Assembly (NCBI RefSeq): GCF_030695065.1
Contig: NZ_JAUYTR010000016.1
Span: 310,001-374,000, forward strand
Length of the DNA: 64,000 nucleotides
Reading direction: 5' to 3'
DNA from: Sediminibacterium sp.
GTDB lineage: Bacteria; Bacteroidota; Bacteroidia; Chitinophagales; Chitinophagaceae
Shown here: piece by piece, positions 1 through 64,000 of the stretch
Position numbering within the stretch: the first letter of the stretch is position 1
How the letters are laid out: each line of letters opens with the position of its first letter
Notes under the pieces: generated by a model
The model's database searches: none
Seen by the model: only the letters and a program-made list of their open reading frames with translations
Told to the model about the DNA's origin: nothing
Made by a program: the position numbers and the translations under genes

Positions 1-1463
1 GTGCCCATTGCTGCAGATTTAATAGCTGCTAAACATTGATCTATCTTTGCTTGGTCTCTTTTATATTTCAATTCAGTCAACTTTGCTGTTTGGAGTTGAC
101 GAATACTATCGTCAATTTTAAAACCAGGCACCGGATTTTCTTTATCAATGGTAAACTTATTTACCCCAACAATAATCTTATCACCGCATTCAATATTTCG
201 CTGATATTCAAATGCACTTCGGGCAATTTCATCCTGCATAAAACCTTGTTCAATGGCACTTACACTACCACCCATTGCAGTTATTTTATTCATTAGTTCC
301 CAAGCTTTGTTCTCTACTTCTGAAGTAAGCGATTCCACAAAATAACTGCCTGCTAATGGATCAACTGTATCAGGTGCTCCACTTTCAAAAGCAACAATCT
401 GCTGGGTTCTTAATGCAATTCTAGCCGCTTCTTCTGTTGGCAAACTTAAGGCTTCATCATAGCCATTGGTGTGTAAGCTTTGTGTACCTCCAAGCACTGC
501 AGCAAGTGTTTGAATAGTTACCCTGCTGATATTATTTAAAGGTTGCTGAGCCGTTAATGTGGCACCCCCAGTTTGAGTATGAAAACGCAACATCATTGCT
601 TTTTCATCTGTTGCTCCTAATTCTTTCATAATTCGTGCCCACATTTTTCGGGCAGCACGAAACTTGGCTACTTCCTCAAATAAATTATTGTGTGCATTAA
701 AAAAGAAGGACAACCTTTTTCCAAATACGTTGATGTCTAAACCCTTTGCCAGCGCAGCTTCCACGTATGCTTTGCCATTACTTAATGTAAAAGCTATTTC
801 TTGAACAGCTGTACTGCCTGCCTCGCGAATATGATAACCAGAAATAGATATCGTATTCCATTTAGGTAAAGAAGTACTGCACCATTCAAATATATCGGTG
901 ATAATTCTCATGGAAGGTTTAGGTGGATAAATATATGTTCCTCTTGCTGCGTACTCTTTTAAAATATCATTTTGAATAGTTCCAGCAATCTTATTTAAAT
1001 CGGCCCCCTGTTTTTTTGCTAATGCAACATACATGGCCAATAAAATAAAACCAGTTGCATTAATGGTCATTGAAGTACTTACTTGTTCCAATTGAATCCC
1101 TTTAAACAACAACTCCATGTCTTCTAAACTATCTATAGCAACACCTACTTTACCTACTTCACCCTCTGATAAAGCATGATCGCTATCATACCCAATTTGA
1201 GTAGGTAAATCAAAAGCTACACTTAGCCCCATTACACCTTGACTTAATAAATAATGGTAACGTTTATTGCTCTCTTCTGCAGTAGAAAACCCAGCATATT
1301 GTCGCATCGTCCATAACTTACCCCTATACATATCGGGTTGAACCCCTCTAGTATAAGGAAACGCTCCCGGCATTTCTTCGTTCAATTGCAATTTTGATAG
1401 GTCTTCAGCTGTGTAACAAGCTTTTATTTCAATTCCACTATCGGTCATTTTTTTTGCTGGCAT
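1..1463 (-). CDS. Methylmalonyl-CoA mutase family protein, large/catalytic subunit (3' end truncated by window edge)
   Basis: Reverse-strand translation from ATG at 1463 reads [96 protein letters not shown]..., a typical mutase TIM-barrel N-terminus. Open to the window edge, so absent from the ORF track. Confidence 0.9.
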
Positions 1464-1478
1464 GTTTCTCGTTTTATT

Positions 1479-1979
1479 TTACAACAATTGCTTTACTTCA
1501 TAACTCAATGCTTCCGACACCAATTCATGTAAAGCTGCTGAAGGATTGGCAACCAAGTATTGCATAATGGCTTTTTGCAAATCTAATCCAGATGCATTAG
1601 AAGGCAATTGCAGCCCAATTTGGTTGATGATTTGTAAATTTTTTTCTTTCAAATTTTTAACCGCCTTCCAAGACGCAGGGCTGATATACATTTGCTGGGT
1701 TACGTTAAAATCAAATTCCTCCCGTATAATTTTAGTATACATTATTTGAAGTTCAGCAGCTGAGATGGCATTTGCGGCATTTCTATTGATTAAGTTAGGC
1801 AAAGCAATTCTATCGGTCAACAATAGAAGGCGTTCGTAAGCTTGCAATGGCAGCGGACTGTTTGCCTTACTTTGTTGCTTTTCATAAATGACCAGCCTGC
1901 GTTGTAAGTAAATTAAATACCCTGCCATAGAAGCAATAAAAACAGCCACTATTACCGTAATTAACACCGAATTATCCAT
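1479..1979 (-). CDS. Hypothetical protein with N-terminal transmembrane helix
   Basis: 166-aa ORF 15 nt upstream of the mutase on the same strand; one hydrophobic N-terminal segment. Confidence 0.65.
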   Translation of the reverse strand: MDNSVLITVIVAVFIASMAGYLIYLQRRLVIYEKQQSKANSPLPLQAYERLLLLTDRIALPNLINRNAANAISAAELQIMYTKIIREEFDFNVTQQMYISPASWKAVKNLKEKNLQIINQIGLQLPSNASGLDLQKAIMQYLVANPSAALHELVSEALSYEVKQLL

Positions 1980-2066
1980 TCTCTAGATTCTTTATACAAA
2001 GGTAGGGGATGAACAAGGAATTCCTTCTATCGTAAACCTAAAGAGACGAGGGTTCAGGCAAAATGG

Positions 2067-2074
2067 TAACTTTG
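2067..2074 (+). promoter_or_regulatory. Putative Bacteroidota -7 element TAACTTTG
   Basis: Matches TAnnTTTG, 17 nt upstream of the ATG at 2092. Confidence 0.45.
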
Positions 2075-2091
2075 TACCTTAAATATTGAAT

Positions 2092-2442
2092 ATGGAAACA
2101 GCAATTACAACTCAAATTCCAGTAACCTTCACTGAGGGGGCAATTGTAGAAATTAAGCGATTAATGGCTGAACCCAACTTTGACACTACACAACGTTTAA
2201 GAGTGGGCGTAAAAGGGGGCGGATGCAGTGGTATGACTTATGTGTTGGGTTTTGATCAAACCGAAAAAGAAGATGAATTATTTGAAATTGAAGGAATACC
2301 ATGTATCATGAATAAAAGCCATAGCCTTTACTTATATGGCATGGAAATAGATTGGCAGGGTGGCCTTAATAGCAGGGGTTTTACTTTTAGTAATCCAAAC
2401 GCCAGCAAAACTTGCGGCTGTGGAACTTCATTTGCTGTTTAA
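2092..2442 (+). CDS. HesB/IscA family iron-sulfur cluster assembly protein
   Basis: GGGCSGMTYVLGF and C-terminal CGCGTSF motifs of A-type Fe-S carriers. The 2092 ATG is preferred over 2086. Confidence 0.9.
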   Translation: METAITTQIPVTFTEGAIVEIKRLMAEPNFDTTQRLRVGVKGGGCSGMTYVLGFDQTEKEDELFEIEGIPCIMNKSHSLYLYGMEIDWQGGLNSRGFTFSNPNASKTCGCGTSFAV

Positions 2443-2504
2443 GTCAAAATCAACCGCTTCAAATTATTTGCGGTTATAATCCCCATTCAAAATTGAATTA
2501 AAAT

Positions 2505-2537
2505 AAAAATGCCCCAATTTACATTGAGGCATTTTTT
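2505..2537. terminator. Bidirectional intrinsic terminator
   Basis: AAAAATGCCcCAATttacATTGaGGCATTTTTT hairpin between convergent genes. Confidence 0.8.
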
Positions 2538-2554
2538 ATTAAATAACTAATAGC

Positions 2555-5500
2555 TTATTTAGTTTTTGTACCCAAGGCTCTTCCTTTACCGAAATCTACT
2601 AGGAAAGGAGCTGCAACAAATATTGAAGAATAGGTACCAGTAGCCACCCCAATCAACATTGCAAATGCAAATCCTCTGGTTACTTCACCGCCAAATATGA
2701 ATAAAATCAAGATGGTTAAGAACACCGTAACAGAAGTCATAATGGTTCTGCTTAAAGTTTCGTTGATTGCTCTATTAATGATGGTAGCATTAGGCGATCC
2801 CTTCATCATTGCGCTGTCTTCTCTAATACGGTCGTAAACAATAACGGTATCGTTCATAGAGAAACCTATAACTGTAAGTATTGCCGCAATAAAGTGCTGA
2901 TCAATTTCTAATGGGAATGGAACAAAATCCTTTAAGAAACTAAATACAATCAAGGTTACAAATACGTCGTGCATTAACGCAACAATGGATCCCAAAGAAT
3001 ATCTCCAATCGCGGAAACGTATGAAGATGTACAAGCAAATTACAATTACTGCAAACAAAGTAGCTTTGGTTGCACCTGCTTTTAAATCATCAGAAATGGT
3101 AGGTAATACTGTTTGTGATCCTTGTTTGTAAGAATTTTCAAATGTATCAAAACTAGTTCCAGCAGGTAAGTATTTAGTTAACCCTTCATATAACTTGCGT
3201 TCTACTTCAGCATCAATATTATTACCCATTTCCTTAATCTTATAAGAAGTAGTAATATTTACCTGGTTCTTAACGTCAACAGTTTTAATAATTGGCGCTT
3301 CTCCAAACACCGTTTTTAAATCTTGGCGAATCATTTCTGGATCAACCGCTTTGTCAAACTTAACCGTGTAACTTCTACCACCAGCAAATTCTACTCCTTC
3401 ATCAAAACCATGGAAAAAAGAGGCAATACCCATTACAAAGATTACTGCAGATAGCATGTATGCATACTTTCTGTATTCAATAAACTTGAAGTTGGCATGG
3501 TTAAAGACTTTTCTTGAAATACCCGTAAAATATTCAAAGTGTCTGTTCTTGTTGGTATACCAATCTGAAATTAAACGAGATACTAAGATTCCACAGAACA
3601 ATGATAATAAGATACCAATGATTTGTGTGGTTGCAAACCCTAGCACAGGGCCTAAACCAAAGTAAGCAAGAATAATAGCTGTTAATAGGGTGGTGATATG
3701 ACCATCTAATACAGGAGCAAGAGATCGCTTATAGCCTTCATTCACTGCTGCAGAATAGTTTTTACCCTTAGTTAACTCCTCTTTAATACGCTCGAAAATG
3801 ATTACGTTGGTATCTACTGCCATACCAATGGTTAGTACCAAACCTGCAATACCAGGAGCAGTTAACGTAAATCCTAAAGCACTCAATACGCCTATGGTAA
3901 ATAATAGGTTTAAGATCAATGCAATATTTGCAACCCATCCACCAGTGTTAAAATACAATAACATCAAGGCAAAAATGACCAAGAACGAAATACCAAAAGA
4001 CAAAGCACCACCTTTGATAGATTCGCTTCCCAAAGTTGGCCCTACTGTTTGGCTCTGTACTATTTTAGCAGGAGCAGGTAATTTACCACTCTCTAAAATT
4101 TCAGATAAATCTTGTGCTTCTTTAATAGTGTAGTTTCCACTTATTTGTGAATTACCAGTAGTAATAGGATCATTCACGTTAGGAGCAGAGTAAACAAAAT
4201 TATCTAATACAATTGCAATAGGCTTACCCACATTTCTGGTGGTCATTTTAGCCCATATATTAGAACCAACTTTGTCCATATTCATTTTGATAGCAATTCT
4301 ACCACGCTCATCATAGTCTTGAGAAGCGCCCGCAATACGGTCGCCCTCTAATTCTGCCTGACCATTGTCTAATGTTTTGATTGCATATAAAGTAAGAATG
4401 TCTTTTGCTTTAGGATCGTCTAATTCTGCTTTACCATACATGAATACTAAGTTAGAAGGGAACTTGCTTTTTACAGATTCCATTGCTAAGTAATCATTTA
4501 AAGTACCAGTGTCTTTTGATTGAATATATCCTAAGGCTGCAGGATATACAGGACGACCATTTTCTGCTTGATAAGGTTGTGTCAATTGCATCAAACGAAG
4601 AATAGGATTCTCCGTTGCTTTAATAGCTGCAGAATCTGTTTTAGCTGTAGTTGCTTTATTTGCCAACGCAGAAATAGTAGCAGTTTTGCTGGTATCTCCT
4701 TTAGGCTGAACCACAGCGGTAGCTTTAGTTGTATCTACAACTGTTGCTACTTTATCGGCACCTGTTAAATAATCTTGAACTGCTTTATCTGCAGCAACAA
4801 TACCTGACTGAACATCTTTGTTTTCCCAAGTATACACTTCAAAGAATTGAAGATTGGCAGTAGATTGTAAGTAATTTCTTACACGATCCTTATCGTTTAC
4901 ACCAGCCAATTCAATATTGATTCTACCTTTAGCTGGATCTGGATTGATGTTGTTTGATGATACCCCGAAACGATCAATTCTAGTTCTTAAAATTCTGAAA
5001 GTATTATTGAAAGCCGCTTCTGCCTGCTTCCTAAGGTAGTCTTCTACTTTAGCATTTGAATCTTCAATTTTTACCGCACTAGCACTTTTTGTTGTGAAGA
5101 ATGGAGCTAATTTTCCATCTGGGCTTACTTTGCTATACTCTGCTAAAAACAAAGTAATCAAGTCTGCTCCACTGTTTGCTTTTCTTTCAACAGCAGCATC
5201 CAATGCTTTGTTGAAATTGGCATCTTTGGTAAAATTGCTTAATGATTTAATTAAACCATCTAAGCCAACTTCCATGGTTACACTCATACCACCTTGTAAG
5301 TCTAGACCCAACATCAACTCTTTTTCTTTGGCACTACGGTAAGTAGTTAATCCAAAAGCCAATTTGGTGTCTTTGGTACTGTCTAACAAACGAAGTAATC
5401 GGGTTTTCTTTAGGTCTTCTAAAGAATCGGTGTAAGCAGCTTGCAATTCCTTGTTGCCAGGGTATTGCTGTTCTGCAGTTGGGAAACGTTTTAACCACTC

Positions 5501-5620
5501 TGTGGCTTTCTTTTCCATTGCAGTTTCATGGCTATTTACAAACCAAGTGAATGATAACTGGTAAAGACAAATTAATGTAAGTGCTATGGCAAAAAAACGC
5601 ACTAAACCTTTCAGTTGCAT
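2555..5620 (-). CDS. secDF: Fused protein translocase SecDF
   Basis: 1021 aa with SecD (LGLDLQGGMSVTMEV, VLTIGMAVDTNVIIFERI) and SecF (GVEFAGGRSYTVKF, VIGFSMNDTVIVYDRIRE) signatures in one ORF. Confidence 0.95.
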   Translation of the reverse strand: MQLKGLVRFFAIALTLICLYQLSFTWFVNSHETAMEKKATEWLKRFPTAEQQYPGNKELQAAYTDSLEDLKKTRLLRLLDSTKDTKLAFGLTTYRSAKEKELMLGLDLQGGMSVTMEVGLDGLIKSLSNFTKDANFNKALDAAVERKANSGADLITLFLAEYSKVSPDGKLAPFFTTKSASAVKIEDSNAKVEDYLRKQAEAAFNNTFRILRTRIDRFGVSSNNINPDPAKGRINIELAGVNDKDRVRNYLQSTANLQFFEVYTWENKDVQSGIVAADKAVQDYLTGADKVATVVDTTKATAVVQPKGDTSKTATISALANKATTAKTDSAAIKATENPILRLMQLTQPYQAENGRPVYPAALGYIQSKDTGTLNDYLAMESVKSKFPSNLVFMYGKAELDDPKAKDILTLYAIKTLDNGQAELEGDRIAGASQDYDERGRIAIKMNMDKVGSNIWAKMTTRNVGKPIAIVLDNFVYSAPNVNDPITTGNSQISGNYTIKEAQDLSEILESGKLPAPAKIVQSQTVGPTLGSESIKGGALSFGISFLVIFALMLLYFNTGGWVANIALILNLLFTIGVLSALGFTLTAPGIAGLVLTIGMAVDTNVIIFERIKEELTKGKNYSAAVNEGYKRSLAPVLDGHITTLLTAIILAYFGLGPVLGFATTQIIGILLSLFCGILVSRLISDWYTNKNRHFEYFTGISRKVFNHANFKFIEYRKYAYMLSAVIFVMGIASFFHGFDEGVEFAGGRSYTVKFDKAVDPEMIRQDLKTVFGEAPIIKTVDVKNQVNITTSYKIKEMGNNIDAEVERKLYEGLTKYLPAGTSFDTFENSYKQGSQTVLPTISDDLKAGATKATLFAVIVICLYIFIRFRDWRYSLGSIVALMHDVFVTLIVFSFLKDFVPFPLEIDQHFIAAILTVIGFSMNDTVIVYDRIREDSAMMKGSPNATIINRAINETLSRTIMTSVTVFLTILILFIFGGEVTRGFAFAMLIGVATGTYSSIFVAAPFLVDFGKGRALGTKTK

Positions 5621-5687
5621 ATTAGTAACGGTTTACGAAGTTTTATTCCTGATTTTTTCAGGACGGCAAAGATAGGGGAATGAGTGA

Positions 5688-6146
5688 TTAATTCACAGTA
5701 ACATCAAAGTAAAGAGGGGTATTAGGTGGAATTGCGCCTCTACCCACGCAGGAATAAGCCAATGCCGATGGGATAATTAAGCGGATTCTGCCACCTCTCT
5801 TAACCAATGGAATACCTATTTTCCAGCCTTCTATCACTTGATTTAGCCCAAAAGTTGCAGGGGTAGCATTGGCTTCAAATGTAACGCCATTAAGGTATTT
5901 ACCTGTATAAATGGCAGAAACAGTGGATGCAGCGTCTAATGTGGCACCGGTACCAAGATTAATAATTTGATATAATAAACCACTAGGATGTTCGGTATAA
6001 TTGATACTATTATCTGTGCAAAATTTAACCATGGCATCTTTTTCAGCAGCAACCGCAACCGGGGTACAGCCGGTATCCTGGGTTTTTCCACAAGACAAAA
6101 CAGCAAAAGTGATCAATAAACCCAAAGCAATCAGTGATTTTTTCAT
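5688..6146 (-). CDS. FKBP-type peptidyl-prolyl cis-trans isomerase, putative lipoprotein
   Basis: LSCGK lipobox; FKBP motifs VSAIYTGKYLNGVTFEA...VIEGWKIGIPLVKRGGRIRLIIPSALAY. Confidence 0.9.
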   Translation of the reverse strand: MKKSLIALGLLITFAVLSCGKTQDTGCTPVAVAAEKDAMVKFCTDNSINYTEHPSGLLYQIINLGTGATLDAASTVSAIYTGKYLNGVTFEANATPATFGLNQVIEGWKIGIPLVKRGGRIRLIIPSALAYSCVGRGAIPPNTPLYFDVTVN

Positions 6147-6160
6147 TCTCAGTTTTCTTT

Positions 6161-6508
6161 TTAAGACGCAGAACTATTGTTTATGGCTGCATCATTGGTA
6201 GTTAATTTTTGTTTTTTGGCTAAAATTTCATGAAAACGTTGGTCATTCATTTCCCATTTAAACCTACGATACATAAAAGCGATAAATATAGATATGCCTA
6301 AAATGGCCATAAAAAGCACAAATGCACTCATTTTACTATTGGCTTCCATTGTAGCACGCTTATACCATCCCGATAAAATAAAAGCAAGCACAACAACACC
6401 TATAGCGAAACCTGAAGAAAGCCCGAACATAAAAGCTTTTCGGCTGCTTTTTTCTTTTTCACTATTCAATTGCCAGTAGGCAAAAAATGCTTCGTCGTCC
6501 ATTTGCAT
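6161..6508 (-). CDS. Hypothetical membrane protein
   Basis: 115-aa ORF with two hydrophobic segments, next to the FKBP gene on the same strand. Confidence 0.6.
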   Translation of the reverse strand: MQMDDEAFFAYWQLNSEKEKSSRKAFMFGLSSGFAIGVVVLAFILSGWYKRATMEANSKMSAFVLFMAILGISIFIAFMYRRFKWEMNDQRFHEILAKKQKLTTNDAAINNSSAS

Positions 6509-6578
6509 GGAGCAAAATTAGGTCAGTTTAAGCTAAAAATCGTAGATTACCTTAGCCACTTGTATTAATTATTCCATT

Positions 6579-7268
6579 ATGAATTTAAGAAAGATTACTG
6601 CGCCTCTTTATGTGGTTGTATTGTTGGTTCATTGTTATTTGCTTTGGATAGAACAACTAGAAATAGCAAGAATAACCAAAATTCTATTGATGCCATTATT
6701 GCTTTTGTATTTAGCTGAAGCGTTGGCGCCATCTTTAATAAAATTGAAATTGTCTAAAGCCTTGGTAGCTTCTGCTTTTTTAGCTTCATGGGGAGGTGAT
6801 ATATTTTTAATATACGATGGAAATCTATTTTTTATTGCAGGGATGCTTTGCTTTATGGCGGCACATTTTTGTTATATTATATTATTTATAAATATACAGC
6901 CATTTAAAATAAGCAAAGCTTTTTTACCCATTACAGGGGGAATTGTGGTGCTTGTTATGGGGGCAATCATTCTGAACCATTTAGCGCCAAAGTTGGGAGA
7001 TTTATTTTTACCTGTTTTAGTATACATGATTGTAATTGCAACCATGTTTGCTAGCGCAATAATGATTTCTTGTAATGCAGGTACCAAACAGTTTGGTGTA
7101 AATTATTTTGTTCCGGGTGCTGCATTGTTTGTTTTGTCTGATTCTATTTTGTCTTTGAATATTTTTGCATACAAGAATGTTTTCTTAGGTGTGATTGTAA
7201 TGCTAACTTATGGTTTTGCTCAGTTTCTTTTAGCTAAGGGTTTTAAAAATTACTTGTTGAACAAATAG
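6579..7268 (+). CDS. Lysoplasmalogenase-like (YhhN/TMEM86 family) membrane protein
   Basis: Multi-TM protein with SWGGDIFL and GAALFVLSDSILSLN motifs typical of YhhN. Confidence 0.75.
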   Translation: MNLRKITAPLYVVVLLVHCYLLWIEQLEIARITKILLMPLLLLYLAEALAPSLIKLKLSKALVASAFLASWGGDIFLIYDGNLFFIAGMLCFMAAHFCYIILFINIQPFKISKAFLPITGGIVVLVMGAIILNHLAPKLGDLFLPVLVYMIVIATMFASAIMISCNAGTKQFGVNYFVPGAALFVLSDSILSLNIFAYKNVFLGVIVMLTYGFAQFLLAKGFKNYLLNK

Positions 7269-7299
7269 CCATTTCTTTATGTATCTGTTATTTTTGCAG

Positions 7300-9474
7300 A
7301 TGAAATTTTTTGCAACCTTCTTGACAATCCTATTATTGTCTATAAAAGTTCAATCACAGGAAGTACCAACTACTTCAAATCATACTATTAAGATTGTAGT
7401 TAGAGAAGCCGAAGAGAAAAAGCCTTTGGCAGGAGCAACAGTGATGATCCCATCGTTAAAAAAAACCTTAGTAGCAGATAGCAACGGAGCTGCTTTATTT
7501 ACACAAATACCTGCCGGGAAATATACATTCAAGATCAGTTTTGTTGGATACGAAAATCAAGAAATTGTCATTAATCTGCCTCAAAAAAACGACTACTTTG
7601 AAATTTTATTGAGTCATGAAGAAGAGCATGAAGAGGAAGAAGTGATTGTTACATCAACCAGAATGAGTAGATCAATTGCAGATATTGCAACAAGGGTTGA
7701 AACCATTTCAGGAGAAGAATTAACAGAGAAAGGAAATATGAAACCGGGCGATATTAGAATGTTATTAAATGAGAGTACCGGTATTCAAACACAACAAACA
7801 TCTGCTACTTCTTATAATTCAAGTATTCGTATTCAAGGGTTAGATGGAAGGTATACACAAATACTCCGTGACGGATTCCCTTTGTATGCAGGCTTTTCAG
7901 GTGGATTGAGTTTAATGCAAGTGGCACCATTAGACTTAAAGCAAATTGAAGTGATCAAAGGATCTAGTTCTACTTTATATGGTGGTGGCGCAATTGCTGG
8001 CTTGGTTAATTTAGTTTCTAAAACTCCCACGAAAGAAAAAGAATTGAGCTTTTTAGCCAATGCAACTACTGCAGGTGGTTTAGATTTAAGCGGATTTTAT
8101 AGTGAACAATTCAGTAAAGTAGGGATTACTTTTTTTGGATCAAGAAATACTTCCAATGCTTACGATCCTGCTGGTATAGGGCTAACAGCCATTCCTAAAT
8201 TTGAGCGTTACACGATTCACCCTAGATTATTTTTTTCTGGGAATAAAACCAAAGCAAATTTTGGTTTGAATTATATTACTGAGAAGAGGCTAGGAGGTAG
8301 TATGGATTATATTAAGAATGGCAGTTTAGGTTATTTTGAAAACAATCAAACCAATAGATTGACTTCTCAATTTCAATTGACACATCAAATAAACGAGCAA
8401 TCTAATTTCGTATTTAAAAACAGCTATAGCCGATTCAACAGATCCATTCAAATTCCTGCCTATGAATTTAAAGGACTTCAACAAACCAGCTTTTCTGAAG
8501 CTACCTATCAATACAAAGCAACAAAACATGATTGGATTATTGGCACCAATTTTATTACCGATCATTTTAAAGAATTAAATACAACAGTTGCTAATTCTAG
8601 AGATTATCAATTCAATACATGGGGAATATTTATTCAAAATACTTGGAAAGCAAGCGAAATACTGAGCATTGAAACAGGACTAAGAGGAGATTATGTAAAA
8701 CAATTTGGATTTGAATTGCTTCCAAGAATAGCAGCCATTTTAAAAGCCAATGCACAATTAACCTTAAGATTAGGCGGCGGAATGGGCTATAAAACACCTA
8801 CTGTATTTAATGAAGAAGCAGAAAAATTACATTTTCGAAATATAAGACCAATTGATCAATTGATTTCAATCAATGAGCGTTCTGTTGGAGGAAATTTTGA
8901 TATTAATTTTCGTACAAGATTAGGAGAAATAGGGTTCGCAGTTAATCAATTATTTTTTTATACTAGATTAAATTCCCCCTTGGTATTAGTAAATAGTGGA
9001 ACAAGTTCATCTTTTGTAAACGCAAACGGTTTTATCAGTACCAAAGGAATGGAAACCAATCTGAGATTGAGTTACGAAGACTTCAAACTATTTATAGGCT
9101 ATACTTATGCAGATGTTAATACTCAATTCAACAATGTAAAAAACTGGTTTCCATTAACGTCCAGACACCGAGTTAATAATGTATTGATGTATGAAAAAGA
9201 AGGTAAATTCAAAATTGGTGCTGAAGCTTATTATTTTAGTCCTCAACAATTAAGTGATGGTGCAATGGGAAAATCATATTGGATTTTTGGATTAATGGCC
9301 GAAAAAATCTGGAATAATTTCTCCTTATTTATCAATTTTGAAAATTTTACCGATACCAGACAAACCAAATTCGACACCATTTATTCTGGTTCAATTAACA
9401 ACCCAATGTTTAGAGACATTTATGCCCCAGTGGATGGTTTTGTAATAAATGGAGGCCTCAAATTGAGATTATAA
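7300..9474 (+). CDS. TonB-dependent outer-membrane receptor with N-terminal carboxypeptidase-regulatory-like domain
   Basis: Signal peptide, KPLAGATVMIPSLKKTLVADSNGAALFTQIPAGKYTFKISFVGYE domain, plug domain (IRIQGLDGRYTQILRDGFPLY, VIKGSSSTLYGGGAIAGLVNLVSK), C-terminal beta strand. 7300 ATG chosen over 7279. Confidence 0.9.
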   Translation: MKFFATFLTILLLSIKVQSQEVPTTSNHTIKIVVREAEEKKPLAGATVMIPSLKKTLVADSNGAALFTQIPAGKYTFKISFVGYENQEIVINLPQKNDYFEILLSHEEEHEEEEVIVTSTRMSRSIADIATRVETISGEELTEKGNMKPGDIRMLLNESTGIQTQQTSATSYNSSIRIQGLDGRYTQILRDGFPLYAGFSGGLSLMQVAPLDLKQIEVIKGSSSTLYGGGAIAGLVNLVSKTPTKEKELSFLANATTAGGLDLSGFYSEQFSKVGITFFGSRNTSNAYDPAGIGLTAIPKFERYTIHPRLFFSGNKTKANFGLNYITEKRLGGSMDYIKNGSLGYFENNQTNRLTSQFQLTHQINEQSNFVFKNSYSRFNRSIQIPAYEFKGLQQTSFSEATYQYKATKHDWIIGTNFITDHFKELNTTVANSRDYQFNTWGIFIQNTWKASEILSIETGLRGDYVKQFGFELLPRIAAILKANAQLTLRLGGGMGYKTPTVFNEEAEKLHFRNIRPIDQLISINERSVGGNFDINFRTRLGEIGFAVNQLFFYTRLNSPLVLVNSGTSSSFVNANGFISTKGMETNLRLSYEDFKLFIGYTYADVNTQFNNVKNWFPLTSRHRVNNVLMYEKEGKFKIGAEAYYFSPQQLSDGAMGKSYWIFGLMAEKIWNNFSLFINFENFTDTRQTKFDTIYSGSINNPMFRDIYAPVDGFVINGGLKLRL

Positions 9475-9478
9475 AAAA

Positions 9479-9503
9479 GCCCCACCTGAAAATCAGGTGA
9501 GGC
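9479..9503. terminator. Intrinsic terminator between the TonB receptor and groEL
   Basis: GCCCCACCTGAaaaTCAGGTGAGGC inverted repeat between convergent genes. Confidence 0.75.
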
Positions 9504-9528
9504 AATATAACTATTGACTGAAATAGTA

Positions 9529-11163
9529 TTAGTAACCCATTCCACCCATATCAGGAGCACCACCGTGCGCATGAGGAGCTTCAGGCTTTGGCTTATCAGC
9601 AATTACACACTCTGTTGTTAACAACATCGCAGCAATTGATGCAGCATTCTCTAAGGCAACACGAGTTACTTTGGTAGGATCAATTACACCTGCTTTAAAC
9701 AAGTTCTCGTAAACTTCAGTACGAGCATTGAAACCAAAATCGCCCTTTCCTTCTTTTATTTTTTGAACCACAATAGAACCTTCGATTCCGCTGTTGATTA
9801 CAATTTGACGCAATGGCTCTTCAATTGCTCTTTTCACAATTTGAATACCAGTTAATTCGTCTTCATTAGCACCTTTCAACTTCTCTAAGCTTTCTACTGC
9901 GCGAATGTAGGCAACACCACCACCTGGTACAATACCTTCTTCAACTGCAGCTCTTGTAGCGTGTAAAGCATCGTCTACACGGTCTTTCTTTTCCTTCATT
10001 TCAACTTCAGTTGCAGCACCTACATAAAGCACCGCTACACCACCGCTTAATTTAGCTAAGCGCTCTTGTAATTTTTCGCGATCGTAGTCTGAAGTGGTAT
10101 TCTCTACCTGAGCTTTAATTTGGTTAACTCTTGCAGTAATATCTGCTTTTTTACCTTTACCACCTACAACAATAGTGTTATCCTTGTCAATAGTGATAGA
10201 AGCAGCTTGTCCTAAATAAGTAAGGTCTGCATTTTCTAATTTGAAGCCTTGCTCTTCGCTAATTACAGTACCTGCAGTTAGGATAGCAATATCAGTTAAC
10301 ATTTCTTTTCTACGGTCACCAAAACCTGGCGCTTTAACAGCAGCCACTTTAATGGTACCACGTAATTTATTCACCACTAGTGTAGCCAATGCTTCTCCTT
10401 CTAAATCTTCAGCAATAATTACCAAAGGACGACCAGTTTGAGCCACTTTCTCTAGGATATGTAAAATATCTTTCATAGCGCTGATCTTCTTATCGTAGAT
10501 CAAGATGTATGGATTCTGCATTTCAGCTTCCATTTTTTCGCTATTGGTTACAAAGTAAGGAGAAATATAACCACGGTCGAATTGCATACCTTCAACTACA
10601 TCAACAGTTGTATCGGTTCCTTTTGCTTCTTCAACAGTAATAACACCTTCTTTACCCACTTTAGCCATTGCAGTTGCAATTAACTTACCAATTTCGCTAT
10701 CACTATTAGCAGAAATGGTAGCTACTTGCTCAATTTTTTTAGAGTCGTTGCCTACTGCTTGAGATTGTGCTCTTAAGCTATCAACCACTTTAGCAACTGC
10801 TTTATCAATACCACGCTTTAAATCCATTGGATTAGCACCAGCAGCTACGTTCTTTAAGCCTTCGCTAATGATTGCTTGTGCCAATACAGTTGCAGTTGTA
10901 GTTCCGTCTCCTGCAATATCCGCAGTTTTAGAAGCTACTTCCTTAACCATTTGCGCACCCATGTTTTCAATTGCATCTTCTAATTCAATTTCTTTTGCAA
11001 CAGAAACACCATCCTTAGTTACTGAAGGTGCACCAAATTTTTTCTCAATAACCACATTGCGACCTTTAGGTCCTAATGTAACTTTAACAGCGTTGGCAAG
11101 GGTGTCAACGCCTTTCTTCATTTTATTTCTAGCTTCAATATCAAAGAAAATTTGCTTAGCCAT
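9529..11163 (-). CDS. groL: Chaperonin GroEL
   Basis: 544 aa, [59 protein letters not shown]... with C-terminal GGMGGMGY-type tail. Confidence 0.99.
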
Positions 11164-11197
11164 ATTTGTAGTTTTACAATTTTAGAAATGATAATAA

Positions 11198-11479
11198 TTA
11201 AAGAATCGCCAACAGATCACTTTCTCTCATGATCAACAAGTCTTGTCCTTCAATTTGAACTTCAGTACCAGCATACTTGCCATACAATACAGTGTCACCT
11301 ACTTTTACGGTCATTGGCTCATCTGTTTTACCTTTTCCAGCAGCAACGATTACACCACGTTGTGGCTTTTCTTTTGCAGTATCAGGGATAATGATTCCAC
11401 CGGCTGTTTTTTCTTCAGCAGCAGCAGGCTTTACAAGAACTCTGTCGTGCAGAGGAGTAACGTTGATTTTCTTAGCCAT
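11198..11479 (-). CDS. groS: Co-chaperonin GroES
   Basis: 93 aa, [34 protein letters not shown]. Confidence 0.98.
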
Positions 11480-11733
11480 ACGTTATTGATTTTGGTTAGT
11501 TGTTTAAAATTTACTGTGAGAAAGCTATAATTATGCCAGAGCGTCATTTCAGCCAATTTTTCAGTTAATGGTATCAAAGGGGGAGCTAAAACGCTGTTGT
11601 TGACAGAATTATCTAGTTAAGAAAGAGTTGACTTATAGCAAGAGTGCCAAAATTTCACCGATAACTACAATTATCAAATCATAATAAACGATAAATCCCT
11701 ACCTTCGCGCTGCTCAAAAAAAGTTCTTGTTTA

Positions 11734-12654
11734 ATGATCAGCAGAAGAAATATCCGCGTAAAAGTAATGCAGTTGCTCTATATGATTGAAGCCGCGGATT
11801 CTACGAATACGTTTCAACATCCCGTTCAAACTCTAGAGAAACAAATGGATAAAAGCAGGGAACTTTTTGTTTACCTGATTTATTTTATTGCAGAAGTAGC
11901 ACGTTATGCAGAAACCAGTGCACAAAAAAGGGCTTCTAAAAACCTTCCTAGCAGGGCAGACCTCAATGTAAATATCAAAATTGCAGGCAACGATTTTATT
12001 TGGAATCTCTTAGAGAATAAGGGATACCAACAATGTTTAGAAAAAGATCATCCTGAAAAAATGTTGGATAAAGAACTGGTAAGTAAAGTGTATAAAGCCT
12101 TATCAGAAAATGCTGTCTACCAAATTTATATAACAGAAGATAGTAGAGATAAGAGTAAAGAGAGAGAGATTATTAAATTGATATTCAGCGAGTTAATGCT
12201 TCCTAATGAGAATTTCATTTCACATATTGAAGAGCATTTTAACAATTGGGACGACGACGCAGAAATGATGGAGCAATTGGTTTTAACCTATATACAAAAG
12301 CCCAAATCGGTTCAATTTAATGAAATTATGAGCCCCGATAAATGGGAGTTTGCAAAAACATTACTAAAAACCGCTATAGATAAAAAAGAATATTGTGCTG
12401 AATTAATCAAGCCAAAATTAAAAAACTGGGATGCAGAGCGAATTGCTCAATTAGATATGGTATTGATGCGTATGGGCTTATGTGAACTCTTGTATTTTGA
12501 CACTATTCCTACCAAAGTGACCATTAACGAATACATAGACTTAGCAAAAGAATACAGTACTGCGCAAAGTGGACAGTTCGTAAATGGAATTTTAGATAAT
12601 ATTCACAAAGAATTGGTAGCAGAGGGCAAGATTCAGAAAGTAAGTTTCAAGTAA
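11734..12654 (+). CDS. nusB: Transcription antitermination factor NusB (long form)
   Basis: N-terminal ISRRNIRVKVMQLLYMIE and C-terminal WDAERIAQLDMVLMRMGLCELLYFDTIPTKVTINEYIDLAKEYST...FVNGILDNI. Confidence 0.9.
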   Translation: MISRRNIRVKVMQLLYMIEAADSTNTFQHPVQTLEKQMDKSRELFVYLIYFIAEVARYAETSAQKRASKNLPSRADLNVNIKIAGNDFIWNLLENKGYQQCLEKDHPEKMLDKELVSKVYKALSENAVYQIYITEDSRDKSKEREIIKLIFSELMLPNENFISHIEEHFNNWDDDAEMMEQLVLTYIQKPKSVQFNEIMSPDKWEFAKTLLKTAIDKKEYCAELIKPKLKNWDAERIAQLDMVLMRMGLCELLYFDTIPTKVTINEYIDLAKEYSTAQSGQFVNGILDNIHKELVAEGKIQKVSFK

Positions 12655-12691
12655 TTCCTTTTAATTTGCAAATCATTTAAACAGAGAATAT

Positions 12692-13030
12692 ATGTTATTG
12701 AACGCGTTGACTATTTTAGCTGCCGACCCTAAGCAGGGTGGTACTGTACAATTGATTATGATGGGTGCCATTATTTTGGTATTCTGGTTGTTCATGATTA
12801 GACCGCAAGCAAAAAAAGCAAAAGAGCAAAAGAAGTTTATTGATAATTTATCAAAGGGCGATAAAATTGTCACCATTGCTGGAATTCACGGTATCGTAAA
12901 CAAGATTAACGAAGACGGAACCCTGCAGTTAGAAGTAACTCCTGGAAGCTATTTAAAGATTGAAAAATCTGCCTTGAGCATGGAGTGGACAGCTGCTATT
13001 AACAAGCCCGTTGTAGAAGAGAAAAAATAA
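12692..13030 (+). CDS. yajC: Preprotein translocase subunit YajC
   Basis: FWLFMIRPQAKKAKEQKKFIDNLSKGDKIVTIAGIHGIV. Confidence 0.95.
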   Translation: MLLNALTILAADPKQGGTVQLIMMGAIILVFWLFMIRPQAKKAKEQKKFIDNLSKGDKIVTIAGIHGIVNKINEDGTLQLEVTPGSYLKIEKSALSMEWTAAINKPVVEEKK

Positions 13031-13080
13031 ATTGATTACTGGGCTTTCCAGTAGCTACCAATTATACCTTAATTTTATAT

Positions 13081-13110
13081 CCTGCAAGCCCCAAACTTGC
13101 AGGATTTTTT
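13081..13110 (+). terminator. Intrinsic terminator immediately upstream of coaE
   Basis: CCTGCAAGccccaaaCTTGCAGGATTTTTT; the next base begins the coaE ATG. Confidence 0.75.
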
Positions 13111-13692
13111 ATGCTTAGTATAGGACTAACAGGAGGAATTGGAAGTGGCAAATCGATAGTGGCTCAAATATTCAGAACACTGGGTATTCCTGTATTAGAC
13201 GCAGACGCATTGGCCAAAAAAATCATGCAGGAGAACAAAGAAGTAAAAACCCAAATAATTACTGCATTTGGGGAAGAATCTTACAATCAACAGGGTTTAA
13301 ACCGATCGTATATTGCCAATATAGTTTTTAAAGACCCTTTTCAATTACAAGTACTGAATTCCATTGTACACCCCGCCACCATTGAAGCGGGGAAAATATG
13401 GGCCTCACAACAAAATGCACCTTATACCATTAAAGAAGCAGCTTTGTTTTTTGAATCTGGTTCTTCTGAAGGGATGGATATGATTGTTGGTGTTTATGCT
13501 CCTGATGCCTTGCGAATTCAGCGTGTGATGCAAAGAGACCAAATAAATAGAGAAGAAGTATTAAACAGAATGAATCATCAAATAAGTCAAAGCATTAAAA
13601 TGAAGCTTTGCGATAAAGTCATTATTAACGATGAGCAATCTTTATTGATACCGCAGGTTTTGCAATTGCATAATGAATTAACTACTTATTAA
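13111..13692 (+). CDS. coaE: Dephospho-CoA kinase
   Basis: MLSIGLTGGIGSGKSIVAQIFRTLGIPVLDADALA Walker A and family signature. Confidence 0.93.
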   Translation: MLSIGLTGGIGSGKSIVAQIFRTLGIPVLDADALAKKIMQENKEVKTQIITAFGEESYNQQGLNRSYIANIVFKDPFQLQVLNSIVHPATIEAGKIWASQQNAPYTIKEAALFFESGSSEGMDMIVGVYAPDALRIQRVMQRDQINREEVLNRMNHQISQSIKMKLCDKVIINDEQSLLIPQVLQLHNELTTY

Positions 13693-14632
13693 TTAAATAA
13701 CACCATCGCTTTAATTTTCCCTCAAAATCAAAAGGAGTAGTAGCTTTGGTTATATCTTTTATTTGGGTAGAATGAATTGCTGCCGTATCTAATTGAAACC
13801 GCACAAAATTGGTACTGAAATACAATTGACCCTCTGGAGCTAGCGCTGCTAAAACATCATTAATCAGCTCTGCATGGTCTCGCTGTATATCAAGTATATC
13901 TTTCATTCGTTTACTATTGCTGAACGTTGGCGGATCCATAATAACCAAGTCAAAACTATTGGGTTGCAGTGTTTTTAGGTATTGCTTAACGTCGGCGTGA
14001 ATAAATTGATAAGCTTTCTTATCCTTAAATAAATTAATAGTCATATTGTCTTCTGCCCAAGCCAAATAGGTCTTAGATAAATCTACTGAAGTTACGCTAG
14101 AAGCTCCGCCAGCAGCTGCATAAACTGAAAAAGAACCTGTATAACAAAATAGATTCAATACCCTTTTATTGGCACATGTAGACTTAACCATTTTACGAGT
14201 GATGCGATGATCTAAAAACAAGCCTGTATCTAAATAGTCGGTTAGGTTTACCAAAAATTTTAGCCCATCTTCTATTACAGTGCTGTATTCTTTTTCGGTG
14301 CTTATTTTTTCGTATTGTTCATCTTTATGGCTCATTCTTTTGCGCAGTTTAAAATTCATGCGCTCAATTGGAATGCCTACAATATCTGAGATAATAGCTT
14401 TGCATTCTTCCATCCATGCATCGTGCACTTCGTCTTCCATACCATGCCTTCGCAAGTATTCAGCAATATATAATTGATCTTCGTACAACTCAATACTAAA
14501 AGGGAATTCAGGTAAATCATGGTCGTAAATTCGATAACATAAAATATTTTGTCTACGGGCCAATTTACTTTTGTGCTTAACAACTTTGCTCAGCCTGTTT
14601 CTAAACATTTCTGCCTTTACCGGATCAATCAT
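13682..14632 (-). CDS. Class I SAM-dependent methyltransferase (RlmI/RlmK-like rRNA methyltransferase family)
   Basis: VLNLFCYTGSFSVYAAAGGASSVTSVDLSKTYLAWAEDN and DLVIMDPPTFSNS motifs. Confidence 0.85.
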   Translation of the reverse strand: MIDPVKAEMFRNRLSKVVKHKSKLARRQNILCYRIYDHDLPEFPFSIELYEDQLYIAEYLRRHGMEDEVHDAWMEECKAIISDIVGIPIERMNFKLRKRMSHKDEQYEKISTEKEYSTVIEDGLKFLVNLTDYLDTGLFLDHRITRKMVKSTCANKRVLNLFCYTGSFSVYAAAGGASSVTSVDLSKTYLAWAEDNMTINLFKDKKAYQFIHADVKQYLKTLQPNSFDLVIMDPPTFSNSKRMKDILDIQRDHAELINDVLAALAPEGQLYFSTNFVRFQLDTAAIHSTQIKDITKATTPFDFEGKLKRWCYLINK

Positions 14633-14726
14633 ATGCCCTGTTTATAATACGAAGGTACAAGCCATTTATCCATAATGTAAACTTTGAACCTTCATTTCAA
14701 TTATATTTATAACCTAAAGCTTGCAC

Positions 14727-16301
14727 ATGAAAAAACTTTTCCTGATGGCTTGTTTTTTGCCCCTGATAGGACAAATAAAAGCACAACAGTATCCAACATT
14801 ACAAGAACAACAAAACCGACTAACGCAGTTGGTAAAAAACAACCCAAAATGGGTATCTATCCAATCTTTGGCCAAAACTAGTGGCGGTAAAGATATATGG
14901 GTAGTAACATTGGGAACTGGTAAAACCGAAACCAAACCAGCTATTGCTGTGGTGGGTGGAGTAGAAGGCACTCATTTACTAGGCACCGAATTAGTGATTC
15001 AATTTGCAGAGAAACTATTGAAGCAAATTGACAAAGACAGCGTGCAAAAATTATTAACCGAGAACACATATTATTTGTTTCCCAATATGAGCCCTGATGC
15101 CATGGAAACCTATTTTAGTAATCTCACATTTGAGCGATTGGGCAATGCCAATAACACCGATGACGACAGAGATGGCAAAACAAATGAAGATGCGTTTGAT
15201 GATTTAGACGGGAATGGAAAAATTACCATGATGCGTGTAGAAAGTCCTGTGGGCATATATAAACTTCATCCCGACGACCCTAGAGTCTTAATTAAAGCGG
15301 ATATTTCTAAAGGAGAAAAAGGAAAATACTTGTTACTATCCGAAGGAATAGACAATGATAAGGATGGGCAATTTAATGAAGATGGGGTTGGTGGAATCCA
15401 TTTCAATAAAAACCTGACTTATAAGCATAAAACATTTGCAGCAGGTGCCGGTGAATTTCCAGCAAGTGAAATAGAAACAAGAGCCCTCCTCGATTTCTTG
15501 TATGATGCATTCAATGTTTATGCAGTGGTTAGTTTTAGCAGTTTAAATAATTTGAGTGCAAATGATGATAAAATAACAACCGTAGTAAGTGAATTGTATA
15601 ATAAAACGATGGGGGCTAAAGATGCCCCAAAGCCAACTGCAGAAGGAGGAGATTTCATGAGTTGGGCTTACCAACATTATGGTCGTTTTAGTTTCAGCAC
15701 CCCTGGCTGGTGGGTTCCCAAAGCCAAGCCAGATACGGCAAAGAAAGAAAAAGCATTTACTGTAGAAGATGCCACAGCTAATTATTTAAGATGGAGTGCA
15801 CAGCAAGGATTAAATCATTTTACTGATTGGAAAACCGTACAACATCCCGACTTCCCCAATCAAGTAGTGCAAGTTGGAGGCGTAGATCCCTACGTAATGA
15901 TTAATCCTCCATATAAAATGGTGGATAGTATTGCCTCAAAACATACAATGTTTTTAACCAAGTTGGTGAATTTAAAACCACAAGTAGTTATTCAAAAAGT
16001 AGAAACCCAAAGATTGAGTAATGGCTTAACCAAGATTACAATTGATGTATCAAATGCTGGAATGCTACCTACACATAGCAAATTTGCTGACCGAAATTAT
16101 TTTGTAAAACGATTGAAGGTTGCCTTACAATTAAACGACAAACAACAATTGATTGGAGGCAAAAAATTAGAGCTACTCAACAATATGGAACCACATACTA
16201 TGCAACAATTCAGCTGGATTGTAAAAGGCACTGGAAGTATTACTGTTGAGGCCGGCTCACCTGCTATTGGCTTAACTACTAAAGCCATTTCGTTACAATA
16301 A
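14727..16301 (+). CDS. M14 (zinc carboxypeptidase) family protein, apparently catalytically degenerate, secreted
   Basis: Signal peptide and M14 fold similarity to the next gene, but the expected HxxE motif reads EGTH and the third His and catalytic Glu are not seen at the aligned positions. Confidence 0.8.
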   Translation: MKKLFLMACFLPLIGQIKAQQYPTLQEQQNRLTQLVKNNPKWVSIQSLAKTSGGKDIWVVTLGTGKTETKPAIAVVGGVEGTHLLGTELVIQFAEKLLKQIDKDSVQKLLTENTYYLFPNMSPDAMETYFSNLTFERLGNANNTDDDRDGKTNEDAFDDLDGNGKITMMRVESPVGIYKLHPDDPRVLIKADISKGEKGKYLLLSEGIDNDKDGQFNEDGVGGIHFNKNLTYKHKTFAAGAGEFPASEIETRALLDFLYDAFNVYAVVSFSSLNNLSANDDKITTVVSELYNKTMGAKDAPKPTAEGGDFMSWAYQHYGRFSFSTPGWWVPKAKPDTAKKEKAFTVEDATANYLRWSAQQGLNHFTDWKTVQHPDFPNQVVQVGGVDPYVMINPPYKMVDSIASKHTMFLTKLVNLKPQVVIQKVETQRLSNGLTKITIDVSNAGMLPTHSKFADRNYFVKRLKVALQLNDKQQLIGGKKLELLNNMEPHTMQQFSWIVKGTGSITVEAGSPAIGLTTKAISLQ

Positions 16302-16311
16302 AAATTCAATC

Positions 16312-18045
16312 ATGAAAAAAATATATTCTTTTTCGATAGCACTTATATTGAGTATAAGCTTGATGGCTCAAGAAGCCAATCAGGTTTTTAAAGCTGCTGG
16401 AACCCCTGTTAATCCTAAGGTGCAGGCAAGCTGGAACCGTTATTATGATCATGCAGGAATTACCGCTCTCTGTAAAAAAATTGCAGCAGCTTATCCTGAT
16501 TTAGCCAAATTAACTTCTTTAGGAAAGTCTTATGCAGGCAGAGATTTGTGGTGTTTAACCATTACCGATTTTAAAAAGGGAAATGAATTGCAAAAGCCAG
16601 GCATGTACATTGATGGCAATATTCACTCAAATGAAATTCAAGGAGCCGAATTCGCTTTATATACAGCTTGGTATTTAACGGAGAGTTTTGGCGATACAAA
16701 ATTCATTCAAGAATTATTAACCGATAAAGTATTCTATATTGTTCCTAGCATTAACCCAGATGGAAGAGATAGTTATATGCACCAGCCCAACACTGCTAGT
16801 TCCCCTAGATCTGGTGTTAAGCCTGTAGACAATGATGGTGATGGATTAGTAAACGAAGATTGGTACGATGATTTAGACGGCGACGGGCATATTACCATGA
16901 TGCGTAGAAAAAATGTTAATGGTCGATATAAATTAGATCCACGTGATCCTAGAAATATGGTGATGGTAGGTGCAGATGAACAGGGGGATTATGAACTCCT
17001 TGGTATGGAAGGCATAGACAATGATGGTGACGGCCGCGTAAATGAAGATGGCTATGCATTTGAGTACGATCCCAACAGAGATTGGGGTTGGGGATGGCAG
17101 CCAAATTATATTCAAAATGGTGCCTATAAATATCCATTCTCTATACCTGAGAACAGAGCGATAATGGAGTTTGTAATGAAACACCCCAATATTGCTGCAG
17201 CACAGTCTTATCATAATGCAGGCGGAATGATATTAAGAGGACCTGGTGCTTCTGCTGATGTTACTACTTACAATTCACAAGATGTGGCTATTTATGATGC
17301 CATTGCCAAAAAAGGAGAGGAGTTGATGCCTGGCTATAAATACTTAGTGGTATATAAAGATTTGTATTCTGCGTACGGGGGAGAACTAGATTGGTTTTAT
17401 GCAGGAAGAGGCATTTATACCTATTCGAATGAATTGTGGACTCCGTATTTAATGTTCATGAAAGAGAGTACTAGAAGCCCTTTTGACAATAGCTCTTATA
17501 ATTTTGACAAGTACTTATTGTTTAAAGATGGATTTGTAGATTGGAAAGAATACGATCATCCACAATATGGCAAAGTAGAGATTGGTGGATTTAAAAAGAA
17601 CTTTGGAAGAGCTCATCCCGGATTTTTATTAGAATCTGATGCGCACAGAAATATGGCATTTAGCATATATCATAGTTACCATACACCTAAATTATCTGTT
17701 TCAGAAATTAAAGAAAAGGATTTAGGAGGTGGATTAACAGAAGTAACTGCTGTAATAGCCAATGAAAGATTGATGCCTACGCATAGCAGTCAAGATGTAA
17801 AGAATAAAATAGAAAGGCCAGATTATATTACTTTGAATTCCACTGCTAAAATAGTAGCTGGAATGATTATGACCGATAAAGATTTGAATCTTTCTAAAAT
17901 TCAAAAAAACAATCCAAGTACTATTGAAGTAGACAATATACCTGGGTTAGGAACTGTAACAGTTAAATGGATTGTTGAAGGCAAAGGAAAATACACGGTG
18001 AATGTAGACAGCAAAAAAGGAGGAATAGCTACCAACGCTAAATAG
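16312..18045 (+). CDS. M14 family zinc metallocarboxypeptidase, secreted
   Basis: Signal peptide; IDGNIHSNEIQGAE (HxxE), SYHNAGGMIL (third His), YSNELWTPY (candidate catalytic Glu). Confidence 0.9.
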   Translation: MKKIYSFSIALILSISLMAQEANQVFKAAGTPVNPKVQASWNRYYDHAGITALCKKIAAAYPDLAKLTSLGKSYAGRDLWCLTITDFKKGNELQKPGMYIDGNIHSNEIQGAEFALYTAWYLTESFGDTKFIQELLTDKVFYIVPSINPDGRDSYMHQPNTASSPRSGVKPVDNDGDGLVNEDWYDDLDGDGHITMMRRKNVNGRYKLDPRDPRNMVMVGADEQGDYELLGMEGIDNDGDGRVNEDGYAFEYDPNRDWGWGWQPNYIQNGAYKYPFSIPENRAIMEFVMKHPNIAAAQSYHNAGGMILRGPGASADVTTYNSQDVAIYDAIAKKGEELMPGYKYLVVYKDLYSAYGGELDWFYAGRGIYTYSNELWTPYLMFMKESTRSPFDNSSYNFDKYLLFKDGFVDWKEYDHPQYGKVEIGGFKKNFGRAHPGFLLESDAHRNMAFSIYHSYHTPKLSVSEIKEKDLGGGLTEVTAVIANERLMPTHSSQDVKNKIERPDYITLNSTAKIVAGMIMTDKDLNLSKIQKNNPSTIEVDNIPGLGTVTVKWIVEGKGKYTVNVDSKKGGIATNAK

Positions 18046-18068
18046 CTAATAAAAAAATGCTTTATAAC

Positions 18069-18105
18069 ACAAACGGCTGGCACTTTTAAAGTTCCAGCCG
18101 TTTGT
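18069..18105. terminator. Bidirectional intrinsic terminator
   Basis: ACAAACGGCTGGcacttttaaagttCCAGCCGTTTGT between convergent genes. Confidence 0.8.
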
Positions 18106-18121
18106 ATTTAAATAAACGAGA

Positions 18122-19312
18122 TTAGGAGAGTTTGCCGAGCGCATTAGCAATTCTATCCCAAGCTTTTTCAATATTGGACATGCTATTAGCAAAAGAAAAA
18201 CGAACGCAATTGGGTTCTCCAAACGCATCTCCCATTACCGAACTTACATGGGCGGTATTTAACAAATACATACTAAAATCAGCAGCATTTTTAATAGTTT
18301 CTATTCCATTCGATTTGCCATAATAATAACTTACATCAGGAAATACATAGAAAGCGCCTTCTGGTGCAAAACATTTAAACCCTGAAATAGCATTAACCAA
18401 TTCTAAGGTCTTTGTTCTTCTTCTTGTAAACTCTTCTGTCATTTCAATAGAGGGCTTCAAATCTCCTGTAAGAGCTGCCACCGCTGCTTTCTGTGCAATA
18501 GAACAAGTACCACTGGTAAACTGTCCTTGTAATTTTTCACATGCTTTAGATATGGTTGCATTAGCAGCAATATAACCTAAACGCCATCCGGTCATAGCAA
18601 AGCCTTTACTCAACCCATTAATAATTACTACTTGATTTTTTATGCTTTCAAATTGTGCAATGCTTTCGTGCTTGCCCATAAAATTGATGTATTCATAAAT
18701 TTCATCGGAAAGGATAGTTATTCCTGGATGCTTTTCAAATACTTTTACCAAGGCTTCCAACTCATCCTTACTGTACACTGCACCCGATGGGTTACAGGGT
18801 GAAGAAAACATAAATACTTTTGTTTTTGGAGTGATTGCTGCCTCCAATTCTGCAGCTGTTGTTTTGAATTTATTTTCTACAGTGGTTCTAATTTCAACTA
18901 CTTTACCACGAGCAATTTTTACCAACTCAGAATAAGTAACCCAATAAGGAGTGGGAATAATAACTTCATCGCCTTCGTCTACCAATGCTAAAATTGAATT
19001 GGCTAAACTTTGCTTAGCGCCAGTAGACACCACTATATGCTCTGGTTTATAGTTTAAGTTATTATCACGTTTTAATTTTGTACAAACCGCTTCTCTTAAA
19101 TCTAAAAAACCAGGCACAGGGGTATAATGACTCCAGTTATCATTAATTGCTTTAATAGCTGCATCTTTAATATGTTGTGGCGTATCAAAATCGGGTTCGC
19201 CCAAACTTAAATCAATCACATCTATTCCTTGGGCACGCAATTCACGACCCAGTTTAGCCATTTTAAGTGTTTCTGGCTCACTAAACCTGTTCAATAAAGA
19301 AGACAATTCCAT
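18122..19312 (-). CDS. Pyridoxal phosphate-dependent aspartate aminotransferase family protein
   Basis: VIDLSLGEPDFDTP, SSPCNPSGAVY, NGLSKGFAMTGWRLGYIAA (PLP Lys). Confidence 0.93.
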   Translation of the reverse strand: MELSSLLNRFSEPETLKMAKLGRELRAQGIDVIDLSLGEPDFDTPQHIKDAAIKAINDNWSHYTPVPGFLDLREAVCTKLKRDNNLNYKPEHIVVSTGAKQSLANSILALVDEGDEVIIPTPYWVTYSELVKIARGKVVEIRTTVENKFKTTAAELEAAITPKTKVFMFSSPCNPSGAVYSKDELEALVKVFEKHPGITILSDEIYEYINFMGKHESIAQFESIKNQVVIINGLSKGFAMTGWRLGYIAANATISKACEKLQGQFTSGTCSIAQKAAVAALTGDLKPSIEMTEEFTRRRTKTLELVNAISGFKCFAPEGAFYVFPDVSYYYGKSNGIETIKNAADFSMYLLNTAHVSSVMGDAFGEPNCVRFSFANSMSNIEKAWDRIANALGKLS

Positions 19313-19335
19313 TCAGAAAAATTTAAGACGACAAT

Positions 19336-20556
19336 TTACTTAATTATGGGCAATTTGCCCTTGCGCTGTAATTCTTGTTGATAAATGGCAATACCCAAGT
19401 CGCGCATAAAAGGGAATCCTAATGTATCGTATTCATATTGATCATCATTATAAATACCGTCTGTATTACAAGAAATCACTGCACTAAGCAAGAATTCAAT
19501 ATTGTTAACAGGATCTGTTATGTAAGCAATATCTAATAGAAAACCATATGCATCACCTACCTTATTATAAATTTTCACATTAGGAAACAAGGTGGTTCTT
19601 TCAGAACCTTGTAACAGAAATTTACAGTAAGTATCATAATAATAACTTGAATCATAAAACGGAGACTCCGACTCTCTGGGATACATGCTCATGAATTTTT
19701 TTACAAAATCATAATCATCATTAGTTAAGTTAAAACGTTTTTTACGAGGAAATTGCTCCGGAAAAATAACTGATTGTAAAATATGATGTAAGTCTTGTAA
19801 ATAGATTCTGTTCTTATTTAAAAAAGAAAATGGTTCATTAATAATTTTTCCACCTTTCATGTAACCTTTACCCAGTAACACATTGGTAGCTTCAAACACT
19901 GCATTACTTTTAATAGCGGGTTGCTCATAAATTAAGTTACCTGCAGTGTCATAAAATTTCACAGGATTGGTAATGGCTTGTTGTTCTACAGTTCTACTCA
20001 ATTGAAGTCTATGGCGAATAATTACATCTGGATAACCTTTCTCTTTCAGTTTACGCTGAATATACTCTTGACCTAAAAACTCATACAATCGATTGAATGC
20101 ATCATTATCGCTTACTAAAAATATTTGTTTGATGTAATTCTCAATAGTGGGTGCGCCATCATTTGCATTGGGTTGATTATACACGTGGTCTTGAGAAGCT
20201 GCAGCACTATCAGTAATCATAATGCTATTACGGGTAAGTCCGTTAATACCTAATTCATTAATTTTTTCCAAGGCTAACAATGCAATGGGCATTTTAACCG
20301 TACTGGCAGGATAGAAATATTCCTGATTATTCAAACGATAACCAAAATCTTTAAAAGAAGGCTTATTTCTTTTATTTCTGTTGATTTGAGTATAAATAAT
20401 TTGTACCCTAAAACTGTCTGGATTGCTGGTAATACGTTTAAAATATTGGGGATTGTTTTTAAGTACTTGATGAAGAGGGGATTGAGGGTCGAATATTTGC
20501 CCATTGACCATAATAGTAAAAGTACATATAAGGGTTACTAAAAAGAGATGCTTCAT
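19336..20556 (-). CDS. Serine hydrolase (class A beta-lactamase-like fold), secreted
   Basis: Signal peptide; YFYPASTVKMPIALLALEKIN (SxxK) and SDNDAFNRLYEFLG (SDN-like). Confidence 0.8.
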   Translation of the reverse strand: MKHLFLVTLICTFTIMVNGQIFDPQSPLHQVLKNNPQYFKRITSNPDSFRVQIIYTQINRNKRNKPSFKDFGYRLNNQEYFYPASTVKMPIALLALEKINELGINGLTRNSIMITDSAAASQDHVYNQPNANDGAPTIENYIKQIFLVSDNDAFNRLYEFLGQEYIQRKLKEKGYPDVIIRHRLQLSRTVEQQAITNPVKFYDTAGNLIYEQPAIKSNAVFEATNVLLGKGYMKGGKIINEPFSFLNKNRIYLQDLHHILQSVIFPEQFPRKKRFNLTNDDYDFVKKFMSMYPRESESPFYDSSYYYDTYCKFLLQGSERTTLFPNVKIYNKVGDAYGFLLDIAYITDPVNNIEFLLSAVISCNTDGIYNDDQYEYDTLGFPFMRDLGIAIYQQELQRKGKLPIIK

Positions 20557-20595
20557 TTACCAAACTTAATGAAAATTGATAATTAACTTTACCAA

Positions 20596-22026
20596 ATGCC
20601 ACATGAAGCAATTTCCGTATTTGATATGTTTAAAATAGGGGTAGGGCCTTCTAGTTCACATACGCTTGGGCCTTGGCGCGCCGCCCTTCGTTGCTTGGAT
20701 AATTTAAGTAAGCAACACCCATTAGCTACTGTTAAAGCAGTAACTGTTCTATTATATGGCTCATTAGCCAAAACGGGGAAGGGACACGGCACTGATATAG
20801 CTGTGTTAATGGGTTTGATGAAAGAGGATCCTGTTACCATTGATGTAAACAGCATCAATCCTAAGATTGCTGAAATTAAAACTACTCATCAGTTATTATT
20901 AGGGGGAGAACATGCCATTCCATTTGAATTTAAAGAAGACTTGGTTTTTTTAACTAATGAATCGTTACCCTTTCACCCGAACGGTTTGAGTTTTTTAATT
21001 ACACTCAACAATGGTGATCAGTTAAGTGAAACTTACTTTTCAATTGGGGGTGGATTTGTGGTGAAAGAAGGCGAATCATCTGCTGGAAATAGGGAAAGTG
21101 TTGAGCTTTCTTTCCCTACCAACAATGCAGCCGACATATTGCATTGGTGCAGAAAAACGGGGATGGCAATACATGAAATGGTTTTGGAAAACGAAACCAG
21201 TTGGCGTTCAGAAGCGGAAACTAAAAAAGGGGTATTAGCCATCTGGCATGCCATGCGCGATTGTACTTATAGAGGATGCCATTCAAAAGGCGAATTGCCT
21301 GGTGGATTACAAGTTAGAAGAAGGGCTTTTGAGCTAAACAAAAAGCTCATTAATAAACAGCCATATAGTAATTACGAAGAATGGTTAGAAGCCATTCGTA
21401 AAGGAGGTAACTCCTTCAATTATATTTTAGATTGGGTAAGCTGTTTTGCATTGGCAGTGAATGAAGAAAACGCCTCATTTGGTAGAGTTGTAACTGCACC
21501 AACCAATGGCGCTGCAGGTGTTATTCCTGCGGTTTTGCAATATTATATTGCTTTTTGCGAAGGTGGAACAGAAGAAAAAATCATTCAATTTTTATTAACT
21601 GCATCAGAAATAGGATCCATTTTTAAAAAGGGAGCTACCATTTCAGCTGCAATGGGAGGCTGTCAGGCTGAAATAGGAGTATCCTCAGCCATGGCTGCAG
21701 GCGCTCTTACTGAATGCATGGGCGGAACCCAACAACAAGTATTGATGGCTGCAGAAATTGCAATGGAACATCACTTAGGTTTAACCTGTGATCCAATTGG
21801 TGGTTTAGTGCAAATACCTTGTATAGAAAGAAATACAATGGGTGCCATCAAAGCCATTACCGCTTCACAATTGGCGCTACAAAGCACACCAGATTTTGCA
21901 CTAGTTAGTTTAGACAAAGTAATTGCAACCATGTGGACCACCGCTTTAGACATGAACAGTAAATACAAAGAAACCGCAGATGGTGGCTTAGCCATTCAAG
22001 TTCCATTGGGTTTGAGTGAATGTTGA
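20596..22026 (+). CDS. sdaA: L-serine ammonia-lyase
   Basis: [58 protein letters not shown]. Confidence 0.95.
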
Positions 22027-22045
22027 GGATAGTTATTGGATTTGA

Positions 22046-24073
<2,028 letters not shown>

Positions 24074-24133
24074 AATAGTAAAACTAAATAATGGCCTACT
24101 CAGTGCTTATATTTGGGTTACTTAACAAATAAA

Positions 24134-24496
24134 ATGAAAGCAATCTCCATCCGACCTTTTATTGGTTCCAAGGATTTCAACCTAAGTCGTTCATTTTACA
24201 AAGACTTAGGTTTTGAAGAGCATATTATTAGCCCACAGCTAAGTGCCTTTCATTTTTCTAAAATGATATTTTATTTACAAAATGCATACGTTAAGGATTG
24301 GGTAGATAATACCATGGTATTTGTAGAAGTGGAAAATGTAGATGATTATTGGACTGAGTTACTTTCTTTAAACTTAATGCATAAATATCCGATGGTACGT
24401 TTAGTACCACCCAAGATGTTAGATTGGGGCAAAGAATGTTTTGTACACGATCCTTCGGGCATACTTTGGCATTTTGGAGAATTTAAAGTAAAATAA
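24134..24496 (+). CDS. VOC/glyoxalase-bleomycin resistance family protein
   Basis: Single VOC domain; DFNLSRSFYKDLGF and FVHDPSGILWHFGEF. Confidence 0.8.
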   Translation: MKAISIRPFIGSKDFNLSRSFYKDLGFEEHIISPQLSAFHFSKMIFYLQNAYVKDWVDNTMVFVEVENVDDYWTELLSLNLMHKYPMVRLVPPKMLDWGKECFVHDPSGILWHFGEFKVK

Positions 24497-24514
24497 ATAT
24501 TCTATAGAGGTGCA

Positions 24515-25666
24515 TTAAACTACATCCATCGCCACTTCATTATAATCCTTGATTTCATTGTATAAGGTACCACGCTCAACTGGTTGACGTCTTACTTGTT
24601 TAATTAATTGAACTAGGTCTGCAGTGCTCATGGTAGGTGTTTGCTCCTCACTTCCCGCCATAGCATAAATTTTAGTGGTATCGTCAATGGTTCCATCAAT
24701 ATCGTTAACGCCAAAGGATAAGGTTAATTGGGCATTCTTTCTGCCCAACATTGGCCAATAGGCTTTGATATGATTGAAGTTGTCTAAAAACAGTCTAGAT
24801 ACTGCATACATTTTCATGTCTTCAACAATGGTACTTTCTGCAACATTACTCATATCATTATCCTTGTTGCGGAACTTTAATGGAATGAATGTATTGAATC
24901 CGCCAGTTTCGTCTTGCAAGCTGCGCAAGCGATCCATATGATGTATACGATGCCAATAAGATTCAATATGACCATAGAGTAGAGTAGCATTGCTGTGCAT
25001 GCCTAATTCATGAGCCGCTTTGTGTATAGCCAACCATCCGTCAGCATCTACTTTATCGTCACATATTTGTTTACGGATATCTGGATGAAAAATTTCTGCA
25101 CCACCACCAGGTAAAGAATCCAATCCAGCTTCATGTGCTAAACGCATACCTTCTTCTACAGAAACTTTGGCCTTTCTGAACATATAATCTAACTCAACTG
25201 GTGTAAATGCTTTTATATGCAAATCAGGACGATGCGCTTTAATGGTGCGCAATAATTCTAAAAAGAATTCCATATTCATTTTAGGATGAACGCCACCTAC
25301 AATATGCACTTCCGTAACAGGCTTACCATCATAGCTTTTTACTAAATGCATCATCTGCTCAATGCTTAATTCCCATCCTTCTTCACGATGTGCATATAAT
25401 TTTGAATAAGAGCAAAACGCGCAGGAAAACACGCAAACATTGGTAGGCTCTATATGAAAATTTCTATTGAAATAAGTTTTATGCCCGTGCTTTTGCTCTC
25501 TTACCCAATTGGCAAGAGCACCCACAAAGGAGAGAGACGCTTGTTCAAATAAAGCAACGCCCTCATCAAAACTGATGCGTTCTTTATTTAATATTTTATA
25601 TCCAATGGATTGTAACTGTTGATTTTTCTCAGCGTCTACCAATACTTTAGTTGCTCCTGTATTCAT
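24515..25666 (-). CDS. mqnE: Aminofutalosine synthase MqnE (radical SAM)
   Basis: NFHIEPTNVCVFSCAFCSYSK CxxxCxxC motif; family-typical EVHIVGGVHP and LPGGGAEIF. Confidence 0.92.
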   Translation of the reverse strand: MNTGATKVLVDAEKNQQLQSIGYKILNKERISFDEGVALFEQASLSFVGALANWVREQKHGHKTYFNRNFHIEPTNVCVFSCAFCSYSKLYAHREEGWELSIEQMMHLVKSYDGKPVTEVHIVGGVHPKMNMEFFLELLRTIKAHRPDLHIKAFTPVELDYMFRKAKVSVEEGMRLAHEAGLDSLPGGGAEIFHPDIRKQICDDKVDADGWLAIHKAAHELGMHSNATLLYGHIESYWHRIHHMDRLRSLQDETGGFNTFIPLKFRNKDNDMSNVAESTIVEDMKMYAVSRLFLDNFNHIKAYWPMLGRKNAQLTLSFGVNDIDGTIDDTTKIYAMAGSEEQTPTMSTADLVQLIKQVRRQPVERGTLYNEIKDYNEVAMDVV

Positions 25667-25695
25667 GGCTCCAAATTTTGTGCAAATTTACACCA

Positions 25696-26931
25696 TTAGA
25701 ACATCAGAATGCCTGCAATTGTTGCAGATAAATAAGAAGCTAGGGTTCCACAAAGTAGTGCTCTCAATCCCAATTTAGCTAAATCGGCTCTACGCGTAGG
25801 AGCTAACTCGCCAATACCGCCAATTTGCATACCAACGCTACTAAAATTTGCAAACCCACAAATGGCAATACTTACAATTAACAAGCCCTTTTCAGACACA
25901 ATAGGGATGGTTTTAGTAGTTAAATTATTGAATGCAACAAACTCATTAATGGTGAGCTTTTGACCCAACAAAGAGGCAGCATTGGCAATATCTACTTGTG
26001 GCACACCCATTGCCCAAGTCATTGGATAGAAAATTTTGCTAAAAATTACATCTAGCGTTACCCCAGGAATAATTAACCCAATACAATAATTAATTAGCGC
26101 AATCAATGCAATGAATCCAATTAACATGGCAATTACATTCAATGCTATTTTCATTCCATCGCTGGCTCCATGAGATATGGCATCAATAATATTACTGTAT
26201 GGGCTTTTTACCTCTAATTTTACTTTGCCCATTGTTTGGGACTCTTCGGTTTCTGGGAACACAATTTTAGAAATCACCAACGCACCGGGAGCAGCCATTA
26301 AACTTGCTGTTAACAAATATTCTGCTTTAGCACCCATATTTGCATAAACAATCAATATACCACCGGCAATACAGGCCAAGCTTCCACTCATGCTTGCCAA
26401 TAATTCACTCTTGGTCATGGTGCTTAAATAGGGGCGTATCATTACCTGTGCTTCTACTTGACCAACAAAAGCCGAAGCAACATTACTGAGTGCTTCGGCT
26501 CCGCTTACGCGCATGATAAAATTCATGGCTTTGGCAATAACAGATACAATGAACTGCATTACCCCAAAATGATATAAAATGGCTACTAAAACGCAAACCA
26601 AAATAATGGTTGCAGTAACACTAAATGCAAATACAAATCCACCCTGACTAAAATTCTTTACACCGTCTGGGGCATTTACCATAATGCCACTGTACACAAA
26701 AGCAACGCCCTCTCTTGCAAACCGTTCAATTTTTTCCATTCCATGACCCAGCAATTGAAAAAAGCGGGTTACAGGGGGCACTTTTAACACCATCACAGCA
26801 ATAAAAATCTGCAATAATATTCCGCTAAAAACCAGTCTGTAGTTAATTCTTCGCTTGTTATTAGAAAACAAAAATGCAATGCCCAGTATCAGTATAATCC
26901 CAATAATTCCTTGAAACCTTTCCATATACAA
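25696..26931 (-). CDS. NupC/CNT-family concentrative nucleoside transporter
   Basis: MerFQGIIGIILILGIAFLFSNNKRRINYRLV N-terminus; VGQVEAQVMIRPYL, GFANFSSVGMQIGGIGELAP motifs. Confidence 0.92.
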   Translation of the reverse strand: MYMERFQGIIGIILILGIAFLFSNNKRRINYRLVFSGILLQIFIAVMVLKVPPVTRFFQLLGHGMEKIERFAREGVAFVYSGIMVNAPDGVKNFSQGGFVFAFSVTATIILVCVLVAILYHFGVMQFIVSVIAKAMNFIMRVSGAEALSNVASAFVGQVEAQVMIRPYLSTMTKSELLASMSGSLACIAGGILIVYANMGAKAEYLLTASLMAAPGALVISKIVFPETEESQTMGKVKLEVKSPYSNIIDAISHGASDGMKIALNVIAMLIGFIALIALINYCIGLIIPGVTLDVIFSKIFYPMTWAMGVPQVDIANAASLLGQKLTINEFVAFNNLTTKTIPIVSEKGLLIVSIAICGFANFSSVGMQIGGIGELAPTRRADLAKLGLRALLCGTLASYLSATIAGILMF

Positions 26932-26970
26932 TCAGTTAGTAATAGATTAGGTTTGAAAGATACGGAATCA

Positions 26971-27288
26971 CTACATGTGTGCTTGAATTTTTTTGTCTAA
27001 AACAGATTTAGGAACAGCTCCAATTTGTTTGTCTACGATTTGTCCTCCTTTAATAAATAGGATAGCAGGAATAGAAGTGATACCATAGTTCACGCTCAAA
27101 TTTGGGTTATGATCTACGTTTACTTTACCCACATTTATTTTACCATCGTATTCTTTAGACAATTCTTCAATAACTGGTCCAATAGCTCTACATGGTCCAC
27201 ACCATTCTGCCCAAAAATCTACTACGGTTAATTTATCGCTGTCCAATACAGTTGATTGGAAATTCGCGTCTGTTAGTTCTAATGCCAT
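26971..27288 (-). CDS. trxA: Thioredoxin
   Basis: VVDFWAEWCGPCRAIGPVIEEL active site. Confidence 0.97.
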   Translation of the reverse strand: MALELTDANFQSTVLDSDKLTVVDFWAEWCGPCRAIGPVIEELSKEYDGKINVGKVNVDHNPNLSVNYGITSIPAILFIKGGQIVDKQIGAVPKSVLDKKIQAHM

Positions 27289-27420
27289 ATTTAATGTTTT
27301 ATTAAATTGTTTTAATCAAATTTACTACCAAAGCTATGGAACTGCTCATTTGACTTTTCCACCAATGTGACAAGTTTATTTTGGCTGTTTATACTGCCAA
27401 TGGGGCAGAAAATACCCAAA

Positions 27421-30400
27421 TTACCCAACCAACCCTACTTTTACCTCAATATCTAAATTATTCATTAGGTATTCTGCCATTTCCTCGTTCATTTGAAACC
27501 CCCTTTCAATAGTGTACATACTTATTTTTAAGTTTTCTTTGGGTTCCATGATATTAATTCTAAGCGTACTCTTACCAGGGTATGCCTTCAAATTTTTTTC
27601 TATAAAGCCCACCATGGATGGGGTAACTGCAGAAGGGTGCATATTAATTTCAACAGAACGGGTTAATTGTTGCTTCACCGTTTCTAAGAGAGACATGCTA
27701 CTGATTTTAAATTCGAATAAATTGGGTTGATTGTAGCGGTTTCTAAATACGCCATTCAGCAATATATTCTGTCCCTTCTCTAAATAGTCTTTGTAGCGAA
27801 TATAATCTTCGCTCCACAACATGTATTCGGTTTTTCCACTGTAGTCTTCTATTACAAAGGATCCAAAGTTCTTACCCGTCTTGGTAACTCGATGCTGCAC
27901 GTCGGTTACCAATCCTGCAACCCGATACATTTTACCCAAACTTGACCCTTCAACCAAAGCATCGCGCACTTCATTAAAGTCGGCAATATTGGTGATTTCA
28001 TAATGTTTTAATTCGAATTTGAAATGATCTAATGGATGCCCACTCATGAACATACCAGTTACTTCTTTCTCATAATTCAATAGTTCTGTTAATGTCCATG
28101 GCTCGCAAGGGGCTACCTTAGGTTTTGGAACATGCATAGCACCTGGTAAATCACCAAAAAGGGTATTCGTATTACCAGAGCTCAAGCTCTGTTGTACTTG
28201 ACCATAGTTGACTATTTTTTCTAAGCCATTCACCCTTTCTCCATCAACTGTATGAAAATATTGTGCACGGTGCATTGCAGGAAAACAATCAAATGCGCCT
28301 GAATACACCAAGCTTTCTAATGATTTTTTATTGACCGACTTCTGTAATACTCGTTGAACAAAATCAAAAATATCTACATAAGGGCCATTCTTCTGGCGCT
28401 CTGATATAATAGATTCAATGGCCATTTCACCAACGCCCTTTAATCCGCCCAAACCAAATCTGATTTCACCTTTGGCGTTCACGGCAAAACCTTTCAGGGA
28501 TTCATTAATATCTGGCCCTAGTACATTTATACCCATGCGTTTACATTCTTCCATAAAGAAAGTAATCTTTTCAATATTGCCTTGGTGGTTCAATACTGCA
28601 GACATGTATTCACCAGGATAATGGGCTTTTAAATATGCTGTTTGATAAGCTACAAAAGCATAACAGGTAGAGTGCGATTTATTAAATGCATATTGTGCAA
28701 ATGCCTCCCAATCGGTCCAAATTTTTTCGAGTTTATCTGCAGGATGCCCCTTGGCAGTTGCACCTCCAATAAACTGTGCTTTCATTTTATCGAGCACCGA
28801 TTTTTGCTTTTTACCCATTGCTTTACGCAACACGTCGGCATCTCCTTTTGAAAAGCCTGCTAAACTTTGGCTGAGCAACATTACTTGCTCTTGGTATACT
28901 GTAATACCATAAGTATCACTGAGGTATTCTTTGGTTTCTTCTATATCATAGCTGATTGCTTCCTTGCCATGTTTTCGGGCAATAAAGTTGGGAATATATG
29001 CAATGGGGCCTGGTCTATACAATGCGTTCATTGCAATTAAATCGTTAAAGTGGTCGGGCTTTAATTCACGCAAATATTTTTGCATACCCACACTTTCAAA
29101 CTGGAATGTTCCATTGGTTTGGCCGCTTTGATACAATTGAAATGTTTTTTCATCATCCAATGGAATGGTATCTAAATCAATTGTTACATCATGATTCAAT
29201 TTTATTAATTCCAATGCGGTCTTTAAAATGGAAAGGGTTTTTAAACCCAAAAAGTCCATCTTAATTACACCTGCATCTTCAATAATACTACCTTCAATTT
29301 GGGTAACCCATAAATCGGAATCCTTAGCTGTTGCTACGGGTATTAAATCGGTTAAATCTCTAGGTGCAATAATGATACCTGCGGCGTGTATGCCTGTATT
29401 TCGTACCGACCCCTCTAATCTTTCTGCTTCTCTTAAAACTTGAGCTCGTATATCTGAACCTTTATAAATTTCTCGCAGCTTTTTTACATTATCAATGTCT
29501 TCCTGCTGATAACCTTCTTTTTCCTCTAATGATTTAGGGCCCTCTTTAATGGTAAGTGGTGCTTTTAGAACCCTTCCTAATTCAGTACCAGGTTTATCAG
29601 GTACCAGCTTGGCCAACATATTACTTTCTGCTAGTGGTAAATCTAACACGCGAGCAACATCCTTAATACTCATTTTTGCAGCCATGGTGCCATAAGTCAC
29701 AATTTGCGCTACCTGACTCTTTCCATATTTCTGAACCACATAATCAATTACTTTTTGACGGCCTTCGTCGTCAAAATCTGTATCAATATCGGGCATGCTC
29801 TTTCGGTCCGGATTTAAGAAACGCTCGAATAGTAAGTTGTATTTTATTGGATCAATATTGGTAATGCCTATGCAAAAAGCTACTACAGAGCCTGCCGCAG
29901 AACCACGACCAGGGCCAATAAAAACCCCCATGTCTCTACCTGCTTTAATAAAATCACTTACAATTAAAAAGTATCCAGCAAAACCCATGGTTTTGATAGT
30001 AAACAATTCAAAATCTATCCGTTCTTGAATTTCAGGTGTAATATCACTGTATCGTTGTTTGGCTCCTTCATATGTTAAGTGCTTCAATAATTCCCATTGA
30101 TTCAAATTGGCGTCTGCATGTATTTGAAATTCTTTTGGAATTGGAAAAGCGGGGAGGAGTATGTCTTTCTTTAAATTCAGCACCTCAACTTTGTCTACAA
30201 TGCGGTTGGTATTATCTAAAGACTCTGGAATATCATGAAATAGCTTGGACATTTCATCTTGAGTCTTAAAATAAAACTGATCATTAGGAAATTTAAATCG
30301 ACGATTTTTAATTTGTACTTCATCATTTACAAAATCATCAAAACCCGGTGTGCTTTGTTTTTCTCCTGTATTAATACACAATAAAATATCGTGTGCGTTG

Positions 30401-31095
30401 GCATCGTCTTGGTCTACATAATGACTATCGTTGGTAGCTATAACTGGCACATTGTATTTCTTAGAAAACTTGAGCAGCGTATGATTAATAATTTCCTGTT
30501 CTTTAATATCGTGTCTTTGTATTTCTATATAATAATCATCTCCAAATAAATCTAACCACCATTTAAATTCTTGCTCTGCTTTCTCTTCACCTTGATTTAA
30601 AATGGTTTGAGGCACATAGGCCCCAATACAACAAGTAGTGGCTATTAATCCCTCATGATATTGTTCTATCAATTCTTTATCAATTCTCGGATACTTACTA
30701 TACATCCCTTCAATGTAACCCAGTGAAGTAAGTTTAACTAGATTTTGATAACCAATTGCATTCTTTGCTAATAGAACTTGATGGAATCGATTGTCTTTAG
30801 AATCCTTGGTAAAAGTTTTTATATGTCGATCTTTTACCACATAAAACTCACAACCAACAATAGGTTTAACTACTGGCGCTAAAATATCTTTTCCGTTGGC
30901 GTCTTTTCCCACTACTTTGGTATTCTTCCATGCCTGACTTACAAAATCGAATGCCCCAAACATATTACCGTGATCGGTAATAGCCAATGCAGGCATATTA
31001 TTAGCAGCCGCTTTTTTGTACAACTCATCAATAGGAGCTGCGCCATCTAATAATGAATACTGAGTATGAACATGTAAGTGAGAAAATTGCGGCAT
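27421..31095 (-). CDS. dnaE: DNA polymerase III subunit alpha
   Basis: PHP domain FSHLHVHTQYSLLDGAAPIDELY; PDIDTDFDDEGRQKVIDYV; GRGSAAGS; 1224 aa. Confidence 0.98.
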   Translation of the reverse strand: MPQFSHLHVHTQYSLLDGAAPIDELYKKAAANNMPALAITDHGNMFGAFDFVSQAWKNTKVVGKDANGKDILAPVVKPIVGCEFYVVKDRHIKTFTKDSKDNRFHQVLLAKNAIGYQNLVKLTSLGYIEGMYSKYPRIDKELIEQYHEGLIATTCCIGAYVPQTILNQGEEKAEQEFKWWLDLFGDDYYIEIQRHDIKEQEIINHTLLKFSKKYNVPVIATNDSHYVDQDDANAHDILLCINTGEKQSTPGFDDFVNDEVQIKNRRFKFPNDQFYFKTQDEMSKLFHDIPESLDNTNRIVDKVEVLNLKKDILLPAFPIPKEFQIHADANLNQWELLKHLTYEGAKQRYSDITPEIQERIDFELFTIKTMGFAGYFLIVSDFIKAGRDMGVFIGPGRGSAAGSVVAFCIGITNIDPIKYNLLFERFLNPDRKSMPDIDTDFDDEGRQKVIDYVVQKYGKSQVAQIVTYGTMAAKMSIKDVARVLDLPLAESNMLAKLVPDKPGTELGRVLKAPLTIKEGPKSLEEKEGYQQEDIDNVKKLREIYKGSDIRAQVLREAERLEGSVRNTGIHAAGIIIAPRDLTDLIPVATAKDSDLWVTQIEGSIIEDAGVIKMDFLGLKTLSILKTALELIKLNHDVTIDLDTIPLDDEKTFQLYQSGQTNGTFQFESVGMQKYLRELKPDHFNDLIAMNALYRPGPIAYIPNFIARKHGKEAISYDIEETKEYLSDTYGITVYQEQVMLLSQSLAGFSKGDADVLRKAMGKKQKSVLDKMKAQFIGGATAKGHPADKLEKIWTDWEAFAQYAFNKSHSTCYAFVAYQTAYLKAHYPGEYMSAVLNHQGNIEKITFFMEECKRMGINVLGPDINESLKGFAVNAKGEIRFGLGGLKGVGEMAIESIISERQKNGPYVDIFDFVQRVLQKSVNKKSLESLVYSGAFDCFPAMHRAQYFHTVDGERVNGLEKIVNYGQVQQSLSSGNTNTLFGDLPGAMHVPKPKVAPCEPWTLTELLNYEKEVTGMFMSGHPLDHFKFELKHYEITNIADFNEVRDALVEGSSLGKMYRVAGLVTDVQHRVTKTGKNFGSFVIEDYSGKTEYMLWSEDYIRYKDYLEKGQNILLNGVFRNRYNQPNLFEFKISSMSLLETVKQQLTRSVEINMHPSAVTPSMVGFIEKNLKAYPGKSTLRINIMEPKENLKISMYTIERGFQMNEEMAEYLMNNLDIEVKVGLVG

Positions 31096-31189
31096 AAATC
31101 AAGAATAGTCTTCAAAGTTCGGGCATTGCAAAACCATAACAAAGTGACAATTTTCCACATTAGCATAAAGAAGCTAAATTGCAGACCAT

Positions 31190-31885
31190 ATGAGTAGTAA
31201 ATCATATATCAATTTAGTTTTGTTTATGCTGGTAATAAGTAGTTGTAATACCGTTCGGAAGATGGTAAACAATGATCAATCTGCAAAAAAACCAGTTACA
31301 AAAGTCTATTCTAATGAGAAAAGGGAGTTTATCAATGGAATAGAAGTTACACTAGGAACAGTTACTACTACTAAACACAAAACCAGTAGCACGGCAACCA
31401 CTGCAAAAAAGAAAGCAACCAGTAATGGAGGTAATCCTCCATCTAAAGCAGAACTAGAAAAAGCAAATTGGTTGCAAATTAAATATGCTATTGTTATGGA
31501 TATGCCTGCAGAGGACTTAACTAATATCCCATTATTAGAATTAATGGATAAATGGTGGGGAACACGCTATTGTATTGGAGGCAGCACAATGAATTGTATT
31601 GATTGCTCCGCCTTTACTCAAGTAATCATGAAAGAGGTTTACAATACACAATTGCCTCGTACTGCACAAGAGCAATTTAACATGATGCAACCGATTGCAA
31701 TAGATGAACTACAAGAAGGCGATTTAGTTTTCTTTAATACGGGTGGAAGAGGAATATCGCATGTGGGCATTTATATTCAAAACAATAAGTTTCTACATGC
31801 GTCTACTTCGCAGGGCGTTACCATCACCGACTTAAGCGATAAATATTGGAACCCCAAATTCAGGGGTGGGGGAAGAATGCGTTAA
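31190..31885 (+). CDS. NlpC/P60 (C40) family cell-wall peptidase, putative lipoprotein
   Basis: LVISSCNT lipobox; NCIDCSAFTQVIMKEVY catalytic Cys; ISHVGIYIQNNKFLHAST catalytic His. Confidence 0.9.
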   Translation: MSSKSYINLVLFMLVISSCNTVRKMVNNDQSAKKPVTKVYSNEKREFINGIEVTLGTVTTTKHKTSSTATTAKKKATSNGGNPPSKAELEKANWLQIKYAIVMDMPAEDLTNIPLLELMDKWWGTRYCIGGSTMNCIDCSAFTQVIMKEVYNTQLPRTAQEQFNMMQPIAIDELQEGDLVFFNTGGRGISHVGIYIQNNKFLHASTSQGVTITDLSDKYWNPKFRGGGRMR

Positions 31886-33382
31886 CTATTTCTTGAAACG
31901 TTGCATAAAATTATGATAGAGCTGTCCTGCATCTGGAGTTAGTTTTAATTTAAATATTGCCAATACCATTAACGCAGAGAACAATACACTACGAAGTATA
32001 ATACCTGCCCATCCATGCATGTTTTCAAAAATAAAATAACTGATGCCAAATGCTCCGGCTGCTACTCCAAATGCTAATAATGTTTTTACATCAAATGGTT
32101 GCATCTTAAATTTCCTTCGCAAAAATTCAAAGCGGATAAAATTGTATAAACTATAAGCGAACAACTCTGCAAATGCGGAACCAATAATACCGTAGTTCAT
32201 AATCAAATAATAGGTGAGGGGCAACCTAAATGCCAATAATATTACCCCACTAATAAAATCGAACCGCCAATATGTTGAAGTATTAATAACCATTGCATTT
32301 AACCCCGTGCCTGCATCAATAATGCGAACCATCCCCAAAATAAAAATAGTGCCTAAACCTGCTTCGTACTCTTTTTGAATATGCAATACCCGCATACCAT
32401 CTGCCACATTTAACCAAAGATTTCCAAAGATGAAAAGGGCCATAATTAATAGATTAATACATGACCTTTTGTAAATTCTTTTGATCTCGTTCATGTCTTT
32501 GTCTTTCCAAGCACGAGAGAGCACCCCTGCAGATATGGCTTGTATACTTCGCTGAGGAACTTGAATTAAATTGGCTGCATACTGCGCTAATCCAAATACA
32601 CCTACCACGGCCAATCCTTGGAATTTAGCAATGATAAAACTATCGATAGTTGCAGCTATTGAAGCAATTACCGTTCCGCTATAAATTAATACCTGCATTC
32701 CCAACATTTTTTTCCAGAATTTTTTAGTAACCCTACTAATTGTTGTTGGAAAATGCACTTGTTGAGTAGCATACAAATAAGTGGCAAGAATTACGAAAAT
32801 CAATAAATATAAAAATGCAAAAAAGAAGATAAACGATTCAAAAGGAATTAATTTAAAATAATACAAGGCAATTAATACACTGGTGAAAATTCTTAAGCCT
32901 GTCTCCTTTAGAAAATTAGAGAACACCGTTTTTTGTAGTGCCCAACAAAACCCTTCTAAAACAGAAAAAAACAACATTCCCAACGCAAATGGAAACATTA
33001 AATAATAGTAGTCTACAATTAACTTTGATTTTTCATAAAATTGTGCTTCAAAAACTGGCCTAAAATACCAACCTGCTAATAAAACCAACATAAATCCGAG
33101 CAATGCAGCGAGCATTCCCCAAGTCATTAGATCAATTTTGTGTTTTTCTAAATTGTCTTTATAATAAGGGTAAAATTTATAGATAACGGGTATTACCCCT
33201 AATGCACCAAATGCATACATATTTTGAGCAAAATCAAAGAATATACGGGTTAACGCAAACTGCTCTAAGGTAAAAGATCCATCTTTTGTATAGATATACA
33301 TATTGATGGCGCCTATAAAGAATCCTATATAGACCAATAAACTTGAGATGATTGTTTGCTTCCGAATGGTTCCCATGCGCAC
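31886..33382 (-). CDS. Polysaccharide biosynthesis/flippase-like (MOP superfamily) membrane protein
   Basis: 498 aa, about 12-14 hydrophobic segments, flippase-like layout. Confidence 0.8.
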   Translation of the reverse strand: MRMGTIRKQTIISSLLVYIGFFIGAINMYIYTKDGSFTLEQFALTRIFFDFAQNMYAFGALGVIPVIYKFYPYYKDNLEKHKIDLMTWGMLAALLGFMLVLLAGWYFRPVFEAQFYEKSKLIVDYYYLMFPFALGMLFFSVLEGFCWALQKTVFSNFLKETGLRIFTSVLIALYYFKLIPFESFIFFFAFLYLLIFVILATYLYATQQVHFPTTISRVTKKFWKKMLGMQVLIYSGTVIASIAATIDSFIIAKFQGLAVVGVFGLAQYAANLIQVPQRSIQAISAGVLSRAWKDKDMNEIKRIYKRSCINLLIMALFIFGNLWLNVADGMRVLHIQKEYEAGLGTIFILGMVRIIDAGTGLNAMVINTSTYWRFDFISGVILLAFRLPLTYYLIMNYGIIGSAFAELFAYSLYNFIRFEFLRRKFKMQPFDVKTLLAFGVAAGAFGISYFIFENMHGWAGIILRSVLFSALMVLAIFKLKLTPDAGQLYHNFMQRFKK

Positions 33383-35082
33383 TAATTCATTTTAATCTGT
33401 ACTTCTTTTCTTCCGTTAATGCCAATGTAAAAATAGTTCTCTAAATCTTCTAATTGTAAATTGGCTCCTTGTTTAGAAGTTAAACGAATCGTTTGCCAAA
33501 TATTCACTTTTGGCTTCAACACCAATAAACCATTATTTGTTTTCACTTGCAGTGGCATATAAAAGTTTTTAACTGCATTAGAATACCTATAGCTTAGTGT
33601 TTTGCCATCTACAGACAATTTATAATCAAATGAAGGTATTTGAGTTGTAGTAAGGTATTGGGTAAATATTCCTTTAACTGAATACCCTGCAAACAAGGAA
33701 ATTTCTTTTTCTATCATGGTTGTTGTAACAATTTGATGATAGAATTTTTTATTGAGATGGCGCAACAGCTGCCTGAATTTTTCATCGTTGTTCATAGACA
33801 TTCTAATACTATGTAACATAGCAGATGCTTTTGGATACATATCTCCACTGCCTGTATTGTGTACATTGTAGGTTCCTAGTATTGGTTTATCGTTGCGGAT
33901 ATTTTTTCTGGCTCCTTTATTGTATGCTGAGCCTGCTTCTTTCCCGCTTAACCATTGCGTAAACAAAGTTTCAGAATAATTGGTAAACCCCTCATGAATC
34001 CACATGTCGGCAATATCTTTTGAAGTGATATTATTTCCAAACCATTCATGTCCACTCTCATGCACTACAATAAAGTCCCATTTTAATCCCCAACCTGTTC
34101 CAGACAAATCTCTTCCTAAATAGCCATTCATGTATTTGTTTCCATATGCCACATTGCTCTGGTGCTCCATACCCAAGTAGGGCACTTCTACCAATTTAAA
34201 TCCATCTTTATAAAATGGATATTTCCCAAACCAATGTTCAAAACATTCCAACATAGGTTTTACTTGGGCAAATTGTTTTTCGGCTCCATGTTTATTTTGT
34301 GGCAATACATAGTAATCTAAACTCAACTTTCCAGCTTCCCCATTAAACTCATCATGTAGATGAATATATTTTCCAATATTCATACTCACGCTATAATTAT
34401 TAATGGGTTCATTTACCTGCCATACCCATGTTTTTGTTGCATCTTCATGTTGAATGGTATTAATTAATCTACCATTGGAAACATTCATTAAGGTATCAGG
34501 AACCCTAACAGAAATGGTTACTCCTTTTTCTGGTTCATCATATTGATGGTCTTTACAAGGCCACCAAACACTTGCACCCAAGCCTTGACAGGAAGTGGCT
34601 ACAAATGGATTACCCAATTCGTCTTTCGCCCAACTAATGCCACCATCCCACGGGGCTCTTATGGCAGCTCTCGGCACTCCATGATAATATACCTGTACCA
34701 ATCCCTCCGTATTGGCTTGTAAATTATTGGGCATATTAACCATTGCAACGTTGCCTTCTCTGTTAAATGTTAAATGCTGCTTGGATTTGCCTAAATAAAA
34801 GATACTGTCTATTACCAAAGGTTGCTGCAAATCAATTTGCATACGTTTCCCTTTGGTCAAAACTTTGAATTGGATGTCTACTATCCCTTGTATCGTTTTG
34901 TCAACCAAATTGGGCCTTACTTGAATATCGTAGTGCAACAAATTCCACCAGGCTCTTTCTGGGGTAATGGATCCCCTTAATGTGTCGGCCTTGGTAAATA
35001 AGTTAGTGTCTGCTTTTTGCGCCATTATAGACAATGGTAGCAAAAGCAGAAGACTCATCTTTAGCAAAGGTTTTTGATTCAT
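33382..35082 (-). CDS. M1 family metallopeptidase, secreted
   Basis: VVHESGHEWFGNNITSKDIADMWIHEGFTNYSE (HExxH + E). Confidence 0.92.
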   Translation of the reverse strand: MNQKPLLKMSLLLLLPLSIMAQKADTNLFTKADTLRGSITPERAWWNLLHYDIQVRPNLVDKTIQGIVDIQFKVLTKGKRMQIDLQQPLVIDSIFYLGKSKQHLTFNREGNVAMVNMPNNLQANTEGLVQVYYHGVPRAAIRAPWDGGISWAKDELGNPFVATSCQGLGASVWWPCKDHQYDEPEKGVTISVRVPDTLMNVSNGRLINTIQHEDATKTWVWQVNEPINNYSVSMNIGKYIHLHDEFNGEAGKLSLDYYVLPQNKHGAEKQFAQVKPMLECFEHWFGKYPFYKDGFKLVEVPYLGMEHQSNVAYGNKYMNGYLGRDLSGTGWGLKWDFIVVHESGHEWFGNNITSKDIADMWIHEGFTNYSETLFTQWLSGKEAGSAYNKGARKNIRNDKPILGTYNVHNTGSGDMYPKASAMLHSIRMSMNNDEKFRQLLRHLNKKFYHQIVTTTMIEKEISLFAGYSVKGIFTQYLTTTQIPSFDYKLSVDGKTLSYRYSNAVKNFYMPLQVKTNNGLLVLKPKVNIWQTIRLTSKQGANLQLEDLENYFYIGINGRKEVQIKMN

Positions 35083-35115
35083 TTGCTAAATGTAGCATAT
35101 TCATCAAAAGAAAGT

Positions 35116-35772
35116 TTATTGCTTCTTTAATTTGTCTTTGAAGACTTTTTCAAATTTCTCTAGCTTGGGCGCAATTACAAAACGGCAATACCCTTGGTTT
35201 TGATTATTGTTATAATAATTCTGGTGGTAATTTTCTGCAGGATAAAAGTTTTTAAATGGTTCAATAATGGTAACAATAGGTTTTGCCCATGCACCACTCT
35301 TATCTAAGGCAGCTTTGTATTTCTCCGCTTTTTGCTTTTGTTCGGCATTGTGGTAATATATGGCCGAACGATATTGTGGCCCAATATCATTGCCTTGCTG
35401 ATCCATTGTAGTTGGGTCATGGGTTTTCCAAAACACTTCCAACAATTCGTCGTAGCTAATTTCGTTTGGATCAAAAACAATTCTAGCCAATTCTATATGA
35501 CCAGTATTTTTATCACATACTTGTTCATAAGTGGGGTTTTCAACAAATCCGCCACCGTACCCACTCAAAACCTCTTTTACTCCTTTTAAACGCTGAAAAA
35601 ACGCTTCTGTACACCAGAAACAACCTTCTCCAAATGTTGCAGTGTCTGTTATTATATTCATTAAATTGGGTTTAGGGTTCAATTTTAAAGCTGCTTTATT
35701 GGGATCTTCTGCTGCTGCGCAAGAAAGCAACCACATTGTTAGGGTAAGGGCAAATAGGTAGTTCTTTTTCAT
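35116..35772 (-). CDS. msrA: Peptide-methionine (S)-S-oxide reductase MsrA, putative lipoprotein
   Basis: FGEGCFWCTEAFFQRLKGVKEVLSGYGGG; LLSCAAAE lipobox. Confidence 0.95.
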   Translation of the reverse strand: MKKNYLFALTLTMWLLSCAAAEDPNKAALKLNPKPNLMNIITDTATFGEGCFWCTEAFFQRLKGVKEVLSGYGGGFVENPTYEQVCDKNTGHIELARIVFDPNEISYDELLEVFWKTHDPTTMDQQGNDIGPQYRSAIYYHNAEQKQKAEKYKAALDKSGAWAKPIVTIIEPFKNFYPAENYHQNYYNNNQNQGYCRFVIAPKLEKFEKVFKDKLKKQ

Positions 35773-35895
35773 AATGCTTTTCTAATCTACGGAATACTAC
35801 TACAAACAGTTTGGTATTTTTGTTGAATAAGTATCCACTTATATACGAAACAGTGTTATTTAAACGATATATACCTAAGAATTGATATTTTAAGA

Positions 35896-35903
35896 TAAAT
35901 TTG
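35896..35903 (+). promoter_or_regulatory. Putative -7 element TAAATTTG
   Basis: TAnnTTTG match 16 nt upstream of the ATG at 35920. Confidence 0.4.
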
Positions 35904-35919
35904 TGATACCGTAACCACT

Positions 35920-36429
35920 ATGAGTTTTCAGTCCCAATTTTGGAAGTACATGTCTCTACGCTTAGAGTCGCTGCTGCTGGCAATGCCGCTGTTGCTATTT
36001 TTTGCGCTATATCACTTCTACGACGCACTCAGCATTGACCCATATTTTGGGGTTTCGGTACCGTTTATTTTAAGCACAAATATTTTGATCTTCCATATTC
36101 CTATCTTCTTGATTCCTTATTTAATGCATCGTTTCATGCGAGATCAAGACAAAGGGCACGTATTAGTAAACTTTTTACACGTAGCACTCTCTATCTTTTT
36201 ATTGGTAGCACTTATGTTTACATATCAGGTAATACAACCTGGATCTCCAGATACAGGCACACCTATTTTTGATATGCCCGAAAATAAATTATGGATGGAA
36301 GCAACAATGGCTACCTATGTAATATTGGGGGCACAAGTATTATTACAAATTGCATTTATCTTTTATTCACTTACAGTGCTATTTCCTTCTAAACAAAAGC
36401 AACCCCTACCGAGTTATTCATTTAATTAG
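35920..36429 (+). CDS. Hypothetical membrane protein
   Basis: 169 aa, four predicted hydrophobic segments, preceded by TAnnTTTG. Confidence 0.65.
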   Translation: MSFQSQFWKYMSLRLESLLLAMPLLLFFALYHFYDALSIDPYFGVSVPFILSTNILIFHIPIFLIPYLMHRFMRDQDKGHVLVNFLHVALSIFLLVALMFTYQVIQPGSPDTGTPIFDMPENKLWMEATMATYVILGAQVLLQIAFIFYSLTVLFPSKQKQPLPSYSFN

Positions 36430-36440
36430 CTGGTTCAATG

Positions 36441-36448
36441 TAACTTTG
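36441..36448 (+). promoter_or_regulatory. Putative -7 element TAACTTTG
   Basis: TAnnTTTG match 19 nt upstream of the mutS2-like ATG at 36468. Confidence 0.4.
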
Positions 36449-36467
36449 CCAGCAGAAACTGGCTTTT

Positions 36468-38585
36468 ATGATGCGTTTGTACCCCGAATCGGCTTTAACA
36501 CAATTGGAATTTGACAAGGTAAAAGAATTGTTAAGCGCTTTGTGCAATACAGACTTTTCTAAAAACAAATCCAATCAACTTCGCATTCATACCCGAAAAG
36601 ATTTTATTGATAGAGAATTAAGACAAGCATTTGAATACAAATTAATTCTGCAACAACAGCAATATTTTCCTGCAGATTTTACAGCTAATATATCCAAAGA
36701 CATTAAACTCTTGTCTATCCCCGGTGCTTTACTAGTAGGGGAGCAGTGGATGATGATAAAAAAACTAACGGAAAGCATGGGCACTGTTTTTCGTTGGTTC
36801 GATAATGAACGCCGCATGGCATTTCCAGCACTAACGCAGGTTTTAAGCGACAGTTATTACGAGAAGTTGATTGTAGAAATGATTAATGAAGTTTTAGATG
36901 ATGCTGGTGTTGTGTTAGATAATGCTTCCCCTGAATTGCAGAAAATTCGAATGAACTTGTATAAAAAAAGAAATGAGCTACGCAGGGTATTCGAAAAAAT
37001 GGTACAGAAAATGGCCAAAGCAGGCTATACTGCAGATATTGATGAAAGCTTTAGTAACGGGAGAAGAGTAGTAGCGGTTTTTTCGGAATATAAAAGACAG
37101 GTTAAGGGTATTTTACATGGAGAAAGTGACAGCCGTAAAACAGCATTTATTGAACCTGAGGAAACCATTGAGCTCAATAACGATGTATTTGCCTTAGAGA
37201 ATGAAGAAATTAAAGAAGTGCAAAAAATACTACGTGCGCTTACTGCAAAACTTTCCGTTTATGCTCCATTACTTCAACAATACATTCAAATTATTGGAGA
37301 ATATGATTTTATAAGGGCCAAAGCCAAACTGGCCATTAATATGAATGCCAATTTGCCCAATGTATTAGATAAGGCAGTGGTGCAATTAATTGACGCTTAT
37401 CATCCATTGTTGTATTTATACAATAAAGACTCTGGCAAAAAAACCATCCCCGTTTCTATACACTTAGACGACAAGAATAGAATACTGGTTATAAGTGGCC
37501 CTAACGCTGGGGGAAAAACAGTGACCATGAAAACCATTGGCCTTAATCAAATGATGTTGCAAAGCGGTTTATTGGTTCCTGTACATCCTGATTCGCAAAT
37601 GGGTATTTTTAAACAATTATATATTCATATTGGCGATACCCAAAGTTTGCAATTTGAGTTGAGTACCTATTCTAGTCATTTGATGCATATGAAGCATTTT
37701 ATGGAGAATGCGAATGGGAAAACATTATTTTTTATAGATGAATTAGGATCTGGATCAGACCCTAATTTGGGAGGAGCTTTCGCTGAAGTAATTATGGAAG
37801 AATTGGGGCGTAAGCACTCATTCGGGGTAGTTACTACGCATTATTTGAATTTAAAAGTAATGGCCAATCATACCCAAGGTATTTTAAATGGTGCCATGCA
37901 GTTTGATGAAGTGAACCTTCAGCCGATGTATAAACTAATCATAGGTAAGCCTGGTAGTTCTTACACATTTGCCATTGCAGAAAGAATTGGCTTACCTAAA
38001 AATTTAATTAATCGAGCCAGAAAATTAGTAGAGGAAGACCATTTTAAATTAGACCGCTTACTCAATAGAACCGAACAAGACTTACAGCATTTAGAGAAAG
38101 AGAAGAAAGACTTAAATCGTTTGATGAAAGAGAATGAACGCTTGAAAAAAGAAATGGAGCAAGTGATGAATAAAGAGCGCCATACTCAACAAGTTGAATT
38201 ACTCAAAAATCAAAATAAGATTACCGAAGAACGATTGCATTACTTAAAAGATATGGAGCGTAAGTTGAAACAAATTGTATTAGATTGGAAAAAATCGGAG
38301 AACAAAAATGAAGTCATCAAAAACCTTCAAAACCTCTTATTTAAACAAAAAGAAACGATTGTAGTTAACAAACTGGCTAAAAAAGTAGACAAAAAATACA
38401 AGGAATTAAATACGCTTGTAGAGATAGGCACTTTGGTAAAATTAAAAAAGAATTACCAAGTTGGAGAAGTAAAAGAAATCCGAGGAAAGCGGGCCATTGT
38501 TCAAATTGGTGCATTGCCCATTAATGTTGAGCTGGTAGATTTAATTCCAGTAGAGAAAATACCTGAACCAGCACCCAATAGTTAA
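36468..38585 (+). CDS. MutS2-like ATPase lacking a recognisable C-terminal Smr domain
   Basis: VISGPNAGGKTVTMKTIGLNQMMLQSG Walker A, FFIDELGSGSDPNLGGAFAEVIMEEL Walker B; coiled coil follows; ends in a small basic/KOW-like segment. Confidence 0.88.
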   Translation: MMRLYPESALTQLEFDKVKELLSALCNTDFSKNKSNQLRIHTRKDFIDRELRQAFEYKLILQQQQYFPADFTANISKDIKLLSIPGALLVGEQWMMIKKLTESMGTVFRWFDNERRMAFPALTQVLSDSYYEKLIVEMINEVLDDAGVVLDNASPELQKIRMNLYKKRNELRRVFEKMVQKMAKAGYTADIDESFSNGRRVVAVFSEYKRQVKGILHGESDSRKTAFIEPEETIELNNDVFALENEEIKEVQKILRALTAKLSVYAPLLQQYIQIIGEYDFIRAKAKLAINMNANLPNVLDKAVVQLIDAYHPLLYLYNKDSGKKTIPVSIHLDDKNRILVISGPNAGGKTVTMKTIGLNQMMLQSGLLVPVHPDSQMGIFKQLYIHIGDTQSLQFELSTYSSHLMHMKHFMENANGKTLFFIDELGSGSDPNLGGAFAEVIMEELGRKHSFGVVTTHYLNLKVMANHTQGILNGAMQFDEVNLQPMYKLIIGKPGSSYTFAIAERIGLPKNLINRARKLVEEDHFKLDRLLNRTEQDLQHLEKEKKDLNRLMKENERLKKEMEQVMNKERHTQQVELLKNQNKITEERLHYLKDMERKLKQIVLDWKKSENKNEVIKNLQNLLFKQKETIVVNKLAKKVDKKYKELNTLVEIGTLVKLKKNYQVGEVKEIRGKRAIVQIGALPINVELVDLIPVEKIPEPAPNS

Positions 38586-38619
38586 AATGAATCTGTATTT
38601 TACAGACTGAATTTTTGCT

Positions 38620-40548
38620 GTGAAATATTGTTTTTTTATTTTTTCCTTATTCATCAATCTTAGTGCGAATGCACAACTCTGTACAGGTAGTTTAGGAGAG
38701 CCTGTAGTCAATATCAGTTTCGGCAATAAAAATTCGGCTGCTGGGCCTTTAAGACCAGGTGTAACCAATTTAGGTTATGCAGCCACAGGGTGCCCAAACG
38801 ACGGCAACTATACCATCTCCAATGCTGCTTTAGGTTGTTTTTCAAGTACTTGGCACGATATTAATAGAGATCATACTGGAGATGAAGATGGTCGATTTAT
38901 GTTGATTAATGCCACCAATGCACCCAGTGTGTTTTTTGTTGATACCATTACGGGGCTTTGTGGCAATACCAGTTATGAGTTTGGCGCATGGGTTGCCAAT
39001 GTGTTGAAACCATCGAGTTGTAATGGAAGTGGAACCAAACCCAACTTAACATTTACTATTGAAACCCTCTCGGGAACAGTGTTAGAATCGTACAACACAG
39101 GCAATATAAATGAAGACGCTATATTAACATTTAAACAATATGGATTCTTATTTAAGCCAGATATTAATACCACCACCATTGTTTTAAGAATTGCCAATAA
39201 TGCTGGAACAGGTTGTGGAAACGACCTTGCATTGGATGACATTACTTTCAGGCCATGTGGACCTGTAATGAGCGCCAGTATTGATGGGGTAGCTGGTTTT
39301 ACTAAAAATGTTTGCTTTAACAATCAAACCAATTTGAATTTAAATATGTCTGTTGGATCAGGTTATTTAAACCCAGTTTATCAATGGCAGTTGAGTACTA
39401 ATTTGGGGAATACTTGGAACGATATTTTAGGTGCAACTAGTACTAATTATATAAGGAACGGAACTTCTGTGGGCACTTTTCAATATCGATTAGTTGCCGG
39501 AGAATCTGCGTTTGCAAGTGTTGCATCATGTAAAACTGCTTCACTCCCTGTTACCATTAAAATAAATAATGAAGCGCCCAAGTTGGGCAACCAAACCATC
39601 AACCAATGTATTGGAGGAAGTATCAATTTTAATGGTGCTTCTGGATCAGGATCAAGCTTAACCTATCAATGGACTGGGCCAAACGGTTTTAGTGCGGCTA
39701 TTCGTGATCCAACCTTACCCAATATTCGTTTGGGAGACACAGGTAGATATATTGTTCAAGTTTCTACCAACGAAGGATGTTCTGCAAATGATACAATTAC
39801 CATAACAGCTTATAATGCAATCAATGGCTCTTATACTGGCAATAACCTAATTTGTTTAGGAGATAGTACATTACTATCAGCTGTTGGTGGTAGCCAATTT
39901 GAATGGTATAATAATACCCGTGCAATTGTTGGATCAAATAGTTTCTACTTAGCTAAACCAACTGATACCACCTCTTATCAATTATTGTTTAGAGATGCAA
40001 TGGGATGTTCAGATTCAATTAATATACCCGTGAAGGTGATTAAACCACCTGTGGTTGATGCTGGCCCAAATAGAAGCATTATGCAAGGAAATAGTACCGC
40101 TTTGTTGGGAAGTATTTCTGGACAAAACAATGGATTTGTTTGGTCGCCCCTAACCAATATATTGCAGCAAAATACATTAACTCCTTTGGTAAGTCCATTT
40201 AATACCACTACTTATACTTTAACCGCATATGGCCTTAACGGTTGTACAATAACATCAGATACGGCTCTAGTACGTGTATTCGTCAGCATTGCTCCTCCTA
40301 ATTCATTTTCTCCTAATGGAGATGGTATTCATGATATTTGGTTGGTACCAGGATTAGAAACCTATCCCTTTTCAGAATTGAGTATTTTTAACAGAGCAGG
40401 ACAAATCATGTTCCAAGCAAAACCATATGCAGAGGGTTGGGATGGAAAATACAAAGGCAAAGATGTTCCATCAGGCGTATATTATTATATCATCAATCGC
40501 GGCAACGGAGAAGCATTGTTGTCGGGCAGTATTTATTTAATTAAATAA
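38620..40548 (+). CDS. Secreted adhesin-like protein with Ig/PKD-like repeats and gliding-motility-associated C-terminal domain
   Basis: GTG start, signal peptide, C-terminal APPNSFSPNGDGIHDIWLVPGLETYPFSELSIFNRAGQIMFQAKPYAEGWDGKYKGKDVPSGVYYYII. Confidence 0.88.
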   Translation: MKYCFFIFSLFINLSANAQLCTGSLGEPVVNISFGNKNSAAGPLRPGVTNLGYAATGCPNDGNYTISNAALGCFSSTWHDINRDHTGDEDGRFMLINATNAPSVFFVDTITGLCGNTSYEFGAWVANVLKPSSCNGSGTKPNLTFTIETLSGTVLESYNTGNINEDAILTFKQYGFLFKPDINTTTIVLRIANNAGTGCGNDLALDDITFRPCGPVMSASIDGVAGFTKNVCFNNQTNLNLNMSVGSGYLNPVYQWQLSTNLGNTWNDILGATSTNYIRNGTSVGTFQYRLVAGESAFASVASCKTASLPVTIKINNEAPKLGNQTINQCIGGSINFNGASGSGSSLTYQWTGPNGFSAAIRDPTLPNIRLGDTGRYIVQVSTNEGCSANDTITITAYNAINGSYTGNNLICLGDSTLLSAVGGSQFEWYNNTRAIVGSNSFYLAKPTDTTSYQLLFRDAMGCSDSINIPVKVIKPPVVDAGPNRSIMQGNSTALLGSISGQNNGFVWSPLTNILQQNTLTPLVSPFNTTTYTLTAYGLNGCTITSDTALVRVFVSIAPPNSFSPNGDGIHDIWLVPGLETYPFSELSIFNRAGQIMFQAKPYAEGWDGKYKGKDVPSGVYYYIINRGNGEALLSGSIYLIK

Positions 40549-40551
40549 ACT

Positions 40552-41004
40552 ATGATTCTAGATTCAATTGATTGTTTACAAAACTATTCTAAGCTGCATC
40601 CACGATTTGCAAAAGCTATGGAATACATTACTGCAGCTAAATACAGCGAGTTAACCCCTGGTGAAATTAAATTGGATGGAGAAGATATTCGTGCCATTGT
40701 AATTCACGATCAATTAGTGAATGAAAAAGATTCTACCGATTATTTTGAATGTCATAATACTTACATAGATATTCAAATAGTGTATGAAGGAGTGGAGCGG
40801 GTAGGATGGAAGTCTCGAACCAATTGTATGTTTCCGCGTGGTGAATACAATGCCGAAAAAGACGTACTTTTTTATGAAGACAAACCTGAATTATTTTTTG
40901 AATTAAAGCCAGCTCATTTCACTATCTATTTTCCCAATGATGTGCATGCACCAATGATTGGAGAAGGGGTAATTAAGAAAATGGTGGTGAAAGTAAAGTT
41001 GTAG
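40552..41004 (+). CDS. YhcH/YjgK/YiaL family protein
   Basis: ECHNTYIDIQIVYEGVERVGW and FTIYFPNDVHAPMIGEG family motifs. Confidence 0.88.
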   Translation: MILDSIDCLQNYSKLHPRFAKAMEYITAAKYSELTPGEIKLDGEDIRAIVIHDQLVNEKDSTDYFECHNTYIDIQIVYEGVERVGWKSRTNCMFPRGEYNAEKDVLFYEDKPELFFELKPAHFTIYFPNDVHAPMIGEGVIKKMVVKVKL

Positions 41005-41028
41005 CTTTAGAATCAATAATACTTAAGC

Positions 41029-42549
41029 ATGAAGCACTCCATTTTGCTAGCACTATTGACCATTTTTATGGTATCAATAAATGCCCAACGTCCTAATATT
41101 GTTTTGATTGTTTCCGATGACCATTCTTATCAAACCATCAGCGCTTATGGCAGCAAGTACATGGAAACACCAAATATTGATCGAATTGCTAAAGAAGGAA
41201 TTCGATTTGATAAAGCTTATGTTACCAACAGTATTTGCGGCCCTAGTAGAGCAGTTATTTTAACTGGTAAATACAGCCACAAAAACGGATTTAAAGACAA
41301 CGCTAATTCTAGTTTTGATGGATCACAAAATACTTTCATTAAAGAATTAACCAAAACGGGTTATCAAACCGCATGGATAGGTAAATGGCATTTACAAACC
41401 AATCCTCAGGGGTTTTCTTATTGGCAAGTGCTGCCGGGTCAGGGTAGTTATTACAATCCCGATTTTTTGATGATGAATGGGGAAAGAAAAAGGGTAGAAG
41501 GGTATGTGTCTGATGTAGTAGAAGATGCGGCTGAAAAATGGTTGAGCGAGAGAGATACCAGCCAACCTTTTTGTTTAGTAATTGGTCATAAAAATACCCA
41601 TCGTACTTGGATGCCCGATACCAAAGATTTGCGTTTGTTTAATCAATCTTCATTCCCTCTACCTGCTAACTTTTACGACAGGTATGAAACCCGTGCAGCT
41701 GCTGCAGTACAAGACATGACAATTGATAAAACCATGCGAATGGGGTATGATTTGAAAATGTTTGATAGTAAAGAAGAAGAAGACAAAGAATTTTCAATTA
41801 AAAGAATGACTTCGGCTCAAAGACAAGCGTACATGTCTTTCTATGATTCTATTTATGCTGATTTTAAATCAAAAAAATTAAGTGGTAAAGCCTTGGTTGA
41901 ATGGAAATACCAGCGCTATATGCAAGACTATTTGGCAACAGCGGCTTCTTTGGATAGAAATATTGGCCGCACTTTAGATTATTTAGACAAACATCAATTG
42001 ACTAAAAATACCATTGTAATTTATGTGAGCGATCAAGGCTTTTATATGGGAGAACATGGTTGGTTCGATAAAAGATTTATGTATGAAGAATCTTTTAGAA
42101 CCCCTATGGTAATGCGTTATCCTGGTGTAGTAAAATCTGGAACTGTAAATAACCAAATGGTTATGAATCTAGACCTTGGCCCTACATTACTAGACGCTGC
42201 AGGTATTAAAGCACCTAGCGACATGCAGGGTAAATCATTTTTGCCTCTAGTAAAAGATGCTGCCAAAAAGGGAAGAAATGCCATGTATTATCACTATTAT
42301 GAAAATGGGGAACATTCGGTATCGCCTCATTTTGGTATAAGTACTGGTCGGTATAAATTAATTCGGTTTTATACCCGTGTAAATGGTTGGGAACTGTTTG
42401 ATTTGGAGAAAGACCCGAGTGAAATGCTTAACATTTATGGTAAAAAAGGCAATGAGAAAATTACTTCTGAATTAAAAAAACAATTGGCCCAGTTGATTGA
42501 GCAGTATGAAGATGTAGAAGCCAGGAAAATAATGGAAGCTGGGGATTAG
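41029..42549 (+). CDS. Sulfatase (type I formylglycine-dependent), secreted
   Basis: RPNIVLIVSDDHSYQTISAYG; CGPSRAVILTGKYSHKNG (C-x-P-S-R maturation motif). Confidence 0.93.
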   Translation: MKHSILLALLTIFMVSINAQRPNIVLIVSDDHSYQTISAYGSKYMETPNIDRIAKEGIRFDKAYVTNSICGPSRAVILTGKYSHKNGFKDNANSSFDGSQNTFIKELTKTGYQTAWIGKWHLQTNPQGFSYWQVLPGQGSYYNPDFLMMNGERKRVEGYVSDVVEDAAEKWLSERDTSQPFCLVIGHKNTHRTWMPDTKDLRLFNQSSFPLPANFYDRYETRAAAAVQDMTIDKTMRMGYDLKMFDSKEEEDKEFSIKRMTSAQRQAYMSFYDSIYADFKSKKLSGKALVEWKYQRYMQDYLATAASLDRNIGRTLDYLDKHQLTKNTIVIYVSDQGFYMGEHGWFDKRFMYEESFRTPMVMRYPGVVKSGTVNNQMVMNLDLGPTLLDAAGIKAPSDMQGKSFLPLVKDAAKKGRNAMYYHYYENGEHSVSPHFGISTGRYKLIRFYTRVNGWELFDLEKDPSEMLNIYGKKGNEKITSELKKQLAQLIEQYEDVEARKIMEAGD

Positions 42550-42618
42550 CTTCGCTCCACTTTCAGTGGGATTAGCTTCGCTCCCCATTTCATGGGATTA
42601 GCTTCGCTGATCCTAAAT
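42542..42618. repeat. Three-copy tandem repeat, period 26 bp, core GGGATTAGCTTCGCT(CC)
   Basis: Units begin at 42542, 42568 and 42594; the first 15 nt are identical in all three. Confidence 0.85.
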
Positions 42619-42628
42619 GGGGGAGGCA

Positions 42629-42755
42629 CAAAACAAACAGATGTCCGTTCGCTTTCAGCTCACTTTCATTTTTATTTAGTCCGCTTCGCAAAGCAAGCTT
42701 TGCTCGCTCCCTAAAACAAAAATGCCAGCCAATGGCTGGACATCTGTTTGTTTTG
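42629..42755. repeat. Nested inverted repeat next to the tRNA-Ser 3' end
   Basis: Perfect 18-nt arms CAAAACAAACAGATGTCC (42629-42646) and GGACATCTGTTTGTTTTG (42738-42755); internal arms ATTTTTATTTAG / CTAAAACAAAAAT and GCAAAGCaaGCTTTGC. Confidence 0.85.
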
Positions 42756-42756
42756 G

Positions 42757-42841
42757 CGGAGAGCTAGGGATTCGAACCCCAGGACCTGTTACAGTCAACA
42801 GTTTTCAAGACTGCCGCAATCGACCACTCTGCCAGCTCTCC
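42757..42841 (-). tRNA. tRNA-Ser (anticodon TGA)
   Basis: Reverse strand GGAGAGCTGGCAGAGTGGTCGATTGCGGCAGTCTTGAAAACTGTTGACTGTAACAGGTCCTGGGGTTCGAATCCCTAGCTCTCCG: 7-bp acceptor stem, CTTGAAA anticodon loop, long variable arm, GGTTCGAATCC T-loop. Confidence 0.95.
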
Positions 42842-42896
42842 GCGGCAAAAGTAAGGGCTGTATTTTTTTTATCCAAAACTTATTTTAATACAAGGT

Positions 42897-42904
42897 TATA
42901 TTTG
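42897..42904 (+). promoter_or_regulatory. Putative -7 element TATATTTG
   Basis: TAnnTTTG match just upstream of the ABC transporter start. Confidence 0.35.
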
Positions 42905-42914
42905 CAAAATAATT

Positions 42915-44750
42915 TTGATTGGATTGAAAGAACTGGCCTCGTTAAATCAATATTTCTGGAAGTACCGAAAGCGTTTCTTTATTGGAATGTTCTTTGTAAT
43001 TGCCTCCAACTATTTTGCAGTTTTAGCCCCGCAAATCACAGGATATGTGATTAGTCTTGTGCAACAAAGATTGCCCGGAGCTAAGCCAGGAACACCTTAT
43101 AATGCTCATGACGGTATTGTTAACAGCTTTATCCGATTAATTAATGGAAATGAATTCAGCTTTGGATGGCTAATAGCCATTTGTAGTTTGAGCATACTTT
43201 TTATAGCCATCGTAAGAGGAATTCTAATGTTTTTTATGCGGCAGACCATTATTGTAATGAGCCGTCATATAGAATTTGACCAAAAAAATCAAGTTTTCAA
43301 TCAATATCAACGCCTGAACACCAGTTTTTACAAACAAAATAGTACAGGTGATTTAATGAATCGTATTTCTGAAGACGTGAGTAGGGTAAGAATGTATACT
43401 GGCCCTGCAGTAATGTATTTGATTAACCTAGTTACTTTAATTGGGTTTTGTATTGTGAACATGCTCAGCAAAGACGTGAACCTGACCTTGCTCGTATTGG
43501 CTCCGCTCCCCCTATTGGCCATTACTATATACAAAGTCAATAGCATTATCAATAAAAAAAGTGAATCCATACAAGAACATTTGTCCAATCTTACTACCAA
43601 TGCACAAGAGTCTTATTCGGGCATTCGAGTAATCAAATCATTTGTTCAAGAAAAAGCCATGTTGGGTTTCTTTAATCATAATAGTGAGCAGTATAAATCG
43701 AATGCAATAAGCTTGGCAAAAGTGGAAGCATTGTATTTTCCGAGTATGGCGTTGATGATTGGAATCAGTACCTTAATAACCATATTTGTAGGGGGAATGC
43801 AGGCAATGGAAGACCCCACTAAAGTTGGTACCATTGTAGAGTTCGTCATTTATATTAATATGCTTACGTTTCCCGTAAGCGCCATCGGTTGGACGGCAAG
43901 TATGATTCAACGTGCTGCAGCTTCTCAAAAAAGGTTGAATGAATTCTTACAAATAGAACCAGCAATACAAGACCATCCAACCGTATTGCAAGATGAACCC
44001 GTTTCTGGTACCATTGAATTTAAAAATGTCAGTTTCACTTATCCGCATACTGGCATCAAAGCCATACAGGGATTGAATTTAACTATTCCTAGAGGAGAAA
44101 AAGTGTTGATTCTAGGTAAAACTGGAAGTGGTAAATCTACTTTAGCACAATTGTTATTGCGTTTTTATGAACCCAATCAAGGCACCATTGCCATTGGATC
44201 AAAACCCCTTTCGACATATAGCTTAAAACAGCTAAGAACCAATATTAGTTATGTACAACAAGATGTGTTTTTATTTAGCGATACGGTAGCTAATAATATC
44301 CGTTTTGGCGTAAGTGAACACACTTCCATAGAACGTGTGCATGAAGCTGCTAAAAGTGCTAGTATTCATGAAGAAATCATGGGTTTTGAAAATGGATATG
44401 AAACTTTAATAGGAGAGCGGGGGGTTACTTTAAGTGGAGGGCAAAAACAAAGAATTTCTATAGCACGTGCGTTGATTAAAGCTCCTGAAATTGTTTTATT
44501 TGATGATTGCTTAAGTGCAGTAGATGCCAAAACAGAAAAACATATAATTGGCCATTTATACGAATATTTAAAAGCTAAAACAGCGCTAATTGTGACCCAT
44601 AGAATATTTGCGGGTTTTAAATTTGATCAGATTATTGTTTTAGAAGATGGAATAATTATAGAACAAGGAACCCATGAGGAACTCATGGATCTAAATGGCT
44701 ATTACGCCGAATTGTATAAACTACAACTTCAAACCAATAGGGATACCTAA
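42915..44750 (+). CDS. ABC transporter, fused permease/ATP-binding (MsbA-like exporter)
   Basis: ILGKTGSGKSTLAQLLL Walker A, TLSGGQKQRISIARALI signature, IVLFDDCLSAVD Walker B; N-terminal TM domain. TTG start likely. Confidence 0.93.
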   Translation: MIGLKELASLNQYFWKYRKRFFIGMFFVIASNYFAVLAPQITGYVISLVQQRLPGAKPGTPYNAHDGIVNSFIRLINGNEFSFGWLIAICSLSILFIAIVRGILMFFMRQTIIVMSRHIEFDQKNQVFNQYQRLNTSFYKQNSTGDLMNRISEDVSRVRMYTGPAVMYLINLVTLIGFCIVNMLSKDVNLTLLVLAPLPLLAITIYKVNSIINKKSESIQEHLSNLTTNAQESYSGIRVIKSFVQEKAMLGFFNHNSEQYKSNAISLAKVEALYFPSMALMIGISTLITIFVGGMQAMEDPTKVGTIVEFVIYINMLTFPVSAIGWTASMIQRAAASQKRLNEFLQIEPAIQDHPTVLQDEPVSGTIEFKNVSFTYPHTGIKAIQGLNLTIPRGEKVLILGKTGSGKSTLAQLLLRFYEPNQGTIAIGSKPLSTYSLKQLRTNISYVQQDVFLFSDTVANNIRFGVSEHTSIERVHEAAKSASIHEEIMGFENGYETLIGERGVTLSGGQKQRISIARALIKAPEIVLFDDCLSAVDAKTEKHIIGHLYEYLKAKTALIVTHRIFAGFKFDQIIVLEDGIIIEQGTHEELMDLNGYYAELYKLQLQTNRDT

Positions 44751-44875
44751 TTTTAGCGTTACAACGTTAAAAAAGATCATATCAATTTGTTTATTTATTT
44801 AATGGAAATTTTTGGTAATTCGGAAACATCTCCTATTTTTAACCATTAACAAACTGTTAACCAAATCAATAAACT

Positions 44876-45358
44876 GTGGCGTACGAGAACAATGACAAAA
44901 AAATGGAGAGTGTGTACAGCACCCGCATCCGTGCAGGAAAGAGAAGAACTTACTTTTTTGATGTAAGAGCAACACGTGGCAATGATTACTTTTTAACCAT
45001 TACTGAGAGCCGTAAACGCTTCGATAACAATGGTTACGACCGTCACAAGATTTTTCTGTACAAAGAAGATTTTAACAAATTCATTAAAGCATTAGGAGAA
45101 GCGGTAGATTTTGTGAAAACAGATTTAATGCCCGACTTTGATTTTGATGCATTTAATCATGAGTATCCAGAAGGTGAAGGAGATGGTGAAAACTATGCAC
45201 CTGAAAATAATAATGAAGCAAGTTTAGTTACTGAAGCTGTAGCATCTCCAGAAGTAGCTGTTGCTGAGCCTACTTATTCAGCTGCAGCGCCCACTTCAAC
45301 CGTAAATGAAGCACCTGCTGTAAACGATACTGCTACTGAAGAAGTAGATAAATGGTAG
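44876..45358 (+). CDS. DUF3276 / PUR-alpha-like nucleic-acid-binding protein
   Basis: VYSTRIRAGKRRTYFFDVRATRGNDYFLTITESRKRF...RHKIFLYKEDFNKF; acidic/Ala-Val-Pro C-terminal tail. GTG start. Confidence 0.85.
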   Translation: MAYENNDKKMESVYSTRIRAGKRRTYFFDVRATRGNDYFLTITESRKRFDNNGYDRHKIFLYKEDFNKFIKALGEAVDFVKTDLMPDFDFDAFNHEYPEGEGDGENYAPENNNEASLVTEAVASPEVAVAEPTYSAAAPTSTVNEAPAVNDTATEEVDKW

Positions 45359-45380
45359 TTTTTTCGATTGTTTGCTATAA

Positions 45381-45408
45381 AAAAACCCCCGAAATTTCGG
45401 GGGTTTTT
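45381..45408. terminator. Bidirectional intrinsic terminator
   Basis: AAAAACCCCCGAAATTTCGGGGGTTTTT perfect palindrome between convergent genes. Confidence 0.9.
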
Positions 45409-45427
45409 GCTTTCGATACCTTTGCGA

Positions 45428-47905
45428 TTATTTTTTAATTTCAGTCGCTTTTATTTCTATGCCTTTATCGCTCATACTCACGTAGAACTTTTCGTATTTC
45501 TTGTAAACATCATCGGTAACAGCAGTGCCATTAATTAATAGTTTACCCGCTTCAATTTTAATAGAAACATTTTCAGCAGACTCAATAACGCCATCTGTTT
45601 TCAAAGCTTCAATTAAACCAGTTAAACCATCTTCATTAGGCTGAACACTCATGCTCATTGCTGCAGTATCTTGACCTGTAACCCTGATTTCGATTTTCTT
45701 TTCTATTTTGTTTTCAGCTGCCCCAGTTGGATGCAAATGAGCCAAAGTAGGCGCAATTACCAATGAAACAATAGACATCAATTTTATTAAGATATTCATA
45801 GAAGGTCCAGAAGTATCTTTAAATGGATCACCCACTGTATCTCCAGTTACAGAAGCCTTATGTGGTTCTGATTTCTTGTAATACATTTCACCATTAATTT
45901 CAACGCCTTTCTCAAATGATTTCTTGGCATTATCCCAAGCACCACCAGCATTATTCTGGAAGATTCCCATTAGTACACCACTTACAGTTGCACCAGCTAA
46001 GAATCCACCCAATGCTTCTGGTCCTAATAAGAAACCAATTAAAATAGGAGAGATTATTGTGATGGCACCGGGCAACATCATCTTCTTTAAAGAAGCTTCA
46101 GTTGAAATTGCCACACACTTATCATACTCAGGCTTACCAGTACCTTCCATGATGCCAGGTATGGTTCTAAACTGACGACGTACTTCTTCTACCATGGCCA
46201 TAGCCGCTTCACCTACCGCTCTAATAGCGAGTGAAGAGAAGATAAACGGTATCATTCCACCAATAAATAAAGCTGCTAATACATCCGCCTTATAAATATC
46301 AATATGCTGGTTGTTAGGCATTGCAACACCCACAAAAGCAGCAAATAAAGCCAATGCGGTTAAAGCTGCAGAAGCAATTGCAAATCCTTTACCACTTGCA
46401 GCTGTAGTATTACCTACCGCATCTAAAATATCGGTCTTCTCACGAACTTCACCAGGTAATTCACTCATTTCAGCAATACCACCTGCGTTATCTGCAATTG
46501 GTCCAAATGCGTCAATGGCTAATTGCATACCAGTTGTTGCCATCATACCCGCAGCTGCTATAGCCACACCGTATAATCCTGCACAAAGGAATGAACCATA
46601 AATACCACCTGCCAATACAAGAATTGGTAAGAAAGTACTTTCCATACCTATAGCTAAACCACCAATGATATTGGTAGCATGACCTGTAGCAGACTGGCGA
46701 ATAATGCTCATTACCGGACGCTTACCCATTGCGGTGTAGTATTCCGTAATAATGCTCATTAAAGTACCAACCACTAAACCAACTACTATAGCACCGTAAA
46801 CACCATTTCTAGTGAATTCAGCTCCTCTTAAAGTCATTGATTCAGGTAATACATTTCCTACTAAGAAATAACATACAATAGCAGTTAAAACCATCGAACC
46901 ATAGTTACCCATGTTCAAGGCTTTTTGTACAACTGCGGTATTTAATCCAGCGTTTTCACCTATGCGAACAAATAAAGTTCCAATAATAGATAAGATGATT
47001 CCAATACCCGCAATCAACATTGGTAATAAAATAGGAGATAACCCACCAAATGCGTCAACTAATCTTGATCCATCTGCTGCAGTTACTTCATTACCCAATA
47101 CCATTGTAGCTAATACGGTTGCAACATAAGAACCAAATAAATCGGCTCCCATACCTGCAACGTCACCTACGTTGTCACCCACGTTATCCGCAATGGTAGC
47201 GGGGTTACGAGGATCATCTTCAGGAATTCCTGCTTCTACTTTACCTACTAAATCGGCACCTACGTCTGCAGCTTTGGTATAAATACCACCACCAACACGT
47301 GCAAACAAAGCAATACTTTCAGCACCTAAAGAAAAGCCAGTTAATACTTCAATTGTGCGAAGCATACCTTCCACATCTCCATCTGGAGAGAAGTACTGCT
47401 TTAACACTAAAAACAAACCACCTAATCCTAAAACGGCTAGTCCTGAAACACCTAAACCCATTACAGCACCACCAGTAAAAGAAACATTTAAGGCTTTGCT
47501 TAAACTAGTTCTTGCAGCTTCTGCAGTTCGAACGTTGGCTTTAGTAGCCACTTTCATTCCAATGTAACCTGCAGTTGCGCTAAATACGGCTCCAATAAAG
47601 AAGGAGATGGCTATGCTCCAATGGCTGTCTTCATTAGACTGAGCCATAAATCCTAAAAGGATTGCAACAATTACCACAAAATAAGCCAGGATTTTCCACT
47701 CAGCTTTCAAAAAAGCCATTGCACCTTCCGCAATATAAGTGCTGATTTCTTTCATTCTAGCATTACCTGCGTCCTGCTTGGATACCCAGTTAAACTTGAT
47801 TAATGTGTACAGAAGTCCGATGACTCCCATTGCCGGTACGGCATAAAACAATAGATTGTTCATAAGCAATTGTGTGTCAAATGTTAAATTGTTTAAGGTT
47901 GGCAA
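45428..47905 (-). CDS. hppA: Membrane-bound cation-translocating pyrophosphatase
   Basis: [56 protein letters not shown] and [21 protein letters not shown]. Confidence 0.97.
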
Positions 47906-47959
47906 AAATAAGGGTTCTAGCCCTTTGGTGCTTCAATAAACGTTGTATAGGGATAATTA

Positions 47960-49174
47960 TTATTCTGCATCCATCTCTGGCAGCTCAATATCTGTGAAAA
48001 CGGTGCTCAGCTTACCCGCCTGCCAAATATTGCTGTTAAATTTATTTCCGAGAATAATGATGGTTGCGGTATCACTTAAAAGCCTTCTAAATACGGCATT
48101 GTTACCATGCCACCAGCCATTGTGGTAAACTACTGTAGGATTGGGCGGGTCTACATATAAATGCCAGCCTAAACCATAATTCTTTTTACCCCTGGTTTCA
48201 TTGCTTAAAGGCTCATATGCCAATTGTTGAGACTGCATACTTACAAATTTGCCTTGATACAAAGCTTTGTCCCATTGAAGTAAATCTCTAACGGTGCTGT
48301 ATACATTTTTATCCCCATAAATACAATCCAGTTTTTCTAATGGATATGCTTTTTTACTAGGGGTATAAGAGGGTATATAATTGGCTGTGTCCTTCAAACT
48401 AAACACATAAGTGTCTTTCATCCCAAGGGGAGTAAAAACGCTGTCTTTCATGTATTGCGGATAAGTTTGACCCGTAATTTTTTCGATCACCAAGGCCAAT
48501 AATGCAAAATTGGTATTGTTATAACTGTATCTTCTATTGGGCTGAGACTCAATTGCAGGGCGGGTTCCAGCCAAAAATTTCAAAACGTCATAATTGCTAC
48601 TTAAGCCTGTTACGCTTATAGGGTCTTTCACATACACTGTTTGTTTAACCCATTTACCCCTTTTGTTTTTTCTTCTGGTTACATAAGACCTAGTACCCGC
48701 CATTAATTGGTCGTATTTAGGTAAACCAGAACGATGAGACATTAATAATTCTAACGTTATCCCTTTGTAAGGAAAAGCGGGTAAGTATTGCTCTACAGGG
48801 TCTGTTATTGAAAGGCGGCCTTGCTCCATCAACCTTAAAATAGTCATGGCAGTAAAGGTTTTACTAATAGAAGCTACATGAAAAGTAGAAGAGGGGGTAA
48901 TGGGATCTTTTGTAGAAAAATTAATCATTCCTTGATAGTCTTCAAAAACAACTTCCCCGTTTTTGGCTATTAAAATAGCCCCATTAAAGCCAGTTTTCAA
49001 CAACTGCTTTTCATAAATAGGCTTAATTGCATTTATATATATATCTTTTTCACTCGATTTTAAACCAGCATACACCAATGGCTTCCCTTCGTTAATAGTA
49101 TCAGTAGGGGCGGGGGAACCACTACAAGCCATCATTAAAAAAGGGATTACAGAAAGTATCATCAATCTCAACAT
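47960..49174 (-). CDS. Serine hydrolase, beta-lactamase/AmpC-type (class C PBP) family, lipoprotein
   Basis: MMACSGS lipobox; FHVASISKTFTAM (SxxK), YSYNNTNFALL (YxN), HNGWWHG. Confidence 0.88.
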   Translation of the reverse strand: MLRLMILSVIPFLMMACSGSPAPTDTINEGKPLVYAGLKSSEKDIYINAIKPIYEKQLLKTGFNGAILIAKNGEVVFEDYQGMINFSTKDPITPSSTFHVASISKTFTAMTILRLMEQGRLSITDPVEQYLPAFPYKGITLELLMSHRSGLPKYDQLMAGTRSYVTRRKNKRGKWVKQTVYVKDPISVTGLSSNYDVLKFLAGTRPAIESQPNRRYSYNNTNFALLALVIEKITGQTYPQYMKDSVFTPLGMKDTYVFSLKDTANYIPSYTPSKKAYPLEKLDCIYGDKNVYSTVRDLLQWDKALYQGKFVSMQSQQLAYEPLSNETRGKKNYGLGWHLYVDPPNPTVVYHNGWWHGNNAVFRRLLSDTATIIILGNKFNSNIWQAGKLSTVFTDIELPEMDAE

Positions 49175-49284
49175 TTAATATAGAGGGTTAGAATTATTAC
49201 AAAGATAGCCATGGTGGCTTCTTATACTACCAACGTGGAAAACTATGCACATGGTATAAGAATAGATAACATTATTTTGCATTT

Positions 49285-50523
49285 ATGAGCAAGCAAGCAA
49301 GCACCAGCTATCCTAAAGAACGAATTAATATTCTGTTTTTAGAGAATATTAGTGAAAAAGCCGTTCAACAGTTTAAGCAAAACGGTTATACGAATATTCG
49401 AAAATTAAGTGGCGCATTAAGTGAAGAAGAATTAATTAAAGAAATTAAAGATGTTCACCTAATAGGCATCCGATCAAAAACACTAATCACCAAAAAAGTA
49501 TTAGACGCTGCAACCAAATTGCAAGCCATTGGCTGTTTTTGTATTGGAGTGAACCAGGTAGATCTAAAAGCGGCAACACAAAAAGGAGTGGCAGTTTTTA
49601 ACGCCCCTTATAGCAATACTAGAAGTGTAGCAGAACTCGTAATAGGTGCAAGTGTTATGTTGATTAGAAGAATCCCCGACAAAAATATAGCAGCACATCA
49701 GGGCATTTGGATGAAAGAAGCCAAAGGAAGTTATGAATTAAGGGGTAAAACACTTGGTTTAATTGGTTATGGAAATATTGGTTCTCAAGTAAGTGTATTA
49801 GCGGAAGCATTGGGTATGAAAGTATTGTTTTACGATACCGAAACCAAACTACCCTTGGGTAATGCAACTGCTGCAAAAAACATGAAGGAAGTATTGAACA
49901 ATGCTGATATTGTTTCATTACATGTTCCAGAAACACCGCAAACCAAGTTATTGATTAATAAAAATGCCATCAAACAAATGAAGCCAGGTGCCATTTTAAT
50001 TAACTACGCAAGGGGAGAAGTAGTAGACTTAAAAGCGTTGGCTACGGCATTAGAAGAAAAACAACTTAGTGGCGCTGCCATAGATGTATTTCCATGGGAA
50101 CCAGAAAAAAATGGAGATCATTTTGAAAGCCCTATGCAGGGATTAAAAAATGTATTATTAACCCCGCATATTGGGGGTTCTACCGAAGAAGCACAACAAA
50201 ATATTGGGGAAGATGTAAGCATCAAATTATTTCAATATTTAGAGCGAGGGATTACCAATGGCTCACATACAGTGCCTGCAATTGGATTACCACCAATAGA
50301 AGGAACCCACCGAATTTTACACGTACACCACAACGTTCCAGGTGTATTAAGTGCCATCAATACTGCATTGTCAAAAAACAAAATAAATATTGTGGGGCAG
50401 TACCTCAAAACCAATGAAGACATTGGTTACGTAGTACTTGATATTGAAAAGAAATTATCTAAAACAGCCATTGAATTATTGAAGGCTGTAAAGTCTACTA
50501 TTAAAGTTAGGATGCTCTATTAA
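49285..50523 (+). CDS. serA: D-3-phosphoglycerate dehydrogenase
   Basis: GKTLGLIGYGNIGSQVSVLAEALGMKVLFYD; C-terminal ACT-like domain; E. coli SerA-type length (412 aa). Confidence 0.93.
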   Translation: MSKQASTSYPKERINILFLENISEKAVQQFKQNGYTNIRKLSGALSEEELIKEIKDVHLIGIRSKTLITKKVLDAATKLQAIGCFCIGVNQVDLKAATQKGVAVFNAPYSNTRSVAELVIGASVMLIRRIPDKNIAAHQGIWMKEAKGSYELRGKTLGLIGYGNIGSQVSVLAEALGMKVLFYDTETKLPLGNATAAKNMKEVLNNADIVSLHVPETPQTKLLINKNAIKQMKPGAILINYARGEVVDLKALATALEEKQLSGAAIDVFPWEPEKNGDHFESPMQGLKNVLLTPHIGGSTEEAQQNIGEDVSIKLFQYLERGITNGSHTVPAIGLPPIEGTHRILHVHHNVPGVLSAINTALSKNKINIVGQYLKTNEDIGYVVLDIEKKLSKTAIELLKAVKSTIKVRMLY

Positions 50524-50545
50524 AACATTTTTATCTCAATTGTAT

Positions 50546-50575
50546 AAAGTTCATCATTTGTTTATGATGGACTTT
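50546..50575. terminator. Intrinsic terminator overlapping the 3' end of cutC
   Basis: AAAGTTCATCAtttgtttaTGATGGACTTT followed by a T-run; overlaps the stop codon at 50554. Confidence 0.7.
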
Positions 50576-51270
50576 ATTTTTTTTATTTCATCTACATCTA
50601 CAAAATCAATATCAAAATCTTCTGGCATTAGGGGATTACGAAATGCAGTAGCACTCGGTATTCTTATTCTTGCAGAAGTATGCACTTCATTCACACCTGC
50701 AGTGTCAATAATATGTTGCACATTACTGCTGTTTAATCCACTGCCTGGTATAATAATGATTCGATCATTGGCTTGTTCAACCAAGGTTTTCACCAAGTCT
50801 AGACCATCGGTTACTTTTAAGTGCTGACCACTAGTTAATACTCGCGTACATCCGCATTGGACAAGGGTTTCAAGGGCATTCAAAGGATTTTTACAACGAT
50901 CAAATGCTCTATGAAATGTTACGTCTAATGGATAAGCAGCTTCTACTAATCTTGCCGTATTTTCTTGATCAATGCTTCCATCTTGATTTAATAGACCAAA
51001 TACCACACCATCAAACTGCAATTCTTTACAAAGCAAAATATCTTTTAAAATAATGTCTATTTCGTCTTTGGTATGAAAGTAATCTCCGCCGCGCGGCCGT
51101 ATCATTGGGAATACAGGAATTCCAATTTTTTCTCTTACCGTTTTTAAATAACCATAAGACGGGGTAGTTCCACCATTGGCATAATTTTCACACAATTCAA
51201 TTCTATCGGCACCAGCATTTTCTGCGGCAATGGCTGTTGCAGTATTAAACACACATATTTCTAAAAGCAT
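50554..51270 (-). CDS. cutC: CutC family protein (copper homeostasis)
   Basis: LEICVFNTATAIAAENAGADRIELCENYANGGTTPSYG; VFPMIRPRGGDYFHT. Confidence 0.95.
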   Translation of the reverse strand: MLLEICVFNTATAIAAENAGADRIELCENYANGGTTPSYGYLKTVREKIGIPVFPMIRPRGGDYFHTKDEIDIILKDILLCKELQFDGVVFGLLNQDGSIDQENTARLVEAAYPLDVTFHRAFDRCKNPLNALETLVQCGCTRVLTSGQHLKVTDGLDLVKTLVEQANDRIIIIPGSGLNSSNVQHIIDTAGVNEVHTSARIRIPSATAFRNPLMPEDFDIDFVDVDEIKKIKSIINK

Positions 51271-51273
51271 GGC

Positions 51274-52287
51274 TTAAATCAAAAATTTACTGTCTACTAA
51301 AATATTTTTATCGTCTGCATAACAAACGGCATAATTAAATCCTTTTTGTAATGCATATCCGCCATACACACCTTGCTTATTAATGGCAATCATGCATGCT
51401 TGAATTTCTTTAGCCTTGCTGCCTTTAATTTTGAGCAATCGTTCAATGGCTTTTTTACAAGCCATTTCAGGGGATAATCCTTGGCGAATAAATTCCATCA
51501 CAGTGTGCGCACCACCCATGCGAATAATATCTTCGCCTTGACCCGTAGCAACAACTGCACCCACTTCATTGTCTACAAATAAACCTGCTCCAATGATGGG
51601 CGAATCACCCACACGACCTCGCATTTTAAAACCCATACCGCTGGTAGTACAGCTACCACTTAAATTACCATTTGCATCTAAAGCAATCATTCCGATGGTG
51701 TCGTGGTTCCAAGAACCGTCAGATAATCGGGCAGGAGCTGCTGCAATTTGATTTTCCTTGTTTTCTCTATTGATACTGGGCTTGTATTCGCTTTTTTGTA
51801 ACCATTTTTTGTATTCACGTTCTGCACCTTCAGACAAACCTTCTTTTTCTAAGGTAAACCCTTGAGAAAGCGCAAATTGCTGCGCACCTTGACCCACCAA
51901 CATTACATGTGGGGTGTTTTCCATCACTTTACGTGCAACAGAAATGGGATGTTTAATTCTTTCTAAACAGGCTACACTGCCACAATTGGCAAATTCATCC
52001 ATGATAGATGCATCCAGCGTTACATAACCGTCTCTGTCTGGATTGGCACCTAAACCCACACAACAGTTCTGTTCATTTTCTGTGACCATTACGCCTTGCT
52101 CAACAGCATCCAATGCGCGACCATTCTTTTTTAAAATATCCCAAGCAGCTTTATTGGCCCTAATACCAGCGTCCCAAGTAGACAAAACGATTGGCTTTTT
52201 TCCAGCATATTTTGGGGCGAAACCAGCCAAAGAAAAACTACCAACACCAAGGCTTCCAACTTGTAAAAATTTTCTTCTAGAGAACAT
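51274..52287 (-). CDS. N4-(beta-N-acetylglucosaminyl)-L-asparaginase / isoaspartyl peptidase family, Tat-type signal
   Basis: RRKFLQVGSLGVGSF leader; NHDTIGMIALD (candidate autocatalytic Thr), GDSPIIGAGLFVDNEVGA. Confidence 0.92.
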   Translation of the reverse strand: MFSRRKFLQVGSLGVGSFSLAGFAPKYAGKKPIVLSTWDAGIRANKAAWDILKKNGRALDAVEQGVMVTENEQNCCVGLGANPDRDGYVTLDASIMDEFANCGSVACLERIKHPISVARKVMENTPHVMLVGQGAQQFALSQGFTLEKEGLSEGAEREYKKWLQKSEYKPSINRENKENQIAAAPARLSDGSWNHDTIGMIALDANGNLSGSCTTSGMGFKMRGRVGDSPIIGAGLFVDNEVGAVVATGQGEDIIRMGGAHTVMEFIRQGLSPEMACKKAIERLLKIKGSKAKEIQACMIAINKQGVYGGYALQKGFNYAVCYADDKNILVDSKFLI

Positions 52288-52418
52288 GAATTATGCATTT
52301 AAGTTTAGCGTTTTTAAATGTAGGCATTGTTTTATTCTTATCCCAAGAATTGACAACCAAATTATCCATCTGTAAGCCAACCCGTAATCTAATCAATTGA
52401 CAATCAGCTAATTTACTG

Positions 52419-52450
52419 AACATAATACTTCTTATAATTAATATTATGTT
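52419..52450. repeat. Short inverted repeat abutting direct-repeat copy A
   Basis: AACATAATA (52419-52427) and TATTATGTT (52442-52450). Confidence 0.7.
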
Positions 52451-52480
52451 AAATAGCGCACAACAGAATGGGAAGAAAAA
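52444..52480 (+). repeat. 37-nt direct repeat, copy A
   Basis: TTATGTTAAATAGCGCACAACAGAATGGGAAGAAAAA, identical to 53331-53367. Confidence 0.97.
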
Positions 52481-52494
52481 AGGCAACGCTTCGT

Positions 52495-53022
52495 TTATTT
52501 CTTTGATGAAGAATCTGTATGAGGATTTTTGGGGCTATGAATTTTGGAGTAACCCATTTGTGATGGCTGTGCCGTTGGTTTTAATATGCTTTTTGCTTGT
52601 TTTACTTCGTCTTTCTTTATAGAGCAATATTGGTACGCTATCGGCAATATTATTGAAATAATAACTAAAATATTAGTCACCCAATACATTTTATTTTGCT
52701 TCTTTTTTGCATCCTCTCTTGATTTAATAATCTTAGAAAAACCACCGTTATTCAAGAAATCTTTAGCAGGTTCTCCGCTGCTAAACAATTGAATACTTCT
52801 TGTCCCGCCAATTAAATCAGGAATAGCTTCTCTCTTTTGTTCAACCATTGCTAAGAACAATAGTTTTCTTAGGTACTCAAAGTCTGACTCGTTGTATTTT
52901 TCATTTTCTTTACAAAACTTTTCTAGTATTATGGAGCCAGTGTACGGATTCCCCTTTGTTTTAACCAATTCGGTCAAAAGAGCATCTAAGTCAAATGCGG
53001 TTTTTTTGGTTAATTCAAGCAT
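52495..53022 (-). CDS. Hypothetical protein, one C-terminal-half transmembrane segment (cassette-type orphan)
   Basis: 175-aa ORF between the two direct-repeat copies; hydrophobic stretch MYWVTNILVIISIILPIAYQY; no family recognised. Confidence 0.65.
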   Translation of the reverse strand: MLELTKKTAFDLDALLTELVKTKGNPYTGSIILEKFCKENEKYNESDFEYLRKLLFLAMVEQKREAIPDLIGGTRSIQLFSSGEPAKDFLNNGGFSKIIKSREDAKKKQNKMYWVTNILVIISIILPIAYQYCSIKKDEVKQAKSILKPTAQPSQMGYSKIHSPKNPHTDSSSKK

Positions 53023-53159
53023 TTTTTTATTTTCCTACAATATACTAAAACTGCTCGTTTCCCTCGCCTCCCCTTATTTTTTTCTTCCCATTCTTCCCGC
53101 AACGGGGCGGCGTACCGCTTCGCTAAACTTACGCCTTCCCCTACACAACGCTACCTAAG

Positions 53160-53339
53160 TAACATAATATTGAGTTATAATTGTTTTCAATAATTTCCTA
53201 GTGAGTTCACTTCGTTCACGTTTGGGCGTCGGTATGTTGCGAATTTAAAGCCTCTAATGCGTTTCACTTATTACGATTAAATTCGCAACATACCGACGCC
53301 AAGGAAATTGAAAACACTTATAACTAACTTTTATGTTAA
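53160..53339. repeat. Long imperfect hairpin (attC-like?)
   Basis: Perfect 24-bp core GGCGTCGGTATGTTGCGAATTTAA (53225-53248) / reverse complement (53277-53300); outer arms TAACATAATATTGAGTTATAATTGTTTTCAATAATTTCCT pair imperfectly with 53301-53339. Confidence 0.92.
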
Positions 53340-53367
53340 ATAGCGCACAACAGAATGGGAAGAAAAA
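53331..53367 (+). repeat. 37-nt direct repeat, copy B
   Basis: Identical to 52444-52480. Confidence 0.97.
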
Positions 53368-53390
53368 GGCTACTCAATTGAATAGCCTTA
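53365..53390 (-). terminator. Intrinsic terminator downstream of the PQQ-dependent dehydrogenase gene
   Basis: Minus strand AAGGCTATTCAATTGAGTAGCCTTTTTC; the U-tract lies inside direct-repeat copy B. Confidence 0.75.
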
Positions 53391-53412
53391 TATAAATAAT
53401 TTATAAATGAAT

Positions 53413-54567
53413 TTACTCAGGAACCAATCGTACTATCCTACCCGGCCCTTCAATTGAAACATAAATAGAACCATCGGGTGCTTGGCGTACATGACGAATG
53501 CGGCCTACTTTATCAAGCAGTTTGTGTTCTTTGATCACTTTATTGTCCTTAATTTCAAGGCGTGCTAAATATTGCAGTGCTAAGCCACCGACTAATAAAT
53601 TGCCGGTCCAGCTTTTGAATTTTTTGTCTGTGATAAACGCCATTCCGCAAGCTCCTATGGATGGTATCCATTTGTGAACGGGGTCTGTAACGCCCGCCAT
53701 GGTTGGACTTGCAGATACAGGTTTGTCGTCGTAGTTAACACCGTATGAAACTAAGGGCCATCCGTAGTTGTTTCCTGCTTTAATAATGTTTACTTCATCT
53801 CCACCTTTGGGTCCATGTTCGGCTTCCCAAATTTCTTTGGTGAATGGATTATATACCAGTCCTTGTGGATTACGGTGTCCGTAACTGTAAACGGTGGTTG
53901 GCGCTGTATTGCCCGGTAATATTGGGTTCCCTGCAGGTATGCCACCATCTTGGGTGATGCGATGCACTTTACCCCAAGTACTATTTACGTCTTGTGCATT
54001 TTTATTAGGTGAATTGGCTCCTCCATAACTGGTAGCGCCTCCTTCACCAATACTTACTAAAAGATTCCCAGCTTCATCAAAATCTATTCTACTTCCATAA
54101 TGGCCGGTCATGGTATTGGCCGAATTGGAAGTCAATAATATTTTAGGCTCGGTAATTTGATCGTTCACCAATTTAAATCGCATCAAATGATAACTTCCAC
54201 CACCGCCAGGATAATTTCCTGCATAGCTAATAAACACCCATCCATTGTTATTGAATTGAGGTGATACACGAACGTCTAATAAACCTCCCTGACCGCTGGT
54301 ATTAATAGTAGGAAGACCAGTTATTTCGGTGATTTTATCGCCACTTTTACGATGCAACTTCCCTTTCTTTTCAGTGAATAGTAAATCACCATTGGGTAAA
54401 AAATCCATACCCCAGATTACTTCGTATCCAGTAATTAACTGTTCCGTTTTAACGGTGGGCTCCGTAGTCATTTGCGAAGTATCTTCTACTGTTCCCTCTT
54501 TTTTACTAGTAGAACAAGCCAAGATACTTGCAAATGCTAAAGAAATTATTAGGGTACGATTAATCAT
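53413..54567 (-). CDS. PQQ-dependent sugar dehydrogenase family (GDH-B/YliI-like), lipoprotein
   Basis: ILACSTS lipobox; YEVIWGMDFLPNGDLLFTEKKGKL, GHRNPQGLVYNPFTKEIWEAEHGPKGGDEVNII. Confidence 0.93.
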   Translation of the reverse strand: MINRTLIISLAFASILACSTSKKEGTVEDTSQMTTEPTVKTEQLITGYEVIWGMDFLPNGDLLFTEKKGKLHRKSGDKITEITGLPTINTSGQGGLLDVRVSPQFNNNGWVFISYAGNYPGGGGSYHLMRFKLVNDQITEPKILLTSNSANTMTGHYGSRIDFDEAGNLLVSIGEGGATSYGGANSPNKNAQDVNSTWGKVHRITQDGGIPAGNPILPGNTAPTTVYSYGHRNPQGLVYNPFTKEIWEAEHGPKGGDEVNIIKAGNNYGWPLVSYGVNYDDKPVSASPTMAGVTDPVHKWIPSIGACGMAFITDKKFKSWTGNLLVGGLALQYLARLEIKDNKVIKEHKLLDKVGRIRHVRQAPDGSIYVSIEGPGRIVRLVPE

Positions 54568-54570
54568 ATA

Positions 54571-55938
54571 CTATTTGAAAGTTGAGTGCAATGCATCGAA
54601 CTCTTTGTATTTGGCTTCGTATGCATCAAATAATTTTGCATCCTTGCCTCTTACACGGCCCATTTTATAATAATAAATATTGGCAATAAAATCTACTGAC
54701 TTATTTACAACACTACGCTCTGTATTAGTGCGTGGAGTCTTATCTTTTAGAATAGTAAAAGATTTGGTTAGCCATTCAACAGCTATATCTACATTATCCA
54801 TAGAAATTTTTTCTATGGCAGCATTTTCATTTTTAATAGCATCTACTTTCGCTTTGTGCTCTGCATCAGCAGCTACTTTTTTCTTTGGATCTTTTATTAC
54901 TGGTTTGTTGGCATTAATCTCTTGCAATTTTTTAATATTAGCAGCATACTTATCATCTTCTAAATTGAAGAAGTTATAATAAGTAACACCTACGTTAAAA
55001 GCAGCAATGGCATTGTTGTTGTTTTTGCCATAAGCTTTTTTGAATGCATCTATTGCCTTGCGATTGTACTTGTCGATGGTTGCACTATCTACCCCATCAT
55101 CATTTCTTACTGAAACAAATACGTCGCCAAACTGTAAATATTTTGTTTCAGTTAAAGTACCAGCAGCATCCATTTCATCATACAATGCTGTTTTACCTGC
55201 TAAATCATAGTTCTGGTCTATGTATTCAATTTCAAAATCTTCCCAGTTTTCTTTTGGATACACTTCTTTACCCAATGCCATGTATTTTTCAAAGCCTTCT
55301 TTATTCTTTTTCTTAGTGTTGTAATCAACTAAGTATTTATAAATATCGGCAAAGCCCTCTCCTGTTACTCTACTATCGGCTAGGCGAGTATAGTATTTAA
55401 CCGCATCATCAGGCTTTTGTGCATTCTGAAAAGAATACGCACAATATAAAATGGAAGTAGTATCAAATGGTTGCTGAGAACTTGCCCATTTGTTCTGGAA
55501 AATATAATCACTATAAATAACTGCTTTCTCAAATTCCTTAGAAGCGGCATCGTATTTCTTCTCTTTAAAACTATTGATACCTACACCAAATGAAGTGGCA
55601 TACATATCAAAATATCCATCTGCTCCTTTCTCTTTCACTTTAGCCAATGCTGGTTCCATTTCGGCATATTTTTGAAACGCAGCATGTGCATCTTCTACTG
55701 CAGTTGGATACTTGGCTCTTGTTGCTTCATTTTGAAATAAAGCAGCATAAATTCTAGACTTCCAATAATACCCTTCAGCCTTTCCTTGATTTTTTGGATC
55801 GGCCATGGCTTTATCAATTTCAGTTTTAGCCTCTTCAAACTTTTTTAAATAAACATTGGTTTCAACTTTCTTGAAATCCTGTGCAGTTGCAATTGAAAAA
55901 ATTGCAAAGCTTAACAACAAGGAGAAAAAATACTTCAT
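54571..55938 (-). CDS. Tetratricopeptide-like secreted hypothetical protein
   Basis: 455 aa, signal peptide, helical repeats rich in Tyr/Lys/Ala. Confidence 0.7.
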   Translation of the reverse strand: MKYFFSLLLSFAIFSIATAQDFKKVETNVYLKKFEEAKTEIDKAMADPKNQGKAEGYYWKSRIYAALFQNEATRAKYPTAVEDAHAAFQKYAEMEPALAKVKEKGADGYFDMYATSFGVGINSFKEKKYDAASKEFEKAVIYSDYIFQNKWASSQQPFDTTSILYCAYSFQNAQKPDDAVKYYTRLADSRVTGEGFADIYKYLVDYNTKKKNKEGFEKYMALGKEVYPKENWEDFEIEYIDQNYDLAGKTALYDEMDAAGTLTETKYLQFGDVFVSVRNDDGVDSATIDKYNRKAIDAFKKAYGKNNNNAIAAFNVGVTYYNFFNLEDDKYAANIKKLQEINANKPVIKDPKKKVAADAEHKAKVDAIKNENAAIEKISMDNVDIAVEWLTKSFTILKDKTPRTNTERSVVNKSVDFIANIYYYKMGRVRGKDAKLFDAYEAKYKEFDALHSTFK

Positions 55939-55960
55939 ATGGTTGTTTTTAGTCGTGTAC

Positions 55961-58648
55961 TTAAATAATTGGTTCTTCGTTATTAGTCGTATTTAAATCG
56001 GCATCATTGGTTGATTCACCTGCCTCTGTGGTTCCATCAGTTTGCTCTTCATCTAACACGTTAGCTTCGCCTTCACCCTCTTCAGCTATTACTTCTTCTA
56101 CTACTTGCTCTTCAATTTGAGAAATGGCTGCAATTTCATCGCCTTCATCTAAGCGAATCAATTTAACACCTTGTGTGGCTCGTCCTGCTTCTCTAATATC
56201 TACAATACCTGTTCTAATGGTAATGCCCGATTTACAAGTAATAATTAAGTCTTCCACCTCTTTTACATAAAGTATGCCAACCAAACTTCCTGTTTTCTCA
56301 GTTACGTTAATGGTTTTAACACCTTTACCTCCTCTATTGGTAATGCGATAATCTTCAATGGCTGTTCTTTTACCGTATCCTTTTTCACTTACCACCAATA
56401 TGGTTCTTTCAGTATCGTCCTTATTTACACAAATCATGCCAACCACTTCATCGGTAGCATCATCTACTTCAATACCTGCAACCCCAATAGCACCTCTTCC
56501 AGTTGATCGAACTTTTGTTTCAGGGAATCGAATAGCACGTCCGCTTTTCACCGCCAACATAATTTCGCTAGAACCATTGGTTAATCTAGCTTCTAATAAT
56601 TCATCTCCTTCCACAATGGTAATTGCATTCACCCCATTGGCCCTAGGTCTACTGAAATCTTCTAAAGAAGTTTTCTTAATAATACCTTGCTTAGTACAAA
56701 GCACGATATAGTGATTTTGAACAAAATCAGTGTCTGCAATATTTTTAACATTAATAATTGCTTTCACTTTATCGTCACCAGGTAATTGAATCAAATTCTG
56801 TATGGCTCTTCCTTTGCTTTGCTTCTCTCCTTCTGGTATTTCATACACCCGCATCCAATAACACCTACCCTTTTCTGTAAAGAATAAAATGGTATCATGG
56901 GTAGAGGCAACAAATAAATGTTCTACAAAATCCTCTTCTCGGGTTTTTGATCCTACTGCACCTCTACCGCCTCTTTTTTGTTGACGGTATTCAGTTGCAG
57001 AAGTACGCTTAATGTATCCTAAATGTGAAATAGTAATTACTACATCTTCGTCTTCAATTAAGTCTTCAATACGCATTTCATCGGCCAAGTATTGAATTTC
57101 ACTCTTACGTGCATCACCAAATTTATCTTTTACTTCTAGTAACTCTTTTCTAATTAAAGCAAAGCGTAAATCTTCATTGGCCAATAGCGCTTTCAAGTCT
57201 CTAATGGTTGCAATTAAACCATTGAACTCTTCAATAATTTTATCGCGTTCCATTCCAGTTAATCGCTGTAAACGCAATTCTAGTATGGCTTTCGCTTGAA
57301 TTTCAGACAACCCTTCTGCTTGTTTGTACAACTCATCTGTAAGATCAGAGAACATAGCAGAATTCAAGTACCATTTTTCTTGGCTACTCTTGGTCATCAA
57401 TGCTTCCTTCGCTTCATCAGGAGTTCTACTTGCACGTATCAAACGAATCACTTCATCTAAATGGTCCAATGCTTTTAAATAACCTTCTAATACATGCGCA
57501 CGCTCCTCCGCTTTTCTTAGTTCAAATTTGGCTCTTCTAATCACCACTTCCATTCTAAATTCAATGAAAGCTTTAATTAGATCGTGCAAGTTCATAATGC
57601 CCGGACGTCCTTTGCTTAACGCCACATTATTGATACCATAACTGGTTTGTAATTCTGTATGCTTGTACAATTGATTAATGACCACTTGTGCAACCGCATC
57701 TTTCTTTAATTCAACCACAATACGAGTACCATCTTTATTACTTTGGTTACCCACATCGGATATTCCATCAACAATTTTATTGATGGCCAATTGTCCAATT
57801 CGATCCGTTAAAGTATCACGACTTACCTGATAAGGTACTTCGGTAATAACAATCATTTCTCTGCCATTGGGTTTGGTTTCCACATTGCATCTCCCTCTTA
57901 CCACAACCCTACCCCTACCGGTCATTAATGCTTGCCTAACGCCTTCCATACCATAAATCACCCCACCGGTTGGAAAATCAGGCGCTTTCACATAATTCAT
58001 TAACTCTTCAATAGTAATATCTCTATTGTCTACATAAGCCACACAGCCATCAATTACTTCGCTCAAGTTATGCGGCATCATATTGGTGGCCATACCTACG
58101 GCAATTCCAGAAGAACCATTTACCAATAACTGAGGAATTCTTGCAGGTAAAACAGTGGGCTCTTCTAATGAATCGTCAAAATTCAATTGAAAGTCTACTG
58201 TTTCCTTTTCAATATCATCTAACATGGCTTCAGCAATCTTTTGCAATCTTGCTTCGGTATAACGCATAGCAGCCGGTGGATCTCCATCTTGGTTACCAAA
58301 GTTACCTTGACGATCTACCAATGTATAACGCATGGTCCACTCTTGGGCCATCCTCACCAATGTATCATAAATAGCACTATCACCGTGGGGGTGATACTTA
58401 CCCATTACTTCCCCCACAATACGGGCAGATTTCTTAAAAGGCTTATTGCTGTTATTCCCCAACTCATTCATTGCGTATAAAACCCTACGGTGTACAGGCT
58501 TAAACCCGTCCCTCACATCTGGTAATGCACGACCCACAATAACCGACATTGAATAGTCAATGTAAGCGGTCTTCATTTGCTCTTCAATATTGACCTGTAT
58601 AATTCGGTCGTTATCGTTGGTTTGTTCTGGTATTAAGTTCTCTTCCAT
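55961..58648 (-). CDS. gyrA: DNA gyrase subunit A
   Basis: [60 protein letters not shown] GyrA box. Confidence 0.98.
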
Positions 58649-58859
58649 GTATCTTGCTGGTTCTACTTTTAATTCATTTTCAGGGGGAAAAATAGCCTCC
58701 TGAATGAAGGTTTGCGAAGATAGCTTTTTTAGGGGTTAAAAAGGCCAAAAAACACTGTTTTTTTACCGGTTTTATCCACAGTTTACACCCTATCTAAACG
58801 CTTGATTTTCATTGGTAGACGCCAATTGTTCTATCTTTATTTTTTTTAAGTAATTCTTT

Positions 58860-60155
58860 ATGCAAATTTTAGTTTTTGGTGCGGGCAAATCTGCTACTGT
58901 TTTAATAAAGTATTTAGGGAGTATTACTGCCCAAAAAAATTGGATTTGCACAGTTGCAGACCAAGACTTAAATACGGTAAACAATAAAATAAAAGGGCAT
59001 TCCAATTTGCGTGCTGCTGCCCTTTCAATTGAAGATGAAGCAGCCAGGCAGGGGTTGATTAAAGCCGCCGATATCGTTATTTCGCTATTGCCACCAGGCT
59101 TGCATTTTTTAGTGGCAAAGGATTGTGTATTATTGAAAAAAAATTTACTGACTGCTTCTTATTTAGACAGTCAAATTAAAAGTTTAGAGAAAGACATTAA
59201 TGAAGCAGGATTATTGTTCATAGGAGAAATGGGTTTAGACCCAGGTATTGACCATATGAGTGCTATGCAAATCATTCATAACATCCATTCAAATGGAGGG
59301 CAAATAAGCTCCTTTAAATCGCATTGCGGGGGATTAATTGCGCCCGAGTCAGACAACAATCCATGGCATTATAAAATCAGTTGGAACCCTCGAAATATTG
59401 TTACTGCTGGAAAAGCAGGTGCTATTTACCAACATGAAGGAGAAGTAGTAACTAAGCCTTATGAACAAATATTTGACAACTGTGCGCAACTAAACATACC
59501 GCAAGTAGGCAATTTGGCCTATTATCCCAATAGAGATTCCCTTTCTTATATTCCTTTATACAAATTAGAAACAGCACAAACTTTTATTAGAACCACTTTG
59601 CGTTATGCTGCTTTTTGTTTGGGATGGGAGAAAATGGTACAAGCACAATTAACCAATGACGATGAAATGGTAGACACCAATGGGTTAAGCTATGCCCAAT
59701 TTTTTCATACTCATTTGAATAAATACCAAGTGGAATTGAACACCCCTGAATTAATGGAGCAATTCAATTTTTTAGGACTGAATGATTCCACCCCTATCAA
59801 CAAAGGAACACTAACGACAGCGCAAATTCTGCAAGAAATACTCGAAGCAAAATGGAAATTACAAATAGGCGATAAAGACCTTATTGTGATGTTACACGAA
59901 TTTGAATATTCAATGAACAATAAAAATTATGCACTCCAAAGTACTTTGGTAGTGAAGGGCGACGATGAGTTGCATACAGCAATGGCAAAAACCGTTGGTT
60001 TACCTTTGGGGATTGCAGCTGTCTTAATTTTAGAGAACAAAATTGCCATTAAAGGGTTACATATACCAATAATTAAAGAAATCTACGAACCAGTTTTAGC
60101 AGAATTAACAAAAGAAGGTATTGCCTTTGAAGAAACAAAAATGGAATTACAATGA
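58860..60155 (+). CDS. Saccharopine dehydrogenase family protein
   Basis: [19 protein letters not shown] Rossmann motif; [17 protein letters not shown] typical of saccharopine reductases. Confidence 0.88.
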
Positions 60156-60562
60156 ATTATTGGTTAATTAAATCGGAGCCTTTTAAATACAGTTGGGATC
60201 AGTTTGTAAGCGACAAAGAAACATTTTGGGATGGAGTAAGAAATTACCAGGCGCGCAATAATTTAAGGGCTATGAAAAAAGGCGACTTGGCTTTTTGGTA
60301 CCATAGCAACGAAGGAATGGAAATTGTGGGCATTGCCAAAGTAACCAAAGAGTCTTATCAAGATCCTACCACGGATGATACCGCTTGGTTGGTGGTCAAT
60401 TTTAAACCAGTAAAAAAATTAAAAAAGCCCGTGAGCTTAGCTACGGTTAAAGCAGACATTCGATTAGAAAAAATGGCATTGGTAAAAGCCCAAAGATTGT
60501 CTGTACAACCGGTGACTCCAGAAGAATGGGTAATCATTTTGGAATTGGCTGAAACCAAATAA
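60152..60562 (+). CDS. EVE domain-containing protein
   Basis: [57 protein letters not shown] overlap with the preceding gene. Confidence 0.92.
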
Positions 60563-60568
60563 CCCCCT

Positions 60569-61828
60569 TTATTTGAAGAAAATATATGCAATTCCAATTG
60601 CAGCAATCACGCCAATTAAGTCGGCCAGCATGCCGGCCCAAATTGCGTAACGAACTTTCTTAATTCCAACACTTCCAAAGTAGAGGGCAATAATGTAAAA
60701 AGTAGTGTCTGCACTTCCTTGAAAAGTACTGGCCAACTGCCCTATAAAACTATCTGGTCCATGTGTTTTAAAAATATCTAGCATCAATCCCCTTGCCCCA
60801 CCCCCACTAAAAGGACGCATGATGGCAACAGGTAATGCAGGAACAAATTCACCACTTGCGCCAACTGCAGTAAAGCACCAAGTAATGCCGCTAATGATGG
60901 CTTCTAAAGCACCACTTTCTCTAAAAACTCGTATGCCCACTAACATCCCCACTAAATACGGAATCACTTTTAAAATCACTTCCCAACCTTGTTTAGCACC
61001 TTCAATAAACGCATCAAATACATTTACTTTTTTTATATGACCGCCAATAATAAATGTGCAAATAATCAGGAACAAAATAATATTGCCTAATACATTACTG
61101 AATGTTTCTTTAGTTAATAAAGTAGGAACAGGAATATCTTTTTGTGAAGGCAATTGCTGAATAAACCAAGCAAATAAAAAGATGGCCGTAACAATGGTTC
61201 CCAACCAAGCAATCAATATTCGATCAAATTTTAATCGTTGATAAATGCCCGTAATTAAAATACTCGCCACCGTTGCTACCGATGTAGCCAACATTAATGG
61301 AACAAATACACTGGTGGGGTTAACGCTTCCGGCACCTGCGCGATAAGCTATAATTGACAAAGGAATTAAAGTAAGTCCACTGGTATGCAAAACCAAGAAC
61401 ATGATTTGTGCATTACTGGCTGTTTCTTTTTGCGGATTCAAAGTTTGCAAACTCTCCATTGCTTTTAACCCAAAGGGAGTAGCTGCATTATCTAAACCCA
61501 ACATATTGGCACTAAAATTCATGACCATTTGTCCCATGGCTGGGTGTTTATCGGGTACACCCGGAAACAATCTTTTCATAAATGGATTGAGGAGTCTGGC
61601 CAAAAAATTAATGGCACCTGCTTTTTCGCCAATATTCATCAACCCCATAAAAAACACCATTACACCCGTTAATGGCAAGGCAATATCCATTACGCTAGAC
61701 TTGCTGGCATCAAAAATGCCTTCTACCATTTTCTTGAAAATCTCGTAGTCTTGAAAGATGATCAGCTTTATTAATGCAATCACCAACCCAATAACAAAAA
61801 AGAGTATCCAAACATAATTCAGTGCCAT
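60569..61828 (-). CDS. Fused SpmA/SpmB-like nucleoside-recognition (Gate) domain membrane protein
   Basis: NFSANMLGLDNAATPFGLKAM and FQGSADTTFYIIALYFGSVGIKKVRYA, characteristic of SpmA and SpmB, in one ORF. Confidence 0.88.
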   Translation of the reverse strand: MALNYVWILFFVIGLVIALIKLIIFQDYEIFKKMVEGIFDASKSSVMDIALPLTGVMVFFMGLMNIGEKAGAINFLARLLNPFMKRLFPGVPDKHPAMGQMVMNFSANMLGLDNAATPFGLKAMESLQTLNPQKETASNAQIMFLVLHTSGLTLIPLSIIAYRAGAGSVNPTSVFVPLMLATSVATVASILITGIYQRLKFDRILIAWLGTIVTAIFLFAWFIQQLPSQKDIPVPTLLTKETFSNVLGNIILFLIICTFIIGGHIKKVNVFDAFIEGAKQGWEVILKVIPYLVGMLVGIRVFRESGALEAIISGITWCFTAVGASGEFVPALPVAIMRPFSGGGARGLMLDIFKTHGPDSFIGQLASTFQGSADTTFYIIALYFGSVGIKKVRYAIWAGMLADLIGVIAAIGIAYIFFK

Positions 61829-61861
61829 AAGTCTAAGATAATGCTAATGATGGTTATTCCT

Positions 61862-61869
61862 TACCTTTG
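61862..61869 (+). promoter_or_regulatory. Putative -7 element TACCTTTG
   Basis: TAnnTTTG match 18 nt upstream of the ychF ATG at 61888. Confidence 0.45.
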
Positions 61870-61887
61870 CGCCTCAAAATTAATATA

Positions 61888-62991
61888 ATGGCTTTACAAG
61901 CAGGTATAGTAGGTCTTCCAAATGTAGGTAAATCAACGCTTTTTAATGCGGTAAGTAATAGTGCAAAAGCACAGGCAAGTAATTATCGTTTCTGTACCAT
62001 TGAACCCAATGTAGGTTTAGTGGATGTGCCAGATGAGCGCTTAAGTAAATTAGCTGAATTGGTTTTGCCCAATAAAGTGATTCCTACCCAAATGGAAATT
62101 GTAGACATTGCTGGCTTGGTTAAAGGTGCGAGCAAGGGGGAAGGATTGGGTAACAAATTCTTAGGAAATATTAGAGAAGTAGATGCCATAATTCATGTGA
62201 TTCGTTGTTTTGAAGACGAAAATGTATTGCGCGAAGAAGGGGCCATCAATCCTGTTTCCGATAAAGAAATTATTGAAACCGAATTACAATTAAAAGATCT
62301 AGAAAGCGTAGAGAGGAAATTACAGCGCGTAGAGAAAATGGCTCGTGTAGGTTCTGACACCAAAGCCAAAGCTGAATTTGAAATTTTACAGCGTTGCCAA
62401 AATCATTTAATGGCAGGTAAGAGTATTCACTCTTTGGGATTAAGCAAAGAAGACAAAGCTGCAGTAGCCGATTTATTCTTATTAACCGATAAGCCTGTTT
62501 TATACGTTGCCAATGTAGACGAAGCATCCATGCATACAGGTAATGCTTTTTCTGAGCAATTAAAAAAAGCAGTTGAAGCAGAAGGCGCACAAGTAATTGT
62601 AATGTGTAATAATATAGAAGCACAAATTGCAGAAATGGACAATGCAGACGACAAGCAAATGTTCATGGAAGAATATAAAATGACCGAGCCTGCATTAAAT
62701 AGATTGATTCAGTCTGCCTATAAATTATTGAACTTAGATACTTACTTCACAGCAGGTGTGCAAGAAGTGCGTGCTTGGACAATCCATAAAGGTTGGAAAG
62801 CCCCACAAGCGGCGAGTGTAATCCACACCGATTTTGAAAAAGGATTTATTAAAGCGGAAGTAATAGCCTACGAAGACTTTGTAAAGTATGGTAGTGAAGC
62901 GGCTTGTAGAGACAATGGTAGACTGCGCATTGAAGGAAAAGAATACCTTGTGAAAGATGGAGACATCATGCACTTCCGATTCAACGTTTAA
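61888..62991 (+). CDS. ychF: Redox-regulated ATPase YchF
   Basis: MALQAGIVGLPNVGKSTLFNAVSN; FCTIEPNVGLVDVPDERL; TGS domain C-terminus. Confidence 0.97.
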   Translation: MALQAGIVGLPNVGKSTLFNAVSNSAKAQASNYRFCTIEPNVGLVDVPDERLSKLAELVLPNKVIPTQMEIVDIAGLVKGASKGEGLGNKFLGNIREVDAIIHVIRCFEDENVLREEGAINPVSDKEIIETELQLKDLESVERKLQRVEKMARVGSDTKAKAEFEILQRCQNHLMAGKSIHSLGLSKEDKAAVADLFLLTDKPVLYVANVDEASMHTGNAFSEQLKKAVEAEGAQVIVMCNNIEAQIAEMDNADDKQMFMEEYKMTEPALNRLIQSAYKLLNLDTYFTAGVQEVRAWTIHKGWKAPQAASVIHTDFEKGFIKAEVIAYEDFVKYGSEAACRDNGRLRIEGKEYLVKDGDIMHFRFNV

Positions 62992-62993
62992 AT

Positions 62994-64000
62994 ATGTTAT
63001 CGTTCTGGGAAAAAGACAGTTTTTATGCCGATACAGATATTGTGATCATCGGTGCCGGCCTAATGGGTCTTTGGTCTGCCTATGAATTAAAAAAAGCAGC
63101 TCCTTCCCTATCCATAACCATACTAGAAAAAAATGCAACCCCTTTAGGTGCTTCTACCCGCAATGCAGGTTTTGCTTGCTTCGGAAGTTTAACCGAATTA
63201 ATTAGTGATGAAACTACCATGGGTACTGCTGCCATGCTATCCATTGTAGAAAGCCGTTTTAAAGGCATCCAAAAAATACGTGCGAATTTTTCGGATGAAG
63301 CCATTCAATACGATGCTTGTGGAGGATTTGAAGCCATTCAAAATAATCATTTCACTGCGGCCAACTTAGATGGGCATATTCAGTATCTAAATGGGTTATT
63401 AGCACCCATAACAGGCAGCCATCAAACCTTTTGCAATGCTACCAAACAGCTGAATCGGTATGGGGTGAAAGCATTTGATCATTTGGTATACAATTCATTT
63501 GAAGCAGGCATTCACAGCGGTAAATTAGTAAATGAATTGACCAATAAAGTATTGGCATTGGACGTACGAATTATTAATGGTATAGAAGTGAAGGGTTGGA
63601 TTAAAACTGGCGAATCCATTGAGATAGCTACCCAGTTTGGACAAACCATCAAAGCCAAGCAGTTAATTGCTTGTATGAATGGATTTACTCAAACCCTTTT
63701 ACCACAATTGAATATTGTTCCTGCAAGAGGTCAAATACTCTTGACCAAACCCATTGATGGGTTAATTTTAAAAGGTACTTTCCATTTTGATGAAGGGTTT
63801 TATTACTGGAGAAATATTGGCAATCGAATACTAATTGGTGGGGCGCGTAATTTGGATATTGCAGGTGAACAAACTACCAATTTAGCAGGGTCAGATAAAA
63901 TCAGGAACCACTTAGCTCAATTTTTGGCTACCTATATTGATACGAATCACCCCATTGAAATAGAACAATACTGGAGCGGCATTATGGGCTTTACTCCCAA
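62994..64000 (+). CDS. FAD-dependent oxidoreductase (DAO family), truncated by window edge
   Basis: Forward translation MLSFWEKDSFYADTDIVIIGAGLMGLWSAYELKKAAPSLSITILEKNATPLGASTRNAGFACFGS...; no stop before the edge, so absent from the ORF track. Confidence 0.88.
   Translation, partial: MLSFWEKDSFYADTDIVIIGAGLMGLWSAYELKKAAPSLSITILEKNATPLGASTRNAGFACFGSLTELISDETTMGTAAMLSIVESRFKGIQKIRANFSDEAIQYDACGGFEAIQNNHFTAANLDGHIQYLNGLLAPITGSHQTFCNATKQLNRYGVKAFDHLVYNSFEAGIHSGKLVNELTNKVLALDVRIINGIEVKGWIKTGESIEIATQFGQTIKAKQLIACMNGFTQTLLPQLNIVPARGQILLTKPIDGLILKGTFHFDEGFYYWRNIGNRILIGGARNLDIAGEQTTNLAGSDKIRNHLAQFLATYIDTNHPIEIEQYWSGIMGFTP

Follow-up and report, generated by a model that had tools for sequence, protein, structure and literature searches.

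Described elements at dif and integron cassettes

The attP(+) of CTXphi, about 150 nt long, is formed by a pair of dif-like sequences that are inverted and separated by 90 bp, and it acts as substrate in the form of ssDNA (PMC4246890). IMEX of the CTXphi type have no integrase, take dif as their target, carry two inverted foldable dif-like attP sequences and integrate in tandem at dif. Neighbouring pdif sites are in inverse orientation. In the dif or pdif modules of Acinetobacter, genes are bounded by XerCD sites, undergo modular exchange and occur in arrays (PMC12907356). These modules are on plasmids or at extra chromosomal dif-like sites. The Bacteroidetes dif microviruses (BMV), of which BMV4-6 have an additional dif-like sequence, possess the capsid and Rep genes of complete ssDNA viruses (PMC3091885). 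Integron cassettes, with their attC sites, are single-gene units with a folded recombination site and form arrays from one platform site. Integron integrases are close relatives of XerCD. A published proposal derives integron cassettes from phages or other IMEX with adaptive genes, and names CTXphi as the sole similar reaction known (PMC4792948).

Here we describe an element of about 0.89 kb from a Sediminibacterium sp., found in a stretch of 64,000 nucleotides that we call the window. It consists of one orphan gene and then a folded attachment site at its right end. Like an IMEX it is at the chromosomal dif, has two mimics of dif (attP1 and attP2) and has no recombinase of its own, and as in the CTXphi attP its two dif-like sequences are inverted and pair within one strand. 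It differs from the CTXphi type in that the units are of about 1 kb with a single gene, have no replication or virion genes, have covarying terminal repeats, form arrays with several cargoes and are also present in tailed-phage genomes, and this in Bacteroidota. As in pdif modules the gene lies between two inversely oriented XerCD-type sites, the order being attP1-cargo-attP2 in phage copies and dif-cargo-attP2 in chromosomal copies, but in contrast to the Acinetobacter modules the main dif is used, there is a large structured site at the end, and the units are phage-borne. Integration at dif and the phylum are shared with the BMV. With regard to integron cassettes, the differences are that there is no IntI and no R'' box, that the site is dif-like, and that some of our cassettes have a promoter-like motif.

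The element has those defining features of an IMEX that sequence can show, and a CTXphi-type site, but is new as a cassette of about 1 kb that takes multiple cargoes, forms arrays and is carried by phages; we found no description of such cassettes in the open-access literature, which omits most subscription journals. It fails the integron tests, yet by its architecture resembles an integron cassette in its working. The best explanation, and one that we consider likely, is that these are mobile cassettes without a recombinase, dependent on XerCD and partly carried by phages, which resemble integron cassettes with dif in the role of attI.

The element and the chromosomal dif site

A sequence-only reading of this DNA had drawn attention to a 37-nt perfect direct repeat, TTATGTTAAATAGCGCACAACAGAATGGGAAGAAAAA, with one orphan ORF and a long hairpin between the copies, and all three are present. 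The copies at 52444-52480 and 53331-53367 (both plus strand) are identical and beyond chance, with 0 expected from shuffles; the ORF at 52495-53022, on the minus strand, encodes 175 aa; and 53150-53345, which includes the hairpin, folds as DNA at -48.7 kcal/mol (z = -11.3). Three points had escaped that reading: it is the dif site that forms the left inverted repeat, the A/G-rich end of the 37-nt repeat occurs once more, inverted, inside the element at 53078-53094, and the right flank past attP1 resembles an older cassette's left end. The left copy comprises the XerD arm and the left end of the cassette, including the left terminal inverted repeat at 52465-52481 (plus strand), the complement of which is the right terminal inverted repeat (53078-53094, minus strand). 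The right copy is host flank, and apparently carries the left end of an earlier cassette that has been lost.

The start of the 37-nt repeat, TTATGTTAAAT, is the XerD arm of the 28-bp chromosomal dif site ACTTCTTATAATTAATATTATGTTAAAT (52427-52454, plus strand), which has ACTTCTTATAA as its XerC arm and TTAATA as its centre. Of the 55 relatives in which a search with the dif pattern gave a match, 54 have a single copy and one has two. The XerD arm and most of the centre are nearly invariant among 47 dif loci compared, a set in which a few genomes enter twice. In G017, a complete, single-contig relative, dif is at 0.599 Mb, and GC skew, taken from 20 sampled stretches only, turns negative between 0.64 and 0.77 Mb and positive again between about 2.0 and 2.3 Mb. 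By these switch positions dif is close to the terminus, roughly facing the origin side. The genome of the window encodes a XerD above the curated cut-off and a XerC homologue, for which XerC is the best model with a score below the cut-off. Three consecutive tyrosine recombinase genes (G000:C3:1536-4021) are like the recombinase trio of another mobile element.

In the window dif is a few kb from gyrA (52427-52454 and 55961-58648 respectively) with a gene for a TPR protein between them, and L066 and G184 show this TPR-gyrA neighbourhood too. The single tRNA-Ser (TGA) gene of the window is at 42754-42841.

Empty and occupied sites in relatives

In both G011 and G017 the asparaginase and GSDH genes flank a dif site with no insert, and the flanks of the element in the window, when joined without it, match G011 at 89% over 264 bp. 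The comparison of synteny at the asparaginase and PQQ-dehydrogenase genes that had been proposed in the sequence-only reading has found empty sites. The mobility suggested there is also borne out by related copies in other genomes and in phages, the reverse of an ancestral arrangement that is shared by all relatives and has no copies elsewhere.

L064 and L066 have the same neighbour genes as the window with different cassettes, and in L066 there is an array of three, in the order dif, cassette, site, cassette, site and a third cassette that is truncated. Cassettes with other genes are present at dif in G015, G227, G358, L060, L063, L067 and G536, with the right end truncated in G227, G358 and L067. 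Within the genus 10 of 147 genomes have the attP2 sequence. It is also present in G184, from another genus of the family, for which dif itself is off the contig; two further matches were off-motif.

In the case of G011, G017 and G457 (loci L035, L036 and L079) nothing of a cassette comes after dif except what resembles a left end, starting AGCGCACAACAG, and at other cassette-free dif sites unrelated sequence follows dif. The simplest reading of a lone left end of this kind is that it is the scar of an older cassette. The right copy of the repeat in the window would be such a scar, which would explain why the repeat runs 26 nt past the XerD arm.

The folded attachment site

At the right of the element attP2 (inverted), a hairpin and attP1 follow one another, taking up 185 nt in all. 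The inverted dif-like site attP2 (53157-53184, minus strand) has TTATGTTACTT as its XerD arm and ATTATAAC as its XerC arm. The distal hairpin (53225-53300) has a perfect stem of 24 bp, formed by 53225-53248 and 53277-53300. The dif-like right junction, attP1 (53314-53341, plus strand), has XerC arm ACACTTATAAC, centre TAACTT and the XerD arm TTATGTTAAAT. The two halves of the hairpin are bordered by XerC- and XerD-arm sequences, and these are conserved from one cassette to another.

The same fold is present in the window and at seven other junctions. Among six distinct distal stems 98.6% of cells are paired, a percentage that is favoured by the arms having been excised and registered by hand with a placeholder loop. 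Both sides have changed in 16 of 23 pairs, the mean for shuffled controls being 8 (0 of 500 reach 16) and the range 1 to 5 when the arms were slid. For the terminal repeats of 15 cassettes, some of them close kin, a cassette's own partner fits better than those of others (0 of 20000 permutations), although for three of them it has no high rank. We lean slightly towards a folded single strand or a cruciform as the substrate for integration, and it is the fold that points to a single-strand step.

The fold is like that of the CTXphi attP (PMC4246890), and some of the Bacteroidetes microviruses that integrate at dif have an additional dif-like site (PMC3091885), so that one could see in the element what is left of an ssDNA virus (microvirus or inovirus), or of a satellite of one, that had integrated at dif and been reduced to attP and an accessory gene. 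However no replication or capsid gene was recognised in the cassettes examined, the ends are kept while the cargo changes, and the carriers so far are tailed-phage contigs, which makes such an origin unlikely. Scans of viral contigs gave no such att ends in ssDNA viruses, although this is weak evidence.

Junctions and proposed mechanism

At the left junction of chromosomal copies the XerC arm and the centre are still of host type, as in dif, and the right junction, where intact, has the element's own ACACTTATAAC (ACACTAATAAC in G184) and a different centre. This composition puts the exchange at or beyond the border of the centre and the XerD arm, finer placement being prevented by the XerD arm that is shared. 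The targeting of dif is well supported by comparison, and we are confident that host XerCD acting at dif provides both the target and the enzymes. The genome encodes the two enzymes on which an IMEX would rely for integration, and XerCD would presumably catalyse it. What counts against this is that the centre of attP1 is apparently one base longer than that of dif when TTATAA is used to align the XerC arms.

The sequence-only reading had offered a lone or decayed integron cassette, or a new kind of mobile unit built on the same plan. The latter is in essence borne out by the single gene, folded site, arrays and empty sites, but the former is unsupported. The junction GTTAAAT does fit the R' consensus GTTRRRY as claimed, but only as the end of the XerD arm, and its partner AAGTAAC does not fit R'' (RYYYAAC), leaving the R'' box absent. 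Insertion of a CALIN-type cassette with attC by an integron integrase could account for one gene with a folded site, and for arrays, but not for dif as the target, nor for the conserved XerC- and XerD-arm sequences that border both hairpin halves. The genome has no integron integrase above the curated cut-off, although a CALIN does not require one. With target, end sites and integrase all against it, this explanation is largely refuted and we consider it highly improbable. A search of Rfam gave nothing over the gathering score; the matches obtained, to miRNA and snoRNA models, were weak and fell far short of it.

We suggest that host XerC and XerD most likely integrate the cassette at the chromosomal dif. 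The two inverted dif-like sequences of the cassette would fold back on each other, as in CTXphi, and recombination of the folded (or cruciform) site with dif would put the cassette on the XerD side of dif. A complete dif would be restored at the left, where further cassettes could be added, and dif would in this way act like attI. Tailed phages, which bear the cassettes as insertions, would be the likely vehicle.

The cassettes are close to the published proposed ancestor of integron cassettes, and we see an even chance that this is a natural cassette system driven by XerCD, with dif as platform, folded dif-like sites and delivery by phage, which gives a living example of a possible pre-integron state. 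Small cassettes of varied cargo whose dif-like ends fold, stacked at dif and occurring in tailed phages, would make the idea of an IMEX ancestor directly testable. They would also show a possible route for exchange of accessory genes between tailed phages and chromosomes, some of these genes being like toxins or HEPN or NYN nucleases, and the prediction is that dif neighbourhoods are gene-capture sites in some Bacteroidota.

Copies in tailed phages

The same ends are present in five IMG/VR contigs (L053, L054, L055, L056 and L068), and had no match in named phages or plasmids. Four of the contigs (L054, L055, L056 and L068) have tailed-phage genes around the unit (portal, head-tail connector, tail, endolysin and DNA polymerase), L054 being assigned via its similarity to L055. 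In L056 and L068 the unit is in the same place, between the Neck1 and tail terminator genes, with different cargo, and in six close relatives (L160-L165) these two genes abut with nothing between. Comparison of L054 with L055 gives 92-94% for the ends of the unit and 78-90% for parts of the backbone, and the cargo is not shared. Inverted repeats GACCACGACCGAC and CCATTACCGAGAAT flank the phage copies in L054 (about 1430-1460 and 2245-2265) and L056 (about 7715-7740 and 8365-8385), and the copies are preceded by GGACC; insertion into phages may be by a mechanism other than Xer.

The cargo of G015 is related to that of phage contig L053 (BLAST, E 4e-8), which is a direct link between a chromosomal and a phage cassette. 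We think it fairly probable that phages are the vehicle by which cassettes reach chromosomes, and infer both the hosts of the phages and the phage-to-chromosome direction of transfer. The phage copies are split within the right stem of the hairpin and not at attP1, and for this reason the cassette model leaves the route between phage and chromosome unexplained.

The presence of the same ends in phages with different cargo would also be expected if the unit were part of phages whose entire genomes integrate at dif, by recombination of duplex attP1 with dif, the chromosomal copies being leftover prophage ends; in a circular phage the interval from attP2 to attP1 would then hold the remaining genome. 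However the intact chromosomal stems are perfect and covary, and deletion would not restore them from the split phage copies. There is also the array of intact small units, and no prophage was seen at dif. We regard integration of whole phages as decidedly unlikely, and prefer the integration of small cassettes by XerCD.

Cargo genes

A promoter-like TATATTG is present 22 nt upstream of the ATG of the window cargo gene (53038-53044, minus strand), and at -24 in L063, L064 and L067, making four cassettes with the window. Some cassettes may thus bring their own promoter.

The protein encoded in the window has a long hydrophobic stretch near residues 113-133, which suggests one membrane helix. 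A search of viral contigs and of 248 further genomes from the family gave no relatives, and there was no match in NCBIfam or PADLOC, nothing significant in the PDB, and in Pfam only two matches, far below the cut-off. An AlphaFold single-sequence model had a pLDDT of 49 and was too poor for use. By eye we suspected a common cargo family, with a small N-terminal domain and a membrane helix, but BLAST supports only G015 with L053 and a HEPN-like group, and a multiple alignment was uninformative. The cargo of other cassettes includes matches to NYN, PemK and PBECR3 domains and weak matches to CARF-HEPN models, and our guess is that the role is in interference with phages or is toxin-like.

One viral contig (L053 / L120, 8929-11042) has at least two tandem cassettes, with NYN-domain and PemK-like genes among their cargo, and each cassette follows the same leader of about 150-200 bp with the promoter-like sequence TATATTTG.
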